From contig NZ_CP113797.1 of the NCBI RefSeq assembly GCF_026802175.1, forward strand, positions 4,379,026 through 4,443,025: DNA of 64,000 nucleotides, written 5' to 3'. The DNA comes from Thermocoleostomius sinensis A174 (lineage in GTDB: Bacteria; Cyanobacteriota; Cyanobacteriia; Elainellales; Elainellaceae). A program made the position numbers and the translations under genes. The notes under the pieces were generated by a model. That model ran no database searches. It saw only the letters and a list, made by a program, of their open reading frames with translations, and was not told the DNA's origin. The first letter of the stretch is position 1. Every line of letters starts with the position of its first letter. Shown piece after piece: positions 1 through 64,000 of the stretch.

Positions 1-319
1 GAATTGCGCAAATCGGGGGCGACCCATCTACCCATGGGCGGCACTCTAAGCGTCCCGCACCTACGATTTCTAAATCAGCAGTATTAGCCGCAAGCTGCAT
101 CACCGGGTTCCAACTATCACTGGCACTCAACTGGGTGGCAATGCCCATCAATTGCAAATAGTCATTGATCACCCAAACTGCTAACGTATTGAGACGGACT
201 TGCTCAGCTTTGGCAACAGTGGGCTGTTGGCGGGCAAAGTGATCGGCTATGTGGAAAGCTGCCTGCGGAATTGGTAAAGGTAGAGCCGTTGATTCAAATG
301 CGTCAGAGATATAAGTCAT
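1..319 (-). CDS. DUF1822 family protein (partial, runs off left edge)
   Basis: Only the first 106 codons are present; the gene continues past base 1. The visible protein starts with MTYISDAFES and contains NTLAVWVINDYLQLMG, SDSWNPVMQ and LEIVGAGRLECRPW, the pattern of the cyanobacterial DUF1822 family. The molecular function of that family is unknown. The gene starts 15 bp after the stop of the sigma-factor gene on the same strand, so the two are probably co-transcribed. In other cyanobacteria DUF1822 genes often sit next to such sigma-like genes, which suggests a shared regulatory module; this last point is inference. Confidence 0.75.
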   Translation of the reverse strand, partial: MTYISDAFESTALPLPIPQAAFHIADHFARQQPTVAKAEQVRLNTLAVWVINDYLQLMGIATQLSASDSWNPVMQLAANTADLEIVGAGRLECRPWVDGSPPICAI

Positions 320-334
320 GATTATTTGCCTCCT

Positions 335-982
335 TCATAGATATCCCTGCGATTCACCAAATTTACGCAAGCGCGGTAAACATTGTCGCTGATAAAAGCT
401 GCTGAGGGTGGAAACTGAAAGCCCCAGTTCCGCTGCTAGATCTTTCCAACTCGTTTCAGGAGGTAGTCGTCGCAAAATGAGTAACTGACAAGTGACAAGG
501 TCATGCCCAGCAATGTGAACTTGGCGCAATTCTCCTGTAAAATCGGCTTCTGCCCACGCTCTCACATCTTCCAAAATCGGGGGAGCGGCTGGTTCCGCTG
601 CCAAATTTTCAAGGGGGTCTATTTGGTCAACGTCACCCGATCGCGACAGTCGTGGTTGCACAGATGCCCTAGTAGTCTGTTGCTTTTGGGAATCAATAAA
701 AAAATCTTGTAATCGTCGCTTTAAGTAGAAATTGAGCCACGTTGCCACACTGCCCTGATTGGGGTCATACTTTGCACCCGTCTTGCCCTCGCAGACATTC
801 TGACAAAAATATACCCAAGTTTGTTGCAAGGCATCGGCATAGTAGGGGGAACTGTCTTTCCATAACTTCCGTACCACCAACCGAATCACTTGGGTCAGGG
901 CCCGTTGTCGCTTCAGGCTTCCCGGGGGATGACTACAGGCTTCTATGACTAACTGCCGCAACTGTTCATCAAACTCGCTCAT
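335..982 (-). CDS. Sigma-70 family RNA polymerase sigma factor, cyanobacterial group
   Basis: This 215-residue protein looks like an ECF-sized sigma factor that would direct RNA polymerase to a small regulon. Region 2 is represented by residues about 45-95 (YADALQQTWVYFCQN, then NQGSVATWLNFYLKRRLQDF). Region 4 lies near residues 165-210, with the helix-turn-helix-like stretch SWKDLAAELGLSVSTLSSFY. Regions 1 and 3 are absent, as expected for this class. The spacer between regions 2 and 4 is long and rich in Pro, Ala and acidic residues. The gene is the first of a minus-strand pair with the DUF1822 gene. No anti-sigma gene is visible in the window. Confidence 0.75.
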   Translation of the reverse strand: MSEFDEQLRQLVIEACSHPPGSLKRQRALTQVIRLVVRKLWKDSSPYYADALQQTWVYFCQNVCEGKTGAKYDPNQGSVATWLNFYLKRRLQDFFIDSQKQQTTRASVQPRLSRSGDVDQIDPLENLAAEPAAPPILEDVRAWAEADFTGELRQVHIAGHDLVTCQLLILRRLPPETSWKDLAAELGLSVSTLSSFYQRQCLPRLRKFGESQGYL

Positions 983-1116
983 TGGAACCTCAAACCAAAA
1001 AGTTCAATTATTTTTTATGAATACGATCCTGAATTTGTTAATGTCCGTTAGAATGAAGCATCCAGTGAACTGTTTAGTTTCTTTACCTTTGATTGAATAT
1101 TGAGGAATTAACCATT

Positions 1117-1590
1117 ATGCCACCGACCAAGGGCAGATCTGCTGCTAAGTCTACTACTCGATCGACCACGAAATCTACACGAGGCGGCAAGCGCACCACC
1201 AAAGCAGAACAGCCAGTTTCGTCCGAAGAACCAACGACTGTTGTCACCGAAGAGGTAGCAGACACCACCGCCACTCCCACAAGAGCACGCTCTCGAAGCA
1301 CCAAGGCTGTGTCTCAAGCCTCATTGAGTGCCGCAAAATCAGCCCTTGAGTCGGTTCCTGTGAAAGAAACCCAATCGCTGAATCTGCTGCAAACGATCGC
1401 CCAACTCCAGTCCAGCATTGAAGGAGCCTTAGACAAAGGCTATACTCATGCAGAAGTTGCAGAAATGCTGGGCAGCCAAGGCATCGAAATCAGTGGTTCC
1501 ACCCTTAAACGCTATCTTAGCGTCAGTAAACCTGCCAGCGCCAAACGAGGTGGCGGTCGTCGTGGTTCGCGTAAATCATCAGCCAAGTAG
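1117..1590 (+). CDS. Basic, low-complexity N-terminus protein with C-terminal HTH-like segment
   Basis: I chose the ATG at 1117 because GAGGA lies about 10 bases upstream; an in-frame TTG at 1093 is possible but less likely. The 157-residue product starts with a tail rich in Ser, Thr, Lys and Arg. Residues about 90-140 form a compact region (LLQTIAQLQSSIEGAL, then YTHAEVAEMLGSQGIEIS and STLKRYL). This resembles the DNA-binding segment of small plasmid mobilisation or partition proteins, where a helix-turn-helix follows a coiled region. The end is again strongly basic (KRGGGRRGSRKSSAK). A nucleic-acid-binding role is likely; a specific function cannot be given. It is divergent from the sigma-factor gene. 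Confidence 0.6.
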   Translation: MPPTKGRSAAKSTTRSTTKSTRGGKRTTKAEQPVSSEEPTTVVTEEVADTTATPTRARSRSTKAVSQASLSAAKSALESVPVKETQSLNLLQTIAQLQSSIEGALDKGYTHAEVAEMLGSQGIEISGSTLKRYLSVSKPASAKRGGGRRGSRKSSAK

Positions 1591-1683
1591 ACCCACTAAT
1601 CGAAAAAACCAAGGCCCGATCGTCGCGAGTGATGCAGCCGTGATCGAGCCTTGAATCGAGTTGGTACGAAAGCACTACCTAGT

Positions 1684-1942
1684 CACCCGGCAATGGTTGT
1701 GAAGACCTCTCCCCTCCTCTCCCTCAATTCTTCTGCCAAAGGGCGAGGAACTCTAATCTGGCTCCTCTACTCCCTGCTTGGAGGAAGTGATTAACCCGGC
1801 AATTTGATCTTGCATTCCGCCCCCCTCATCCCCCAGCCCCTGCTCCCAGAAAAGAAGAAGGGAAGCCGGATCGGAAGTCCCTCTCCCAGAGATTGAGGGA
1901 TTTAGGGTGAGGGCAGATGTCATGACAACAGTTGCCGGGTTA
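1684..1942. repeat. MITE-like element with imperfect terminal inverted repeats
   Basis: About 259 bp of non-coding DNA is bounded by related ends. From 1685 the sequence ACCCGGCAA...GTTGT...GAC matches the reverse complement of the segment ending at 1941 at about 24 of 30 positions. An additional internal copy of the end lies at 1790-1802 (ATTAACCCGGCAA) and pairs perfectly with 1932-1944. The interior has the C-rich 'ccctctccca' type sequence common in cyanobacterial dispersed repeats. I find no ORF of note inside. Mobility is inferred from the end structure only. Confidence 0.5.
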
Positions 1943-1991
1943 ATAGGATGGTGATTGAGGTAATCATCCATCCACTCATCTACTTGTTCAT

Positions 1992-2456
1992 CTAGCCTTG
2001 CTTCACCGTAAGCAGTGGCACAATATCTGCATGAGCCAATACTGCATCTGGATTGCGCTGTAGAGATAGATGATACTTGGTCCCAAATTCAGGAGGATCT
2101 GGGGAAAGAATTAACTGACGAATGCGATCAATCAAGGACTCAATCTCCTCGGAGGCGATCGGCTCATCGGTTCTCAAGGTTTCATCGATTTGCACAATCA
2201 ACTCAGACAGCGGGTGCAACCAAGCAAACTGCTCATGGTGAATCACTAATTGAAGCAATTCGCCACTATTAGCAACTCGTCCACGCACTTGTTCATACGT
2301 GAGCCGTTCTCCATCTAGCAATACACGATGAAGCCTTAATAGGGCTGTGCGTAGGGACTGTAACTGTTGACGGACAGCGGATGAAAGCAATGTTCCAGTA
2401 TAAGATTGGGCTGTACGCCAGGATCTGTGCGATCGAGCGGTTGAAGGCTTAAACAT
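1992..2456 (-). CDS. Conserved hypothetical protein downstream of pirin
   Basis: The start is placed at ATG 2456, giving 154 residues and an 8-bp overlap with the end of the pirin gene, a typical translational-coupling arrangement. A longer reading frame upstream merely runs inside the pirin gene. The protein appears soluble and helical, with no transmembrane segment. Recognisable stretches are RLHRVLLDGERLTYEQVRG, GELLQLVIHHEQFAWLHPLS and LIVQIDETL. I recall such a motif set in uncharacterised bacterial proteins of about 150 residues but no function. Its operon position suggests a link to the pirin-like enzyme. Confidence 0.65.
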   Translation of the reverse strand: MFKPSTARSHRSWRTAQSYTGTLLSSAVRQQLQSLRTALLRLHRVLLDGERLTYEQVRGRVANSGELLQLVIHHEQFAWLHPLSELIVQIDETLRTDEPIASEEIESLIDRIRQLILSPDPPEFGTKYHLSLQRNPDAVLAHADIVPLLTVKQG

Positions 2457-3342
2457 GAATTGTACCCATCCTTCCGTGGCGGTAATCTTCAATGGCTTGG
2501 ACAATTTCAGCGTTGGTGTTCATCACAAACGGGCCATAGCGCACGATCGGTTCATTTAGCGGTACGCCCGCAATCAACAATACATTCAACTCAGTGTGAC
2601 TTGCTGCTGGATTAGCAATCGTGACTGTATCACCATTGGAGGCAAACAGCACCATCTTGCCATCCCCAGCCAGTTCTTGATCGACTCCAAAGCGTCCCTC
2701 TCCGTCTAAGACGTAGGCAAATGCATTGTAGTGACTAGGGATGGGTTGAATGATCGTCGCACCCGGTTGTAGTGTCCAATGTAAATAGACAATTGGCGTT
2801 CGCGTTTCAATGACGGCTTTGGCTCCTAAGGCTTCTCCAGCAATCACTTTAACGGTGGCTAAGCCATCTTCTGTTTGAACGGTGGGAATACGATCGGCAG
2901 CAATGTCTTGATAGTGTGGGGCGATCATTTTGTCGCGTTGGGGTAAGTTCACCCACAATTGAAGTCCGTGCAAATGTCCACCCGTGCGGACAAAATCGGA
3001 GGCTGGCATTTCCGAGTGCACCACACCGGCCCCAGCCGTCATCCATTGCACATCTCCGGGGCCCAGTTTCCCAGTGTGCCCCTGAGAATCTTTGTGCTCT
3101 AACTGACCCGCAAGCAAATAGGTCACGGTTTCAAATCCACGATGTGGATGATCAGGAGCGCCTTTGGCTTCACCGGGCTTGAGGTCAACTGGGCCCAATT
3201 CATCCAATAGCAAAAAGGGATCGAACTCCGAGAAGCTGCTTTTTGGAAAGGGACGGCGAACAATAAATCCTGCCCCTTCCATCGTCTCAACGCTGCTAAC
3301 TGTTCCAGCCACCGTGCGACCGAGTTGCATTGGCGTGGTCAT
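2449..3342 (-). CDS. Pirin family protein (quercetin 2,3-dioxygenase-like bicupin)
   Basis: The 297-residue protein has the pirin N-terminal cupin, with PFLLLDELGPVDLKPG, HPHRGFETVTYLLAGQLEHKD and GDVQWMTAGAGVVHSEM. The His residues of HPHRG plus the Glu and His of VVHSEM are the metal ligands of this family. A C-terminal cupin follows from about residue 180 (YLHWTLQPGA...). Several bacterial pirins have quercetinase activity; the physiological substrate here is unknown. The gene is divergent from a PadR-type regulator with a perfect palindrome between them, and overlaps the next hypothetical gene, so control by PadR is plausible. Confidence 0.85.
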   Translation of the reverse strand: MTTPMQLGRTVAGTVSSVETMEGAGFIVRRPFPKSSFSEFDPFLLLDELGPVDLKPGEAKGAPDHPHRGFETVTYLLAGQLEHKDSQGHTGKLGPGDVQWMTAGAGVVHSEMPASDFVRTGGHLHGLQLWVNLPQRDKMIAPHYQDIAADRIPTVQTEDGLATVKVIAGEALGAKAVIETRTPIVYLHWTLQPGATIIQPIPSHYNAFAYVLDGEGRFGVDQELAGDGKMVLFASNGDTVTIANPAASHTELNVLLIAGVPLNEPIVRYGPFVMNTNAEIVQAIEDYRHGRMGTIHV

Positions 3343-3395
3343 GACGTTCCTCCTAGGTTACTTCTAGCGGAGTGATCCTTGATGAATCCTTTCCC

Positions 3396-3415
3396 ATATA
3401 TGACTAATCATATAT
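3396..3415. promoter_or_regulatory. Palindromic operator candidate between pirin and padR
   Basis: ATATATGA at 3396-3403 and TCATATAT at 3408-3415 form a perfect 8-bp inverted repeat with a 4-base centre. It sits between the divergent start codons, 54 bp upstream of pirin and about 70 bp upstream of the PadR gene. PadR dimers bind A/T-rich dyads of this size and usually repress themselves and the divergent gene. The assignment rests on position and symmetry. Confidence 0.6.
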
Positions 3416-3484
3416 TAGCCAGTTCAGTTATAAAATTGATTAACGATACGGCTCTCCTACCCTTATCGAGACGGAAAACTAGCC

Positions 3485-4051
3485 ATGTCCCTTGCTCATG
3501 TGATTTTAGGGCTGCTGCAACAACAGCAACGCACAGGTTATGACCTCAAAACCGAGTGTTTCAACCAAACGATCGCCCATCTTTGGCCAGCCGACCAAGC
3601 CCAAATCTATCGCACCCTTGACAAGCTGGAGTCTCAAGAGTGGATTACCTGTCAAGTCGAAATTCAAATCGATCGCCCCAATCGCAAAGTGTACAGTCTG
3701 ACTGCTGCCGGGGAAGCTGAACTACAACGGTGGTTACAGACACCTCAGCCATTAACACCCGGGCGCGATCCTCAACTGATTCAGCTATATTTTGCCGGAC
3801 AGTTACCTGAGGCGACGATCGCAAAAATTCTACAGCAACAATTGAGTGCCCATCGCCAAAAGCTAGCTGAATGCGAGGCTATCGCGTCTCGATCAGAGGT
3901 TCCTCGTCTTGTAACCGATGCGCAACTGTGCGCTCGTCAACACTCGATACAGCAACTAGTTTTAGATTGGCTGGTTCAGCGGGAACGAGCACAGATTTTC
4001 TGGCTAGAAACCCTACTCGATCGGTTCAATCAGTCTTCCTCTGGTTCATAA
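3485..4051 (+). CDS. PadR family transcriptional regulator
   Basis: Residues 1-80 form the PadR winged helix: SLAHVILGLLQQQQRTGYDL, then QIYRTLDKLESQEWI and RPNRKVYSLTAAGEAELQRWL. The C-terminal part (about 95-185) is the helical dimerisation region of PadR subfamily 2 type (Vir-like), with QLIQLYFAGQLPEATIAKIL and the coiled stretch around HRQKLAECEAIAS. The 188-residue length is normal. Members are usually ligand-responsive repressors, often of phenolic-compound or efflux genes. Divergence from pirin and the shared palindrome indicate that pirin is the likely target. No ligand can be inferred. Confidence 0.9.
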   Translation: MSLAHVILGLLQQQQRTGYDLKTECFNQTIAHLWPADQAQIYRTLDKLESQEWITCQVEIQIDRPNRKVYSLTAAGEAELQRWLQTPQPLTPGRDPQLIQLYFAGQLPEATIAKILQQQLSAHRQKLAECEAIASRSEVPRLVTDAQLCARQHSIQQLVLDWLVQRERAQIFWLETLLDRFNQSSSGS

Positions 4052-4157
4052 CCTGGCTGACTGGAATCTCGTTATGAAGCCCTCACTCAAAGGCTGGTTG
4101 GCAAATATTTTTGTGATCTGTTTCAACGGTGATTCCTCACCGAGTTCATGAAAAAGG

Positions 4158-4293
4158 GAGCGTTGCTGCATCGAGTAATGAACCGCACGATCGGCTCTCT
4201 CTACTAAGCAGAGCAAGAATAGACAAACTAGCTCTTGCTTCCTTGGGCAGAAGAACAGAAACTGCGGACCCTTACCTAGATTCAGCAACGCTC
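4158..4293. mobile_element. MITE-like or insertion-sequence remnant with terminal inverted repeats
   Basis: GAGCGTTGCTG at 4158-4168 is perfectly inverted as CAGCAACGCTC at 4283-4293. Extending the comparison to 23 bp gives 18 matches. The 136-bp unit holds no start-to-stop gene of its own, but an open minus-strand frame crosses it, encoding a peptide with the stretch QFLFFCPRKQELVCLF. The structure suggests an internally deleted insertion sequence. No clear target duplication is seen. The flanking 4052-4157 and 4294-4410 hold no recognisable gene. Confidence 0.5.
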
Positions 4294-4410
4294 AGAGAGC
4301 GACTGCAATGGAACGTGTAAATAGGCAGATCGGGTAGATTGGATCAACATGCAATCGCTAAACATACACCCCTACCCGCGTTTGGCGACGATCGCATCGC
4401 TAATTCCACC

Positions 4411-4608
4411 TTAATCTGACGTTACCGGATTTGCGTAGTGTTCAACGATAAATTGCTTTAAATGAGGTTGTTCGGGATTTAATCCTAGTTCTTCTGCTTT
4501 AGACAGAACTTGCTCTAAGGTAAATCCCTCTTGAATTGCCGTTGCCACTAGCGCGATCGCACTGGCTCTCATCATCGTACCACTGTCACCTAACATTGGC
4601 TTGACCAC
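4411..4608 (-). CDS. Small conserved hypothetical protein
   Basis: I place the start at GTG 4608 because GGAGG lies 7 bases upstream on the minus strand; the longer frame from 4629 would put the ribosome-binding site inside the gene. The 65-residue product contains SGTMMRASAIALVATAIQEG and FTLEQVLSKAEELGLNPEQP, apparently a small helical bundle. It has no signal peptide and no cysteines. I do not recognise a family. The good ribosome-binding site and coding-like composition support it as real. Confidence 0.55.
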   Translation of the reverse strand: MVKPMLGDSGTMMRASAIALVATAIQEGFTLEQVLSKAEELGLNPEQPHLKQFIVEHYANPVTSD

Positions 4609-4629
4609 GTTAACACCTCCGGTCTGCAC

Positions 4630-5417
4630 TCATGATTTGGGTAGCATTGATTTGAACTAACTGAGAGAAACGATGTCGCTCAGTTTCCCGAGTAATTTTT
4701 GAACCTACAGCAATTTGCGGCTGGATGCAATGCGGTTTTTCGGTAGATACTTAATCACACAAAGCTTCTCCGTATATTTGAAGCTAAAACGTGCTCAATT
4801 CCTGAACTAAAAAGAATTACCTGATAGATCAACTCGATATTCTAGTATAAATTACTTCAATAAGCTTGCCCATAGCCAAGCGTTTATTTGAGGGCTTTGA
4901 CCCCTCACCCATCATTCTCCTTCGTTTACACAGGGTATACGAACCTAAAGAATAAATTCGTTTCCAACAGAGAAGTCTGAACTAGTGCCAGTGATATCAC
5001 CTCTTTGGCTTTATGGATGTCTCTAAATATCCCTCTGGTCAGCATCTCTAATTTGTCACTTGTTTCCGTTGATTCAGATGAACTCGATTATTTGAATGTG
5101 ATTTGAATCATCGTTCAGAAGTAAGTAATCAAATTCAAACCAGTGTTTTTTAATATCAAATTTAAATTGAGAACGTGACAGAGCGGGTAAGGGCGATTCA
5201 CGAATCGTTCTTACGAGTGGTTCATCTGTTGCGAAGAATTGTTTCAAGCAGCGTAGGTCTGCACTTCCTGACAATGCTGTTAAGGCAAGTATTTTAATTG
5301 GCCCTATCAACCAACTGCGAACTCCGGTCTTGGCAGTTTGTAATACACCTTTACTTAAGGCTGAAATGTCACAATGAGCAGAGTACCCGTAGCAGTAGTG
5401 TCATCACCCATCGGAAA
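4630..5417. other. Long intergenic region without a supported gene
   Basis: This 0.79-kb stretch is AT-rich relative to its neighbours. A minus-strand open frame at 5074-5310 (78 codons) has no ribosome-binding site and no recognised motif, so I do not call it. A weak 6-bp hairpin (TGAGGG/CCCTCA) lies at 4889-4907. It may hold the promoters of the small gene to the left and the PAP2 gene to the right. Confidence 0.4.
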
Positions 5418-6212
5418 ATGCTTGAATTTGTTTGGCAGCAATTTTGGAAGCGATTAAAAACCTTTACAGATTTTGGCAAGCGTTGGTGGGCTGGACACGG
5501 ACAATTTCTACTGGTTCTGTTTTTGGGAGTTTACGTACCACTTTCGATTTTTGGGCTATTGGCAGTCAAAATCTGGCAGCACGAGGGGGGACTGAATTGG
5601 GATGTGACAATCATGTTAGCAATTCACCAAACTGCCCAGTCTGACCTCGATCGGGTGGCGTCCCTACTGACAAACTTTGGTACAAAGTGGGGGGTATTTC
5701 CAGGCAGTGTTCTAGTCGCGTTGATCCTCTTGAGTGTCCGACGCTGGCGATCGCTCCTCTATTTTTTAGTGACTGTGCTGGGTGGTGGTACTATCAATCG
5801 ACTGGAAAAAGCATGGCTGCATCGGGTTCGCCCTACCCTCTGGGACTATGCTCCCGTTCCTGATTTTTCCTTTCCCAGTGGTCATGCCATGTCTAGCATG
5901 GTGTTTGTGGCTGCCTTAGTGATTCTAATGTGGGGCAGTCGTTGGCGGTGGTTGATCGTGGCAATGGGCGGCGTTTTTGTGGTGACAATCGGGTGGACAC
6001 GGGTTTACCTGGGCGTTCACTATCCCAGCGATATCATCGCGGGTTGGATGATGGCGATCGCCTGGGCTGTGTTGGTCAGCATTGTCGTCAAACCACAACT
6101 AACAGCCGCTAATCCGCAAGAAGATGCGATTGACCAGTCTAATTCTCCGCCTTCCGCTCAGCATGAAGTAAATTCAGCTAACCACTACGACAGTTCCAGC
6201 AATTCTGTTTGA
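5418..6212 (+). CDS. PAP2 superfamily membrane phosphatase
   Basis: The ATG at 5418 gives 264 residues; in-frame upstream sequence does not look like protein. The three signature motifs of PAP2/lipid phosphatases are present: KAWLHRVRP near residue 130, PSGHAMSS near 152 and TRVYLGVHYPSD ending near 204, supplying the catalytic His residues and the phosphate-binding Arg and Lys. About five or six hydrophobic segments surround them. Such enzymes dephosphorylate phosphatidic acid, phosphatidylglycerol phosphate or undecaprenyl pyrophosphate; which one cannot be told. The C-terminal tail is polar. Its last 28 bp overlap the end of the convergent ABC transporter gene. Confidence 0.85.
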   Translation: MLEFVWQQFWKRLKTFTDFGKRWWAGHGQFLLVLFLGVYVPLSIFGLLAVKIWQHEGGLNWDVTIMLAIHQTAQSDLDRVASLLTNFGTKWGVFPGSVLVALILLSVRRWRSLLYFLVTVLGGGTINRLEKAWLHRVRPTLWDYAPVPDFSFPSGHAMSSMVFVAALVILMWGSRWRWLIVAMGGVFVVTIGWTRVYLGVHYPSDIIAGWMMAIAWAVLVSIVVKPQLTAANPQEDAIDQSNSPPSAQHEVNSANHYDSSSNSV

Positions 6213-7996
6213 CCTTGCTCTGGCGGTTGCAGCGTAACCTCATCACGACGTTTGAGTTGCCAAGCTTTGTCCTGAGCCAGTTCCAAAACTGCTTGATGAT
6301 AGTGTGCTAATGTTGCTCGATGTCCCACGCTCAGAAACGTTGTGCCCATTGCTTGCAGGTGTTGGTATAAGCGTTCCTCGTTGTTTAGATCTAGGGCACT
6401 AGTGGCTTCATCAAGAATGGCATAATTCGGTTTGTTGAGCAGCAGTCGAGCAAAGGTGAGCCGCTGTTGTTCACCCAGCGACAGCACATCACCCCAGTCT
6501 TGCTGAGCATCAAAGCCGCCAAAGCGTTCATCCAAATCGGCTAGGTTTACCTGTTCCAGCACTTGTTTTAAGTACTGCTCGTCTACATCTAAGTCAGTAT
6601 GAGGATAAAGCAGTTGATCGCGCAAAGTGCCCAACACCATATAGGGACGTTGTGGCAGAAACAGAATTTGTTCTAGCGGAGGACGAATAATTGTGCCGCT
6701 GCCCGCCTTCCACAGTCCTGCGATCGCCCGCAACAACGAACTTTTACCGCAACCACTGGGACCCATCACCAACAATCCTTCGCCATTAGACAACGTCATC
6801 GACAAATCCTCGATGAGGACACGCTGATATTCTGGAGTTTGCAACGTCAGATGTTCCACTGCCAAACGTTGTTCAGTTGTATTTTCTAAATCAGTTTGTT
6901 CGATCGTTTGAATCACAGATGGTTGCACAGATAGATTCTCTTGAGAATCATCCGATCGCTGGTTAGCTGAAGAAGTAGAGCCTTTTGTAGATTCCTCTAG
7001 GAAGGTTGCAAAACTGTACAACCGATTGATTCCGGCTCCAAATGTAGTCAGAGCTTGGAAACGAGCCACTACCACATTGAGCGAGAAAAACACCCGTACA
7101 AAGGCTCCTTGGGCTTCACTAACCTTACCAACTTCTATATCTCCAGCAAAAATTGCCGGTGCTACAACCAAGGCTGGAAGAATAAATGGAATAAATTCGT
7201 ATGCATTCGTTAATCCATTCAAACCGAGTTCCCACACCAGTAGCCGCTTGACATTATCAAACACATCTAGAAATCGTTGCTTGACCTGGTTTGCTTCGCG
7301 GTCTTCTCCTCGATAAAAGGCGATCGCCTCGGCATTTTCGCGCACGCGCACTAAACTAAAACGGAAATCGGCCTCTCGTTTCAATTGTTCAAAATTCAGC
7401 CGTACAAGTGGCTTACCAAACACGATCGTTGTCACCAGTGTGCCAATCAACGCGTATAACACCAGAAACAACACTAGCGGTCTAGAAATGCCCCACAGAA
7501 CACCGCTGAAGGCAATCACTGCTAGAACAGATTCCACCAACACCAGCAGAAACGCCAGTGATTCTTGGGTGAAACTGCGCACATCTTCAGCAATGCGCTG
7601 ATCGGGATTATCGATTTCAGCGTTGAGATGTTGCAAGTTGTAATAGGCTCGATCGCGAAAATAATTATCTAGGAACCGATGGGTCAACCAACGCCGCCAT
7701 TGTAAACTGAGACGATCGCGCAAATAGTTATAGCCCGCCAAAAGGGGGGCATAAACAATCAGCACGCCAAGAAAAATGATCACTGTTTGCCAAAATCGGG
7801 ATTCATCTTGGGCAGAAAGCGCTGAAATTAGCACTCCCCGCTTATTATTGAGCACCACGCTTAAGCCAGTATATGCCAGTAAACACAGCACTACCCCCAA
7901 CAAAAACCCTCGGGCCTGCCACTTTTCATCGCTAAACCAATAGGACTTGGCGATCGTCCAAAATTGTTGCAGTACATTGAAATTGAACCGATCCAT
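6185..7996 (-). CDS. ABC transporter, fused membrane and ATPase domains (YddA/SbmA-like, ABC-D type)
   Basis: The start at ATG 7996 (MDRFNFNVLQQFW) fits family length and has an AGGAA upstream; a frame open to 8104 would add 36 atypical residues. The 603-residue protein has an N-terminal membrane domain of the ABC_membrane_2 type with YLRDRLSLQWRRWLTHRFLD and NPDQRIAEDVRSF, both typical of peroxisomal-ABCD and YddA/SbmA relatives. The C-terminal ATPase has Walker A GPSGCGKSS near residue 412, the signature LSLGEQQRL near 505, Walker B YAILDEATSALD and the H-loop SVGHR. It would act as a homodimer in the inner or thylakoid membrane. The substrate is unknown. Confidence 0.85.
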   Translation of the reverse strand: MDRFNFNVLQQFWTIAKSYWFSDEKWQARGFLLGVVLCLLAYTGLSVVLNNKRGVLISALSAQDESRFWQTVIIFLGVLIVYAPLLAGYNYLRDRLSLQWRRWLTHRFLDNYFRDRAYYNLQHLNAEIDNPDQRIAEDVRSFTQESLAFLLVLVESVLAVIAFSGVLWGISRPLVLFLVLYALIGTLVTTIVFGKPLVRLNFEQLKREADFRFSLVRVRENAEAIAFYRGEDREANQVKQRFLDVFDNVKRLLVWELGLNGLTNAYEFIPFILPALVVAPAIFAGDIEVGKVSEAQGAFVRVFFSLNVVVARFQALTTFGAGINRLYSFATFLEESTKGSTSSANQRSDDSQENLSVQPSVIQTIEQTDLENTTEQRLAVEHLTLQTPEYQRVLIEDLSMTLSNGEGLLVMGPSGCGKSSLLRAIAGLWKAGSGTIIRPPLEQILFLPQRPYMVLGTLRDQLLYPHTDLDVDEQYLKQVLEQVNLADLDERFGGFDAQQDWGDVLSLGEQQRLTFARLLLNKPNYAILDEATSALDLNNEERLYQHLQAMGTTFLSVGHRATLAHYHQAVLELAQDKAWQLKRRDEVTLQPPEQGQTELLELS

Positions 7997-8480
7997 CAAT
8001 CTACGTTCCTTTTGCGTTGCTTCTAATCGGGTTTGAATATCAACGTTGGATATCAACAGCAGTTTTGGCTTGTCCAACGGCTTGTCTAACAGCGACTTCC
8101 CCATCGTTTACTGTAAAAGCATTTACACCCAAGCTTAGTCTGTCATTAGACACAGAAGGCAGAGATTTCCACGGTTAGGATGAGATGACAAAAGCTAACG
8201 TTCAAACTCCAGGCTACATCTTCTGGTTTTCTCTCGGGCCATGTAGAGAACGGCTCTAGTTATGGGCATCCTAATAGGGTAATCAGGGATTGACCTAGGC
8301 AAAACCGGGCGGATGTTTCAGGTGAATCGGGTGCAATGCAATGGAGCTTCAAGGCGATGAAGACTTGAGGCAGAAGAACCTAGCGGGAACCCACCCGATC
8401 GATCGCTCACCCCTGATTTCCGTCCTGTTTATTCCATTGACTCAATCATCTGTAAGTCCCAGGGGAGGATAACAATCCAC
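7997..8480. other. Intergenic region between ABC transporter and STAS gene
   Basis: About 480 bp separate the divergent ABC transporter and STAS genes. I see no ORF with a convincing ribosome-binding site, no strong hairpin and no tRNA. It presumably carries both promoters. Confidence 0.4.
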
Positions 8481-8840
8481 ATGGAACAGACCATACATCA
8501 AGCTCAGGATGGCAAAACCGTAATCGTTCTTACTCCTACAGGGCGACTGGACATTACAACCGCGTGGCAATTTCGCCTAAAACTACAGGACTGTATTTCC
8601 AAAATAAGCCCTCACGTTGTTGTGAATTTGGGGCAGGTTAATTTTATCGATAGCTCTGGGTTAACCTCGTTGGTTGCAGGCATGCGCGATGCCGACAAAG
8701 TTAGCGGCAGCTTTCGCATTTGTAATGTTCATCCCGAAGCTCGGTTAGTCTTTGAGGTCACCATGATGGACTCGGTGTTTGAAATTTTTGAAACCGAGGA
8801 TGAAGCCTTGGAGGGAGTGCCTCGCGAAATCATGACCTGA
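8481..8840 (+). CDS. STAS domain anti-sigma factor antagonist-like protein
   Basis: A single STAS domain covers the 119 residues. The phosphoacceptor loop reads NFIDSSGLTSLV near residues 53-65, so the conserved serine of SpoIIAA-type antagonists is present. The start GRLDITTAWQFR is also typical. Such proteins bind a kinase/anti-sigma partner or a response-regulator phosphatase and are switched by serine phosphorylation. No partner kinase or phosphatase is adjacent. A GGGGAGG ribosome-binding site lies about a dozen bases before the ATG. The next gene on this strand is 180 bp away and probably separate. Confidence 0.85.
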   Translation: MEQTIHQAQDGKTVIVLTPTGRLDITTAWQFRLKLQDCISKISPHVVVNLGQVNFIDSSGLTSLVAGMRDADKVSGSFRICNVHPEARLVFEVTMMDSVFEIFETEDEALEGVPREIMT

Positions 8841-9022
8841 TCTCTAAACCTATGCTAGTTGAAAGAGATAGGAAAGGACTAACTTGTTGAAACGGCTAAC
8901 GAAATTTAGATAGCTCCTTACTTGGCTTCTTGCGTGGCTGATACTGTAACAGCCTCCGCTCCAGTAACTTTAATTTCTACAGAATTATTTTCCACACTCA
9001 AGCCGTGATTTGTTCTAATCTA

Positions 9023-9736
9023 ATGCAACGATCGCCACGCTACAAACTCCTGCTAGTGATGCTTATTTTGGCGATTGCGGTCGCCAAGGTGATTCCTAAC
9101 TATGGCAGCGGAAATTGGACATGGAGCCACCGTCCTGCATTAGAACCCATTCAAACCCTCAAAATTATTCAGCAACAAGGATTAGCGATACCAGGCTGGC
9201 AGACGTTGGAACAACAGGTTGGGGAAGTGGGTGGGCACAAGTGGTCGATGCAAACCCTGACCCCTGATGCTGCAAACAAGACACCACAGCCCTTCATGCT
9301 CTTGATGTTGCGACCCCAAACCTGGCACCGCGATTTACCACAGGTAGATTGGATGGACATCCACGGTGCACGCGGTTGGACAGAAGATTCTCAAAGACGC
9401 CTAACCTTCACAGTGACAGCAATCAACGATCGATCCTTCCAACCGCCGATTCGAGTCAACGCCCGGTTTTTTCGAGGCTGGGATCGAGAGCGCACCTATG
9501 CAGTGCTCCAATGGTATGCCTGGCCAACCGGAGGCAATGCATCTCCCAGTCATTGGTTTTGGGTCGATCAAGCGTCACAGTGGCACAATCGCCAGCGTAC
9601 TCCTTGGGTTGCCGTTAGCCTATTGATTCCAATGCAACCGTTGGGCAACCTTGAAAGCACCCAATCACAAGCGATCTCGTTGGGGCAACTTGTACAAGCT
9701 ACCCTCACGCAAGCCCTTCTCTCTCACTCCTTGTAA
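9023..9736 (+). CDS. Cyanoexosortase system-associated protein
   Basis: I take ATG 9023 (237 residues); an in-frame GTG at 9005 is also possible. A membrane anchor or signal (LLLVMLILAIAVAKVI) is followed by an exported domain with AIPGWQTLEQ, HKWSMQTL, FMLLMLRPQ and VDWMDIHG...RGWTEDS. This pattern belongs to the small exported proteins that accompany cyanoexosortases; the role is thought to be in the exosortase-linked envelope pathway but is not defined. A cyanoexosortase B gene occurs about 20 kb downstream, so a B-type partner is more likely than A. It lies 15 bp upstream of the OPX gene, so they are probably co-transcribed. Confidence 0.65.
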   Translation: MQRSPRYKLLLVMLILAIAVAKVIPNYGSGNWTWSHRPALEPIQTLKIIQQQGLAIPGWQTLEQQVGEVGGHKWSMQTLTPDAANKTPQPFMLLMLRPQTWHRDLPQVDWMDIHGARGWTEDSQRRLTFTVTAINDRSFQPPIRVNARFFRGWDRERTYAVLQWYAWPTGGNASPSHWFWVDQASQWHNRQRTPWVAVSLLIPMQPLGNLESTQSQAISLGQLVQATLTQALLSHSL

Positions 9737-9751
9737 CTCCTACTCTTCCTC

Positions 9752-10990
9752 ATGTTCCCCCCGTATCAACGCTACTCTCGGTTCTGGAGCCTATTCCTGG
9801 CGCACCTCTATGTCACTTGGTCTAGCTTGCCGCTTGCCTTGGGGCTGTGGTTAATGCAGGGAGCCGCGTTTTCGCCAACCTTCGGGCAACCTTTGGTGCC
9901 TGCACCGCCATCAACTCGCCAGCTTTTAGAAGAAGCTAGAGAACGACTGCTCGATCGCGAGGGGGCACCGCCTCATGAAGGAAACTCAAGCGAATCCCAG
10001 CATCAGCAGTCCGCAACAGAGTTCGATCGCTATCGTTTAGGACCGGGCGACTCAATTTTTGTCAACGTGCTACGATTTGCCGATTTATCCTTCCAAGGAA
10101 CACTGGATTTGTCGGGAAATGTGCTGGTGCCACTGGTCGGCACGATGAATTTTCAAGGAATGACCGTAGAGCAGGCGCGAGAACAAATTCGGGCGGCCCT
10201 CGATCGCTACATTGTGAATCCGCAGGTAGATGTCATCTTAATTGCGCAGCGACCTGTGCAAGTCACGCTCTTGGGTGAAGTCGTGCGTCCAGGCTTGTAT
10301 CCATTACCGGCTCCTCAGCTTTCAACAGCCATCATTGCGGCTGGAGGATCTACAGGATTTGCCGATTTGCGCACAGTCCGCATCCGTCGATCGCTGCCCA
10401 ACGGGTCTACCGTGGAACAGGATTTTGATTTATTTACCCCGCTGCAAACGGCTACCGAAATTCCGGATGTGCAGCTAGCGGATGGCGATATTATCATTGT
10501 GCCGACCCTGACGGCGGAAGATCGCCAAACTTACGATCGCACCTTAGTAGCACGGTCAACGCTGGCTCAGCCCCAAATCAATGTGCGCTATTTGAACTAT
10601 GCAGCCGGAAAAGGAGGGGTCATTAGCAATTTGGTCTTGCCCAACGGCAGCAGTTTTGTAGATGCGATTGCGGCCATTTCACCTGGTTTAGATGCTGCTG
10701 ATATGCACAACATTGCCCTGATTCGCTTTGATCTACAGCAAGGGCAAGCCGTGGCACAAGAACTCGATGGCAAAGACGCTTTTATGGGTGACACGTCACA
10801 GAACCCTATGTTGGAAAACAATGATGTCATTGTAATCGGGCGCAACTTTGTAGCGCGGCTGACGTATTTTCTCAACACCTTCACGCAACCATTTCGCGAT
10901 GTTTTAGGCTTTCTGCTGTTCTTTGATTCGTTAACCACCACAGCAACCAACTTATTTAGACCCGCAGGTGGTTCAAGAGAGTCTGAATAA
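9752..10990 (+). CDS. Polysaccharide export outer-membrane protein (Wza-like OPX, SLBB domains)
   Basis: After a hydrophobic N-terminus the Poly_export domain begins near residue 94 (YRLGPGDSIFVNVLRFADLS) and continues to NPQVDVILIAQRPVQVTLLGEVVRPGLYPL. A first SLBB domain follows (TAIIAAGGSTGFADL...), and a second, more diverged one lies around residues 300-350 (FVDAIAAISPGLD). The protein would form the outer-membrane channel for capsule or exopolysaccharide. The length of 412 is within the cyanobacterial OPX range. A Cys lipobox is not evident, so outer-membrane anchoring may rely on the C-terminal amphipathic part. The co-polymerase gene follows 129 bp downstream. Confidence 0.9.
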   Translation: MFPPYQRYSRFWSLFLAHLYVTWSSLPLALGLWLMQGAAFSPTFGQPLVPAPPSTRQLLEEARERLLDREGAPPHEGNSSESQHQQSATEFDRYRLGPGDSIFVNVLRFADLSFQGTLDLSGNVLVPLVGTMNFQGMTVEQAREQIRAALDRYIVNPQVDVILIAQRPVQVTLLGEVVRPGLYPLPAPQLSTAIIAAGGSTGFADLRTVRIRRSLPNGSTVEQDFDLFTPLQTATEIPDVQLADGDIIIVPTLTAEDRQTYDRTLVARSTLAQPQINVRYLNYAAGKGGVISNLVLPNGSSFVDAIAAISPGLDAADMHNIALIRFDLQQGQAVAQELDGKDAFMGDTSQNPMLENNDVIVIGRNFVARLTYFLNTFTQPFRDVLGFLLFFDSLTTTATNLFRPAGGSRESE

Positions 10991-11119
10991 CCACAGACAT
11001 GGGCATGGCAGGAAAACAGGCGATCGATCGCTCACTGCTGCTGGGTAACTTAACTATGAGTCAGCACGATGAGTCGGCGAAGCCCCACTTGACGAATTCC
11101 TCTCTTTTCCTTTCCGCCT

Positions 11120-13351
11120 ATGGTTCCACCGATTGTTAAACGCTACTTGATTGCCCTCGATCGCCACAAATGGGTTGGATTAGCTAGCTTGATTGGCGTA
11201 ACCGGAATTTCCGGCATCATGGCACTTCTGCAACCGCCTCCCTCTGTCACCTTTGTTGCCCAAGGCATTTTGGCGTACAGCGCTCCACCGGAAACGTTTT
11301 CTGCTACTGGAAACGCCATTCAGCAACAGGCTCAGGCGGTGACGAAGGAAGCATTGCTATCGGATGCGGTGTTAGAGAATGCATCACAACAACTGGCAGT
11401 GCAGGAAATCGATCGATCGCCTAAAGTTCTGCAACAGCGCTCGAAAGTGGTGACGAATAATCCGGGAACCGGAGAAGCAGGGGCGGGAGCGGCTCTATTG
11501 CGCGTGTCGGTTGCCTATTCAGACAGCAATGAAGAAGTCGCTAAGGCAGTGGTCAAGGCGTTGATGGAAGCTATGATTGAACAAAGCCGTCAGTTCAATA
11601 GCCAGCAACTTGATCGCATTTTGGCTAACCTCAACCAACTCTTGCCCAAAGTTTCGCAAGAACTGGAAGTGGCAGAACGTCAGCTAGAAGAATTTATCCG
11701 CTTGGAAGGAACGGCTTTACAAGCGGCACGCAGTGGAGCTTTAGTGAATTCAATTACTGCCAGTCAGCAACAGCAGCGAGAGCTACGCCTGAACCTAGCC
11801 GGGATTGATGCCCAACTCAGTAGTTTGCAAAATCGACTGGGATTGACCCCCGATCAAGCCTATGCCTTTTCTGCTTTGAGCGCTGATCCAATTATTGCTG
11901 ACCTGCGATCGCAAATTTACCAAGCCGAAGCGCAACAAGATTTACTCCGCAAAACCTTGCGCCCCGATCATCCTGCAATGGTGGAGTTGCAAAATCAACT
12001 GGATACCTTCGAGCAGTTACTCCAAGCGCGGGTTACAGAAGTGATAGGCAGTGGACAAGCGGCCCCCTTGGTTGCCTTCGATGTTATTCGTCAGGCCAGC
12101 AGTCTTGACCCGGCACGGCAACAATTAGCCGCAACGCTAGTCAGTTTGCAAACGCAGCGTGATTCCTTGCGCGAACAATTAATGAATATTGTGCGATCAG
12201 AACAGGAATTACGCCAAGAATATGCCAGAATTCCGGATCAGCAATTGGAACAACAGCGATTACAACAGCAGGTGTCGCTGAAGCGATCATTTTATGACCA
12301 AATTCAAGCACGTTTAGCCGATGTGCGATTGGCTCAAGAAGAAACAGTGGGTAGTTTAGTTGTTGCGCAATCCCCGCAGGTCGAAGCTCAGCCCTCGACC
12401 GGACCCAATAGTCTGGTGATTCTGCTGATTGGTGGTTTCATGGGGCTAGGGGTCAGTGGTGGCTTGATATTTCTGTTGGGGTCACTTGACTCAACACTGC
12501 ATACCCTAGAAGATGTGCAATCTACTCTGCGTCAGCAAGATGTGCCAATCCTGGGATTGTTGCCCCTGTTGCCCGAAGCGGGTTCTGATGACATTGCTCC
12601 GCCCTTACTGCCCGTTATTGAAGCGGTCAATTCACCCTATATTGATGCTTATGAACGACTGCGCGGCAACTTACAACGCGCCAGTGGTGGCAGACTGTTG
12701 AAATTGCTTATTGTCACTAGCACGATCGCCGCTGAAGGCAAATCAACCGTGGCATACAATTTGGCCATTGCTTCGGCTAGAGCAGGCAAACGCACCTTAC
12801 TAATTGAAAGTAACTTACGATCGGCCTCGCAATCTGCATCACTGCATGTAAGCCTCGATCCAGGCAGGATGCTGGAACCTTTGCGCTACTACGGCAATTT
12901 GATTGACTGTGTGCAATTATCGCCGATCGAAAACCTGTACCTTGTGCCTAGTGTTGGGCCGCAGCAACACGCGGCGGCCATTATTGACTCCAGCGAAATG
13001 CGGCGATTATTGGACGATGGGCGCGGACGATTTGATCTAGTCATTCTAGATACACCAGCCCTGAGCCGTTATAACGATGCGCTGCTATTAGAACCCCAAA
13101 CCGATGGGCTGCTACTGGTAACGCGGCCGGGCTATAGCGAGGAAACCGTGCTCAATGAAGCCATGCAGGAATTGATTGATTCTGAGCAGATTAAGTTTAT
13201 TGGTGCGGTGATCAATGGCATAGATGGACTGATGCAACCATTGCCGCTGGAACAGCATCTAGAACCCTATGAGGTTGACCATCATAGCGATACGAACTGC
13301 CACCATAGAGAGAGTGAACTCATCTCGAAAAGATTGATGAATTTTGGTTAG
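11120..13351 (+). CDS. Wzc-like polysaccharide co-polymerase with degenerate BY-kinase domain
   Basis: The 743-residue protein has a Wzz-type periplasmic part between two membrane segments (residues about 18-35 and 430-455), with long coiled-coil helices and the family motif LRPDHPAMVELQNQL. The cytoplasmic domain has Walker A AAEGKSTVAYNLA and Walker B FDLVILDTPAL. However, Walker A', normally hydrophobic-DxDxR, reads LLIESNLRS, so both aspartates are changed. The last 40 residues contain a single tyrosine rather than a tyrosine cluster. It should still act with the OPX protein in chain-length control and export; kinase activity is doubtful. It is the last gene of this cluster. Confidence 0.85.
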   Translation: MVPPIVKRYLIALDRHKWVGLASLIGVTGISGIMALLQPPPSVTFVAQGILAYSAPPETFSATGNAIQQQAQAVTKEALLSDAVLENASQQLAVQEIDRSPKVLQQRSKVVTNNPGTGEAGAGAALLRVSVAYSDSNEEVAKAVVKALMEAMIEQSRQFNSQQLDRILANLNQLLPKVSQELEVAERQLEEFIRLEGTALQAARSGALVNSITASQQQQRELRLNLAGIDAQLSSLQNRLGLTPDQAYAFSALSADPIIADLRSQIYQAEAQQDLLRKTLRPDHPAMVELQNQLDTFEQLLQARVTEVIGSGQAAPLVAFDVIRQASSLDPARQQLAATLVSLQTQRDSLREQLMNIVRSEQELRQEYARIPDQQLEQQRLQQQVSLKRSFYDQIQARLADVRLAQEETVGSLVVAQSPQVEAQPSTGPNSLVILLIGGFMGLGVSGGLIFLLGSLDSTLHTLEDVQSTLRQQDVPILGLLPLLPEAGSDDIAPPLLPVIEAVNSPYIDAYERLRGNLQRASGGRLLKLLIVTSTIAAEGKSTVAYNLAIASARAGKRTLLIESNLRSASQSASLHVSLDPGRMLEPLRYYGNLIDCVQLSPIENLYLVPSVGPQQHAAAIIDSSEMRRLLDDGRGRFDLVILDTPALSRYNDALLLEPQTDGLLLVTRPGYSEETVLNEAMQELIDSEQIKFIGAVINGIDGLMQPLPLEQHLEPYEVDHHSDTNCHHRESELISKRLMNFG

Positions 13352-13474
13352 TACTCAGTTGGTATGGTCATATTAGAATGGTGCAAGCTATTAAAGTACG
13401 GTCAACTCATCAAAGATTAAGTTTCTGAAATTAGGATTCCGCATAACTTTAGAAAAGTCGCACATGGCGTTAGC

Positions 13475-15049
13475 CTACTTCATTTCGATCGATTGCACTA
13501 AGGCAATTTCTTGTTGATCAAAGGCAAACTTTAACCTGCCGCGTAGCAATCGCTGAATGTTCAAATGCTTACCTGGTTTTACTTTAGTTAGAGTGCGAAG
13601 AACTAAATTTTCCTCACCAAAATTTTCTAATCCATCAACATAGGTTGGCTCTAAAACATCTAGTGACTCAAGCTTTAGTTGTTGTCCCACCTCTTCAATA
13701 ATTTGATAAACCCGATCGAGATTAATGTGATGGGGAACGGGAACTTCTACTTTTGCATAGATATATTGCTTGGAGTAGTTTACCACAGATCCCACTTCGC
13801 CGTTGCGGATAATTTGCAATTGCCCATCGGGGTGACGAATGTGTGTTGTTCGTAGCTCGATCGCTTCAACAACTCCTTCGACAGTTCTCTCCTCTATTCG
13901 TCCTGTTTCAATATAATCTCCTACCAAGTAATAGTTTTCAAACAGGATAAAAAAACCTGAAACAATATCATTAATTAGATTTTGTGCGCCAAATCCGATT
14001 GCCAATCCTAAAATTCCTGCTCCTGCTAAGATTGGAGTTGGATCAATTTGTATAAGTTTTAACACAGCAAGGACGGCTGTGAAATAAACTGTATATTTCA
14101 AAAAACTTTTAAACAATGGAATAATTGTTAGTCGTCGCTTTCGTTGTAAATCACTCAGGTTCTCTGTCTGTAAAACTAAATCCTCTAAAATGATATTTCC
14201 AAACTCAACTACAACACCACTTAGAAAATAAATAGCGATAATTTGAACGATTTCATCTGCATAAGCAACAATCCAAGCGATGAATTCAATATCTTGAACA
14301 ACTAGTGTTGCAATGCCCACGTACAGAACATATTCCAAACATTTTTTGAGGGCAGGAACAAGATGGCGGAACCGTTCGTAATAGCGCAGTATATTATCTA
14401 GGTTAGAGAATTGTGCACTCAAAGCATCTAGGGTATCAATCAAGGCAGAAATCACTTTAACAACTAACCGCCCTACAGAGATAGCCAAGTATGCCTTCAA
14501 AATTACCCATAGGTATCTAGAAATAATGCTAGGTAGTTGCAGGAATTGAGCACAAAGAAGAATCGCAAATAGCCAAGCGCTATTCGTCAGGGCCTTTTTC
14601 AAAGCAGAAAAGAATGCAGCAATGCTGTCATCGTTTGCCTTAATCCGATCGTAGTTTTTGGCAAATTCACATGCCCAATCTAACAACCTATGCAAATAGG
14701 GAATGCTCAGTTTAACCAGCAACAGCAATAGCAAGCATTTGGTGATAGCAACGGCTAGTCCAGTCCATACAGTGGTTGGAATGCTTTGGAGCAAACCAAG
14801 CTGATAGTCCAAAACACTCTTGCCCTGATAAATTAGCGCACCATTAACAGCAACGACTAGAAGGCATAACCCAATACATGTAACGAGTAAAATCAGTCCT
14901 GCATTTTGGCGTAGAGCGGCTAGTTGAGCAGACTTATTGGGCAACACTTTAGTTGCTATGGTGGTTGTTGCAATGCCAATTAGCCAATTCAACACCGAGA
15001 AGGTGAGAATGAGAGTCGCAACCTCAGCAAGCGTTAGGAGAATATCCAC
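13475..15049 (-). CDS. MscS family mechanosensitive ion channel
   Basis: The 524-residue protein has an extended N-terminal membrane region with about six hydrophobic segments. The conserved MscS core starts near residue 340: the pore helix GAGILGLAIGFGAQNLINDI with its Gly/Ala pattern, then FFILFENYYLVGDYIE and the beta domain VEGVVEAIELRTTHIRHPDG. The cytoplasmic domain ends around residue 520. Such channels release solutes on hypo-osmotic shock; long cyanobacterial forms may have other gating. It lies convergent to the co-polymerase gene and 133 bp downstream of the DUF4359 gene on the same strand. Confidence 0.92.
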   Translation of the reverse strand: MDILLTLAEVATLILTFSVLNWLIGIATTTIATKVLPNKSAQLAALRQNAGLILLVTCIGLCLLVVAVNGALIYQGKSVLDYQLGLLQSIPTTVWTGLAVAITKCLLLLLLVKLSIPYLHRLLDWACEFAKNYDRIKANDDSIAAFFSALKKALTNSAWLFAILLCAQFLQLPSIISRYLWVILKAYLAISVGRLVVKVISALIDTLDALSAQFSNLDNILRYYERFRHLVPALKKCLEYVLYVGIATLVVQDIEFIAWIVAYADEIVQIIAIYFLSGVVVEFGNIILEDLVLQTENLSDLQRKRRLTIIPLFKSFLKYTVYFTAVLAVLKLIQIDPTPILAGAGILGLAIGFGAQNLINDIVSGFFILFENYYLVGDYIETGRIEERTVEGVVEAIELRTTHIRHPDGQLQIIRNGEVGSVVNYSKQYIYAKVEVPVPHHINLDRVYQIIEEVGQQLKLESLDVLEPTYVDGLENFGEENLVLRTLTKVKPGKHLNIQRLLRGRLKFAFDQQEIALVQSIEMK

Positions 15050-15182
15050 GATCGTTTAAACAGCATATTGTGAACCTTAGAGGTGAGAATCATATCGCAC
15101 GACGGTGCCAACTGTTGGTTCTTGCCGAAACAGTCGAGGCAAATTATGCCCTCTTGACTGTTAAACTTGCTAGCTGAACGTC

Positions 15183-15548
15183 CTAACTACTCAAGTTAAT
15201 TTCGCCAGCTTCTGCATCCCGTGGTAGTGAAGACTCTAATTCAATGAAATGACCGCCTACCCCTAAACTGACATCCCGAACCAGAGGTGAATCAACTAGA
15301 TAGATGCTGAACAACCAGTAATTGCGACGGCGGACATACTGATCAACCACCCATTGTCCAGAGGGACGAGGCAGCGCCCGAATCGTAGTGCAAGCGGCTT
15401 GAACCGCTGGAGGGCGATCGGCTTGGCGGCAGGTTTTATAGACCACATAATCTCGATAATCTTTGCGCGTAGGATTAGTGAGAATCGCGATCGCCATTAG
15501 CCCAACTGTGACGATTCCAGCTTTGACTATCGTCCTAACCACAATCAT
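15183..15548 (-). CDS. DUF4359 family small exported or membrane-anchored protein
   Basis: The 121-residue protein begins with a hydrophobic segment (IVKAGIVTVGLMAIAILTNPT). It is followed by YRDYVVYKTCR, two further Cys-containing turns and RRRNYWLFSIYLVDSPLVRDVSLGVGG-type sequence. The 'LTNP...Y' start and 'NYWLFSIY' core match the cyanobacterial DUF4359 family, whose function is unknown. A periplasmic or lumenal location is likely. The two Cys residues around positions 40 and 53 could form a disulphide. Confidence 0.65.
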   Translation of the reverse strand: MIVVRTIVKAGIVTVGLMAIAILTNPTRKDYRDYVVYKTCRQADRPPAVQAACTTIRALPRPSGQWVVDQYVRRRNYWLFSIYLVDSPLVRDVSLGVGGHFIELESSLPRDAEAGEINLSS

Positions 15549-16210
15549 GCTCCTTGCTTTGAGTAGCCGATAAATCTGAATCGATTCGGTAGCGGAGTTA
15601 GTTGGATGGTAAGCAGATCTTTCCCTAAATTGGGTTTCTTAAACGGGAAGTTCTGGCTATTCCTGGTGTTTTCAACCTAGACATTGACTTCTTTCGATCA
15701 AAAAATAAAGAATTTGCGAAGATTGCGGCAGGATTTGCTCCTGTTGCAGATAGAGGTGTACGATGATAGCCTGTGGTCTATTCTGATGATGTAGATATCT
15801 AGCTGGGTCGTTTTTTCAGTTCTCACCGATAGAAAAGCGGCATTACTCAGACAGGAGACATAGCCTCCTCAAAGCCACGTGTGCTTGTTCCAAACAATGC
15901 CGCCACCTAGGTCATTCCGTCTATCGCTAAACGGTAATTCAGATTTTACATAGTCAATCTCTAGCGCTGGCTTAGAATGGCGCAGGATTAAGCTACACTC
16001 GTGACCCAAAAACAACCAGAACTGAGATTCTCTAGGTATTAAGAAATACCGAAAATAGAGAAGTCTTCCTATTTTTGTGATTTAAGCTACAAAGTGCCTG
16101 GGACTCTCTGGTTGAAATAGATGACATAACTGTTGATCCTCATGCTCATCTGATGGAACTTAAAGAATTATTAAGTCCTGAGCAGTTTTTTAGGTTTTCG
16201 GGTGCTTTGC
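15549..16210. promoter_or_regulatory. Intergenic region with interrupted hairpin upstream of the large gene
   Basis: This 0.66-kb stretch has no supported gene. A two-part inverted repeat is present: TTCTCTA (16028-16034) with TAGAGAA (16056-16062), and inside it GGTATT (16035-16040) with AATACC (16045-16050), separated by a 5-base bulge. It lies about 150 bp before the large gene and could be a regulatory RNA hairpin or protein site. The rest is featureless to my eye. Confidence 0.4.
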
Positions 16211-19200
16211 ATGGAAAACGAGAAAGGTAAGCGGCGAACTGATAAGTTTAAAGAGCACGATGAATGCCGCACGCGAGAATTGTATGTCTATTTAGTTGGG
16301 ACGCTGGCTCGCGGCAATCGGGATGGTCGTAAGGAAATGGAAGAAGCATTTGGGGGACGCAACTTCTTCGAAAAACTTAGCGATGATAAACCCGGAACTA
16401 TTGCTACTGGTGAGTTGGCTCACCATCTAGCACAACTGAAACAGTTCTTTGAGAAAACTAGAAGAACCAAACCCAAGCCCAGTGACGTAGGCTCACCCAG
16501 AATATTGACTTCACAAGAAATTCAACTGGCGTTTCTGAAGTTGATTGAATTAACGCCCAATGAGCGAGAACAGCTTGGTTTAACTCATAGTGATGAACAA
16601 TTGCTGATGCAGCAGGCTTTGCTTCACATATGGGGAGAACAAGATCAACAAGATTATGAACAAATTTTACGGTTTTATAATGCTTCAATCGGACTATCAT
16701 TTGACAGCAATGAACCACTAAGAAGTTACACGGATGAAGACCTGCAAGAAACGGTTCAAGATATTGCATTAAAGCATTTAGGTTATGTTGAATCTAAACA
16801 GGGAGAAGCTAGGCAAAGCCACCATGCCGATCGCAATGCTACCATCCGAAAGATCATCGATGAGTATCGCTTAGTAAGTTTAGTAAAGAGTGAAATCAAC
16901 CGCATTATATTGAAAGTGGGGGTAGGCCAAATTCGTTTACCCAACATTCAAGGGCGACAGGACTATGGACGAAAATATCTACCACGTGAGTTCATCAAAC
17001 GATTAACTAAAACAGTAATTGATAATGAGCTATTGAATCAGGAATTTCCTGTTTTTATTAAAGCAGTAGCTATTCAAGAATGCGGGCCTTTCCCACTAAC
17101 TGTTTCTGTACAACATCACGATCAAGATGAAATATCTAACCAGAATGAACTGGGACTAGATCATGCATCTCTTAATGGAGATCTGTTGGAACTCGATCGA
17201 TATGAACTCGATCGCGAAGAAGAAGAAGACTATAACCATTGTGCTGACATTGCGACACAATATGCCTATCGAGTCACGATTGATTTTTATGTCCGTATTC
17301 GCCGCAATAGCCTCAGCAAAAAATTTCCAGAAGTTTATGAGGAATTAAAGCGCGACGATGAAGAACCCGATTTTGAACGCATCATTTTCTCTCTTACTAG
17401 TACCGGCATCGGTGGTTCTCTCTCTCACATCACTAAAGTAATCAATCACGCCGTTCTTAATGATATCAGCGTTGATCCACCTGCTAGAACGTCTAGACAA
17501 GCAAAAGGATGTGTGGTCAATCTGCGCAAAGACTATTTCACGATTGCCCATGATGTCTTAATTGAACATCACTTTCCCCGCAGCAATGTGTCCTCGCCAG
17601 TCTGGTCGCATAGCCTTGTCATGCTGTGTAAAAACGAAGTACTCGGCAAAGTGATGGATTCAAGCCGATGGGCAGGCAAACTGTTTCACTATACCGATAT
17701 GTCCTTTGGCGATCGGGTGGGATGGGGCGACTACTGCGGATTTGATGGCTTGCTATGTGGAGCAAATGCTGCCCTACAAGCTCGATTACGGGCAATTCGA
17801 TATACCGGTATTGGTGCACCTGATTATGTTCAAGCTCTCTACAACCGGATTGAACGTACCTATCTGCTGGAAACTGCACAATCTTACGTTACTTCGTATC
17901 CATTCTCGTCCTTTGCTCAGGAAAGCGCTTTACACATTACTTTTCTGCGAGATCTGAATCGCTCGCTCACTGATGACGATCCATATACGTTCTTCAAAGC
18001 TTATTTGAAAATGGCAGAGACGTTTCTTAATGAAGGTATTTATCGCGTTGCCTGGATATATTTAGAAAAAGTATCCAATGTTTTATCTAGAAGTACAGAC
18101 TGGCATGATTATTTTGGTAAAACAAAATCAAATGTCAGTTCTTTTAGGGTGTTTTCAGGTTCGCTGATTGTTAGTTATACGCTTTGCTTAGCACACTATT
18201 TCATGCTGGTAGACAGCAAAGCAGAAGCACAAGAAATCGCTGCCCATGGAGCCAGCCCGTTTTTGCCTTTTAAGATTGCTTGGGAACGAGAAGACCCTCT
18301 TACCTGGAATCGAGATGAAACACAACTACATCAAAGTTTGATTCGGCGATCGTGGCAAGCACTGGAAGCAGCCGAAAAACATCTATCCATTCGGCTAGCA
18401 AAATACTTTATTATCAACGAAGAATCACAAGGTACGTTTCATCCTCACTACAAACTACTGGCACAGATCTATTTTCTAAGAGCAAAACTGTTCATCTTTT
18501 TTCCAGGGGATGTTCCAGCTAATTCAGACTTCTATACCCCTCCAACCGACGATGTTAGCAGCATGCAAGACCGGGTTTCGAGCGCCAAAGAATCTGTGAT
18601 TCATGCCAATCGTCTTTACTTAATGGAAAAAGCTAGATTGTATGCTGCTAGTGATGGTGATAGTGAAAGCTACGCTTGTTATACAGCATGGCAGTGTTGG
18701 ATCTACCTAATGGCTGCTTTTGTGTCAGGAGGAGTTCCGATTAAAACAATTGGTAGTTTTCAACAAACCAAACTGTCACCCTCTGATTGTCGGCGTTGGG
18801 GGCGTCAACTCCGGGATGATGCACTGCTGGCGTATGCCGAAACAGGACGGCGCTGTTACCTAAAGATTAAAGAAAAAAGCGGAGTTTCAAGAACTCTATA
18901 CGAACAACGCCGGGTACGTTATGCAGAATATGGCGATGTACCAATTGAAGTAATTCCACCTTTACGGGAAACCTATAAAGAAGGCGGCTCACGGGTTGTT
19001 GGTCAAGGTGATAACAGATTGCTGGAATTGGATATGTCGGTTTTGGCGTTGGGAAGAGCACAGCTAGGAGCGAGCAGTCATCAGGATGCAGGCAGTGTTG
19101 TCTATTTGTTTGGGCCTAATGCTTGTTATCTATTTTTTGCCCGTGCTATGTATCGCTTGTGTAGTGATGATCTCTATGAGTTTAGTCCGTCCGATTGCTC

Positions 19201-19837
19201 TTCGCCTCCTCTAGCAGAAACCGTGTCGGACTGGGACACCAAGTTTGAAGAAGCTTACCGGTTGTTTAACTATGCTTGGGCGATCGCCGACGATGGTGGA
19301 GAAATTGCAGAAATTTCAGCGGCTGGTACCATATCTAGTCTAGAAAACCCGCATCACGGATTTGGTATCATTCGACCATTTGCCGTAGCTGGTTCAGAAA
19401 CATTAGAAGCATTCAACGAAGTGGCAGCCATTCGCGATTTATATCCTTTAAGAATCAGCGGTATCGCCGATTTAGGTCGAATTTTTGCGGCTGGTTGCGC
19501 ACTGTTGCGGCTATATACACAAACTGACGCATTAGAACGGCAAAAGCGCAAAGCTGAAATTCAGTGGTTGCTTAGTGATCTTCAACGGGAAGAACACTGT
19601 CAGCACTTAAACACCTTCCAAGTGCAAAACAGAGAGGCAGGGTTGTTGAATGGACAAAAGCGGTATAACGGTTATTTAACTCACTATTTGAATCAGTGTC
19701 GGCAATTTTTGCAGCATGAATGCCTGACTGCTGAACAACTAGAACGTGATGAAGTGAACGATCGTGCTACCCTGCAAATCGAGAAACGACAAGAAATCTT
19801 CAAGCAATTATTTGATGCATTTCAATTCAGTGCGTAA
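16211..19837 (+). CDS. Very large protein of unknown function (1208 residues)
   Basis: I do not recognise this protein. The ATG at 16211 is preferred over an in-frame GTG at 16202; neither has a strong ribosome-binding site. It has no signal peptide or transmembrane segment and no P-loop, nuclease, protease or kinase motif that I can see. The first 200 residues are charged and helical (ELYVYLVGTLARGNRDGRK). An acidic patch LDREEEEDYNHC occurs near residues 330-345. Residues from about 550 onward look like irregular helical hairpins (FFKAYLKMAETFLNEGIY, then YRVAWIYLEKVSNVL), reminiscent of TPR-like solenoids. The segment FGDRVGWGDYCGFDG near residue 500 is distinctive. It stands alone, with long spacers on both sides. 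Confidence 0.75.
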   Translation: MENEKGKRRTDKFKEHDECRTRELYVYLVGTLARGNRDGRKEMEEAFGGRNFFEKLSDDKPGTIATGELAHHLAQLKQFFEKTRRTKPKPSDVGSPRILTSQEIQLAFLKLIELTPNEREQLGLTHSDEQLLMQQALLHIWGEQDQQDYEQILRFYNASIGLSFDSNEPLRSYTDEDLQETVQDIALKHLGYVESKQGEARQSHHADRNATIRKIIDEYRLVSLVKSEINRIILKVGVGQIRLPNIQGRQDYGRKYLPREFIKRLTKTVIDNELLNQEFPVFIKAVAIQECGPFPLTVSVQHHDQDEISNQNELGLDHASLNGDLLELDRYELDREEEEDYNHCADIATQYAYRVTIDFYVRIRRNSLSKKFPEVYEELKRDDEEPDFERIIFSLTSTGIGGSLSHITKVINHAVLNDISVDPPARTSRQAKGCVVNLRKDYFTIAHDVLIEHHFPRSNVSSPVWSHSLVMLCKNEVLGKVMDSSRWAGKLFHYTDMSFGDRVGWGDYCGFDGLLCGANAALQARLRAIRYTGIGAPDYVQALYNRIERTYLLETAQSYVTSYPFSSFAQESALHITFLRDLNRSLTDDDPYTFFKAYLKMAETFLNEGIYRVAWIYLEKVSNVLSRSTDWHDYFGKTKSNVSSFRVFSGSLIVSYTLCLAHYFMLVDSKAEAQEIAAHGASPFLPFKIAWEREDPLTWNRDETQLHQSLIRRSWQALEAAEKHLSIRLAKYFIINEESQGTFHPHYKLLAQIYFLRAKLFIFFPGDVPANSDFYTPPTDDVSSMQDRVSSAKESVIHANRLYLMEKARLYAASDGDSESYACYTAWQCWIYLMAAFVSGGVPIKTIGSFQQTKLSPSDCRRWGRQLRDDALLAYAETGRRCYLKIKEKSGVSRTLYEQRRVRYAEYGDVPIEVIPPLRETYKEGGSRVVGQGDNRLLELDMSVLALGRAQLGASSHQDAGSVVYLFGPNACYLFFARAMYRLCSDDLYEFSPSDCSSPPLAETVSDWDTKFEEAYRLFNYAWAIADDGGEIAEISAAGTISSLENPHHGFGIIRPFAVAGSETLEAFNEVAAIRDLYPLRISGIADLGRIFAAGCALLRLYTQTDALERQKRKAEIQWLLSDLQREEHCQHLNTFQVQNREAGLLNGQKRYNGYLTHYLNQCRQFLQHECLTAEQLERDEVNDRATLQIEKRQEIFKQLFDAFQFSA

Positions 19838-20312
19838 CTTAGAAAAACTTACCTTATACGCTTTTGAACGAATTGAGATCTAGAGAATTGACTTAATTAA
19901 GCCCCAACTAACCTGAGTCATTATTTAGTTGATTTCAATAAAACAGAAGTTTACATACTTTTGTGCCTTGCCCTATCTGGCTCAGTTTACCGTTACAAAC
20001 GCCATTTTTCGGCAAATTTCTTGGTCTTAAGGTCCCTGAGGATACCTTAGAAGCGATCTTGCCCATTTCTTCAGTCACGATCAAATAGTTAAAGACACTT
20101 TCCTTTTCATTTTGGTGAAAGCAACTATAATAAAGCAACTATAATTAAGAACAAAGCGATTGCTATTTGCTTTCCACGAACTATAAACCGAATGAATACT
20201 CATTGTTAAACACCCATCCTTAGAAGCTGTCCATTCACCGGGGAATTTCTACCATCGCCTGTCTATTTGTTTCATTCTTTCTTTAGTGCAACTGCCGATC
20301 GTCGAGCGACCT
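19838..20312. other. Intergenic region with a 14-bp tandem duplication upstream of pncB
   Basis: Two perfect copies of AAAGCAACTATAAT lie in tandem at 20118-20131 and 20132-20145, about 170 bp before the pncB start. They are candidates for binding by the NrtR-like regulator encoded in the same operon, though I cannot match them to a known NrtR site. A 67-codon minus-strand frame in this region (19935-20138) has no supporting features. Confidence 0.35.
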
Positions 20313-21668
20313 ATGGAAGAGACACTGCTCCTCTGTCCACAAGACTATAGCCTCCTAACCGATCTCTATCAACTGACAATGGCTGCTTGCTATGTGGGGG
20401 AAGGGCTTGATCAGCGTCAGGCTAGCTTCGAATTATTTACCCGTCGGTTGCCACAGGGATTTGGCTATCTGGTTGCAATGGGACTGGCGCAAGCTCTGGA
20501 ATACCTGGAACAATTTCGTTTCAATGCTGAACAAATTGCTGCTCTGCAAGCCACCGAAATTTTTGACCATGTGCCTAGCCAATTTTGGGATTTACTAGGC
20601 ACGGCTGAGTTTACTGGCGATGTTTGGGCTGTACCGGAGGGAACGATTGTCTATGCCAACGAGCCACTGCTGCGAATTGAAGCCCCCCTGTGGCAAGCGC
20701 AAATTGTGGAAACCTATCTGCTCAATACCCTAAATTACCAAACCCTCATTGCCACCAAAGCAGCCCGACTGCGTGATGTTGCCGGAGAAGCTACGCTGCT
20801 AGAATTTGGTACTCGTCGTGCCTTTAGTCCACAAGCATCTTTATGGGCCGCCCGCGCCGCCCTAGCGGGTGGGTTAGATGCCACCTCGAATGTCCTAGCT
20901 GCCCTCAAATTGGGACAGGTTCCTAGTGGCACGATGGCCCATGCCTTGGTCATGGCCCTCTCCGCTCTAGAAGGTGGCGAAGACGAGTCCTTTACTGCCT
21001 TTCACCGCTATTTTCCAGGAGCCGCACTGCTAATTGACACCTACGATACCATTGCTGCCGCCAAACGATTGGCAGAACACGTCCGATCGGGTGAAATGAC
21101 GATCAAAGCCGTTCGTTTAGATTCGGGCGATCTCGTTTCCCTCTCTCAACAGGTGCGACACTTGTTGCCAGAGGTGTTAATTGTGGCCAGCGGCGATCTC
21201 GATGAGTACGAAATCGATCGCCTCCAAACCGCCGGAGCCACAATCGACAGCTATGGACTGGGAACCAAACTGGTGACGGGCGCTCCGGTCAATGGTGTAT
21301 ACAAGCTAGTTGAAATTGACCAAATTCCTGTCATGAAAGCCTCCAGCGGCAAAGTAACCTATCCAGGGCGCAAGCAAATTTTTCGGCGCTACCAGCAAGA
21401 CCAACTAGCAGGCGATCGCTTGGGATTAATTCACGAACCCCCTCAGCCCAACGAAACCCCTCTCTTGCAACTCGTCATGAAGCAAGGTCAACGGCTTCAA
21501 CCGCCTGAACCCCTCCGCATCATTGCCGACCGCACCCGTACCGCCGTCAGCCGTCAACCTCCTGCCATTCGTCGCCTCCATCAACCCGCTACCTTGCAAC
21601 CCGCCATCTCAGCAGACCTGCAAACCCTGACAGAGCACACGCACGCAAGGTTCAAGTCCAACGGCTAA
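20313..21668 (+). CDS. pncB: Nicotinate phosphoribosyltransferase
   Basis: The enzyme joins nicotinate and PRPP to give nicotinate mononucleotide, the first step of NAD salvage. ATG 20313 (451 residues) is preferred because homologues begin just before the conserved SLLTDLYQLTMAACY; an in-frame GTG lies at 20286. Further family motifs are ASFELFTRRLP, LEFGTRRAFSPQASLWAARA (the active-site His-type loop region), LIDTYDTI, VRLDSGDL and SYGLGTKLVTG. The C-terminal 60 residues are Pro/Arg-rich and diverged. nadD follows 60 bp downstream, and the Nudix regulator overlaps that, so this is an NAD-synthesis operon. Confidence 0.93.
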   Translation: MEETLLLCPQDYSLLTDLYQLTMAACYVGEGLDQRQASFELFTRRLPQGFGYLVAMGLAQALEYLEQFRFNAEQIAALQATEIFDHVPSQFWDLLGTAEFTGDVWAVPEGTIVYANEPLLRIEAPLWQAQIVETYLLNTLNYQTLIATKAARLRDVAGEATLLEFGTRRAFSPQASLWAARAALAGGLDATSNVLAALKLGQVPSGTMAHALVMALSALEGGEDESFTAFHRYFPGAALLIDTYDTIAAAKRLAEHVRSGEMTIKAVRLDSGDLVSLSQQVRHLLPEVLIVASGDLDEYEIDRLQTAGATIDSYGLGTKLVTGAPVNGVYKLVEIDQIPVMKASSGKVTYPGRKQIFRRYQQDQLAGDRLGLIHEPPQPNETPLLQLVMKQGQRLQPPEPLRIIADRTRTAVSRQPPAIRRLHQPATLQPAISADLQTLTEHTHARFKSNG

Positions 21669-21728
21669 AAATTTTCGATTCCCCGCTCCTGCTTTCCGCT
21701 TCCTATCCCCCAACTCCTACTCCACCCT

Positions 21729-22343
21729 ATGACTTCGATCGCTCTATTTGGTACTAGCGCTGATCCGCCTACAGCTGGACATCAATCGATTCTGGCGTGG
21801 CTGTCAGATCAGTTTGACGAAGTGGCTGTCTGGGCATCCGATAATCCATTTAAGTCCCATCAGACACCACTGGAACATCGGGCTGCAATGTTGCAACTTC
21901 TAATCGAGGATATTTATCCACCTCGGCATAATATTCATCTTCGTCCAGAGATGAGTAGCCCTCGATCGCTCATCACAGTTGAGCGGGCCAAGCAACAATG
22001 GCCAGAGTCTACGCTAACCTTAGTGATTGGAGCCGATTTAGTGGCTCAACTTCCTCAGTGGTATCGCGTAGAAGACCTGCTGCAACAGGTCAATCTATTG
22101 ATTGTGCCGCGATCGGGGTATCCCCTGACAAACTCTGACTTGCAGCCATTACAGCAACAGGGAGCTACTGTAGAGATTGCCAATCTTTCGGTTCCGGCCG
22201 TATCCTCTACAGCGTATCGTGAAGAGGGAGATTCAGAGATCGTCACTCCTCCAGTTGAGGCATACATTCATCGGGAGCAACTGTACGAATGCCAGGACGC
22301 ACCCAAAAAAAGCTGGTTGATTCAGCGCCGCAACGCATCCTAG
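21729..22343 (+). CDS. nadD: Nicotinate-nucleotide adenylyltransferase
   Basis: NadD adenylates nicotinate mononucleotide to give deamido-NAD. The 204-residue protein opens with IALFGTSADPPTAGHQSIL, where the GTSADPPTAGH segment corresponds to the nucleotidyltransferase GxxFDPxHxGH signature, with T in place of the first His. It continues with WASDNPFKSHQ, LVIGADLVAQLPQWYR and VPAVSSTAYRE, the last corresponding to the ISSTxIR motif. Length and motif order are those of cyanobacterial NadD. Its last 55 bp overlap the start of the Nudix gene, indicating tight coupling. Confidence 0.9.
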   Translation: MTSIALFGTSADPPTAGHQSILAWLSDQFDEVAVWASDNPFKSHQTPLEHRAAMLQLLIEDIYPPRHNIHLRPEMSSPRSLITVERAKQQWPESTLTLVIGADLVAQLPQWYRVEDLLQQVNLLIVPRSGYPLTNSDLQPLQQQGATVEIANLSVPAVSSTAYREEGDSEIVTPPVEAYIHREQLYECQDAPKKSWLIQRRNAS

Positions 22344-23035
22344 CGGATTTCAAAGTGGGCGTAGACAATGTCATCTTCTCCGTAGACACGGATCAAAATC
22401 GTTTGCTGGTGCTGCTGGTGATGCGCCATGAAGAACCCTGCATTGGTCAGTGGAGTTTGCCAGGAACCTTGGTTCGTCAAGGAGAATCGTTGGAAGATGC
22501 CGCTTATCGGGTCTTGTCTGAGAAAATTCGGGTTGAAAATTTATATTTGGAACAGCTTTATACGTTTGGTGGGCCCGATCGCGATCCACGCGAAGCCTCG
22601 ACAAGTTATGGTGTGCGCTATCTTTCAGTCAGTCACTTTGCCCTAGTGCGCTATGTGGAAGCCGAATTAATTGCCGATGGCGTCAGCGGTATTGCTTGGT
22701 ATCCGATGCATCAAGTCCCTAAACTAGCGTTTGATCATAACCAAATTTTGGAATATGGCTATCGCCGCTTGCGCAACAAGTTGGAATATAGCCCCGTTGC
22801 CTTTGAAGTGTTACCAGAATTGTTTACACTCAACGATCTCTATCAGCTCTACACCACAGTACTAGGAGACAACTTCTCGGATTATTCCAACTTTCGATCG
22901 CGGTTACTAAAACTTGGGTTTCTCCAAGATACGGGTGTAAAAGTATCGCGTGGGGCCGGACGCCCCGCTACCCTCTATCGGTTTGATGCTAACGCATTTG
23001 CGCCATTCAAAGATAAACCCTTAGTTTTTATCTAA
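22289..23035 (+). CDS. NrtR-like Nudix-domain regulator with winged-helix C-terminus
   Basis: Residues about 20-145 form a Nudix fold (QWSLPGTLVRQGESLEDAAY...). The Nudix box ends RVLSEKI rather than RELxEExG, so the catalytic glutamate pattern is broken and hydrolysis is unlikely. Residues about 165-245 (PELFTLNDLYQLYTTVLG, NFRSRLLKLGFL, GRPATLYRFD) are the winged-helix DNA-binding domain of NrtR proteins. Known NrtRs sense ADP-ribose and repress NAD-synthesis genes; Synechocystis Slr1690 is the cyanobacterial example. The position inside the pncB-nadD operon supports the same role and probable autoregulation. A functional ADP-ribose pyrophosphatase is the less likely alternative. Confidence 0.82.
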   Translation: MPGRTQKKLVDSAPQRILADFKVGVDNVIFSVDTDQNRLLVLLVMRHEEPCIGQWSLPGTLVRQGESLEDAAYRVLSEKIRVENLYLEQLYTFGGPDRDPREASTSYGVRYLSVSHFALVRYVEAELIADGVSGIAWYPMHQVPKLAFDHNQILEYGYRRLRNKLEYSPVAFEVLPELFTLNDLYQLYTTVLGDNFSDYSNFRSRLLKLGFLQDTGVKVSRGAGRPATLYRFDANAFAPFKDKPLVFI

Positions 23036-23123
23036 TTAGTTTTTATCTAATTCATCTAGCTTATCTCAAGAAGCAGTAGCACCATGCCCCAAACTAATCT
23101 AGCTAGAACAACAAAGACAGGTG

Positions 23124-24452
23124 TCAATCGTCCTCGCCGCAAGAGCACTGGATGTCTGTAGATTGCTCTGATATGTCTTCAAGATCTTCTGATGTGTCTT
23201 CAAGATCTATCGGATTTGCTGCTGTGTTCATGGCTTTGGCAAGGGCCGCTTCCAAGTGTCGCAGTTGTGCTTCAACTCTTTGCTGCTCAGTGATATCTCG
23301 AACAAAGCTTTGCACCGCTAACTTGCCTTCATATTCAACCATGTGGCAACTAAATTCCGCTGGAACGCCTTTACCAGTTTTGTGTCGCTGTTGATGCTCA
23401 AAAGTGACGCTGCCTGTTGTTTGTAATTCTTGCAAAATCTCTTCTCGACGATCGTCAGCTAAAGGCATCATGACATCATTCATAGTCAGTTGCAACAGTT
23501 CTTGGCGAGTATATCCCAAGCGTCTAGAAGCTTTCTGATTCACGCTGAAAATACGTTGCGTTGCTAGCTCAGCAATAAAAATGGAATCGTTCGCTAACTC
23601 AAAGACATTATGGTAATTTTTCTCAGCTACTTGAAGTGCTAGATCACTTTGTCTTTGCCGAGTAATATCCTTAGCAACACAGATAACGGCATCAATTTCA
23701 TGATTGATACCGTAAATTGGGTTTAAGCTATACTCAAATACTTTATTTTCGTGGTTGGCTGAAATCGTAAATTCAGCATAAATAGCTTGCCCGTTTGCAA
23801 ACACTTGCTCACAATTAGAAGCAAAGTCTCCCAAAAAGAAATAATCAATCTCTTGTAAAGTCTTACCTAAAAAAAAATGTCGTTCAGCTTTTAATACGCG
23901 CCGACTAACAGAATTCGTATAAGTAAATCGCAATCTGCGATCGAGGATAAGGATCATATCTGAGCTAGCAGATAGAATTTGATCCAATAGCCCGGTTTGA
24001 TAAGTAAGCTGTGCTAGCAAATCATGCTGAGGCTCTGGAGCCGAGTACTCGGATGTTTGGAGTCGGACAAGATCTTGGTGAACTATTTCACGAATGGGCA
24101 GTAAGTCTGTAGAAAGTTCGGTAGATAAATCCGCCGCTGCCATAGATGGGTTTGTGGAGGGCAAATTTGTAATTGGATGTGTCGTTGCTGCAAAGAGCGA
24201 ATGGTAACCAGCGCCGGACCGCTGTAAATTGTCCACCTGTTCCGATAGCTGACTGAGTTGGCTTGCTAACTGGTGAACTTGTTGTTGCAATCGATCGATC
24301 GCGGAGTTGGAAGCTGGCGGTGCCACCCCATAACAGGTTGTCAACGCATTCAGAACAACCGCCGTTCGATTACTGCCTGTTGCCTGAGCTTGAGCTTCAA
24401 TGATCTTGATGACTTCTTCTGAAAAACGGAATGTTATCGTTCTGCTAGACAT
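23124..24452 (-). CDS. Ribbon-helix-helix plus double PAS domain protein
   Basis: ATG 24452 starts MSSRTITFRFSEEVIKIIEAQAQ, and SNRTAVVLNAL follows; this is the strand-helix-helix pattern of CopG/Arc-type DNA-binding proteins. A heptad-like coiled coil (IDRLQQQVHQLASQLSQLSE) comes next. Two PAS domains follow: about residues 155-275 (LSASSDMILILDRRLRF to VAKDITRQR) and 280-400 (VFELANDSIFIAELATQ to FVRDITEQQ). There is no kinase, GGDEF or other output domain. The simplest reading is a one-component regulator in which PAS domains sense a ligand and the ribbon-helix-helix binds DNA. It is convergent with the NAD operon. I know of no named family with this architecture. Confidence 0.75.
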   Translation of the reverse strand: MSSRTITFRFSEEVIKIIEAQAQATGSNRTAVVLNALTTCYGVAPPASNSAIDRLQQQVHQLASQLSQLSEQVDNLQRSGAGYHSLFAATTHPITNLPSTNPSMAAADLSTELSTDLLPIREIVHQDLVRLQTSEYSAPEPQHDLLAQLTYQTGLLDQILSASSDMILILDRRLRFTYTNSVSRRVLKAERHFFLGKTLQEIDYFFLGDFASNCEQVFANGQAIYAEFTISANHENKVFEYSLNPIYGINHEIDAVICVAKDITRQRQSDLALQVAEKNYHNVFELANDSIFIAELATQRIFSVNQKASRRLGYTRQELLQLTMNDVMMPLADDRREEILQELQTTGSVTFEHQQRHKTGKGVPAEFSCHMVEYEGKLAVQSFVRDITEQQRVEAQLRHLEAALAKAMNTAANPIDLEDTSEDLEDISEQSTDIQCSCGEDD

Positions 24453-24792
24453 CGACAATGGGTGCAAGGAGGACGCTGAGAAGTGAACTGTGACTTTTTG
24501 TAACTAAGTGATTAAACTTAGATTCAATCATAGATGAACCAGCATTGATCGGCTAGAAAAAAGACACTATTCACGAATTTTCTGCTGAATTTTTCACAAT
24601 TTTCCGATTTTTTATTTTAGCAGTCACTTATTATTAATTTACGCCATGTATGACTGCTTTATGTGCAACTATCTGTCCCTCACTTCCCCGATTTGGGGGA
24701 GGAGAGAGCTAGAAGCAGTGACTCGATGGGGGTAAGCTATCTATCGCTGTTCCAATTTCGGTTAACTTGCAGCGTTTTGCAATCTTGATAGC
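24453..24792. other. Intergenic region upstream of the RHH-PAS gene
   Basis: About 340 bp. It is AT-rich near the PAS gene (runs of T and A around 24590-24640). A small G/C hairpin, CCCC-gattt-GGGG, lies at about 24687-24700, close to the end of glyS, and belongs to a common cyanobacterial C-rich repeat type. No gene is seen. Confidence 0.35.
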
Positions 24793-26943
24793 TTATGGTT
24801 TCACGATCGCCCCAAAATCCGCCAGCACGCGAGCGTGGTTGCGCAACAGCCCCAGTAAGTTGAGACGATTGCGCCGAATATCTGGGTTTTCATCCATCAC
24901 CAACACGCTTTGTGGCCCATCAAAAAACTGACTAACCACCGGAGCAATGGCTGACAGTGCCTCGACCAATGTTTGATAATCGCGATCGGTTTGGGCGGCT
25001 TGGGTTTGGGGAACCAATTCAACCAATGCCTCATAAAACGCTTGTTCTGATTGGCTTTGAAATAAGTTTGTTTCAATGATGGTAGCCGGGTCGAGTTGAA
25101 CAGTGTCTAAGCTTCCTTGAGCAGCTAGGCGGGATGAACGGTTAATCGTTTCGTAAATCGAATCCAGCATGTGGTTGTCTCGAATCGATTGTAGAAACTG
25201 CGCTCGATCGCGCACATCCAGCAAATCTTGCAACGCACGTTCTGCGTACTCCCGATCGTTTTCGCCCAAGACAGCGTGAATCAAGTCGTAATCAATGCCC
25301 CGTTCTTGTAACAAAACTCGAACCCGTTGCAGAAAGAAATCTTGGAGTTGCATTTGTAGATCAGCTTGGCTTTCTGCCTTCGCGTGGGTTGCTACAAAAT
25401 CGGCGATAACCTGATGAAGCAAGCGATCGAGGTTAATGGGCAACTCTGCACTCCAGGTAATGTTCACAATGGCATTGGCGGCTCGTCGTAGTGCAAACGG
25501 ATCAGAAGACCCGCTGGGAATCATACCCAGACTGAAAATACTCACCAACGTATCGAGGCGATCGGCCAACCCTACTACTTGGCCTGCTAGGGTTTTGGGT
25601 AGTTGATCGGTGGCTCCGCGCGGTAAATAATGCTCCACAATTGCAGTAGCTACATCGGTGGTTTCACCGCTGCTGAGGGCATATTTTTCGCCCATAACAC
25701 CTTGCAGTTCGGGAAACTCCCCGACCATTTGTGTCACCAAGTCTGCCTTACATAACAGCGCAGCGCGTTGAATAGTAGTGCGGTTGGCCTCGCTCACCTG
25801 AAGTTGATCAGCTAAGCGACTGGCAATACTGACAATGCGATCGACCTTTTCGCGCACCGATCCCAGATCTTCCTGAAACGTGACTGTTTCCAAGCGGGGC
25901 AGGTAACTTTCTAGAGGCTGCTTGCGATCGACATCAAAAAAGTATTTGCCGTCTGACAGCCGGGCCCGAATCACCCGCTGATTTCCGGCTGCAATTATGT
26001 CCGCTTTGGTAGGGTCGCCGTTCGAAATGGTAATGAAGTAGGGCAAGAGGTCGGTTGTCCCTTCAGCCTTTAATACCGGGAAATAGCGCTGATGGCTTTC
26101 CATTTCAGTGACAATCACTTCCGTCGGTAGCTCCAAAAAAGCCCGATCGAATTTCCCAATTACCGCAGAGGGCCATTCCACTAGATTTGTGACTTCATCG
26201 AGTAAGTCAGGCGAAATAGCAGCATAGCCTCCTACCGAGGCGGCAGCGGCCCGGGCTTGCGTTTCAATCTCGGCTTGGCGGCGTGCCGGATCAACTTCCA
26301 CGCAGGCGGCTTTCATGCAGTTGAGATACTCAGCGGCTGAGGGAATTTGAACCGGATCAGGATGTAACACCCGATGCCCTCTTGATATCCGATCGCTGAC
26401 GCATTGTTCAGAGCCGTTCGCCAGCGAGATGGGCAACACGATCTCATCTAGGAGTGTCACCAGCCAGCGAATGGGACGAGAAAACCGCAAATCTCCATCT
26501 CCCCATCGCATGAAGCGCTTTCCTTCTAGGCCAAAAATCCAGCTTGGCACTAGTTCAGATAAGATATCTGCGGTCGATCGCCCCGCAATTTTCTGTCGAA
26601 CAAAGACAAACTCTCCCTTGTCGGTACTGCGAACGGTCAGATCGGCAACACTGACGCTTCGCGATCGGGCAAATCCTTCCGCAGCTTTGGTGGGCTTCCC
26701 ATCTTTAAATGCAGCTTGGGCGGCTGGGCCTTTGATTTCTTCTTCACGGTCGGGTTGGCGCTCTGGCAGTCCTGTGATCAGCACAGCTAGGCGGCGCGGT
26801 GTTCCGTAGACCTCGAGGGTATCTAGCGAGAGGAAACCCTCTGCTAGACTAGCAGGAATGCGCGATCGCCACTGCTGCAACGCGCTACTGACAAAACTTG
26901 CCGGTAATTCCTCCGTTCCAACTTCTAACAAAAATGTCGCCAT
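24793..26943 (-). CDS. glyS: Glycyl-tRNA synthetase beta subunit
   Basis: The 716-residue protein covers the full beta subunit of the alpha2beta2 bacterial glycyl-tRNA synthetase. Diagnostic stretches include [15 protein letters not shown] at the start, [68 protein letters not shown]-type sequence, the HD-like segment [19 protein letters not shown]...EHYLPRG and [12 protein letters not shown]. The C-terminal anticodon-binding part ends in [11 protein letters not shown]. The alpha subunit gene (glyQ) is not in this window, as is usual in cyanobacteria, where the two are unlinked. Confidence 0.96.
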
Positions 26944-27132
26944 ACCGCACCAGCTTTACCCTTTATCGCCAACGATACATTACCAACCATTTCATCATCA
27001 AAAAATCGACCGACACCTCAAGGGTTGCGGCTAACCTTCAACAGTGTACCTTGCATTGACAAACTTGCATGGACTCAGCGTAGGACATTTCATCGTGCGA
27101 TGGCTTCAGCCTTACCTAACACCACATCCAGC

Positions 27133-27471
27133 TTAACTGCCATTGCCCGCAAAGATTTTCTTCACAGCCTCGGCAAGGCTGAACAACTCTTCCTCTAACC
27201 CGGCTGGCCATTGCACTCCGCGAGCTTGTCCACGCTGAAACTGCTGCTGAGTTTCGATCGCCAATACATACAGCGCATAAACCAGTTGACGTTCCAAAAT
27301 CTCGGTTCCTTGCAGTGCTTCAAAGACCACATCTAATGCTTGTAACAACGTTGACAGTTGAGTGGGCAGGGGTGGGTATCCTTGACGTAGCCGAATCAAC
27401 AGTGCTTCAGTATCGGTTTCTTCAGGATTGCCTTGTTGCATCAAAAAACTGCGGGCAGTCTCGTAGTTCAT
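27133..27471 (-). CDS. Small conserved cyanobacterial protein of unknown function
   Basis: The 112-residue soluble protein begins MNYETARSFLMQQ and continues with ALLIRLRQGYPPLPTQLSTL, LVYALYVLAIETQQQF and a C-terminal VQWPAGLEEELFSLAEAV. Similar short proteins are widespread in cyanobacteria; some database entries call them dethiobiotin synthetase, which the length and the absence of a P-loop contradict. It appears all-helical. It lies 190 bp upstream of glyS on the same strand and may be a separate unit. Confidence 0.7.
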   Translation of the reverse strand: MNYETARSFLMQQGNPEETDTEALLIRLRQGYPPLPTQLSTLLQALDVVFEALQGTEILERQLVYALYVLAIETQQQFQRGQARGVQWPAGLEEELFSLAEAVKKIFAGNGS

Positions 27472-27872
27472 GTCGATTTCAGGAAGGTAGGGTGCATCGA
27501 GCTATTGCTTTGACCTATCGCTTTAGCTCAAAAGTCGATGGTTAAGCAGCGTTTCAGGGTTCAGCTAAGGTAATACCGCAAAATTCCTGGGTTTGGCGAG
27601 TGGTTCAGAATTTGCAACTTTGGAAAAAATTGTCCCAACTTGAGCTATCGCAAGGGCAGGTGCTGTGCTGGCATGGACGACGGCTATGCGTCAACGCTGG
27701 CTATACTTCCCGTTTCGATCGCTTTACAGACTCTTCATCGCTGCATGTGTTCCAATCAACCGCAAATTACCCATTACTAGAAATAGCCCCTACCTGCCTG
27801 TTGCCTTGGTTCTCAAACTGTTGTTCTCAAGCTGTTGTTCTCAAACTGTTTTGTTAATGGGTCTTTTTAGGT
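27472..27872. other. Intergenic region with a triplicated 14-bp repeat before the aminotransferase
   Basis: Three tandem copies of TTCTCAARCTGTTG/T lie at 27810-27823, 27824-27837 and 27838-27851, ending 21 bp before the aminotransferase ATG. Such close tandem spacing may be a slippage product or a regulator array. An 85-codon plus-strand frame spanning it has no protein-like features. Nothing else is seen in this 0.4-kb stretch. Confidence 0.4.
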
Positions 27873-29054
27873 ATGAACAGCGATCTAGCTACTATTCCAT
27901 TTGTTGACCTTTCCTTTCAGCATCAGTCCATTCAATCGCAGCTAGATGAAGCAATTCAGTGCGTCATGCAACGCGGCGATTTTGTCCTGGGGCAAGCCGT
28001 GACCGCATTCGAGCAGGCATTTGCTCAGGCCTGTGGAGCCGCGCATGGCGTAGGGGTGGCCTGCGGAACCGATGCGATCGCCTTGGGGCTGCAAGCCTGT
28101 GGCATTGGAACAGGGGATGAAGTGATTTTGCCCGCCAATACCTTTGTGGCGACGTTGATCGGCGTTCTGCGGACGGGGGCAACGCCTGTTTTAGTCGATT
28201 GTGATCCGCAAACTGCATTGATCGATTTAGCCGCCGCCGAACGAGCAATCACACCTAAAACACGGGCAATTGTACCGGTGCACCTCTACGGACAACTAGT
28301 GTCTCCAGCCCAACTGCGCGATTTGTCCACAACTTATAACTTGCTGATCTTTGAAGATGCTGCTCAAGCCCACTTGGCTGAACGAGAAGGACAACGGGCC
28401 GGGTCGATCGGCATTGGAGCCGCGTTTAGCTTCTATCCCAGCAAGAACTTGGGCGCATTTGGAGATGGGGGGATGGTAGTTGTGCAAGACGAAATCATTG
28501 CCCAAACCCTACGATCGCTGCGAAACTATGGCGCATCCCGCAAATACTTTCATACCGACTACGGCACGAATAGTCGCCTGGATACCTTGCAAGCCGCTAT
28601 CTTGCAAACGAAGTTGCCTCATTTAGTAGGTTGGAATTGCGATCGCTTTCACATTGCCCAACATTACGACACGTTATTAGAACCCCTCAGCGACTTTGGC
28701 ATTTTCCCGATCGAGAATCACAGTGGCAGTGGACACGTGTACCATCTCTACGTCATTCGCGTGACAGATTTGTGCCCGATCGATCGCCAAACGTTGCAAA
28801 GTGAACTAGAGCAACACCGCATTCAAACTGGCATTCACTACCCGCTGCCCTGCCATCTGCAACCCGCCTTCAAACAGCTTGGCTATGCCGCCGGAGCCTT
28901 TCCCTACGCAGAAACCCTCTGTCAAGAAATCTTGTCTCTACCGATGTACCCCGGACTGAGCGATCGGCAAATCGAACAAGTGGTAGACACAATTACCTGC
29001 GTTGTTACTGCGGCGCAGTCTAAGGTGCTGTCTGATGTAGTGAAGGTGGCGTGA
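27873..29054 (+). CDS. DegT/DnrJ/EryC1/StrS family PLP-dependent sugar aminotransferase
   Basis: The 393-residue protein matches the sugar aminotransferase family: IPFVDLSFQHQSIQ at the start, GVACGTDAIALGLQACGIG, the conserved PANTFVATL, VPVHLYGQ and FEDAAQAH. The PLP lysine lies in SFYPSKNLGAFGDGG near residue 191. The tail has the usual IHYPLPCHLQPAF. These enzymes transaminate keto-sugar nucleotides to amino sugars for surface glycans or antibiotics. Cyanoexosortase B follows 147 bp downstream, and OPX and co-polymerase genes occur elsewhere in the window, so a role in exopolysaccharide precursor supply is plausible. The exact sugar is unknown. Confidence 0.9.
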   Translation: MNSDLATIPFVDLSFQHQSIQSQLDEAIQCVMQRGDFVLGQAVTAFEQAFAQACGAAHGVGVACGTDAIALGLQACGIGTGDEVILPANTFVATLIGVLRTGATPVLVDCDPQTALIDLAAAERAITPKTRAIVPVHLYGQLVSPAQLRDLSTTYNLLIFEDAAQAHLAEREGQRAGSIGIGAAFSFYPSKNLGAFGDGGMVVVQDEIIAQTLRSLRNYGASRKYFHTDYGTNSRLDTLQAAILQTKLPHLVGWNCDRFHIAQHYDTLLEPLSDFGIFPIENHSGSGHVYHLYVIRVTDLCPIDRQTLQSELEQHRIQTGIHYPLPCHLQPAFKQLGYAAGAFPYAETLCQEILSLPMYPGLSDRQIEQVVDTITCVVTAAQSKVLSDVVKVA

Positions 29055-29056
29055 TC

Positions 29057-29090
29057 GGGGAATCGGGAGTCGAGAATCGGGAGTCGGGAG
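29057..29090. repeat. Heptad-type tandem repeat (GGGAATC/GGGAGTC units)
   Basis: Directly after the aminotransferase stop the sequence consists of tandem heptamers GGGAATC, GGGAGTC, GAGAATC and GGGAGTC. The same unit recurs inside htpG, after the frameshifted gene near 41.1 kb and, degenerately, in the lyase gene near 47.05 kb. It resembles the short tandemly repeated repetitive (STRR) sequences known from filamentous cyanobacteria. Confidence 0.75.
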
Positions 29091-29201
29091 ATGGGGGAGA
29101 GGATTTTTAACTTTAGTTATTCTGAATATCCTTCTCTTTCCATCTTTCATCCTTGCTTTTGGGCACTCTAGCAAATAACCCTTCATCCGCTTTTCCCAAT
29201 T

Positions 29202-30146
29202 ATGCGAATCAAGCACCGATCGCCGATCGCCTGGCAGAGCTTTTTTCCAGAACTAGTGCTTTTGAGTTTATGGACGGGTTTGTATGCGCCGCTGCTGTTG
29301 TATTGGTGTGATGGATGGATAAATAAAACCATCAGCATTGAACATGAATATTTTAGTCACGGGCTGTTGGGGCTACCGTTTGCGGGTTACATCGCTTGGG
29401 AGCGGCGGCAATCATGGCAGAAACTGTCGAATGTGGTAAAGGCGTGGGAGGCGATCGTAGGCTTAGCACTGTGGCTTGGAAGTTTGGTACTGTATTTTGG
29501 CACTCTGCCCGATCTCGTTAACTTATCGTTGCCAATTGGGTTGATGGGGCTGTGCTTATGGCTAAAGGGATGGGCAGGTCTACGGTTGCAAGCGTTTCCG
29601 CTGTTGCTCGTCTTTCTGGCCACTCCGAATCAGGTTCCCTACCTGTTGGCTCCCTACACGCTACCGCTGCAACAGTTTATTGCAGGAACGGCTGGATTTC
29701 TGCTGATGCAGTTTGGTATGGACATTCAAGTGGAGCAAATCTATCTGTTTGTCAACGATCGCATTGTGGAAGTAGCCCCCTATTGTGCTGGTTTAAAAAT
29801 GCTGTTCACCAGTCTTTACGTAGGGCTAATCATGCTGTATTGGACGGGTGTTTGGCGATCACAAGTCAAATCAACTATTTTTATAGCTGGGATTGTTTTA
29901 ATAAGCGTCGCAGCCAACATCATTCGCAATACTCTGCTGACGTACCTACATGGAACCAAACGGAATGTACTGTTTCATTGGTTACATGACAGTTGGGGCG
30001 GCGATCTTTATTCAGCCGCAATGTTGTTTTTTTTAATTCTCGTACTGAGATGTATTGAATTCTGGAATTTGGAGTCATCAGAGATAGAATCCTTTGGTAT
30101 TGAACTAGAACAAGAGGGTAGTGAAGCATCGGGAGAACTGTTATAA
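29202..30146 (+). CDS. Cyanoexosortase B (membrane cysteine transpeptidase)
   Basis: The 314-residue protein has about eight transmembrane helices. The exosortase catalytic residues are visible: Cys in VAPYCAGLKMLF, Arg in NIIRNTLLTYLHG and His in WLHDSWGGD. Opening features such as SIEHEYFSHGLLGLPFAGYI are typical of the cyanobacterial exosortases. Exosortases process PEP-CTERM-type sorting signals and are usually tied to exopolysaccharide loci. An associated-protein gene is at 9.0 kb rather than adjacent. I see no PEP-CTERM substrate in the window. The A/B subtype call is from general resemblance and is less certain than the family. Confidence 0.85.
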   Translation: MRIKHRSPIAWQSFFPELVLLSLWTGLYAPLLLYWCDGWINKTISIEHEYFSHGLLGLPFAGYIAWERRQSWQKLSNVVKAWEAIVGLALWLGSLVLYFGTLPDLVNLSLPIGLMGLCLWLKGWAGLRLQAFPLLLVFLATPNQVPYLLAPYTLPLQQFIAGTAGFLLMQFGMDIQVEQIYLFVNDRIVEVAPYCAGLKMLFTSLYVGLIMLYWTGVWRSQVKSTIFIAGIVLISVAANIIRNTLLTYLHGTKRNVLFHWLHDSWGGDLYSAAMLFFLILVLRCIEFWNLESSEIESFGIELEQEGSEASGELL

Positions 30147-30182
30147 AGACGATCGGAGTTTATTATCCTCAGTCGTCTGACT

Positions 30183-30773
30183 ATGGACTTGCCCCCTTTT
30201 GTTCTAGCGTCGGCCTCTCCGGCACGGCAACGGTTGCTACATGCGGCTGGCATCAAACCGATTGTCTGTCCCAGTGATTTTGATGAGTCGCAGGTCAAAA
30301 TTAATGATCCGAACACCTTGGTACAAATTTTGGCTCATGGCAAAGCTGAAACCGTCGCTCCTCGCTTTCGTGAAGCTCTTATTTTGGGTTGCGATTCGGT
30401 GTTGGTGTTGAACAATCAAATCTATGGCAAACCTGCCAATGCCACAGAAGCTATCCGGCGGTGGCAGCAAATGCGCGGCCAAGTCGGCGATTTGTACACC
30501 GGACATGTGCTAATTGATCAAATACAACACACGGTGCTGATGCGCTGTCAAATTACGCAGGTTCATTTCGGCTGGGTCAGCGATCGCCAAATTGCGGCGT
30601 ATGTTGCCACTGGTGAGCCGCTAGTCTGTGCAGGCAGTTTTGCCCTAGAAGGTCGAGGTGGATTATTTGTCGAGAAGTTAGAGGGGTGTCATACCAATGT
30701 GATTGGTCTGAGCCTACCTTTGCTGCGGCAAATGCTGGATGAGTTGGGCTACGATGTCACAAGCGTTTGGTAG
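30183..30773 (+). CDS. maf: Maf-family nucleoside triphosphate pyrophosphatase
   Basis: The 196-residue protein has the Maf fold signatures: [12 protein letters not shown] at the N-terminus, [34 protein letters not shown], then [25 protein letters not shown]-type sequence and [12 protein letters not shown]. Maf proteins hydrolyse non-canonical or canonical NTPs to monophosphates (house-cleaning), and were first described as septum-formation inhibitors. The gene follows cyanoexosortase by 36 bp and may share its transcript. Confidence 0.92.
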
Positions 30774-31235
30774 CATTAAATTCAAATGTTACTTGTGACT
30801 GTTACTTGTTCGCATTTGTCTTTCAAAGTCGTCAAACTTGGTTTAACCCCGTTAATCAGTTCTGGTTTACAAACCATAAATTTAGGCAAAGAAACTTAGC
30901 TAAATAAATTTTCTTAACTCTGCTCTCCGCTTAGGTTATGTCCAGGTTAATCTAGGGTTTATGCAGTAGAAATCGCATAATTTAATGAATGCGATCGAGT
31001 TTGAAATCGGCATACAGCGTTCACCCCTCAAGCAATGAGTCGTTCCTTCTACTCTACAAATCTGTCAATTTAAGGTCGAAAATTGCAACGCCAAAAACTG
31101 ATTGCTTTGTCTTAGAAAGCTGGCTGCCGAAGCACTTGCATTGTTAGCAGTTAGGAATTGCTGTAATGAGTTACTGCAACAGTTTCGTTGTACTTTTTTC
31201 TGACGCAAACGTTTGACAAAGAGGTGAAAGCCATT
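30774..31235. other. Intergenic region upstream of the EF-G-like gene
   Basis: About 460 bp, AT-rich in its first half. No ORF, tRNA or strong terminator is seen. GTAATGAGTTAC at about 31162-31173 is a short dyad, but its spacing does not fit the NtcA consensus. A good ribosome-binding site (GAGGTGA) lies 9 bases before the next ATG. Confidence 0.35.
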
Positions 31236-33284
31236 ATGAGTGAAAAAGGCTTTTCTGGCTCACGAAATGTGGCGATCGTGGGACCCTATCTAAGTGGTAA
31301 AACAACCTTGCTAGAGAGTATTTTATCGGTGACTGGAGCCATCTCTCGCAAAGGCAGGGTCGTAGATGGGAATACCGTGGGTGATGCATCTCCGGAAGCC
31401 CGCGATCGCCAGATGACAGTGGAAGTGAATGCCGCTAGTACCGAGTACGGCGGCATTTGTTTTACATTTCTCGACTGTCCAGGGTCGGTGGAATTTGCGC
31501 AAGAAACCTACAATGCCCTAGTTGGTGTTGATGCAGCGGTAATTGTGTGTGAACCGGATGCCGATCGGGTGCTGACCTTGACGCCCCTGTTTCAATTTCT
31601 AGATGACTGGGAAATTCCCCATCTGATTTTTATCAACAAGATGGATCGCACGCGGGCCCAGTTTGCAGAGATTTTGCAAGCGCTGAAAACTATCTCCAGT
31701 CGTCCGCTCGTTCCCCATCAATACCCCATTTGGCAAGGCGAGACGCTAACAGGCTTTATCGATCTGATTACGGAACAAGCCTATCAATATCATCCGGGTG
31801 CGCCGGCCGACCCCATTCCTCTGCCTGAATCCTTAAGAGAGCAAGAACACGCTGCACGTGCAGAAATGTTGGAAACGTTGGCAGATTTTGATGATCATCT
31901 TCTAGAGGAACTGCTAGAAGATATTGAGCCACCCCAGGAAGAAATTCTGCAAGATTTGAAGAAAGATTTAGGAGCCGATTTAATCGTTCCGGTGCTGATT
32001 GGCATTGCCGAGCAAGATTATGGAGTGCGCCCCTTGTTGGAGGCGTTGGTGCGAGAAGCGCCCGAACCCAGTGTCACGGTCGATCGACGCGGCATTTTGT
32101 CGGATAGCGCTACGCCTGTGGCTCAAGTCCTGAAAACCTATTGCACTCAGCAGGGCGGCAAGCTCTCCTTGGTGCGGGTGTGGCAAGGAACCTTAACCGA
32201 TGGGACAGTACTGAATGGGGTGCGGACAGGCGGAATTTATCAGCTATCGGGACAACAGCAGCAAAGCTTAACCGAAGCCAAAGCGGGGGCGATCGTCGCG
32301 CTGGCTCGTATGGAGGGTATCAAAACCGGAGAAACCTTGAGTTCCGATCAGCAATTAGCTGACTCGCTACCCAAAGCGGAATCGTTAACGCCCGTGTATG
32401 CGCTGGCCATTACGCCAGAGAAGCGCAGCGATGAGGTGAAGTTGAGCAGTGCTCTGGGCAAACTAGTCGAAGAAGATCCGTCCCTGGTTTGGGAGCAGCA
32501 CGGTGATACCCATGAAGTGATTTTGTGGGGACAAGGCGAAATTCATATTCAGGTGGCGCTTGATCGCCTGCGTCGCAAGTATGGCTTGCCGATGTCTACT
32601 CACTTGCCGCAAGTCCCCTACAAGGAAACCATTCGCCGCACGGCCAGCAATATTCACGGTCGCTACAAGCGGCAAAGTGGTGGTCACGGGCAGTTTGGCG
32701 ATGTCTATATTGACATCAAACCACAGCCACGGGGGGCAGGCTTCAGCTTCAGCGAAACAATTGTTGGTGGTGTGGTGCCCAAGCAATACATTCCAGGGGT
32801 AGAAACTGGGGTGCGCGAGTATTTAGCGCACGGGCCCTTGGGCTTCCCCGTAGTGGATGTGGCCGTCACCCTGATTAACGGCTCCTATCATACGGTTGAT
32901 AGCTCTGAGCAAGCCTTTAAGCAGGCGGCTCGCTTGGCTATGCAAGAAGGTATGAGCAAGTGCGAACCCAGCTTGCTGGAACCCGTGCTAGCAGTCACCA
33001 TTTCCGTTCCGACTGACTTTACCTCGGGCGTGCTGCGGCTTGTTACTGGACGGCGGGGACAAGTATTGGGCTATGAAGCGAAACCTCACTGGAACGGGTG
33101 GGATGATGTGCAAGCTTATTTGCCGCAAGCCGAAATGCAAGACCTGATTGTGGAATTACGATCGCTGACCTTTGGCGTTGGCACGTTCCGATGGCAATTC
33201 GATCATCTGCAAGAAGTGCCTGATAAAGTAGCTGAGCGACTTCTAGCGACGATCGGAACTGGCAACGGCAACGGGCACAGCTAA
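31236..33284 (+). CDS. Elongation factor G-like GTPase (paralogue)
   Basis: ATG 31236 has GAGGTGA 9 bases upstream, giving 682 residues. The G domain has G1 GPYLSGKTTL (AGKTT in true EF-G is SGKTT here), G3 FLDCPGS and G4 INKMDRT. EF-G domains II to V follow (QVPYKETIRRTASNIHGRYK, SGGHGQFGDVYIDIKP, YHTVDSSEQAFKQAARLAMQ, VTGRRGQVLGYEAK). The catalytic His that follows G3 in canonical EF-G (DxPGH) is Ser. Cyanobacteria carry such a paralogue beside fusA; it may act in a specialised or ribosome-rescue step, which is inference. Confidence 0.85.
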   Translation: MSEKGFSGSRNVAIVGPYLSGKTTLLESILSVTGAISRKGRVVDGNTVGDASPEARDRQMTVEVNAASTEYGGICFTFLDCPGSVEFAQETYNALVGVDAAVIVCEPDADRVLTLTPLFQFLDDWEIPHLIFINKMDRTRAQFAEILQALKTISSRPLVPHQYPIWQGETLTGFIDLITEQAYQYHPGAPADPIPLPESLREQEHAARAEMLETLADFDDHLLEELLEDIEPPQEEILQDLKKDLGADLIVPVLIGIAEQDYGVRPLLEALVREAPEPSVTVDRRGILSDSATPVAQVLKTYCTQQGGKLSLVRVWQGTLTDGTVLNGVRTGGIYQLSGQQQQSLTEAKAGAIVALARMEGIKTGETLSSDQQLADSLPKAESLTPVYALAITPEKRSDEVKLSSALGKLVEEDPSLVWEQHGDTHEVILWGQGEIHIQVALDRLRRKYGLPMSTHLPQVPYKETIRRTASNIHGRYKRQSGGHGQFGDVYIDIKPQPRGAGFSFSETIVGGVVPKQYIPGVETGVREYLAHGPLGFPVVDVAVTLINGSYHTVDSSEQAFKQAARLAMQEGMSKCEPSLLEPVLAVTISVPTDFTSGVLRLVTGRRGQVLGYEAKPHWNGWDDVQAYLPQAEMQDLIVELRSLTFGVGTFRWQFDHLQEVPDKVAERLLATIGTGNGNGHS

Positions 33285-33418
33285 TCTGGACAAGACGAAG
33301 AATAGGAGTGGATGGGTGGATGAGCCAACCTCTACCCCATTCACTCAAACTCCTTCCCCCCGATTGGAAACTTTTACCGACCCAAATTCGTCTACTGTCT
33401 TGCCCTGATTTTGTCTAA

Positions 33419-35044
33419 ATGGTGTGCATGGCATTCCCGGTCGGTAGAAGTCTTCAGAGCGGAAAATACATCCTGGACCAGGAGTTGGGACAGGGTGGGT
33501 TTGGTGTGACTTACACGGCAACTCATCAGGCGTTGGGTCAGGTGGTGGTGATTAAAACCATGAACTCCGCCCTGCGTTATGACCCCAAATTTCCCAATTT
33601 TCAGCGCCAGTTTCAAGACGAAGCGCGGAGATTAGCCAGGTTTTCGCATCCCAACATTGTTCGCGTTACAGACTTTTTTATTGAGGAAGGGCTGCCCTAT
33701 ATCGTCATGGATTTCATTCCAGGGCAGACGTTGCGAACGCTAGTAATTCCTCACAATCCTTTGCCTGAATCGATCGCCCTCCAATATATTCGACAGGTGG
33801 CGGAAGCGCTGAAAGTGGTACATCACCAGGGCTTGCTGCACCGAGATGTGAAGCCGCAAAACATTATCCTGCGGCAGGGCACTCAGGAAGTGGTGCTAAT
33901 TGATTTTGGCATCGCTCGCGAGTTCACAATGGGTGCAACTCAGACCCATACGGGTATTTTATCGGCAGGCTATGCGCCGATCGAGCAATACTTACCCAAA
34001 GCCAAGCGCACTCCTGCAACGGATGTATACGGTTTAGCGGCAACCCTATACACCCTGCTAACAGCGGAAGTGCCAGTGCCTGCCACGTTGCGTCATCGTC
34101 AGCCGCTGCCCGAACCGCGAGAACTACAGTCGAGCCTCAGCCCCAAAGTCAATCAGGCGGTGCTGCATGGCATGGCTTTGGAGCCGGAACAACGCCCGCA
34201 GACAATCGAGGCTTGGCTGAATTTGTTGCCTTCCGATCAGGGGGGGCGATCGAATGCTTCGCCGCCCATACCAGCATCGGTGACGATGCCAACGCTAGCG
34301 GTAGCACCGCGACCACCGAAACTACGAGTCACTGAAACAGCCGCGTTGCCTGTGAGTCCAATGGCAGCCAACGCAGCACCCGATGGTTCGATGGAGGCAA
34401 TCGGTTACCATTCGGCGGCTCGTCCCAATCAGCATCCTGTTTTAGCTCCACGTCAGCGCTATCGATCGGGGTTGGTGGCCAGTGCCACTGCCCTAGCGCT
34501 ATTGGTGCCATTGGGCGTTGGCAGTTGGTTACTGAGTCAACCCTCTGAAACGAACTCCGAGCCAGACATCATTACGCCGACTGAGCCGAGCCAGCGCTCG
34601 AACTCAGACTTGTTGCCATTGCCACCAGATAACGTAGAACCAACGGCTCCCACTACTTCAGATGCCACGCCTTCTCCCGACGCGATCGCCACGCCTAGCC
34701 CCAGCCCCATTCCTTCACCAACCGAGTCTCCTGATGCAACCGCGAATGACGCCATCGATGCAACGCAAGACTCAACCGAACCAGGCGTGATCGATACATT
34801 GCCTCCCGCCAATGTTCCTATGACGGAAGGGGTGGATTCGTCCCCAGAGTCTTTAGAAGGTCTTGGCTCGGACGTGCCTTTGCCGGATGGATCGTCTCCG
34901 GCTAGTTCTGCACCCATCTTGACACCCGCTGTGCCAGAAAATACTGATGTCAACAGCAATCCGGAGGAGCGGGTGAGTCGCGGTCGCAGAAGTGGAAGCG
35001 ATCGAGAACCACCCAGACGGGACAAAAAGCCCAAGGACAAGTGA
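33419..35044 (+). CDS. Membrane-anchored serine/threonine protein kinase (PknB-like)
   Basis: A Hanks-type kinase domain fills residues about 15-270: glycine loop [12 protein letters not shown], catalytic lysine in [14 protein letters not shown], and LIDFGIARE in place of DFG. A transmembrane helix lies near residues 348-370 ([21 protein letters not shown]). The outer part is about 170 residues of Pro, Ser, Thr and Asp-rich low complexity ending in a Lys/Arg-rich tail, with no PASTA or other sensor repeat. Autophosphorylation and signalling are expected; the targets are unknown. Its stop is 2 bases from the end of the convergent dehydrogenase gene. Confidence 0.92.
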
Positions 35045-35046
35045 AG

Positions 35047-36072
35047 CTAGGGCTGCATCGCTACTTTGATGACCTTGCGATCGCGCATATCGTAAAACAC
35101 CTGCTCCAGGTTTTTCAGCGGTTGGTGATCGCTAATTAGCAACTTAAACGGCAACGTACCGCTCGCCAGCAACTCCAGCGCCGCTCGAACATACTGGGGG
35201 GTGCTGTGAAACACGCCTTTTAGGGTCAGTTCGCTGTAGTGCAACTGCTCGGTGCTGACGGTGATTGTGGTGTCGCGTGGGCAGCCGCCAAACAGGTTAA
35301 CCGTCGCTCCAGGACGAGCACAGGCGATCGCCATTTCCCACACAGCCGGCAAGCCAGTTGCTTCTATCACCACATCGGCTCCCCAGCCATCCGTTAATGC
35401 TTTTACCTGGGCTGGAATATCGGCAAGGCGATGATAGTTGAAGGTTTTCGCTACACCAAACTGCTCGCCAATTTCTAAGCGGCGATCGCTGCCGCCAAAC
35501 AAAAACACCTCGGCTCCTTGGCGTACCAATTCTCCGGCAAACATCAGCCCAATGGCACCATCCCCCAACAGTGCCACCCGATCGCTCGGTTTCACATTCG
35601 ATCGCGCCGCTCCATGCAGCACACAGGCCAGTGGTTCGGTCATTGCGGCCAGGGCGTCTGATAGGTGATCGGGAATATGCAGCAGATTGTGTTGGACAAT
35701 GGGTGCAGGAATCTTCAGATACTCAGCAAATGTACCGTTGTTAAAGCTGAGATGGGTACAGAGGGAATATTCCTGCTTTTGGCAAAAGAAACAGGTCATG
35801 CAAGGAGCCGAATTGTTGGCCACTACCCGATCGCCCACTTGCCAACCCGTCACCCCTTCTCCGACCGCTGCGATCGTCCCGGCCGCCTCATGACCAAACG
35901 GGGTCGGCGGCTTCAGCATCTTCGCATGTCCGCCTCTGCGCCAGACCTTCAAATCAGTGCCGCAGGTGGTAGCGGCTCCGACTCGAATCACCACCTCACC
36001 TGGAGCCGGAACTGGGGTTGCGATCTGCTCTAAGCGTAAATCTTCTTTGCCGTACAATACTGCTGCTAACAC
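35047..36072 (-). CDS. Zinc-dependent medium-chain dehydrogenase
   Basis: The 341-residue protein is of the alcohol/threonine/sorbitol dehydrogenase class. Catalytic zinc ligands are in TTCGTDLKVW and PFGHEAAG; the structural zinc lobe reads CMTCFFCQKQEYSLC, with all four cysteines. The NAD(P)-binding motif is LGDGAIGLMFAGEL near residue 165. The natural substrate cannot be read from sequence; many cyanobacterial relatives are annotated only as zinc-binding dehydrogenases. It is convergent with the kinase gene, and a PMT gene lies 65 bp upstream on the same strand. Confidence 0.88.
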   Translation of the reverse strand: MLAAVLYGKEDLRLEQIATPVPAPGEVVIRVGAATTCGTDLKVWRRGGHAKMLKPPTPFGHEAAGTIAAVGEGVTGWQVGDRVVANNSAPCMTCFFCQKQEYSLCTHLSFNNGTFAEYLKIPAPIVQHNLLHIPDHLSDALAAMTEPLACVLHGAARSNVKPSDRVALLGDGAIGLMFAGELVRQGAEVFLFGGSDRRLEIGEQFGVAKTFNYHRLADIPAQVKALTDGWGADVVIEATGLPAVWEMAIACARPGATVNLFGGCPRDTTITVSTEQLHYSELTLKGVFHSTPQYVRAALELLASGTLPFKLLISDHQPLKNLEQVFYDMRDRKVIKVAMQP

Positions 36073-36137
36073 GATGCCTTTTCCTTCTCGAACCCCTTGA
36101 TTCTAAGGGATCTTGACGATTGAGAGTTTAAAACTGG

Positions 36138-37673
36138 CTACACCCAAGACGGCAGCCATCGTCGCATCTGCAACTCCGATGGAGTTAAGGGCAGTCCTAA
36201 ATAAATAGGCATCCAAAAGGCAAACGCCAATAGCACCAGGACTACGATCGCAGTTGCCATCACTTTGCGCAGTTGTGATGAACTCCAGAACCAGCGATCG
36301 GTGATGAGGGCCAGAGACAGCACCGCAAAAACTAGAGACCCCATGTAGTGATAGATGAAAACGCAACGGGTGACTTTTGCCCACGGTAACAGATTGGCGG
36401 CCCAATTGATTAGTAAGTAAAGCGCTACCCAATCAAAAGCTCTGATGGGCTGGATGCGATCGGATGGTGCACCAGCGGCGTTTTGCCCCAGTTGCCCCAG
36501 TCTTCCCAGTCGCTGCCCAAACCGCTGAACCGTCAATATCGTCAGTAGTCCGATCGCCACTGTAGATAACCACCACAGGAAAGGATTACCCATGGCATGA
36601 ACATCGTAGATGATGGCAGCCGCGTTGACAGGGGTAGGCGGGCCAATCACAGGGGGTGGTTCTTGCGGGGCATGGGCAATTTGGTAAAAATAGGCGATCG
36701 GGCGCAGCATTAGTGGCCAGGTGTACCACAAGGAACAGTAGGGATGGGCATCTAATCCCCCTACCCGACCGTGATAGTCGAGTGTTTGCAGTTGCAGCGT
36801 CCAGAAACTATTGCCATCAAGCTGCATGTAGGGAATCCAGCTTGCGTAATAGGTGAACGCGGGAATTAGGGCAAAACAAATGAGAATATGCCCCAGATGA
36901 AGCTGGTGCAAGTTGTTGAGCGGAAAGGGCGATCGGCGTAAGGTCGGTGTGGCTGCTTTCGGCGTGCGGACTTTCTCGATCCAGTGCCAAACCCAATAAC
37001 TAATCCAAATGGCGTAAGCTCCTAACAAAAAGCCCAAGCCGTTCCACTTAATCGAAGCGGCAGCGCCGAACCCCACTCCCGCCAAGCTCAACCACAACCA
37101 CTGTTGCCAGCCGATCGCTCGCAGCGCTAACAGAAACCCAAGGTGGCCTAACAGCCCAAAGCTAACCAGGTAGACATTATTAAGGGCATAGCGCGATTCC
37201 ACCAAATATAGCCCATCCGCCGCCATTAGTAATCCAGCTAGGAGGGCAAAGCTGCGACGGTGACTCAATAGGTAAGCAATCCCTGCGACAAGTAGGGGAA
37301 TGATCGATCCTGTGAACGCATTGAGCCAGCGATAGCTGAAGGTAGATAAAAACAAGCCAGACAAGCCATTTTTAAGACTGTCATCCACCCACGGCAGCAC
37401 TTGACTGATCCATTGACCGCTCCAAATGCCGATCGCCACGATATAAGTACTCAGGGGTGGATGTCCGGTGAAAATTAGTTCCCCCTTCAGAAAGTGGCTA
37501 GCAAAGCGTGCATAATACACCTCATCAAATACCAGCGTATTGAAGCGACTGAGACCCCAAAACCGCAGCGCCAGCGAGATTAAAAAGATTCCCACCATGC
37601 CACACCAGAACAGCAGTGGAGACAAATCAGGATATTTCGAGGGGCGAGGAGCGATCGACGGCATAGCGTTCAC
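36138..37673 (-). CDS. PMT (GT39) family glycosyltransferase
   Basis: The 511-residue membrane protein resembles protein O-mannosyltransferases. The acidic pair of the catalytic first loop is in NTLVFDEVYYARF, followed by FTGHPPLSTYIVAIG. The large non-membrane segment around residues 265-345 and the C-terminal PMT 4TMC-like part (LPWAKVTRCVFIYHYMGSL) complete the fold, with about nine to eleven helices in total. It would transfer a hexose from a lipid-phosphate sugar to secreted proteins or to glycans. Cyanobacterial members are mostly uncharacterised. Confidence 0.88.
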   Translation of the reverse strand: MNAMPSIAPRPSKYPDLSPLLFWCGMVGIFLISLALRFWGLSRFNTLVFDEVYYARFASHFLKGELIFTGHPPLSTYIVAIGIWSGQWISQVLPWVDDSLKNGLSGLFLSTFSYRWLNAFTGSIIPLLVAGIAYLLSHRRSFALLAGLLMAADGLYLVESRYALNNVYLVSFGLLGHLGFLLALRAIGWQQWLWLSLAGVGFGAAASIKWNGLGFLLGAYAIWISYWVWHWIEKVRTPKAATPTLRRSPFPLNNLHQLHLGHILICFALIPAFTYYASWIPYMQLDGNSFWTLQLQTLDYHGRVGGLDAHPYCSLWYTWPLMLRPIAYFYQIAHAPQEPPPVIGPPTPVNAAAIIYDVHAMGNPFLWWLSTVAIGLLTILTVQRFGQRLGRLGQLGQNAAGAPSDRIQPIRAFDWVALYLLINWAANLLPWAKVTRCVFIYHYMGSLVFAVLSLALITDRWFWSSSQLRKVMATAIVVLVLLAFAFWMPIYLGLPLTPSELQMRRWLPSWV

Positions 37674-38013
37674 TAAACGTTACGCAACTACAAACGCCCT
37701 AATACTAAACCAAGGAATCGGAACCGTGGGCTAGTTCATCTAAACTAGTGACAAAACCAGTGACAAAGCCGATTAATCTGGACAGAGGAGTGCAGCCGTG
37801 ATTGAATGATAAACCTTGTATCGCCCTCATCCCAATCTCTCCCCCCAAGTAGACTGTGCTTGTTAACCAGAGTAGGGAAATCCGATCGTCCCTAGCGGAA
37901 ATCTTTACTGACTACAATGAAAGCGATCGCCTAAGCTTGGGCTTAATATCACTGTTAGCGGTAGGGCTAGCGGTCAAGATTTAGTGTTCTTCTCGTCATC
38001 CGTTGCAGTAACT
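37674..38013. other. Intergenic region between PMT gene and htpG
   Basis: This 340-bp divergent spacer should hold the heat-shock promoter of htpG, but I do not see a CIRCE-type inverted repeat (TTAGCACTC-N9-GAGTGCTAA). A C-rich stretch near 37830 resembles the degenerate cyanobacterial repeats seen near 1.7 kb. No gene is supported. Confidence 0.35.
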
Positions 38014-40026
38014 ATGACAACGATTCTAGAACAGGGCAATATTTCGATTCATACCGAGAATATTTTCCCCATTATCAAAAAATGGCTGTATTCCGATCAC
38101 GAAATTTTTCTGCGCGAGTTAATCTCGAATGCAGTGGATGCCATCAAAAAATTAAAGATGGTATCTCGCACGGGCGAATATGCTGGCGATACGGGCGAAC
38201 CGGAAATTACGATCGCGATCGACAAAGATAAAAAAACGTTGTCCGTTTCCGATAATGGTATTGGCATGACGGCCGACGAGGTGAAGAAATATATTAACCA
38301 GGTGGCTTTTTCTAGTGCCGAAGAATTTGTTCAGAAGTATAAAAGTACGCCAGACGAACAGATTATCGGTCATTTTGGCTTAGGGTTCTATTCGTCCTTT
38401 ATGGTGGCGTCGCGGGTCGAGGTGGATACGCTGTCCTATCAAGCGGGGGCCCAGGCAGTCCATTGGTCTTGCGATGGTTCCACGCAGTTTGAACTGACAG
38501 AATCCGATCGCACCGATCGCGGTACAACGGTCACGTTGACCTTGATGGACGAGGAGTTGGACTATCTAGAGCCATACCGCATCAAGCAGTTGGTGACAAA
38601 ATACTGCGATTTCATGCCCTTCCCAATCAAATTTGAGGGAGAGCAAATTAATAAGCAGAAAGCTCCTTGGAAAGAATCGCCCAGTTCCCTCAGCCAGGAA
38701 GACTATCTAGAGTTTTATCGCTATCTTTATCCGTTTCAGGAAGATCCGCTGCTGTGGGTACACCTCAACACCGACTATCCTTTCGTCGTTAACGGCATTC
38801 TCTACTTCCCCAAGCTGAAGCCAGATGTGGATGTTACGAAGGGGCAAATCAAGTTGTTCTGCAATCAGGTGTTTGTCAGCGACAACTGTGAAGAAGTGAT
38901 TCCTCGCTTTCTCATGCCGTTGCGAGGAGTCATTGACAGCACCGATATTCCCCTGAATGTATCGCGCAGTTTCTTGCAGAACGATCGCACCGTGCGCAAA
39001 ATTGCCGATTACATTGCCAAGAAAGTTGGCGATCGGCTGAAAGAGCTATATCGAGACGATCGGGAGCAGTACATTCGCGGCTGGCAAGACTTGGGCACGT
39101 TTGTTAAGTTCGGCTCCATGAACGATGACAAGTTCAAGAAGCAGGTTGAAGATATCTTAATCTACCGCACCACCTATGAGGGAGTGGGGAATCGGGAATC
39201 GGGAGTTGGAGAAACTGAACTCCCTGCGGTACAGGTACAGTCTGAAGAGGGCGACGTATGGCAAGATGTGAGGCCATCGGAGTCACCATCATCTGGCTCT
39301 GCTACCCTGGACGGCAAAACCTACACCACGCTGAAGGAATACCTGGAGCGCAACAAAGAGCGTCACGAGAATCGCGTTTACTATTGTACCGATGCGGCGT
39401 CGCAAGCTACGTATGTAGAACTGCACAAGAGCCAGGGCTTGGAAGTGTTGTTCATGGATTCCTTTATTGACTCACACTTCATCAGCTTCTTGGAGCGGGA
39501 ATATTCTGATGTGAAGTTTTCGCGAGTGGATGCTGATCTCGACGATACGCTAATTGATAAAGATCAAGCGACTGAGATTGTCGATCCCACCACCAACAAA
39601 ACCCGCAGTGAAGTCATCAAGGAATTGTTCACGACCGCATTGAACAAACCAAAAGTGACCATTCGCACCGAAGCCCTAAAGTCTGACAATGCCGAGGCGG
39701 CTCCTCCGGCGATCGTCCTCCTTCCCGAAACCCTACGGCGGATGCGCGAAATGAATGCCTTGTTGATGCAACAAGCTGTGGAATTTCCCGAAGAGCATAC
39801 GCTATTAGTCAATACCTCACACCCGCTGATTCAAAACTTAATCAACATCAGCAAAGGCAGCGTGGTGCAAACTAGTGGCCCGTCTCCTTCGGCAGAGTTG
39901 GCAACCCTCATTTGCCAACATGTTTACGACTTGGCGCTGATGGCTCAGAAAGGCTTTGATGCCGATGGTATGAAGGCGTTTGTAGAGCGATCGAACCAGG
40001 TGTTGACGCGGTTAACGCAGAGCTGA
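38014..40026 (+). CDS. htpG: Molecular chaperone HtpG (Hsp90)
   Basis: ATG 38014 (MTTILEQGNISIHTENIFPI) gives 670 residues; upstream in-frame codons from 37984 are unlikely to be used. The GHKL ATPase domain has ELISNAVDAIKKL, SVSDNGIGM, QIIGHFGLGFYSSFMVA and RGTTVTL. The middle domain includes DYPFVVNGILYFP and LPLRGVIDSTDIPLNVSRSFLQND (written here in parts of the protein near residues 270-340). Around residues 390-405 a heptad-repeat-derived peptide (GVGNRESGVGE) interrupts a loop that is variable in cyanobacteria. HtpG assists folding under heat and light stress. It seems to stand alone. Confidence 0.94.
   Translation: MTTILEQGNISIHTENIFPIIKKWLYSDHEIFLRELISNAVDAIKKLKMVSRTGEYAGDTGEPEITIAIDKDKKTLSVSDNGIGMTADEVKKYINQVAFSSAEEFVQKYKSTPDEQIIGHFGLGFYSSFMVASRVEVDTLSYQAGAQAVHWSCDGSTQFELTESDRTDRGTTVTLTLMDEELDYLEPYRIKQLVTKYCDFMPFPIKFEGEQINKQKAPWKESPSSLSQEDYLEFYRYLYPFQEDPLLWVHLNTDYPFVVNGILYFPKLKPDVDVTKGQIKLFCNQVFVSDNCEEVIPRFLMPLRGVIDSTDIPLNVSRSFLQNDRTVRKIADYIAKKVGDRLKELYRDDREQYIRGWQDLGTFVKFGSMNDDKFKKQVEDILIYRTTYEGVGNRESGVGETELPAVQVQSEEGDVWQDVRPSESPSSGSATLDGKTYTTLKEYLERNKERHENRVYYCTDAASQATYVELHKSQGLEVLFMDSFIDSHFISFLEREYSDVKFSRVDADLDDTLIDKDQATEIVDPTTNKTRSEVIKELFTTALNKPKVTIRTEALKSDNAEAAPPAIVLLPETLRRMREMNALLMQQAVEFPEEHTLLVNTSHPLIQNLINISKGSVVQTSGPSPSAELATLICQHVYDLALMAQKGFDADGMKAFVERSNQVLTRLTQS
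39186..39210. repeat. Heptad repeat array inside htpG
   Basis: Tandem GGGAATC, GGGAATC and GGGAGTT units occur within the coding sequence and keep the frame. They encode the GNRESGVG stretch in a surface loop of the middle domain. The unit matches the intergenic arrays near 29.07 and 41.1 kb. Confidence 0.7.
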
Positions 40027-40241
40027 AGATTGATTGGGAGGTTGAAGATTCGGGATAGATGGCTTGCCGTGAGCGGCTCAGTCGAACGGCAGATGGAGAA
40101 GATGGGGAAGCATTTTCCCCAAGGTTCCTCTATTCTCCGCCTCCCACCTCCCACCAACCAGCTTTGTCCTTTCAAATCAGTTGACTTAAACTAGTTGACA
40201 AAACTAGAGAACTTTGACACCATAGAAATTGCGCGATTTTC

Positions 40242-40313
40242 GCGGGTGTAGCTCAGTGGTAGAGCGCAACCTTGCCAAGGTTGATGTCGTGGGTTCGAAT
40301 CCCATCACCCGCT
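40242..40313 (+). tRNA. trnG: tRNA-Gly(GCC)
   Basis: The acceptor stem pairs GCGGGTG (40242-40248) with CACCCGC (40306-40312), followed by discriminator T. The D-arm has GCTCAGTGGTAGAGC. The anticodon arm reads CAACCTTGCCAAGGTTG with anticodon GCC. The T-arm is GTGGGTTCGAATCCCAT. CCA is not encoded. The 72-nt cloverleaf is complete. Confidence 0.97.
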
Positions 40314-40597
40314 TCTTAAGGTCTTAGAGAATTTTCAGGTGGGGTGGGTATTTCACCGTGCTCCCTTCGAGCACTGGTCAGTAGCTCAAGCCATAATCGA
40401 GGGGTTGTCTGTTGGGAGAAGAGTTTGGAGATGAGGGCAGCTCCGACGTAAATTCAGCAACGCCAGAAATTAGATAGGTATGGAGTGAGGCGATTGTGGT
40501 AGTCGAGTGTAGCTTTACTAATTAACTTGTGAGTCTTTAGCTGAGTAGGTTAGGGTAGGTTATTCACTCGAATCGCTTGATTATTCCATAGCAAAGT

Positions 40598-40627
40598 GAT
40601 AGCCTCAGGAATCGAGGCTATCTTTTT
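40598..40627 (+). terminator. Rho-independent terminator-like hairpin
   Basis: GATAGCCTC (40598-40606) and GAGGCTATC (40614-40622) form a perfect 9-bp stem with a 7-base loop, followed by a T run at 40623-40627. It is 285 bp past tRNA-Gly with no ORF between, so it may end the tRNA transcript or a separate small RNA. A stretch ATTCAGCAACGC at 40452-40463 within the interval matches one end of the element at 4.2 kb. Confidence 0.75.
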
Positions 40628-40811
40628 CTCTGTGAAAGGTAGTCATCGCATCAACATCAACCTAGAAGCTAAATTCTAGGACGCTGATTAGGGAAGTGAC
40701 CAGCAACCCTAACCAGCTAACCTTAAACCGGAGCGTGACCGGTCTAAGGCTAGAAGAGATTATCTCATCTAGCTGACAGATCCTGCTGCAATGGTGAATC
40801 GAATTTGGCTT

Positions 40812-40834
40812 CTAGTTTCCTCATCTGAAACTAG
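40812..40834 (+). promoter_or_regulatory. Hairpin overlapping the Shine-Dalgarno of the next gene
   Basis: CTAGTTTC (40812-40819) pairs perfectly with GAAACTAG (40827-40834) over a 7-base loop. The 3' arm ends in the first two bases of AGGAG (40833-40837), which is 8 bases before the ATG at 40846. In mRNA this could partly mask the ribosome-binding site. Confidence 0.45.
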
Positions 40835-40845
40835 GAGTTTTCACT

Positions 40846-41090
40846 ATGGCTGACTTCATTGATATTCCATCGGGAGACGCACGATCGGTCAGAAGCAAGC
40901 GCCGCGCCGTCAAAATCTTGATGATTGGACAACCCGAAGACGTAGCGGCTGAGATTGCCCACCTGTATCACTGTGGCTACGGTCGGTGGAAAACTGGTCG
41001 CGGGCCTTGCCCTATGCCCAGATTCAACAAGCCACGGTGCGAGAACCCGGAGAGATTATGCGGATTTACAAGCGCTATGTCGATCGGTAG
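40846..41090 (+). pseudogene. Small conserved cyanobacterial gene broken by a 1-bp frameshift
   Basis: The frame from ATG 40846 encodes MADFIDIPSGDARSVRSKRR and ILMIGQPEDVAAEIAHLYH up to about base 40982. It then continues out of frame through unconvincing residues to 41097. In the alternative frame from 40983 the same DNA reads SVENWSRALPYAQ, then REPGEIMRIYKRYVDR, ending at TAG 41088-41090. That looks like the natural C-terminus of an 80-residue protein. One base seems to be missing near 40981-40983, after GGCTAC. It is either a recent mutation or a sequencing error. The first half resembles short conserved cyanobacterial proteins with an 'IGQPEDV...HLY' core; function unknown. The gene has a good Shine-Dalgarno. 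Confidence 0.7.
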
Positions 41091-41098
41091 GAGGTAAG

Positions 41099-41140
41099 CG
41101 GGAATCGAGAATCGGGAGTTGGGAGTCGGAAATCGGGGTT
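41099..41140. repeat. Heptad repeat array (GGGAATC/GGGAGTC type)
   Basis: Degenerate tandem units GGAATCG, AGAATCG, GGAGTTG, GGAGTCG and GAAATCG start 9 bp after the stop of the frameshifted gene. It is the same repeat family as at 29.06 and 39.19 kb. From here to 41409 there is no other recognisable feature. Confidence 0.7.
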
Positions 41141-41409
41141 GGCTGGTCGCGTTCACCACCTATCTATACAGGCTATACACGTCTGTCCATGTCTGATTCA
41201 CCCGACTCCCTGCCCTCAATTTGCTTTTGAAAAGAGTGTTAACAATCACCGCTGTGATCCTGGTTTAAGCTACATTGGGAGGTATGAGAACTCAAACAAG
41301 TAGTTTAGTTCTGAGTGGCGATTACAGGTTCTAATCTGGAAAGCTGCAAGACCGATCGACTCGTTCTTTGTCTTTTCTGCGTCTTCCAAGCTAGATTCAC
41401 CTAATCTTA

Positions 41410-41829
41410 TTGCTGACTGTGCAATCTCAGAAACTTCAAAAAATTGATTTTAATCAAGAATATCCTTGCCCCTGTCGCCGTCGGGGACGCTTGACGCCGA
41501 TCGCCCTCACTGAAGCCTTCGGCTGTAATCGCTGTCAGCAAATTTTTGTGGTGCAAGATAATGGGTATGTGATTGAACAGCTTTCAACCAATTATCCTTA
41601 CAAGCGGGCGTGGCGTTGGACAGGCAATCAATGGAATATTGCCCACTCCAGTCTAGGACGTGGCTATCTGCCTCTAACGCTGGTTACCATTTTTGTGCTG
41701 GTTTTCTTGCTGCTGCTGACAACGCTTCAATCGCCTTTAAGCAACAGTGTGACGTTTCGGGTGATTGCAGCACTGGTGCTGTCTATGATGCTAGTCTTAA
41801 TGCTATGGCTAGTTTGTAGACGTTATTAG
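41410..41829 (+). CDS. Zinc-ribbon-like membrane protein of unknown function
   Basis: Residues about 15-50 contain YPCPCRRRGRL and FGCNRCQQIFVV, two CxC/CxxC pairs typical of a small zinc ribbon. Two hydrophobic helices follow near residues 87-106 and 115-135. The start is uncertain: TTG 41410 or GTG 41419, neither with a strong ribosome-binding site. The gene ends 15 bp before the ProA-like gene on the same strand, so it is probably translated from the same transcript. I recognise no named family. Confidence 0.6.
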   Translation: MLTVQSQKLQKIDFNQEYPCPCRRRGRLTPIALTEAFGCNRCQQIFVVQDNGYVIEQLSTNYPYKRAWRWTGNQWNIAHSSLGRGYLPLTLVTIFVLVFLLLLTTLQSPLSNSVTFRVIAALVLSMMLVLMLWLVCRRY

Positions 41830-41844
41830 TCACCCCCAGGTATC

Positions 41845-43104
41845 TTGACTTCTTCACCTGATCTGATTACCGTTGCCCAACGTGCTCTACATTCTTCGGC
41901 TGTTTTAGCAGCCGTGAAAGGAGGAGAGCGCAGTCGGGCTTTACAGTTTATGTCCGAGTCTCTGCGCGAGCGACAGGACGATATTTTAGAGGCCAATACC
42001 CTAGATCTGGAGGTGAGCCGCGAGATGGCCGTTCCAGAGTTGATCCTAGACTGGCTGAAGCTCACCCCTGAACGGTTGCAAACGGCTGGGCAAATCTTGC
42101 AACGATTGGCAGAGCTTTCTGATCCAATTCAGCAGGTGATGAATGTGCCATCTTATCAGGTAGATGAATGCCATACCTACTATCAATTGATGCCGTTGGG
42201 CGTAATTGCGCTAGTGTATGAATCGTTTCCAGAATTAGGGGCGATCGCAGCGGGGTTGTGTGTACGCAGCGGCAACAGTTTAATTCTGCGGGGTGGTCCA
42301 GAAGCGAGTCACTCGAATCAGGCGATTGTGGATACGCTGCAATTGGCGTTGGAAGATGCAGGGTTGCCAGTCGGCTGTCTGCAACTGTTGTCGGCTGATC
42401 AGGGGGATGTGATTCGAGACGTGGTGACGCTGGATCGTTATATCAATCTGGTGATTCCCTATGGACGATCGAGCTTGGTGCAGCAGGTGATTCGACAAGC
42501 TACGGCTCCGGTCTTGAAAACGGCGATCGGCAATTGCTATCTATACTGGTCTCCGTCTGGCGGCTTGGATATTGCCCGTTGGATGATTTTAGATAGCCAC
42601 CTCAGTGAACCTGATGCGGTCAATGCGATCGAAAAAGTGTTGATACACCGGGATCACAGTATGGCCGCTTTAAAAACCCTCTGGAATAGCTTGAAAGAAA
42701 AAGGCTTTAAGCTGCGAGGAGATGAGGTGCTGCTGACGGAATTTCCTGAGGTGTTTACGGCAGGTGTGGACGATGCTGAATGGGGGCAAGCTTATCTGAA
42801 CGATACGATCGCCTTCAAGGTGGTAGACAAACTGGAAACGGCCATTAGCTGGATCAACCAACACAGCAGCGGCCATGCTGATTGTCTGGCCACCGAATCG
42901 TATCAAGAGAGCCGCCAGTTTGCCTTGGGCGTCAACAGTTCCATGACCTATATCAACGCCTCTCCGCGCTTCTATCGCAACCCCAAACGCGGCAGCCCGA
43001 TCGCCTTGGGCATGTCGAACCAAAAGGGGCATCGTCGTGGGTTGATTAGTCTAGAAGCCCTAACGACGATGAAGCATATTGTGCAAGGAAACGGAGGGTA
43101 TTAG
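41845..43104 (+). CDS. Glutamate-5-semialdehyde dehydrogenase-like protein lacking the catalytic Cys
   Basis: The 419-residue protein is plainly of the ProA (gamma-glutamyl phosphate reductase) branch: MPLGVIALVYESFPELGAIAA, LCVRSGNSLILRGGPEA, LVIPYGRSSLVQQV, and a C-terminal MTYINASPRF plus LISLEALTTMKHIV. In catalytic ProA the nucleophile lies in a PSxCNAxETLLVH-type segment. Here the matching segment is EPDAVNAIEKVLIHRD, with Val where Cys is expected. Unless the alignment is misread, it cannot form the thioester intermediate. Cyanobacteria can carry two ProA-like genes; this may be the non-canonical one. The start codon is probably TTG 41845. Confidence 0.8.
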   Translation: MTSSPDLITVAQRALHSSAVLAAVKGGERSRALQFMSESLRERQDDILEANTLDLEVSREMAVPELILDWLKLTPERLQTAGQILQRLAELSDPIQQVMNVPSYQVDECHTYYQLMPLGVIALVYESFPELGAIAAGLCVRSGNSLILRGGPEASHSNQAIVDTLQLALEDAGLPVGCLQLLSADQGDVIRDVVTLDRYINLVIPYGRSSLVQQVIRQATAPVLKTAIGNCYLYWSPSGGLDIARWMILDSHLSEPDAVNAIEKVLIHRDHSMAALKTLWNSLKEKGFKLRGDEVLLTEFPEVFTAGVDDAEWGQAYLNDTIAFKVVDKLETAISWINQHSSGHADCLATESYQESRQFALGVNSSMTYINASPRFYRNPKRGSPIALGMSNQKGHRRGLISLEALTTMKHIVQGNGGY

Positions 43105-43131
43105 TTGGTAGCTAGTTGCAAACAGACCAAT

Positions 43132-43635
43132 CTATTGACACAAATCGGCTGTCCACTCGTCTGAACCACGCCCCGGCTGGCATTTGTTTTGTTGCGTCAC
43201 TCGCACAAGCTGCCAAGTTGGTTGCCCTTGCGTACTTGCCACAGGTTCAAATTCATAGCGGGTACGAATGGCCCGAACCGAGTCATCTGGTAGCCCGCGC
43301 ACTACTGATTCCACCACCGCCCGATCGGGTGCAGAATAGGTGACTTTAAGTTGCTCAGACCCGACCAACTCGCCTGAAAATTGCCGCAACTGAAACGCCA
43401 TCGCCAACGGATCGGGGCCGGGTTCCGGCAAGGCAATGTTTTCAACCACACGATAGTCTTCAGCCGATTCTGGATCAGGATCGGCCGCGGCGTCTTCGTC
43501 AACGGACTGAGCGATCGAGTCGTTGGTGTCAATCGCATCTGTGCGAGTTGTAGTCTCCGGTTGGCTGCATCCAACTAGGCCAATCAGTGCAGTAGCGGTG
43601 AGTATCACAGTGAGACCACGCGATCGTTTAATCAT
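43132..43635 (-). CDS. Lipoprotein of unknown function
   Basis: ATG 43635 has GAGGAAAA 5 bases upstream, which fixes the start; longer frames are spurious. The 167-residue product has a lipoprotein signal: MIKRSRGLTVILTATALIG then lipobox LVGC. After an acidic linker a folded domain of about 100 residues follows (LRQFSGELVGSEQLKVTYS, VESVVRGLPDDSVRAIRTRY, PTWQLVRVTQQNKCQPGRG). Two cysteines near the end may form a disulphide. I recall no functional assignment for this family. It is convergent with the ProA-like gene. Confidence 0.75.
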   Translation of the reverse strand: MIKRSRGLTVILTATALIGLVGCSQPETTTRTDAIDTNDSIAQSVDEDAAADPDPESAEDYRVVENIALPEPGPDPLAMAFQLRQFSGELVGSEQLKVTYSAPDRAVVESVVRGLPDDSVRAIRTRYEFEPVASTQGQPTWQLVRVTQQNKCQPGRGSDEWTADLCQ

Positions 43636-43816
43636 AAAAATTTTCCTCGATGAAATTTGAATAGGGGTGACTAGAGTAAAATCAGCACTCCAGAACATTA
43701 AAGACTTTTAGAGAACAAACTTGGTTCCAGCCTTGGAGGCAGCATAAGTTGAACTGCCCATTACCAGATCTGTAAGGTCAATTCGAGGAATTGGTGTAAG
43801 CTCCAGAGAAAAATCA

Positions 43817-43851
43817 ACAAAAAAGCGGGTGTGACAATCGCACCCACTTTT
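43817..43851 (-). terminator. Terminator of the desaturase genes
   Basis: Read on the minus strand, AAAGTGGGTG (43850-43841) pairs with CACCCGCTTT (43831-43822), with one G-T pair, and is followed by a T run. It lies 41 bp past the first desaturase stop. Next to it, TGCTAATTAGATC occurs twice in tandem at 43851-43863 and 43864-43876. Confidence 0.7.
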
Positions 43852-43891
43852 GCTAATTAGATCTGCTAATTAGATCAATCTATGCAATCAG

Positions 43892-44713
43892 CTAGGCTTG
43901 TTTATCCTCGACTAACTTCACCTTTTGCGCCAAGCCCAAAAATTGAAGGACGCGAACCATCATCCAAGTGGCGTCAATTTCCCACCACTTCAAGCCGTGA
44001 CGCGCCGAATACTGATAAGCATGGTGGTTGTTGTGCCAGCCCTCGCCATAGGTTAGCAACGCTACCCACCAGCAGTTTGTGGAACGATCGCCCGATTCGT
44101 AGGTGCGATAGCCAAACTTATGCGTAGCGCTGTTAACCAACCAGGTGCAGTGGTAGACCAACACCAGCCGCACAAACACGCCCCAAACCACGAACGGCCA
44201 GCCACCAATTAAATACAGAAGAATGGCAAAGACCACTTGAATGGGGAAAAAGTAGTTTTCCATGAACTGGTAGAACCGATCGTCTTTAATATCCTTGGTG
44301 AAGCGATCGACTTCCTTTTCAGCCGGAACCTCATAGAGCATCCATCCCATGTGGCTCCACCAAAAGCCTTTACCTGAATCATGGTGATCCACGGTTTGAT
44401 CGGAGTGAAGGTGATGGTGACGATGTAGCCCTACCCACCAGATGGGGCCCCCCTGCATTGACAGTGTGCCGCAAAACACTAGGAAATATTCCAGCCATTT
44501 GGGTGTTTGAAAACTGCGGTGAGTTACCAGTCGGTGCCAACCGAGTGTAATGCCCAGTCCGCCCGTCACCCAGTGCAAGAAAAGCGCTAGCCCTACGGCG
44601 GCCCAGCTAAAGTTGCTGGGCAAAAGAGCAAACAGTGCTCCAATGTGGAGAACAGTCATCACCACAATGACAGTCCAGTCTAAGGGAAGTTTGTTTGAGG
44701 TTGCGATAGTCAT
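43892..44713 (-). CDS. desC: Acyl-lipid delta-9 desaturase (DesC-type), copy 2
   Basis: ATG 44713 (MTIATSNKLPLDW) aligns with the start of the neighbouring copy. The 273-residue membrane enzyme has the three His boxes of the delta-9 class: HRLVTHRSF, GLHRHHHLHSD and EGWHNNHHAYQY. It would place a double bond at position 9 of stearoyl or palmitoyl chains in glycerolipids, using ferredoxin electrons; this is the known cyanobacterial reaction. The gene lies 49 bp downstream of a very similar copy, and a terminator follows it. Confidence 0.9.
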   Translation of the reverse strand: MTIATSNKLPLDWTVIVVMTVLHIGALFALLPSNFSWAAVGLALFLHWVTGGLGITLGWHRLVTHRSFQTPKWLEYFLVFCGTLSMQGGPIWWVGLHRHHHLHSDQTVDHHDSGKGFWWSHMGWMLYEVPAEKEVDRFTKDIKDDRFYQFMENYFFPIQVVFAILLYLIGGWPFVVWGVFVRLVLVYHCTWLVNSATHKFGYRTYESGDRSTNCWWVALLTYGEGWHNNHHAYQYSARHGLKWWEIDATWMMVRVLQFLGLAQKVKLVEDKQA

Positions 44714-44762
44714 TCCTAATCTCAATATGAAATTTGCAAACAATCCAGATCGTTAATGGGTT

Positions 44763-45578
44763 TTACGATTTCTCCACGAGCTTAACTTTTCGGGCTAAGC
44801 CCAGCGCTTGCAGGATGCGAATCATCATCCAAGTGGCGTCAATTTCCCACCACTTCAAGCCGTGACGCGCAGAGTACTGAAAGGTGTGATGGTTGTTGTG
44901 CCAACCCTCGCCGTAGCTGAGTAGGGCCACCCACCAACAGTTCGTCGAACGATCGTTCGAGTCATAAGTCCGATAGCCAAACTTATGGGTGGCGCTATTG
45001 ACCAGCCAAGTGGAATGGTAAACCAGCACCAGCCGCACAAACACGCCCCAAATCAAAAATGGCAGGCCGCCGATGAGATAGAGCAATCCGGCAAACACCA
45101 ATTGCACGTGAAAGAAGTATTTGTCTAGAAATTGATACAAGCGATCGTCTTTAATATCTTGGGTGAACCGGGGAATTTCGTGTTCAACGGGAACCTTGTG
45201 GAACATCCAAAACAAGTGGCTCCACCAAAACCCTTTGGTAGAGTCGTGATGATCAACATCTTGATCTGAGTACAAATGGTGGTGGCGGTGCAGTCCTACC
45301 CACCAAATGGGCCCCCCTTGCATCGCCAATGTGCCACAGAATACGAGAAGATATTCTAGCCATTTGGGTGTTTGAAAGCTGCGGTGGGTTAATAGCCGAT
45401 GCCAACCTAAAGTAATGCCGACGCCAGCAGTTAGCCAGTGCAGAAACAAAGCTAGCCCGACCGCCGCCCAACTAAACGTGCTAGGTAGGAAAGCTAGCAG
45501 TGCTCCTAGGTGAATAATCACGAGCGCGATGATGGTAGACCACATCAATGGGGGTTTAGGTGATGTTGCAATTGTCAT
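44763..45578 (-). CDS. desC: Acyl-lipid delta-9 desaturase (DesC-type), copy 1
   Basis: The 271-residue protein carries HRLLTHRSF, GLHRHHHLYSD and EGWHNNHHTFQY as metal-binding boxes. It is nearly collinear with the downstream copy; differences concentrate in the first 30 residues, in the segment before KDDR and at the C-terminus. The pair looks like a fairly recent tandem duplication. Copies in such pairs may differ in temperature response or lipid position (sn-1 or sn-2), but I cannot tell from this sequence. Confidence 0.9.
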   Translation of the reverse strand: MTIATSPKPPLMWSTIIALVIIHLGALLAFLPSTFSWAAVGLALFLHWLTAGVGITLGWHRLLTHRSFQTPKWLEYLLVFCGTLAMQGGPIWWVGLHRHHHLYSDQDVDHHDSTKGFWWSHLFWMFHKVPVEHEIPRFTQDIKDDRLYQFLDKYFFHVQLVFAGLLYLIGGLPFLIWGVFVRLVLVYHSTWLVNSATHKFGYRTYDSNDRSTNCWWVALLSYGEGWHNNHHTFQYSARHGLKWWEIDATWMMIRILQALGLARKVKLVEKS

Positions 45579-45811
45579 TCAAGTATCTCAATGGGAACAG
45601 GTAGCCCGATCTGCGCGACAATTAAGTTCCGCACATTCGCCGAGTTTGGAACCAGGTTTGGGCAAAGGGTAGGTTGCTAGGTTCGATCGGCTGGGCAACG
45701 TTGCACAACTTAAACCTAGATGAGTAAAAGTTTCAACCATTCAAGCACCAAACTTTCTGTTTTTGATTGTCGTCATACGGTCATCTCTCTAAAGAGGAGT
45801 ACGGATTAATA

Positions 45812-47128
45812 ATGAGCAGCATTGAGCGGCTTCAGCAGGCAGAACAGGCACTATTTCAGATTTTTTCTGGTATTGACTCTCAGGTCAAGAAAAACTTACG
45901 ACGAGTGCTGACTGCATTCCAGACGCATCAGGTCGGCGTCCACCATTTTACCAGTGTAAGTGGCTATGGACATGATGATTTAGGTCGGGAAATTCTCGAT
46001 CGCGTGTTTGCCGATGTTATGGGGGCAGAAGCCGCGATTGTGCGCGTTCAATTTGTCTCAGGCACCCATGCCATTACCTCTGCATTGTTTGGAGTCTTGC
46101 GTCCCGGCGATGAAATGCTGGCAGTGGCAGGTGCTCCGTATGACACGTTGGAAGAAGTAATTGGACTGCGTGGGCACAATCAGGGTTCCTTAAAGGACTT
46201 TGGCATTCGCTATCGCCAACTAGAGTTAACCAAAGACGGAGAAATTGATTGGCAAGTTTTGTCACAAGCGGTGCGCTCGGATACTCGCTTGGTTCATATT
46301 CAACGATCGTGTGGTTATTCGTGGCGACCTAGCCTCTCCATCATAGACATTGAAAAGATAGTTCACCTGGTAAAACAACAAAATCCAGATACAGTTTGTT
46401 TTGTGGATAACTGCTATGGCGAGTTTGTAGAAGACCAAGAACCCACCGCCGTTGGCGCAGATTTGATGGCGGGGTCGTTGATTAAAAATCCGGGGGGAAC
46501 GATCGTCACCGCAGGTGGGTATGTGGCAGGGCGAGCCGATTTAGTGGAAAAGGCAGCCGCACGACTCACCGCTCCGGGCATTGGCAGCGCAGGAGGAGCT
46601 ACCTTTGACCAAAATCGGCTGCTGTTTCAAGGGCTTTTCCTTGCCCCACAAATGGTAGGCGAAGCGATGAAGGGCAATCATTTAACGGCCTATGTGTTCC
46701 ACGAATTAGGGTATCCGGTGAATCCGCTTCCGTTGTCCCCACGTCGCGATGTGATTCAAGCCATTCAGCTTGGTTCTCCCGAAAAAATTATTGCCTTTTG
46801 TCGAGCCATTCAAGCCCATTCGCCGATCGGCGCGTACCTCAGCCCGGTTCCAGCACAGATGCCAGGGTATGAAAGCGACCTGGTCATGGCAGGCGGCACC
46901 TTCATCGACGGCAGTACCTCAGAATTTTCTGCTGATGGCCCGCTACGAGAGCCATATGTGGTGTTTTGTCAGGGCGGCACCCACTGGACACACGTGGCGA
47001 TCGCGTTGGAAGCGGCGATTGAGGCGATCGGGGAGAATCAGGGGGAGTCTGGAGTCGGGAACAGAAGCGGGGAAGAAGGAATGAATGAGGACGATCAGGA
47101 GGTTTTTTTACGCCGTTGCGGCTCTTAA
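45812..47128 (+). CDS. Methionine gamma-lyase-like PLP enzyme ('aluminum resistance protein' family)
   Basis: ATG 45812 follows GAGGAG, giving 438 residues. Family motifs are HHFTSVSGYGHDDLGRE, VQFVSGTHAITSALFGVLRPGDE, VHIQRSCGYSWRPSL, CFVDNCYGEFVE, and the PLP-lysine region LMAGSLIKNPGGTI. It is fold-type I, related to cystathionine/methionine gamma-lyases, yet the physiological substrate is not established. The C-terminal 25 residues (NQGESGVGNRSGEEG) come from a degenerate heptad repeat at about 47037-47075 and are unlikely to be part of the fold. The end overlaps the convergent 47108-47440 gene by 21 bp. Confidence 0.85.
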   Translation: MSSIERLQQAEQALFQIFSGIDSQVKKNLRRVLTAFQTHQVGVHHFTSVSGYGHDDLGREILDRVFADVMGAEAAIVRVQFVSGTHAITSALFGVLRPGDEMLAVAGAPYDTLEEVIGLRGHNQGSLKDFGIRYRQLELTKDGEIDWQVLSQAVRSDTRLVHIQRSCGYSWRPSLSIIDIEKIVHLVKQQNPDTVCFVDNCYGEFVEDQEPTAVGADLMAGSLIKNPGGTIVTAGGYVAGRADLVEKAAARLTAPGIGSAGGATFDQNRLLFQGLFLAPQMVGEAMKGNHLTAYVFHELGYPVNPLPLSPRRDVIQAIQLGSPEKIIAFCRAIQAHSPIGAYLSPVPAQMPGYESDLVMAGGTFIDGSTSEFSADGPLREPYVVFCQGGTHWTHVAIALEAAIEAIGENQGESGVGNRSGEEGMNEDDQEVFLRRCGS

Positions 47129-47440
47129 TTTAGATGCGATCGCTACTTGTTCTACCTTGGTTAATAAGCTAATGGGTTCTTCGCCCTGAGCGTACCATTC
47201 CTCAAAATCTCCGACGCGATTGTCTGGTGTCACGACGGAATCGACATAATCCAATTCATCACAATCGTTAAAAATCACGACGCGATAGCCGTTGATGTCA
47301 AATTCTACATTTCCGGCATAAACCTGCTGCCAACTGCAACTCGGCGCAACCAATCGAGCCGCAACTTCGCCCCGTCCCACTTGCCGCAACAGATCAGCAA
47401 TTTCCTGTCCCCTTACTTGAAGCTTGATTTTTTGAGTCAT
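47108..47440 (-). CDS. Small hypothetical protein after rsgA
   Basis: ATG 47440 starts MTQKIKLQVRGQEIADLLRQ, only 4 bp after the rsgA stop; the longer open frame upstream is the shadow of rsgA. The 110-residue protein continues with EVAARLVAPSCSWQQVYAG, FDINGYRVVIFNDCDELDYV and SLLTKVEQVAIASKL. It appears soluble with a mixed alpha/beta composition and resembles uncharacterised cyanobacterial proteins. Proximity to rsgA suggests a shared mRNA but says little on function. Confidence 0.65.
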   Translation of the reverse strand: MTQKIKLQVRGQEIADLLRQVGRGEVAARLVAPSCSWQQVYAGNVEFDINGYRVVIFNDCDELDYVDSVVTPDNRVGDFEEWYAQGEEPISLLTKVEQVAIASKLRAATA

Positions 47441-47444
47441 TTTC

Positions 47445-48548
47445 CTACCTCCCCATCTCCCCATCTCCCCATCTCCCTCGATAATGCTGTCGCTGTGCTT
47501 TGTGAATTTTTTTCCACTTGGCTTTCTCAAGCTGCTGGGCCCGATCGTCTTGCTTGCGCGCCAAATACGCCAACTCTTGGTTGAGCTTGCGATAGTTAAG
47601 AAGTCGGGAAGGATCAAGCAGACCTTGATCGATCGCCCCCTGCACAGCACAGCCCGGCTCCTCCTCATGCTGACAATCACGAAACCGACACTGCTCAGCC
47701 AGCGTTCTAATATCCGTGAAGGTGGTTTGCAGACTTTCTTCTCCTGCCCATACCTGAAGCTCTCGCATCCCGGGTGTATCAATCAGCAGGCTGCCATTGG
47801 GCAAACACAGCAACGATCGCTGGGTGGTGGTGTGTCGTCCCCGACTGTCTCCTGAGCGCACCGCTTGCACCACTTGCCGATTTTCGCCCAAAAGTTGATT
47901 GGTGATGGTCGATTTTCCAACGCCAGAGGAGCCAAGCAGCGCGATTGTCTGACCCGGTTGCAGGTGAGACGTAAGTTGCTCGAGTCCTTGTTGGTGCAGA
48001 GCACTGAGTACGGCGATCGGTACACTAAGGGCGAGGTTCTTCACTTGCCATATACAGTGCTCTAGATTTGGGCACTGGTCTGCTTTGTTAAGCACGATCA
48101 CTGGACTGGCTCCGCTGTTCCACGCCAGAAGCAAATAGCGTTCTAGGCGACGTAAATTGAAGTCACCGTCTAGCCCGGATACCAGAAACACCGTATCCAC
48201 ATTGGCAGCGACTAACTGAGCCTCGGTTTTTCCACCGACTGTCTTTCGCAAGAATTGGCTTTTGCGTGGCAATACATGATGAATGGTGGCGGGTGAATGG
48301 GTCTTACTAAGCTGAATCACTACCCAATCACCAACGGTTGGAAAGGCGTGCCACTGCGTCGCTTGATGGCGAAACTTGCCGCTGATCTCTGCCTGTTGTT
48401 CCCCGAATTCCGTGTAAAGTGTATACCTGCCGCGATGCTCGATCGCCACTCGCCCGATCGTGTATTCCGTTTCAGTATCCTGCTTCTTGGCATACTGATT
48501 GAAACTGCTAGCAAAAAACTTGCTCCAGCCGAATTGCTGTAAATTCAT
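47445..48548 (-). CDS. rsgA: Ribosome small-subunit-dependent GTPase A
   Basis: The circularly permuted GTPase order is visible: G4 VLNKADQ near residue 155, then G1 [10 protein letters not shown], and G3 IDTPGMREL. An N-terminal OB-fold covers residues about 30-110, and the C-terminal zinc knuckle has [14 protein letters not shown]. RsgA checks and matures 30S subunits. The last 9 residues ([10 protein letters not shown] region) are encoded by a short tandem repeat and are not conserved, so the gene has been extended into repetitive DNA. Length 367 is otherwise normal. Confidence 0.93.
47451..47474. repeat. 8-bp tandem repeat at the 3' end of rsgA
   Basis: Three perfect tandem copies of CCCCATCT (AGATGGGG on the coding strand) encode the terminal residues of RsgA and reach 4 bp before its stop. 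Confidence 0.8.
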
Positions 48549-48779
48549 TGCAAATGTTCCTCAGGGTGAATCTCTAGCTCGATCGAGGTTCACAGAGGCA
48601 GCAAGATCAAGCGTCCAAGGCAAGTTTCCACCAGGGAATTACCGATGTGGCAGATCTGAGGCTAGTCCTCTGTCACCTCGCGAAGTTGTCTGTGAAGAAT
48701 TGGGATAATGTAGCGCTGTGCACAACCGACTCAGTCATCATCAAGTCCTCCTATTTCATTGCAATGTTGTGGCGTAATG

Positions 48780-48866
48780 GGTAACTGGTGATGGGTCATG
48801 GGTCATAGCCATGGACACTACAGCAATTGTTCATGACTCGTTAGTAACGACCCATTAGCGATTACC
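48780..48866. repeat. Imperfect inverted repeat upstream of rsgA
   Basis: The arm at 48780-48799 (ATGGGTCAT type) matches the reverse complement of 48847-48866 at about 14 of 20 positions. GATGGGTCATGGGTCAT in the left half is itself a short direct duplication. The rest of the 48549-49002 spacer has no gene I can support. Confidence 0.4.
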
Positions 48867-49002
48867 TCTAGCAATTCCCTACCAGCAGACTTGAACTTAA
48901 ACAAGCTTGCTACTACGATTATACTACACAGATGCTACAAGATCTACTCATTTCGGGAACTGCTTCAGAACATCACTGCCGGAGTATCAAGTTCACCATC
49001 AA

Positions 49003-49182
49003 ATGTCGGACGATTGGGACAGGATTGGGGTTCTCACCACGCACATCAACTTTAGCAATGTGGCGCTGCTGACAGAGGTTCTCGATCGCACATTGATTAG
49101 TCAGCAAGCTTTTCTAGCGCCGTACATAGCAGGATTTATCCAAGCCTTTCAGCAATCGCAAGAGCAATTTGTAGTGGAGTAG
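49003..49182 (+). CDS. Small hypothetical protein (59 residues)
   Basis: From ATG 49003 the peptide reads MSDDWDRIGVLTTHINFSNV and ALLTEVLDRTLISQQAFLAP, ending in FIQAFQQSQEQFVVE. It looks amphipathic-helical. An open frame begins upstream at 48907, but the first 32 codons are not protein-like. No ribosome-binding site is obvious and I recognise no family, so it is a modest-confidence call. Confidence 0.4.
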   Translation: MSDDWDRIGVLTTHINFSNVALLTEVLDRTLISQQAFLAPYIAGFIQAFQQSQEQFVVE

Positions 49183-49244
49183 TGGAGTAGTTGCTCCAGA
49201 GTAGAGCACTCGCTCTATTCGCGGCATTCATCCCAAATGAATCC

Positions 49245-49289
49245 GAGGTTTTACCCGACTCGACGCTCCCTTGAGCAGGGCAAAACCTC
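49245..49289. promoter_or_regulatory. Long inverted repeat upstream of lysC
   Basis: GAGGTTTTACCC (49245-49256) pairs with GGGCAAAACCTC (49278-49289) with one mismatch, enclosing 21 bases. It lies about 190 bp before the aspartate kinase start and is not followed by a T run on the plus strand. It could be a leader hairpin or a repeat element. Confidence 0.5.
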
Positions 49290-49475
49290 TTAGAAAAGAT
49301 TATGTTCACAAGAAGGGCTATGATACAACTGCTTGTGATTAAGTATGGTTAAGCTTAACCGCAGATTTGTCAGAAGGGCTGCGATCGTTGCGAGAGTTTG
49401 ATACTTTTAATAGGTTGTAAGGTTTGATAGCCATCGGTCATTAGCTGCAACGGCGATGGCGGAGGGTGAAGCAGT

Positions 49476-51311
49476 ATGGCGCTAATTGTTCAAAAGTATG
49501 GTGGTACGTCGGTTGGCTCGGTTGAGCGCATTCAGGCAGTCGCTCAACGGGTGAAGCGATCGGTTCAGGAGGGACACTCGATTGTGGTGGTGGTGTCGGC
49601 AATGGGCAAAACCACCGATGGGTTGGTGAAGCTGGCGTATGATATTTCGCCCAATCCTAACCGTCGCGAGATGGATATGCTGCTTTCGACAGGTGAGCAA
49701 GTGTCGATCGCGCTGCTCAGTATGGCGCTTCAGGAATTAGGACAACCCGCTATTTCTATGACTGGGGCACAGGTTGGCATTGTCACAGAAGCAGAGCATA
49801 CTCGCGCCCGGATTCTTAGCATTGACCCCGATCGGGTGCAGCGCCATTTGCAGGACGGCAAGGTGGTTGTGGTGGCTGGATTTCAAGGAATTTCTAGCCT
49901 GTCTGACTTAGAAATTACAACGCTAGGGCGAGGGGGGTCTGATACCTCGGCTGTGGCCCTAGCTGCCGCTCTCCAAGCCGATCTTTGCGAAATCTATACC
50001 GATGTTCCAGGGATTCTTACCACCGATCCGCGCCTCGTGCCCGATGCTCAGTTAATGACGGAAATTACCTCCGATGAAATGCTGGAGTTGGCTAGTTTGG
50101 GAGCTAAGGTGTTACATCCGCGTGCGGTGGAAATTGCCCGCAACTATGGTGTCACCCTGGTGGTGCGCTCTAGTTGGACGGATGATCCGGGCACAAAGGT
50201 AATCTCGCCAATCCCGCAACCGCGCCCGCTACAAGGCTTGGAAATTGCTCATCCAGTGGATGCGGTTGAATTTGATACCGATCAAGCCAAAGTGGCCATG
50301 CTACGAGTGCCCGATCGCCCCGGCATTGCCGCTCGCTTATTTGGTGAGATTGCTCTGCAAAACCTAGATGTGGATTTGATCATCCAATCGATTCACGAGG
50401 GCAACAGCAACGATATTGCCTTTACCGTCACGAAGAACTCGCTGAACCGAGCCGAAGCGGTGGCTGCCGCCATTGCCCCTGCTTTACGCAGTCATCCTCA
50501 TCCCAGTTCAGGTGAAGCTGAAGTCATGGTGGAACGGCAGATGGCTAAAGTCAGCATTGTGGGGGCTGGCATGATTGGTCGGCCTGGTGTTGCCGCTCAA
50601 ATGTTTGAAACCCTAGCGGAGGCTGGCGTTAACATTCAGATGATCTCTACCTCGGAGGTAAAAGTTAGTTGCGCGATCGATGCAGATGATTGCGATCGAG
50701 CCATTGCCGCTCTGTGCAACGTGTTTAACGTCAGCCGTTCACCTTTGCGGGGGCAACCGTCCACCGTTCCTGAACAATCCTCTCTCTCTCTCTCTCCTTC
50801 CATTCCTCCGGTTCGTGGAGCGGCCCTCGACCTCAAACAAGCCCGGCTTGCCATTCGTCATGTGCCCGATCGCCCTGGTATGGCCGCCCGAATCTTTCGC
50901 CACTTGGCCGATCGCAACATCAGTGTTGACATGATCATTCAGTCACAGCGCTGCCGTTTAGTTAATGGATTGACTACTCGCGATATTGCTTTCACAGTGG
51001 CTCAAGCGGATGCTAAAGATGCTCAGATGTTTCTTGAGCAAGCTGCTACTGAATTGGGCTATGGCGAAGTAGTAGTTGATGAGGCGATCGCCAAAGTCAG
51101 CATTGTTGGCACGGGTATGGTCGGTCGTCCTGGTATTGCGGCTCGTATGTTTGATGCGTTGGCCAAACAGCAAATAAATATTCAGATGATTGCGACCTCT
51201 GAAATCAAAGTCAGTTGCATTGTGGCAGAGGCAGACGGCGTTCGGGCGTTGCAAGCCGTTCACACCGCCTTTGATTTGTCAGGCAACGAACAGATTGTTG
51301 TGCCTGCATGA
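49476..51311 (+). CDS. lysC: Aspartate kinase with four ACT domains
   Basis: The enzyme phosphorylates aspartate in the first step toward Lys, Thr and Met. The kinase domain starts ALIVQKYGGTSVGSVERI and has STGEQVSIALL, TLGRGGSDTSAVALAAAL and a LGAKVLHPRAVE core. Two ACT pairs follow: the first at about residues 265-420 and its duplicate at about 450-605, each with a 'VRHVPDRPG/VRVPDRPG' and a 'KVSIVGxGMxGRPG' motif. Four ACT domains in a 611-residue chain are typical of cyanobacterial aspartate kinases and imply feedback control by lysine and/or threonine. A GGAGG site precedes the ATG. Confidence 0.95.
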   Translation: MALIVQKYGGTSVGSVERIQAVAQRVKRSVQEGHSIVVVVSAMGKTTDGLVKLAYDISPNPNRREMDMLLSTGEQVSIALLSMALQELGQPAISMTGAQVGIVTEAEHTRARILSIDPDRVQRHLQDGKVVVVAGFQGISSLSDLEITTLGRGGSDTSAVALAAALQADLCEIYTDVPGILTTDPRLVPDAQLMTEITSDEMLELASLGAKVLHPRAVEIARNYGVTLVVRSSWTDDPGTKVISPIPQPRPLQGLEIAHPVDAVEFDTDQAKVAMLRVPDRPGIAARLFGEIALQNLDVDLIIQSIHEGNSNDIAFTVTKNSLNRAEAVAAAIAPALRSHPHPSSGEAEVMVERQMAKVSIVGAGMIGRPGVAAQMFETLAEAGVNIQMISTSEVKVSCAIDADDCDRAIAALCNVFNVSRSPLRGQPSTVPEQSSLSLSPSIPPVRGAALDLKQARLAIRHVPDRPGMAARIFRHLADRNISVDMIIQSQRCRLVNGLTTRDIAFTVAQADAKDAQMFLEQAATELGYGEVVVDEAIAKVSIVGTGMVGRPGIAARMFDALAKQQINIQMIATSEIKVSCIVAEADGVRALQAVHTAFDLSGNEQIVVPA

Positions 51312-51345
51312 AGCTGGCATGGTTCCCACCTTAGTCAGCCAAAGG

Positions 51346-52140
51346 CTACATACCCGGAGTAAACCCGCCATCGATCAAAATTTCAGTTCCCGTGATTGAA
51401 GCAGCAAGGTCAGATACCAAAAATACTGTCATTGCGGCAATGTGATCGGGATCAACCAATCGCCCAAGCGGAATTGACTGTACTAACTCCGCCTTCGCGT
51501 CTTCCAAGCTAATGCCCCGTGCTTGAGAATTCTTCTCGGCGAGATGATTGGCGCGATCGGTGGCGGTAAAGCCAGGTGAAATGGCACTGATACGAATATT
51601 GTAGCGAGCGAGTTCTTTGGAAACGCCGCGTGTGAAGTTAAGCAAGGCGGCGTTTGACATACCGCCTGGGAGAAAGTTTGCACCTGGCGTTCGTCCAGCC
51701 GAGCCAATGATATTGACAATGCGCCCGTCCTGCCGCTCGATCATGCTTGGCACAACCGCTTTGACCAAGCGGATATAGCCCAGCGGTTTCAGATTCCAGG
51801 TGTCTAGATAGGCGCTGTCATCAAGATCTAGAAACGAACCCACCCGAGGCGCACCTGCATTGTTAATTAAAATATCAATGTGCCCGAACTGGTGCAACAC
51901 AGTAGACACAAGCTGCTCAGCGCTTTCGGTTTGGGTCAGATCGGCTGGAACGGCAATCACCTTAGCAGGCACACTGGCGCAAGCGTGAATCCTTTGTACG
52001 GCTTGCTCCAGTTTGCTTGGATCACGAGCCACGATCGCCAAATTCACCCCCTCTTGATAAAGTGCCTTGGCGCAGGCCAAACCGATACCTGCACTGCCTC
52101 CTGTGACAATTGCTACTTTGCCTGATAAATTAAAATCCAT
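51346..52140 (-). CDS. SDR-family protein without the usual catalytic Tyr/Lys
   Basis: The Rossmann motif VTGGSAGIGLACA and NNAGAP place this 264-residue protein among classical short-chain dehydrogenases. The typical YxxxK is replaced: after VNIIGSAGRTP the segment reads PGGMSNAALLNFTRGVSKEL, so Tyr and Lys are missing while Ser and Asn neighbours remain. FabG-like C-terminal features are kept (ISPGFTATDR, LIDGGFTPG). A subset of SDRs has this NAAL pattern; they may use other residues or act as binding proteins. It lies at the end of the minus-strand group following TauE and the PKS-like genes. Confidence 0.8.
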   Translation of the reverse strand: MDFNLSGKVAIVTGGSAGIGLACAKALYQEGVNLAIVARDPSKLEQAVQRIHACASVPAKVIAVPADLTQTESAEQLVSTVLHQFGHIDILINNAGAPRVGSFLDLDDSAYLDTWNLKPLGYIRLVKAVVPSMIERQDGRIVNIIGSAGRTPGANFLPGGMSNAALLNFTRGVSKELARYNIRISAISPGFTATDRANHLAEKNSQARGISLEDAKAELVQSIPLGRLVDPDHIAAMTVFLVSDLAASITGTEILIDGGFTPGM

Positions 52141-52194
52141 ACCTGTAGACCTTAAGTGAAAGCTTAAACTCGATCGACTGTAGTTGGAATAAGG

Positions 52195-53022
52195 TTAGCC
52201 CCCATAATAGAGATTCCAAGCCTTCCAAAAAAGATAGATAGACAGTGCTACTACCAATGTATTAAAGGCAAAACTGACCGTTTTGTCCGGCAGTTTGGGC
52301 AAGAAGCGAGTTCCCATTTGAGCACCTAAAAACCCACCAATACCCAGAAGCAGCCCTGGAAGCAGCAAAACATTTCCTCGGCTTGCGTGGCTAGCTGAAG
52401 CAGATAGGGATGTGATAATGTTAACGCCGACACTGGTTTGGATGGCCAGCTTGATACTTTCTTCCAAGATCAACATTTGCAGCGGCACCAGCAGCGTCCC
52501 CGATCCGCCGCCAACCATACCAGCAAAGAACCCAGCCACAGTTCCAGTGGCGATGCGCTTGACAACATTCGATCGAACCCAACCCGGCACGGTTTGTTCC
52601 GCGTACTTCTTAGCATAGATTAGCGAATCTTTCGCGTACTGTTTGGTGCGCTGAATCAGCTGCTTTCGCAATTTAACTAAATAAGTCAACAGCAGCATAA
52701 TCGAGCCGAAAAGGATGAGCAAAACATGGGGAGCAACTTGGCTCACGGCGTAAGCGCTAATCTGAGTCGTAATCAGAGCCGGCATTCCAATCAACACGAC
52801 TCGTTGGACGCTGAAATAGCCCATCCGAGAATTTTGGATACTGCCAGAGATGGAAATAATAGCAACGGCTAAACAACTCGTTCCTAGAGCTTGAATCGGC
52901 GTATAGTCCAATGCAATCAGTAGAGGTACGCACAGCACTCCACCGCCAGCCCCTAAAAGCCCCGCTAGAATGCCCGAAAGCAGACCTCCTACTGCCAGAA
53001 TTAATTCATGTGGTAGATTCAT
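52195..53022 (-). CDS. TauE/SafE family permease
   Basis: The 275-residue membrane protein has two homologous halves, each beginning with a Gly-rich signature: GLLSGILAGLLGAGGGVLCVPLL and GTVAGFFAGMVGGGSGTLLVPLQ (residues about 13 and 160). Around eight hydrophobic helices are present, separated by a charged loop near residues 115-150. Members export sulfite, sulfonates or other small organic anions. Its place inside the minus-strand group between the AMP ligase and SDR genes raises the possibility that it exports a product or by-product, but that is inference. Confidence 0.88.
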   Translation of the reverse strand: MNLPHELILAVGGLLSGILAGLLGAGGGVLCVPLLIALDYTPIQALGTSCLAVAIISISGSIQNSRMGYFSVQRVVLIGMPALITTQISAYAVSQVAPHVLLILFGSIMLLLTYLVKLRKQLIQRTKQYAKDSLIYAKKYAEQTVPGWVRSNVVKRIATGTVAGFFAGMVGGGSGTLLVPLQMLILEESIKLAIQTSVGVNIITSLSASASHASRGNVLLLPGLLLGIGGFLGAQMGTRFLPKLPDKTVSFAFNTLVVALSIYLFWKAWNLYYGG

Positions 53023-53236
53023 AGGTCAATGAAAAGGGATGCACCGAAATCATAAACAGGTAGAGTTTGAAGAATAACTGTTGAACGCAACAGAGATTCC
53101 AACGAACACAAGCGACATAAAGACTCAATTTAGATTTAACTCATCATCAATCTGTGAAACTCATCAGAAACACGCATTGTAGCTATTCATTGCTACTCAA
53201 AGTTAATCAACCCGAGTCTGCACCCCTTGTTCAATA

Positions 53237-54700
53237 TCAAGAAATACAATTCAAGCAAGATTTCATCAAAGCGGCTCGATCGACCTTGCCCGTTGCATTC
53301 TTAGGAATTACATCGACAAAATGCACCCGTTTTGGAACTTTGATCTGATCTAAGCGATCGCGTAATCGTTTTAGCGTTTCGGTTTCTATGCCATTGCCGT
53401 TATGAACAACAAAGGCATGGGGAACTTCACCGCGCTTGCGATCGGGCACAGCCAGCACTGCCGCTTCCAGTACCCACGGAATCTCGTACAATGCCGCTTC
53501 AATTTCGGCTGGGCTAATATTCACACCTCCTGAGATGATCAGATCTTTTTTGCGACCCTGCAAACGAATGAAGCCGTCTGCGGTGAGGGTGGCCAAGTCA
53601 CCTGTTTTCAACCATCCCGCCTCCCATACATTCGCTACACTTTCTCCGTAATAGCCCAGCATTTGCCATGGCGATTTCACCTGAAGTTCACCGATACCTT
53701 CCTGATTAGGATCAGCAATTCGAACGGAAGTTTGATCCAGGGGTAGTCCAACTGTGTCCCACAACGATTCATCAACCTGGTCAACTGCTAAGGTTGAAAC
53801 ACGCGGTCCGGCTTCGCTTAAACCATAGGTGACATAAATATGCTGATTCACGAAAAAATCTCTATATTGTTTAAGCTGCTTAATAGAAACTGGAGCCGAA
53901 CCGATCGAAATACGCTTTAGATTGGACGAGTGAAATAGCTCGTACTCAAAATTACGAACGATCGCATCTAAAACAGCGGGCACAAAAGATGTATAGCTCA
54001 CAGCATAGGTTTGAATCATGTGGCTGATTGTCTGTGGCAAGGAATCACGTCCAGCAATGAACGTCGCTTCTAACCCAAGGACTGAACCAATGTGAGCGGA
54101 CAGCGTAAACACATGATAGAAGGGGAGACAGCTTAGAATTCGATCGTTGTGGCTCAATCCTAGTGATTTGGCATGAGCTTTAGCGTTTTGCAACATTCGA
54201 GTAAACTGAAGCACAATCCGCTTAGGTAGGGCAGTTGTTCCCGACGTCGCACACATCAGCTTAGCATCGCCAGCAATGCGATTGATGGGTTCGAAATCAC
54301 TACCCCGCGTTACCACCGTCTGAATGAGATGAAGCGTAATCGGTTTGACTCTCGCATTCACAATCAAGTCAAAACTACTATCGTCGCAAATGGCCGCTTG
54401 GCAATTGAGTCCAATCGTTTTGCCCTGATATTCTTGTAACTTGCAGGTAGGCTGAATTGGATAAGGAATTTTGCCGGCTGCCATGATGCCAAGCAAAATT
54501 AAGACAAATTCGGCTGAGTTTGATAAAAGCATGGGCACAATGGTTTGATCGCCAGGAACCCAACGCCGGATTGAGTGAGCCACGATCGCAATGTAATCAG
54601 CCGATTGGGCATAGGTATATACGCCCGCATCATCTTCTACAAACGGTTTATGAGCGAGACGAGTTTTCCAATCTGTCAGCAAAATTCCATCTGTCATCAC
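53237..54700 (-). CDS. AMP-dependent acyl-activating enzyme (acyl-CoA/ACP ligase)
   Basis: The 487-residue protein carries the adenylation motifs: phosphate loop MCATSGTTALPKRI near residue 150, YGLSEAGPRVST, WLKTGDLATL, GRKKDLIISGGVNISPAEIE and the C-terminal catalytic lysine in PKNATGKVDR. It would activate a carboxylic acid as AMP ester and load it onto CoA or the carrier protein encoded upstream. The substrate may be an aryl or short-chain acid; this cannot be read by eye. The start is GTG 54700 or the ATG after it, with GAGG upstream. The CLF-like gene ends 91 bp upstream, so the same operon is likely. Confidence 0.85.
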   Translation of the reverse strand: MMTDGILLTDWKTRLAHKPFVEDDAGVYTYAQSADYIAIVAHSIRRWVPGDQTIVPMLLSNSAEFVLILLGIMAAGKIPYPIQPTCKLQEYQGKTIGLNCQAAICDDSSFDLIVNARVKPITLHLIQTVVTRGSDFEPINRIAGDAKLMCATSGTTALPKRIVLQFTRMLQNAKAHAKSLGLSHNDRILSCLPFYHVFTLSAHIGSVLGLEATFIAGRDSLPQTISHMIQTYAVSYTSFVPAVLDAIVRNFEYELFHSSNLKRISIGSAPVSIKQLKQYRDFFVNQHIYVTYGLSEAGPRVSTLAVDQVDESLWDTVGLPLDQTSVRIADPNQEGIGELQVKSPWQMLGYYGESVANVWEAGWLKTGDLATLTADGFIRLQGRKKDLIISGGVNISPAEIEAALYEIPWVLEAAVLAVPDRKRGEVPHAFVVHNGNGIETETLKRLRDRLDQIKVPKRVHFVDVIPKNATGKVDRAALMKSCLNCIS

Positions 54701-54791
54701 TGCTACCCCATTTTCCTCAAATCACATGCCATTTGACGTTGATCTCAATCTGTTTAGCAAGATTTTTTTGATCTAAAATTTACGGTTGACT

Positions 54792-55817
54792 TCATGTTTG
54801 TTGTAGTAGCAGCATACTGATACTGCCGTGTCGATCGGCCGAGCCAATGGCAACACGCTTAGGTATGTCTTTTGCCTGAGTGGGATCACTCAATCCAATC
54901 AATCCAATCATCTCCAAAAGTTTTAGTAGAGTCGTCGCGCCAAACACGTCGTAGGGGACAGTCTGCGTAGCAGCGGTTGTGTAAACATGGACGACATCTT
55001 CGCAACCAAGAATGATTGAGTCGATAGCCTGGGACTGGTAGCCAAGCGCAACGATAAACGCCTGCATAGCGTCCAGCGGAGTAGCCGTATCGTAAGCTTG
55101 CTGATATCCAATGACTTGATAGGAGCCTGGATGGATGGATGTTGATTGGCTGTCCTTTTCAATCAACAGCGCAACAGATCCTTCGATTGCGGCAATGTAA
55201 TCTGTACCGGCACAGGTTTTGTGTTTCTTCCGCAGAGAGCGGGCTTCGGATAGTCCTTCTCCAGCCGCAACAATATAGGGAGCCGGGCGATCGGACACCA
55301 GGACTTTCCGAACAGCATAAATCAACGCATCGATGCCACTCCGATAGCCAGAACTGACGACGGTGCTTTCTCCAAGTAGCTGAAACATTAGGCTGGCTTG
55401 CCCAGCAATTACATTACAACCGCGATTGGGATAAGCCTTCGGGTTTAGCGATCGGGGAGTCAACATGGCCTCGCGCACCACTTCATCTTGCGAGTGCAGC
55501 GCTCCATCCGAACCTACCACAAGACATACGTCGGTATTGGAATACCGCTCCAATAGTTGGGTATCATCCAGCAGAATTTTGATGGCAGCGGCAATTAATT
55601 TAGAGGATCGATCGTGAAACCGCAATCCCTTTTTACCGATATAGGTACTCAAATCAAATGACACTTGGGTAGAGCCGCCAAGATTGATAACCTGATTCGA
55701 TGAGGCCCTGGATACATTCGTTGCGATTAAAGCCCGATGACTAAACAAACAATCCGGTTTAATCGCGGCAAAGCCAGAGAGGATGACTTTGTTAGTCAGC
55801 TTTACTGAATACGACAC
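54792..55817 (-). CDS. Ketosynthase-like protein without catalytic residues (chain-length-factor-like)
   Basis: GTG 55817 (with GGAGG about 11 bases upstream) gives 341 residues and a 26-bp overlap with the upstream ketosynthase gene. The thiolase fold is recognisable: VILSGFAAIKPD at the start, NVIAGQASLMFQLLGESTVV and AGEGLSEARSL. The segment aligned to the active-site 'NACASG' of the neighbour is SSGYRSG, with Tyr for Cys, and the NAHGTGT and TKSxxGH His motifs are absent. This matches a KS-beta or chain-length factor that dimerises with the active KS. Such pairs are the hallmark of type II PKS, aryl polyene and related systems. A decarboxylase-like role is the other option. Confidence 0.75.
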   Translation of the reverse strand: MSYSVKLTNKVILSGFAAIKPDCLFSHRALIATNVSRASSNQVINLGGSTQVSFDLSTYIGKKGLRFHDRSSKLIAAAIKILLDDTQLLERYSNTDVCLVVGSDGALHSQDEVVREAMLTPRSLNPKAYPNRGCNVIAGQASLMFQLLGESTVVSSGYRSGIDALIYAVRKVLVSDRPAPYIVAAGEGLSEARSLRKKHKTCAGTDYIAAIEGSVALLIEKDSQSTSIHPGSYQVIGYQQAYDTATPLDAMQAFIVALGYQSQAIDSIILGCEDVVHVYTTAATQTVPYDVFGATTLLKLLEMIGLIGLSDPTQAKDIPKRVAIGSADRHGSISMLLLQQT

Positions 55818-57000
55818 TCGAATTAGATCCTCCAAAGCCAAAGGAATTGTTCATACAACGAACCACATCAGCAACCCTGGATTGATTTATCACGTAATCC
55901 AAATCACACTCGCAATCGAATTCTTCGTAATTCATTGTGGGAGGAACTTGTCCTTGGTCTAGAACACAACAACACCACACTGCTTCCAAGGCAGAAGCCG
56001 CGAGTAAGCCGTGCCCATGCAGCGATTTTGTACTACTCACCATCAACCGATCAGCATATTTGCCAAAGACCCGACGGATGCTGAGGGTTTCTAATCGATC
56101 GTTTTGAAACGTGCCAGTGCCGTGGGCATTGATGTACTGAATAGCATCTGGTGATAGCTGAGATTGTTCGAGTGCTCGCTGCATTGCCAATGCCATGCCC
56201 ACACCATCGGGATGAGGCGACATCATATCGTAAGCGTCGCAACTGGTACCGTAGCCCTCCATCACAATAGTGGGAGAGATGCCACGCGAGCGAGCATGAT
56301 CTTCGCGTTCTAAAACTAAGATTCCGGCCCCATCTCCTAGCATGACACCCGAGCGATTGGCCGAAAATGGACGACAGGTATCTTGGCTAATTCCCTGAAA
56401 CTGATGAAACCCAACTAGTGCCGATTTGAACATGTTGCAGCCTCCTCCCACGATCGCCACATCTACTTCACCACTGCGAATTAGATCGGCTCCGGCGGCA
56501 ATGGCATGGTTGCCCGATGCACAGGCATTGCTCAACACCAATCCTGGACCAGCGGCTCCAGTGCGCTGCCGAATGGCTCGCAGGCAATACTCTGGATCTG
56601 CTAAGGCGACAAGGTCCGGATCAACAACCGCCTCTGTGTCGGCCAAAGCGATCGCCAGTTCTTCTAAACTGTGTGATTCCAAGGTGGTGATGGCGATTCC
56701 TACGCGCAGTTGCCTGAGATCAGTGCCAAGGTTGGACTGGGCAAGGGCTTCCTCCATTGCCAGTAGGGTGAATTGAGTGGCATAGGCCTGGGGATGTAAA
56801 TCAGACCAGTCACTACTCCAGGTAATGCTTTCACCAATTTCAGCAATCTGTTTTTGAGTAAAATAGCTGTCACTCAAATCCAACCTTGTGGCAGCTTGAT
56901 AGATAGGTTGCCCTTGCAGTAATCCTGAGAACGATGTCCTTGCACCCGCACCATAGGGCGTAACCGCGCCGTATCCAGACACACAAACAGTTGTGCTCAT
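55792..57000 (-). CDS. Beta-ketoacyl-ACP synthase (KS-alpha, FabF-like)
   Basis: The 402-residue enzyme has all three catalytic residues: Cys in LSNACASGNHAI near residue 170, His in YINAHGTGTFQND and the second His in STKSLHGHGLLAAS. Other KS features are VCVSGYGAVTPYG, RPFSANRSGVMLGDGAGI and the C-terminal NNSFGFGGSNSSVVF. It should condense a malonyl-ACP unit with an acyl chain. It is more diverged from FabF than a housekeeping enzyme would be. Overlap with the CLF-like gene suggests a heterodimer. The ACP gene lies 80 bp upstream. Confidence 0.9.
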   Translation of the reverse strand: MSTTVCVSGYGAVTPYGAGARTSFSGLLQGQPIYQAATRLDLSDSYFTQKQIAEIGESITWSSDWSDLHPQAYATQFTLLAMEEALAQSNLGTDLRQLRVGIAITTLESHSLEELAIALADTEAVVDPDLVALADPEYCLRAIRQRTGAAGPGLVLSNACASGNHAIAAGADLIRSGEVDVAIVGGGCNMFKSALVGFHQFQGISQDTCRPFSANRSGVMLGDGAGILVLEREDHARSRGISPTIVMEGYGTSCDAYDMMSPHPDGVGMALAMQRALEQSQLSPDAIQYINAHGTGTFQNDRLETLSIRRVFGKYADRLMVSSTKSLHGHGLLAASALEAVWCCCVLDQGQVPPTMNYEEFDCECDLDYVINQSRVADVVRCMNNSFGFGGSNSSVVFSKAD

Positions 57001-57080
57001 GGCAATCGTCCTTCATGACAGCAAATAATAACAGCAGACCGCGATCGCGTGGATTCACTCCGTCATTTTCTTTGATCAAA

Positions 57081-57338
57081 CTAGCCAACCGAAACTTGCG
57101 CGGTTGTGGTTGTGTGTTCAGCAATCCAGCGCGCTAAAGAATCAACCGTTGTGGCGTTAGAGAAAACTTCAATGGGCACAGCTACTCCAAATTTTTTCTC
57201 GATGGCTACGGTTAGCTCCACAAAATCGATCGACGCCATACCCAGATCGCTAACCAGATCAGCCTGATCATCAATCGGTTCATCCCATTCCATGATGTCG
57301 GCAATTGTACCTTTCAATGTTTCAGCAATAGGATTCAT
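57081..57338 (-). CDS. Acyl carrier protein
   Basis: The 85-residue protein has the four-helix ACP pattern: TLKGTIADIMEW, then DQADLVSDLGMASIDFVEL, with the phosphopantetheine serine in LGMASID (Ala replaces the usual Asp before it), and VAIEKKFGVAVPIEVFS. It would carry intermediates of the neighbouring ketosynthase. GAGGG precedes the ATG by about 10 bases. It is separated from the hotdog gene by only 32 bp. It is distinct from a housekeeping AcpP by that motif change and its context. Confidence 0.85.
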   Translation of the reverse strand: MNPIAETLKGTIADIMEWDEPIDDQADLVSDLGMASIDFVELTVAIEKKFGVAVPIEVFSNATTVDSLARWIAEHTTTTAQVSVG

Positions 57339-57370
57339 GATTTAGATCCCTCAATCATCATTTAGATAAC

Positions 57371-57820
57371 TTAAGTTTGCGATTTCTGTACCATCACTTC
57401 CGCTCTAGGCTTTGATGACAGAGAGCCGGAAGCCTTGGCATAGGCTTCACCATTTGAATTCACGCATACTCCTTCAAACAGGAGCACGTTCTGAACGAAA
57501 CGCTCGCACGTCAGAGTGAATACTACTTGATATCCCTCAAAGATAGGTTTGAGGAATTTAATCTTGATGCCACCGGCAAAGAACAAACTCATTTGCGGAT
57601 CAAAGTGTCGATCGTGCTCGTAAAACATCAGCATCGCACCTTGAAAAAAACATTGAATAATACTGACTCCTGGGAAATGATCATTGAGGAGCCACTCGGG
57701 GTTATTAACCTCCACACTGTAAGCAACCGTACCTGGATCTGCGGTAACATCGCTCACAAAAATTTCTTTCGCGAACGGACGCAGCTTTGCTTCCACATCG
57801 CTTTGTGTAATCACTTGCAA
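57371..57820 (-). CDS. Hotdog-fold protein, FabZ/FabA-like but missing the acidic residue
   Basis: The start is uncertain; TTG 57820 with GAGGT upstream gives 149 residues, though the frame is open to 57883. The core WLLNDHFPGVSIIQCFFQGAML aligns with the FabZ GHFPGxPIMPGVLxxEA segment: the catalytic His is kept, but the position of Glu is Ala and the PGV turn is lost. Later stretches IKIKFLKPIFEGYQVVFTLT match the beta-sheet of hotdog dehydratases. It may be a dehydratase using other residues, a thioesterase or a non-catalytic binding domain. It is the first gene of the ACP/KS group. Confidence 0.7.
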   Translation of the reverse strand: MQVITQSDVEAKLRPFAKEIFVSDVTADPGTVAYSVEVNNPEWLLNDHFPGVSIIQCFFQGAMLMFYEHDRHFDPQMSLFFAGGIKIKFLKPIFEGYQVVFTLTCERFVQNVLLFEGVCVNSNGEAYAKASGSLSSKPRAEVMVQKSQT

Positions 57821-57919
57821 TCGAAATTTACCTCGTAAGGATAACTGAATAAACAGATTCCAGCACGACAATGGACGGATCAAGGAGATCCTAAATTACC
57901 GAGTCGCAACATCGCGTTC

Positions 57920-58034
57920 ACTTAAGAATCTTAAGTAATTGGGAACAAAGCTGACTAAAATCTTGTACGTTTCAATCTAACCGATGGATGTCTGTTTGCC
58001 ATCCATATCTGTCATTTTATGAGAACATTCTCAT
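57920..58034. promoter_or_regulatory. Three perfect inverted repeats upstream of the PKS-like operon
   Basis: ACTTAAG-aat-CTTAAGT at 57920-57936, ATGGATG-N9-CATCCAT at 57984-58006 and ATGAGAA-ca-TTCTCAT at 58019-58034 all have perfect 7-bp arms. They lie within 100-215 bp of the likely hotdog start. They are candidates for regulator binding; no regulator gene is adjacent. Confidence 0.5.
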
Positions 58035-58571
58035 GATTCAGAGCCAAAGCAGTTTAACAGAATCATCGAGTCGTAGATTCTGATTCATTTGCTCGATAAA
58101 GAGTTGAATTCTGACACAATTGCTGTTCACAGGCAGAGCACTCCCATAAAATTAGGCTGACGCAGCCGACATCATCACAGAAAACACAGCAACTAGCCCG
58201 TTGCTTACAACCTAGCCATCAAACCGCTTGACTGTTAAGGGCTAACACAGCAAAACTACCGACGATTCGATCGCCAAGTTGTTAAAAAATAAAGCAAAAG
58301 ATAGTGAAAACCAGACATACCAAGCACCTAATCAATCTTTCGCGTTATTTCCTAACAAACCCGGCGCTCCTAACCTTCATTTTTATACCGAACTGCAAAA
58401 GCTTTGTAAAGTTAATTGTGAACTTTATAGGAAATTTATAAACGTAGGCAGTTTCCTGATGAAAGCTGGATAAAGTCATGGCTCTCATCCTTACTTTGAA
58501 TGAGAGCCATTGTCAGTGATTAAGATCCTAGCCTATACGATTCTAATCTATGCAGGTATTGCTTGATACAG
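58035..58571. other. Intergenic region with an 11-bp hairpin after the CheW gene
   Basis: ATGGCTCTCAT (58478-58488) and ATGAGAGCCAT (58500-58510) form a perfect 11-bp stem, 62 bp past the CheW stop. It has no T run, so it is either a pause/attenuation structure or a processing site. The 64-codon plus-strand frame at 58279-58473 shows no protein-like motif or ribosome-binding site. The rest has nothing I can support. Confidence 0.45.
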
Positions 58572-59234
58572 TTAACTCAATAATGTGCTACGGGGCATTG
58601 CCGCCACGATCGCCTCTCCGTCTAGCACTGCTAACATGTCATCATTCGACTTCCACCAGTAGCCTTGCAAAAATTGAGCCATCTGGGATGAAACGGTAAA
58701 AGGTGGCAGTTGTTGAAGGACAGCCGGATCGCACCATTCCACTTCACCAATTCGATCGACCACTAATCCAAGCAGATAGCTTTTGTTTTTGACAGTCGCG
58801 ACTGGATGCTTAGCGTAGCGACGGTCTTGAACACGCAAGAGAACCGCGGACTGAGTAGATCTGTGAGTTGCTTGAGCATACCACGGTGTTAACCCACACA
58901 AATGCCCTAGATCTACCATCCAAAGAATGTCTCCGCGCCAATTGTAAGCTCCCATGACCCAAGCAGGCATATGAGGAACGGGGACAATTTGAGCGCTGGG
59001 AATGGATAGCACCTCCACCAGTTGATGAAGTGGCAACAGCACTGGCGTACTGGGCACAAGTTGTAAGCGCAAAAATTGTTCACCAATGGGGACAGACGCT
59101 TCTGTCGGGGCATTCGAGGACAATGTTGGTGGTAGCCAACTGTCTGACTGATAAGCCTCGGCGGCAGTAGACAACTGAGAATTCGATTGAGAATTCGAGG
59201 CAGAAAGGGACTCAGAAAAAAAGGACTCAGACAT
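58572..59234 (-). CDS. CheW-like chemotaxis adaptor (PilI/HmpC type)
   Basis: After a Ser-rich N-terminal tail of about 50 residues, a CheW domain spans residues 50-215: EQFLRLQLVPSTPVLLPLHQLVEVLSI-type beta strands, VPHMPAWVMGAYNWRGDILWMVDL and YLLGLVVDRIGEVEW. CheW couples receptors to a CheA kinase. It is the last gene of a minus-strand group with PatA-like and CheY regulators, the order seen in cyanobacterial pil/tax/hmp loci that steer type IV pilus motility or hormogonium development. No receptor or CheA gene follows. Confidence 0.85.
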   Translation of the reverse strand: MSESFFSESLSASNSQSNSQLSTAAEAYQSDSWLPPTLSSNAPTEASVPIGEQFLRLQLVPSTPVLLPLHQLVEVLSIPSAQIVPVPHMPAWVMGAYNWRGDILWMVDLGHLCGLTPWYAQATHRSTQSAVLLRVQDRRYAKHPVATVKNKSYLLGLVVDRIGEVEWCDPAVLQQLPPFTVSSQMAQFLQGYWWKSNDDMLAVLDGEAIVAAMPRSTLLS

Positions 59235-59245
59235 GAGTTCAAAGC

Positions 59246-59611
59246 TTATCGATTGATTAGTTGTCGAATGGTTTGCACGAGTTCATCCTGATCCACAGGC
59301 TTAGCTAGGTAAGCGTCAGCTCCTTGCTTCAATCCCCAAAATCGATCCATTTGGCTTCCTTTTGTCGAACAAATCACAATTGGAATGTGACTCGTTTCTG
59401 CTTCTGTCTTAAGCTTGCGGCAGACTTCAAACCCGCTACAGCCAGGTAAGACGACATCCAACACCACCACGTCAGGTTTTTGTTTGGTAATTGTGGCGAT
59501 CGCTTCCTCACCACTTTGAGCAATTAAAACATTGATACCACTCTCTTGAAGGCACCGTACAAAAATTTGCAAATCGGTCATTGAATCTTCAACAATTAGG
59601 GCAGTACTCAT
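59246..59611 (-). CDS. CheY-like response regulator (PilH/HmpB type)
   Basis: A lone receiver domain of 121 residues: the acidic pair in VEDSMTD, the phospho-acceptor Asp in VVLDVVLPGCSG (near residue 52), the Thr/Ser position in VICSTKG and Lys in LAKPVD. Without an output domain it should act by protein contact, as PilH does in pilus motility. It ends 11 bp before the CheW gene, so they are co-transcribed. Confidence 0.9.
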   Translation of the reverse strand: MSTALIVEDSMTDLQIFVRCLQESGINVLIAQSGEEAIATITKQKPDVVVLDVVLPGCSGFEVCRKLKTEAETSHIPIVICSTKGSQMDRFWGLKQGADAYLAKPVDQDELVQTIRQLINR

Positions 59612-59786
59612 GGCAGTAATCTCACAAACAACATATCAACGATTAGATGGCCTTTTTCTGTGAATGAATTCAGCGAATTAGCTAATTGATTTAGAAAACT
59701 AATTCGATAAAATCAAACAACAATTTGCTAAACAAATAGTAACAAAAATAGAAATAAATAGTTGCTTTAGTCTTTATTATTTACCG

Positions 59787-60977
59787 CTAATTCTTGTTGA
59801 ATTGACTATCTTGTTGGCTTGCTGTTGCCGAATAGGTTGAGACAGACTGATTCAAATATTTATGAATCACTCCAAGTACAACTTCTGCATTTAATGGTTT
59901 ACTTAAAAAATCAGAAGCTTGAACAATATTAGAACGCAGACGATTGGCAAATCCATCATTTCCAGTCAAGATTACGATAGGAGTATGGCGAAAACAGGAA
60001 AGCTTTCGTAACTGTTCGCAAAGTTCATATCCATTCATGTGTGGCATCATCAAATCCAAAAAAATCAGATCTGGTTTTCGGGCTAGTAAAATACCGATCG
60101 CTCGCAGTGCGTCTGCAACTCCAATGAATTCATATCCCGCCGAAGTTAATAGTTCTTCCATCATCTGACGCACCATTGGGCTGTCATCCACACAGGCAAT
60201 CAGCGCTTGGGCAGGGGCGATCGGTGATGCTGGCTCAGGTTGATTACGACGACTAGCAGGAGCCGGTAAATCGGCAATGTCAATGAGTTCAATCCAGCCC
60301 ATTTCTATATAAACTCGCAGTGATGCAGCAATTTCGATCGGATCTCGTTGCAACTCTACTGCCAAATCGCGAAGGGTGTGTTGTCCGTTCAGCCAGCGAG
60401 ACAACCGTTGATAAAACTGAGTTGAGCTTTGACGATTAAACTTGTCGGATTGTCGAATAACAGGCGACTGATTCGGAGAATAGTTTTGTAGCTTGGCTGC
60501 CTGCCAGCCCACCCACAATTGCTGAGCCACTGCAAGCATCTCTGCAATATCAAACACATCTAGCAGGGGTATTATGGTACTGTCTTGATAAATTTGCGCT
60601 GTTACGTCTTTGGCTTGCATCAAATCAAATAAGACTTCGGTAATTGCCGATCGAATGACATTGATTGCTTGTTCACGATGAAGATCTTGACGCTGAAGCC
60701 ACAAGTTCAGCAGCGCATATTCCCAACAGAGAGGCAGTTGCGTTTCGTCCAAGGCCGCCAGACTGATTTGCCAAGCTAAACGATAGGTAGGAATAGGGCG
60801 ACAATAAGCCACTAGATTTCTGCGCCATCGTCGAACGGAATGCACCCCGCCTGTGGCATAAACAAGACATCCCTGAGAGAGATACAGCGTCCATTTTTGC
60901 CCCGATAAATCACTACAAATCAGTTGCCCGTTGAACTTTAGCTGACTCAAATTTCTCAGAAATTGGATGTGTCTCAA
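59787..60977 (-). CDS. PatA-like response regulator (PilG/HmpA type)
   Basis: The start is probably TTG 60977 with GAGGT about 9 bases upstream, giving 396 residues. Residues 1-110 form the PATAN/DUF4388-like domain (RNLSQLKFNGQLICSDLSGQ...LYLSQGCLVYATGG), and a helical domain follows to about 235. The C-terminal receiver begins near 262 (ALIACVDDSPMVRQMM), with the Asp in IFLDLMMPHMNG and Lys in DFLSKPL. PatA in Anabaena influences heterocyst pattern; related proteins act in phototaxis and pilus control. The CheY gene is 175 bp downstream. Confidence 0.9.
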   Translation of the reverse strand: MRHIQFLRNLSQLKFNGQLICSDLSGQKWTLYLSQGCLVYATGGVHSVRRWRRNLVAYCRPIPTYRLAWQISLAALDETQLPLCWEYALLNLWLQRQDLHREQAINVIRSAITEVLFDLMQAKDVTAQIYQDSTIIPLLDVFDIAEMLAVAQQLWVGWQAAKLQNYSPNQSPVIRQSDKFNRQSSTQFYQRLSRWLNGQHTLRDLAVELQRDPIEIAASLRVYIEMGWIELIDIADLPAPASRRNQPEPASPIAPAQALIACVDDSPMVRQMMEELLTSAGYEFIGVADALRAIGILLARKPDLIFLDLMMPHMNGYELCEQLRKLSCFRHTPIVILTGNDGFANRLRSNIVQASDFLSKPLNAEVVLGVIHKYLNQSVSTYSATASQQDSQFNKN

Positions 60978-61030
60978 ACGAATAAACCTCTACCGTTGAA
61001 CAGAACTATCTACTGCATTCAATTCATTTC

Positions 61031-63430
61031 TCAAGATGCGATCGAGGTTGTTTCTTCGATCATCGTTGCTGGCACAATGCCAAATTCTGTTCCGATGTCC
61101 GGATCAACTGCCAGTAATTGACGCAGTTTCGCTAATTGCTTCAAAGCTTTTTGAGCATTGTTGGCGTTACCACGCGCTTCAAAGAGGGCTGCTGCGTGCT
61201 CTAGATCTGCTATGGCTCCCTGAATATTGTCCACTTTCTGCCACGCTAAGCCTCGATAGTAGCGAGCTACTGCTGAGTCAGGCGTTAGCTCAATGGTTTC
61301 AGTGTAGTCAGCGATCGCTTCCTGATGATTGTCAAGCTTCTGCCAGGTCATAGCGCGATAGAAGTGGGCGATCGCACAATCTGGTTGAATGTGAATGGCG
61401 TGGTTGTAATCGCTAATGGCGCGATCAAGATCGCCCTGTTCAGAATAAATAAACGCACGATTGCAATAGGCTGCCACCTGATCAGGATGCCGTGCAATTG
61501 AAGCGGTAAAATCAGCGATTGCCGCCGTGCGATTGCCACAGTCGTAGTAGGCTAGCCCCCGATAGTTGTAAGTGATGGCATCATCAGGATTCATGCCAAG
61601 TATGTGAGTATAGTCGGCAATGGCTCCCAATTTATCGCCCAAGTCATAGCGAGTCACCGCCCGATTCCAATAAGCGTCTAGATCAGTAGCTTCCAAGGTC
61701 GGCTGATCATAGCGCTGAACTAACCGGTCGATCATTTCCGGATCGCGGGTGCGCAGCTTTAACTGTAATTCAGGAATCTGAGTCGCGGTTTGCAGTGTTT
61801 CTGTAATGCCCAATACGGCCATTGTGCGATCGGACACCAGGAAATTCTCGGTTGTTCCTAAAATCTTGAACTGGAACCGATCGGGATAGGCTTGCTTCAG
61901 CCCCAGCAATCGCCGCAACGAATCTTGCAGTGGATCGGAAGGATTTGTATCTGCCATCCAACCACGCTGCATTTTGCCCAAAAAGCGGTTGACGTTGCGA
62001 TCGACCTGATGACACCACCCCATATCAAGACGGCGATCGGACTGCAAGTAAGCCTCTAACTTCTCAATCAACGCTTGATCTAACGAGCAATGGGGCGACC
62101 ACGGCCAAATGATAATCAGGCGCTGATGCGTCTGGTCTAGTGCATCACTCAAGATCGAAGAGCCTAGCAGTTCTGGCGAATCAGTAGCATCCGCTTGAAG
62201 CAAACTAGCATCGAATACCAACTCAGATTTCGGAGCCGTTGGCAGCGATCGTAATCGTAGGTTAATATACTCCAACTCTTGCTGTACCACTTGCCGTACT
62301 CGCGTTTTGAAGGTGTTGAGCACGTTTTCGGTAGCGGGCAGCCGTTTGGACAAGTCTCGAAGTTGGCGTTGCAGGGCCGCTATATCCTGTGCAGGCGGCA
62401 GGTCCTGCATCTGGACTTGCAATTGGCGCTGCTGGTCAGCCAATTTGTCGGCAAACAATTGCACTGATTCCAGTTGCGATCGAACGCGGCTTAAGTAAGC
62501 AATGGCAACTTCCTGGAGGTTGGGATAAAAATTGGATTCTTCAGAATGCTGGGCATCTTCATCTGTGGAATGTCGATCGGCCGAAGCAAGTGTCCCTAGT
62601 CGGAAGTTAGCCATTTCCATTGCTTGCAACAATTCCCGCAGGGCTTCTTGCTGTCGCTGAACATCTTGCACCTCTTCCGTCAACGACACCAGGTCTTGCT
62701 TGGGAGCCAGTTCGGCAATCAGCTTGGTAATTTCATTCATATCCTGTCGGATCGAACTGATATCCGCCGGCGGTGGCAACTGACGAAATTCGCGATCGAG
62801 GCGCGACAGTTGCTCTTGTAACAAGGTGAAATTGGGCTGAGTTTGGCTCGTCAAGGTTTCCAGCCCTCTTTGTACCTGAGTCACCTCCAAGTTAAGTTGC
62901 CGGATCAATGCTTCTAGGTGTGCAACACGGGCGGAGTCGGTTCCTTGGGCCAATTCTTCGTGCAATTGCTCGAATCCTGCCATGATTAAGGTGTAGCGCT
63001 CGCCCAAAAACTGTAGATCTTGGCGAATGGTGTTAAATCCCTGCTCCTCTAACGTCACCAATCGTCGATGCAGTTCCCCTTGCACCAGAGCAACTTCCGC
63101 AAACAATTCCTCAGACAGTTCTCGGTTTTGCTGCATCATGCTTTTTTTCAACCGATGAATTGTCTCCGGCGACGGCAATGCCGCAATCTGTTGCTTCATC
63201 AGCCGGACTTCCAGGGTGAAGCGATCGTTGAACTCGGACAGCACAGTCTGTCCGTGCTGACGATTGTTGTGGTTTTCTCGACTGCGGTTTAAAGCGCCTA
63301 AGGCCAGGGCTAGGGTGAGTGGAGCCACCGCATAGGAGGCTTGATTGAGAACGATCGAGGCAACTGCGCCAACCCCTGAGCCAAGCAATGACGCATTTTC
63401 CAGATGTTTAAACCAGGGATTTTTCTTCAT
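61031..63430 (-). CDS. Coiled-coil and TPR protein with N-terminal membrane segment
   Basis: The 799-residue protein opens with one hydrophobic stretch (LLGSGVGAVASIVLNQASYAV). Residues about 60-290 and 320-390 are long heptad-rich coiled coils. A middle domain near 430-550 has LIIIWPWSPHCSLDQALIEK and RGWMADTNPSDPLQDSL; its role is unknown. From about residue 585 there are five TPR units (YNYRGLAYYDCGNRTAAIAD, AYCNRAFIYSEQGDLDRAIS and so on). It ends 53 bp before the PatA-like gene on the same strand. It resembles cyanobacterial scaffold proteins, and may organise the chemosensory or pilus machinery; this is inference. Confidence 0.8.
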   Translation of the reverse strand: MKKNPWFKHLENASLLGSGVGAVASIVLNQASYAVAPLTLALALGALNRSRENHNNRQHGQTVLSEFNDRFTLEVRLMKQQIAALPSPETIHRLKKSMMQQNRELSEELFAEVALVQGELHRRLVTLEEQGFNTIRQDLQFLGERYTLIMAGFEQLHEELAQGTDSARVAHLEALIRQLNLEVTQVQRGLETLTSQTQPNFTLLQEQLSRLDREFRQLPPPADISSIRQDMNEITKLIAELAPKQDLVSLTEEVQDVQRQQEALRELLQAMEMANFRLGTLASADRHSTDEDAQHSEESNFYPNLQEVAIAYLSRVRSQLESVQLFADKLADQQRQLQVQMQDLPPAQDIAALQRQLRDLSKRLPATENVLNTFKTRVRQVVQQELEYINLRLRSLPTAPKSELVFDASLLQADATDSPELLGSSILSDALDQTHQRLIIIWPWSPHCSLDQALIEKLEAYLQSDRRLDMGWCHQVDRNVNRFLGKMQRGWMADTNPSDPLQDSLRRLLGLKQAYPDRFQFKILGTTENFLVSDRTMAVLGITETLQTATQIPELQLKLRTRDPEMIDRLVQRYDQPTLEATDLDAYWNRAVTRYDLGDKLGAIADYTHILGMNPDDAITYNYRGLAYYDCGNRTAAIADFTASIARHPDQVAAYCNRAFIYSEQGDLDRAISDYNHAIHIQPDCAIAHFYRAMTWQKLDNHQEAIADYTETIELTPDSAVARYYRGLAWQKVDNIQGAIADLEHAAALFEARGNANNAQKALKQLAKLRQLLAVDPDIGTEFGIVPATMIEETTSIAS

Positions 63431-63829
63431 TTCTAGCCAACAAGATGATGGGTTTGAACAACCGGGGGCTGTAACATGTGGACACAGAAGGACACACCGC
63501 CAAACGATGCAACTCAGAAAAACAAGGACGATCGTGAGACGCTCTTTAGCTTGAGATTCTCTCTATATCGACTTTTCTTAAACTTGTTTGGCAATCAGGA
63601 AAACTATCATAAACTCACATAAGTCTTCATTATTTTCACCGCCGCCTCATCCTCATCACTGGCGATGGGGTGCATCCAAACAGAGGCAGCCTTCACCCTA
63701 AACCCCGCTCCCAATGCTAGGAGATGAAATCCGATCGCCCTGGCATTGTTACTGCACACTCGCCTTTTCTTTGTTAGTAGGAATTTTCCTTAGGGATGAC
63801 TAGATTAATGAGTAAGTAACAATGCAGCC
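63431..63829. other. Divergent intergenic region at the right end
   Basis: About 400 bp separate the coiled-coil gene and the last gene. I see a C-rich segment near 63650-63720 like the degenerate cyanobacterial repeats at 1.7 kb, and no ORF, tRNA or hairpin with a T run. It should hold both promoters. Confidence 0.35.
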
Positions 63830-64000
63830 ATGAGCGAGTTATTTAAAGGACTTGAGCAGTTAATCGAGTTGGCAAAAGCATTAGAAGAAAAAGCAGAAAC
63901 CGGAGAAATCAAGACCGACGTTAAAACCGACGTGCAGTTTCGTGCTCGATCGCAGAGCAATATTCCTCGTTCAACCATTTCCTACTCAGGTAGCACTCGT
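63830..64000 (+). CDS. Unassigned protein, partial at right edge
   Basis: From ATG 63830 the frame stays open to the end (57 codons). The visible part reads MSELFKGLEQLIELAKALEE, then a charged stretch with KTDVKTDVQFRARSQ and a Ser-rich segment. The start resembles a short coiled or amphipathic helix followed by a disordered linker. The full family cannot be judged from this fragment. Confidence 0.5.
   Translation, partial: MSELFKGLEQLIELAKALEEKAETGEIKTDVKTDVQFRARSQSNIPRSTISYSGSTR

What the first reader, a model, noticed from the sequence alone, without database searches (positions are those of the whole stretch)
51346..57820. Compact uncharacterised type II PKS/FAS-like locus
Seen: on one strand, hotdog protein, ACP, intact ketosynthase, catalytically dead ketosynthase partner, AMP ligase, TauE-type permease and SDR, with overlaps or short spacers among the first five. 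Known: an active KS paired with an inactive KS-beta/CLF plus ACP, dehydratase and ligase is the core of type II PKS, aryl polyene and ladderane-type systems. Inference: this may make a small polyene, aryl or fatty product. No phosphopantetheinyl transferase, aromatase or acyltransferase is visible.
Basis: partly seen in the sequence, partly recalled or inferred. Interest (0 to 1): 0.78.

Follow-up and report, generated by a model that had tools for sequence, protein, structure and literature searches.

The report
Orphan small-acid assembly line (type II PKS)
A probably cyanobacterial genome carries a compact five-gene set that looks able to load a small acid onto a carrier protein and lengthen it with a paired active/inactive ketosynthase, a known kind of machine, but its paired partner and its hotdog enzyme have no close relative in anything searched, so its product cannot yet be predicted.

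Summary
On the minus strand lie a hotdog protein, ACP, intact ketosynthase (C160/H293/H330), a catalytically dead, unusually compact KS partner (CLF) and an adenylate ligase, with short gaps or an overlap. A TauE permease (214 bp further on) and an atypical SDR follow, but probably belong to another unit. The genome has a separate acpP-fabF, so this is not housekeeping FAS. The CLF has the compact build of actinobacterial 'highly reducing' type II PKS partners, not of anammox/ladderane CLFs. The hotdog keeps the FabZ catalytic His but has Gln for the catalytic Glu and lacks the six-residue loop between them, so an ordinary dehydratase role is doubtful. The gene set matches cispentacin/coronafacic-acid 'CFA-type' clusters, but hotdog and KS show no specific kinship to the curated cispentacin models. 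No ortholog of CLF or hotdog was found in 390 same-class genomes, nor of the CLF in a pattern scan of about 85,000 species. Best reading: an orphan, ligase-primed, short-chain type II PKS that borrows FabD, FabG and the PPTase from the cell. A new variant of a known kind; product undetermined.

The parts
57371..57820 (-). hotdog-fold protein (149 aa), FabZ-like fold, His kept, catalytic Glu replaced by Gln, six-residue loop missing
57081..57338 (-). acyl carrier protein (85 aa), Ser in GMASID
   Evidence: Pfam PF00550 53.8 bits; distinct from acpP
55792..57000 (-). ketosynthase (KS-alpha), Cys160, His293, Lys325, His330 present
54792..55817 (-). chain-length-factor-like KS-beta (341 aa from GTG; ORF to 55841), compact type, no catalytic Cys or His
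53237..54700 (-). adenylate-forming acid ligase (ANL family), motifs intact by eye
   Evidence: PF00501 and PF13193, NCBIfam, PDB MenE and feruloyl-CoA ligases
52195..53022 (-). TauE/SafE-type permease; membership uncertain (214-bp gap)
   Evidence: PF01925 148 bits; gap
51346..52140 (-). SDR-fold protein without YxxxK motif; membership doubtful
   Evidence: only close relative in the family (64%) lies in a locus with a sulfatase-like gene and no PKS genes
57821..58571 (-). 751-bp intergenic leader upstream of the operon; no Rfam RNA

Best explanation
A specialised type II PKS operon that makes a short acyl product. The ligase adenylates an unidentified carboxylic acid and loads it on the operon's ACP. 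The cell's FabD supplies malonyl-ACP, and the genome's single PPTase makes holo-ACP. The KS, in a heterodimer with the compact CLF, condenses starter and malonyl once or a few times in a pocket bounded by the CLF. Beta-keto processing and release borrow FAS enzymes such as FabG. The hotdog acts on the ACP-bound product, but probably not as an ordinary dehydratase (isomerase, cyclase/decarboxylase or non-catalytic partner). Shown: gene set, order, KS residues present, dead compact CLF, hotdog fold and residue changes, separate housekeeping ACP, FabF and PPTase. Inferred: heterodimer, loading onto ACP, number of rounds, borrowing of FAS enzymes, role of the hotdog.
For: Gene set and coupling. 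KS catalytic residues present and all replaced in the CLF. The CLF shares its compact build with Streptomyces plasmid CLFs encoded beside NRPS genes (middle segment 44 residues against 44-45; anammox 60; tail 26 against 41-42 and 64-65); its best sequence matches are one of these and the anammox CLFs (75 and 71 bits), and IgaCLF 6kxd_B is hit at 2e-6. KS outside the FabF clade, support 99/98, and outside same-class FabFs. Separate acpP-fabF and PPTase. Precedent: ava/cma clusters (ligase, ACPs, KS, CLF) make avenalumic or p-coumaric acid, cma with a dehydratase, and in part a ketoreductase, from FAS (PMC10777205).
Against: The KS is a long, unplaced branch (1.99 changes per site), not inside the branch of the two Streptomyces plasmid KSs. 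No KR, TE or tailoring gene is in the operon. Ava/cma have two ACPs and no hotdog is listed in their gene table; here there is one ACP. No ortholog exists to show selection or conserved gene order.
Confidence: 0.55

Rival explanations
1. CFA-type/cispentacin-like system: the ligase loads 2-oxoglutarate, KS plus a cyclisation factor add one C2 unit and close a five-membered ring, and the hotdog decarboxylates it.
For: The five core genes (ACP, hotdog, KS, inactive partner, ligase) are exactly the CFA-type set of Hibi 2023 (PMC10698177). No KR is needed. The hotdog keeps the His but has an altered active site. The ligase matches the AmcH model over nearly its full length, 177.6 bits, as eighth-best NCBIfam model.
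Against: The hotdog scores 30 bits on the AmcE model (cut-off 140) while the ordinary Bacillales FabZ listed score 67-86. The KS scores 200 bits on AmcF (cut-off 325), no more than an anammox KS (237) or Streptomyces plasmid KSs (203-204). Ligase 177.6 and ACP 32 are below their cut-offs of 370 and 80. AmcG itself could not be compared. No AmcC or AmcD homolog is in the operon.
Confidence: 0.2
2. Modified fatty-acid or ladderane-type assembly like the anammox ACP-FabZ-FabF-FabF2 clusters.
For: Best PDB match of both KS and CLF is 9s5h chains B and C; chain B is 86-91% identical to three of the four anammox-type KSs fetched. Top loci of the KS scan include anammox bacteria.
Against: KS identity is 37-38% to anammox KS, as to many FabFs. 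Anammox CLFs are full length (60/64-65 segments), the window CLF is not. No radical SAM or desaturase gene; a ligase instead.
Confidence: 0.08
3. Salicylate- or aryl-primed aromatic type II PKS like that of the cyanobacterium Gloeocapsa PCC 7428.
For: KS-CLF, ACP and a CoA ligase occur together there (PMC11744666). The ligase resembles MenE and aryl ligases.
Against: No aromatase or cyclase is visible. The CLF matches compact reducing-type partners. The Gloeocapsa proteins were not compared here.
Confidence: 0.07
4. A relic or inactive locus.
For: No orthologs in relatives; hotdog and CLF highly diverged.
Against: All ORFs intact, Shine-Dalgarno-like sites, KS catalytic residues kept, codon usage correlates 0.92 with neighbouring genes and HIP1 density equals the window's.
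Confidence: 0.1

Closest known systems
Highly reducing type II PKS with aryl-ACP ligase (avenalumic acid ava / p-coumaric acid cma, actinomycetes)
   Same: ligase + ACP + KS + CLF core; CLF of compact reducing-type build; KR, DH or TE may come from FAS
   Different: two ACPs, diazotisation genes and AvaB/CmaB there; here one ACP and a hotdog; ava/cma sequences were not compared, and the KS does not group with the Streptomyces plasmid KSs used as stand-ins
Cispentacin/coronafacic-acid KS-CYF systems (AmcB,E,F,G,H / Cfa1-5)
   Same: same five gene types; hotdog with retained His and altered active site; no KR in the cluster
   Different: hotdog and KS score no better on curated AmcE and AmcF models than unrelated FabZ and KS; no AmcC or AmcD
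Anammox (ladderane-associated) ACP-FabZ-FabF-noncanonical FabF cluster, PDB 9s5h by sequence
   Same: closest solved KS and CLF sequences; ACP, hotdog, KS and KS-beta adjacent
   Different: full-length CLF, ordinary FabZ motif (HFPDFAIMPGVLIIE), desaturase and radical SAM genes, no ligase next to it in the loci read
Gloeocapsa sp. [quoted passage not shown]
   Same: a cyanobacterial ACP, KS-CLF and CoA-ligase set
   Different: an aromatic PKS with its own PPTase; proteins not compared here

Membership tests
Type II PKS (KS-CLF type) | active-type KS plus catalytically inactive KS-beta encoded side by side | tested here: met
Type II PKS (KS-CLF type) | free-standing ACP in the same operon | tested here: met
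Type II PKS (KS-CLF type) | KS-CLF heterodimer extending with malonyl-ACP | not testable with these tools
   needs expression; the single-sequence CLF model failed (pLDDT 32)
Highly reducing type II PKS | compact CLF lacking the PFDxxRxG segment and C-terminal portion | tested here: met
   the compact reference CLFs come from two Streptomyces plasmids and IgaCLF
Highly reducing type II PKS | KS groups with highly reducing KSs | tested here: inconclusive
   long unplaced branch; references were two Streptomyces plasmid KSs, not characterised enzymes
Highly reducing type II PKS | KR and active DH in the cluster | tested here: not met
   no KR in the core operon; SDR lacks YxxxK and is probably unrelated; hotdog Glu replaced by Gln; the cma precedent borrows a DH from FAS
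CFA/cispentacin KS-CYF | AmcE-type hotdog above model cut-off | tested here: not met
   30 bits against cut-off 140; ordinary FabZ score higher
CFA/cispentacin KS-CYF | AmcF-type KS above model cut-off | tested here: not met
   200 bits against 325; other KSs score 203-237
CFA/cispentacin KS-CYF | AmcH-type 2-oxoglutaryl-ACP ligase above model cut-off | tested here: not met
   177.6 bits against cut-off 370; substrate itself not testable
CFA/cispentacin KS-CYF | AmcG-type cyclisation factor | not tested
   no AmcG sequence or model was reached
Anammox/ladderane cluster | full-length KS-beta with desaturase and radical SAM genes | tested here: not met
Housekeeping FAS | only fabF/acpP of the genome | tested here: not met
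   acpP-fabF at G000 3963010-3964143
FabZ dehydratase | catalytic His and Glu | tested here: not met
   His present, Glu aligns with Gln, six-residue loop missing

The most novel reading that the evidence does not exclude
A new type II PKS subclass in which a ligase-loaded acid is extended on a KS-compact-CLF pair and then converted by a non-dehydratase hotdog enzyme (for example cyclisation or decarboxylation), reached independently of the cispentacin lineage and giving a new small acid.
Probability: 0.25. Interest if true: 0.65.

Novelty: new variant of a known kind. Interest (0 to 1): 0.45.

Why it matters
Compact KS-CLF systems primed by a ligase are a small, recently recognised group with unusual chemistry (polyenes, cinnamoyl acids, cyclopentanoids). 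Here is one in a probable cyanobacterium with only five core genes, a hotdog enzyme with an altered active site, and no close relative found. It is small enough to be rebuilt from five proteins plus FAS enzymes, which makes the question of what the CLF partner and the hotdog contribute directly testable.

Tried and rejected
Housekeeping FAS: rejected. Membership of the cispentacin family: its curated models are not met; ordinary FabZ and KS controls score as well or better. Anammox-type: CLF build differs. Search for orthologs: CLF in 36 family/order and 390 class genomes and in genome contigs, KS and hotdog in the class, and CLF, KS, hotdog and ligase in the plasmid collection; none close. 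The single-sequence CLF model was useless (pLDDT 32). The hotdog model was built on an alignment of FabZ sequences, so its FabZ-like fold is partly imposed. Plasmid neighbourhoods of similar ligases and ketosynthases gave no similar cluster where annotated. Rfam: nothing. Promoter and terminator scans: at shuffle level. Ligase controls for the AmcH model were inconclusive because only the best 25 models are listed. AmcF/G/H sequences could not be fetched; a Bacillales search found no AmcE above cut-off.

Full report
What is there. The window is bases 4,379,026-4,443,025 of a 5.81-Mb one-contig genome. The minus strand carries hotdog (57371-57820), ACP (57081-57338), KS (55792-57000), CLF (54792-55817), ligase (53237-54700), TauE (52195-53022) and SDR (51346-52140), with gaps of 32, 80, -26, 91, 214 and 54 bp. 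Start sites read from the sequence: TTG 57820 behind ACGAGG, and GTG 55817 behind GGAGG, which overlaps the KS stop and suggests translational coupling.

Not housekeeping. The genome has acpP next to fabF at 3,963,010-3,964,143 and one PPTase at 2,945,727. The tree puts the window KS outside the FabF clade (99/98) and outside the same-class FabFs (100/100), on a branch of 1.99 changes per site whose exact place is unsure.

The KS and its partner. The KS has Cys160, His293, Lys325 and His330; in the CLF the corresponding positions are Tyr and other non-catalytic residues. Among solved structures both match 9s5h best (KS 280 bits, CLF 55 bits). The printed part of 9s5h chain B is 86-91% identical to three of the four anammox-type KSs fetched, so I take 9s5h to be an anammox pair; its title was not read. 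KS identity to anammox KSs (37-38%) is no higher than to several FabFs (up to 40%). The CLF is compact: the middle segment is 44 residues, as in the two Streptomyces plasmid CLFs encoded beside NRPS genes (44-45), against 60 in anammox CLFs; the tail is 26 against 41-42 and 64-65. IgaCLF of the ishigamide system (6kxd_B; the link to ishigamide is from memory) is the second solved structure it hits. The Streptomyces clusters are taken as reducing-type from their gene content; they are not characterised.

The hotdog. No Pfam model matches. A FabZ HMM aligns it at 31 bits and shows the catalytic His kept, Gln in place of the catalytic Glu, and a six-residue loop missing between them; a second alignment agrees. 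The predicted fold is FabZ-like (mean pLDDT 84, Z 18 to E. coli FabZ), with the caveat that the alignment behind the model was made of FabZ sequences and that the loop itself has low confidence. A plain dehydratase role is therefore doubtful.

The ligase. AMP-binding with C-terminal domain, best PDB relatives MenE and feruloyl-CoA ligases, best NCBIfam models PRK06187 and menE, both below cut-off. Its substrate cannot be read from this.

Comparison with the closest gene sets. Five gene types (ACP, hotdog, KS, inactive partner, ligase) are the CFA-type set described for cispentacin and coronafacic acid (PMC10698177). Controls speak against membership: the hotdog scores 30 bits on the AmcE model while the listed ordinary Bacillales FabZs score 67-86, none above the cut-off of 140; the KS scores 200 bits on AmcF, while an anammox KS scores 237 and the Streptomyces plasmid KSs 203-204. 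AmcG could not be compared. This lowers 'it is a member', not 'it may work like one'. The ava/cma systems (PMC10777205) show that ligase, ACP, KS and CLF can work with a dehydratase, and partly a ketoreductase, from FAS, which is the precedent I rely on for the best explanation. A type II PKS as such is not new for cyanobacteria: Gloeocapsa PCC 7428 has one (PMC11744666), and a catalogue lists KS-CLF pairs in the phylum (PMC10132072).

Distribution. Neither CLF nor hotdog has an ortholog in 390 same-class genomes; one weak CLF hit (27%, E 5e-4) is at general KS level. The KS's best matches in the class are 231 bits, 38%, FabF level. A pattern scan of about 85,000 species with the CLF found nothing; this reaches close relatives only. 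In seven relatives the lysC neighbourhood lacks all core genes, so the locus is a sporadic presence. Its codon usage (correlation 0.92 with neighbours) and HIP1 density (0.46 per kb against 0.45) look native, so a recent import from a distant host is unlikely.

TauE and SDR. The SDR lacks the YxxxK motif (GGMSN in its place by my reading). Its only close relative in the family (64%, G016) sits between an amidase-like and a sulfatase-modifying-factor-like gene, with a sulfatase-like gene, a sulfonate-type binding protein and a TauE-like permease nearby, and no PKS genes (names by my reading of the sequences). Together with the 214-bp gap this suggests that TauE and SDR are a neighbouring unit.

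Verdict. An intact, orphan, compact type II PKS-like operon; a new variant of a known kind; function inferred, product unknown.

Noticed in passing
window 51346-52140: SDR with the catalytic Tyr-x3-Lys replaced; a 64% relative in G016 (L131 8609-9409) lies among organosulfur-type genes (sulfatase-like, LLM monooxygenase-like, binding protein).
   Followed up: partly
window 57081-57338: The ACP's serine motif reads GMASID instead of the usual DSL, which may bear on recognition by the PPTase or ligase.
   Followed up: no
window 57821-58571: 751-bp non-coding stretch upstream of the operon, low GC (about 0.41-0.44), no Rfam family.
   Followed up: partly
window 49476-51311: Aspartate kinase with four ACT repeats, conserved at 77-87% in 33 of 36 family genomes, directly convergent with the SDR.
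   Followed up: partly
L061 8106-12501 and L041 256-4651: Planctomycete loci pair a KS and KS-beta with an AcpS-like and a radical-SAM-like gene; an anammox-like cluster outside the fetched anammox genomes.
   Followed up: no
L066 1308-7895: Omnitrophota locus with KS-beta, SDR, ACP, KS and a desaturase-like gene, anammox-like in content.
   Followed up: no
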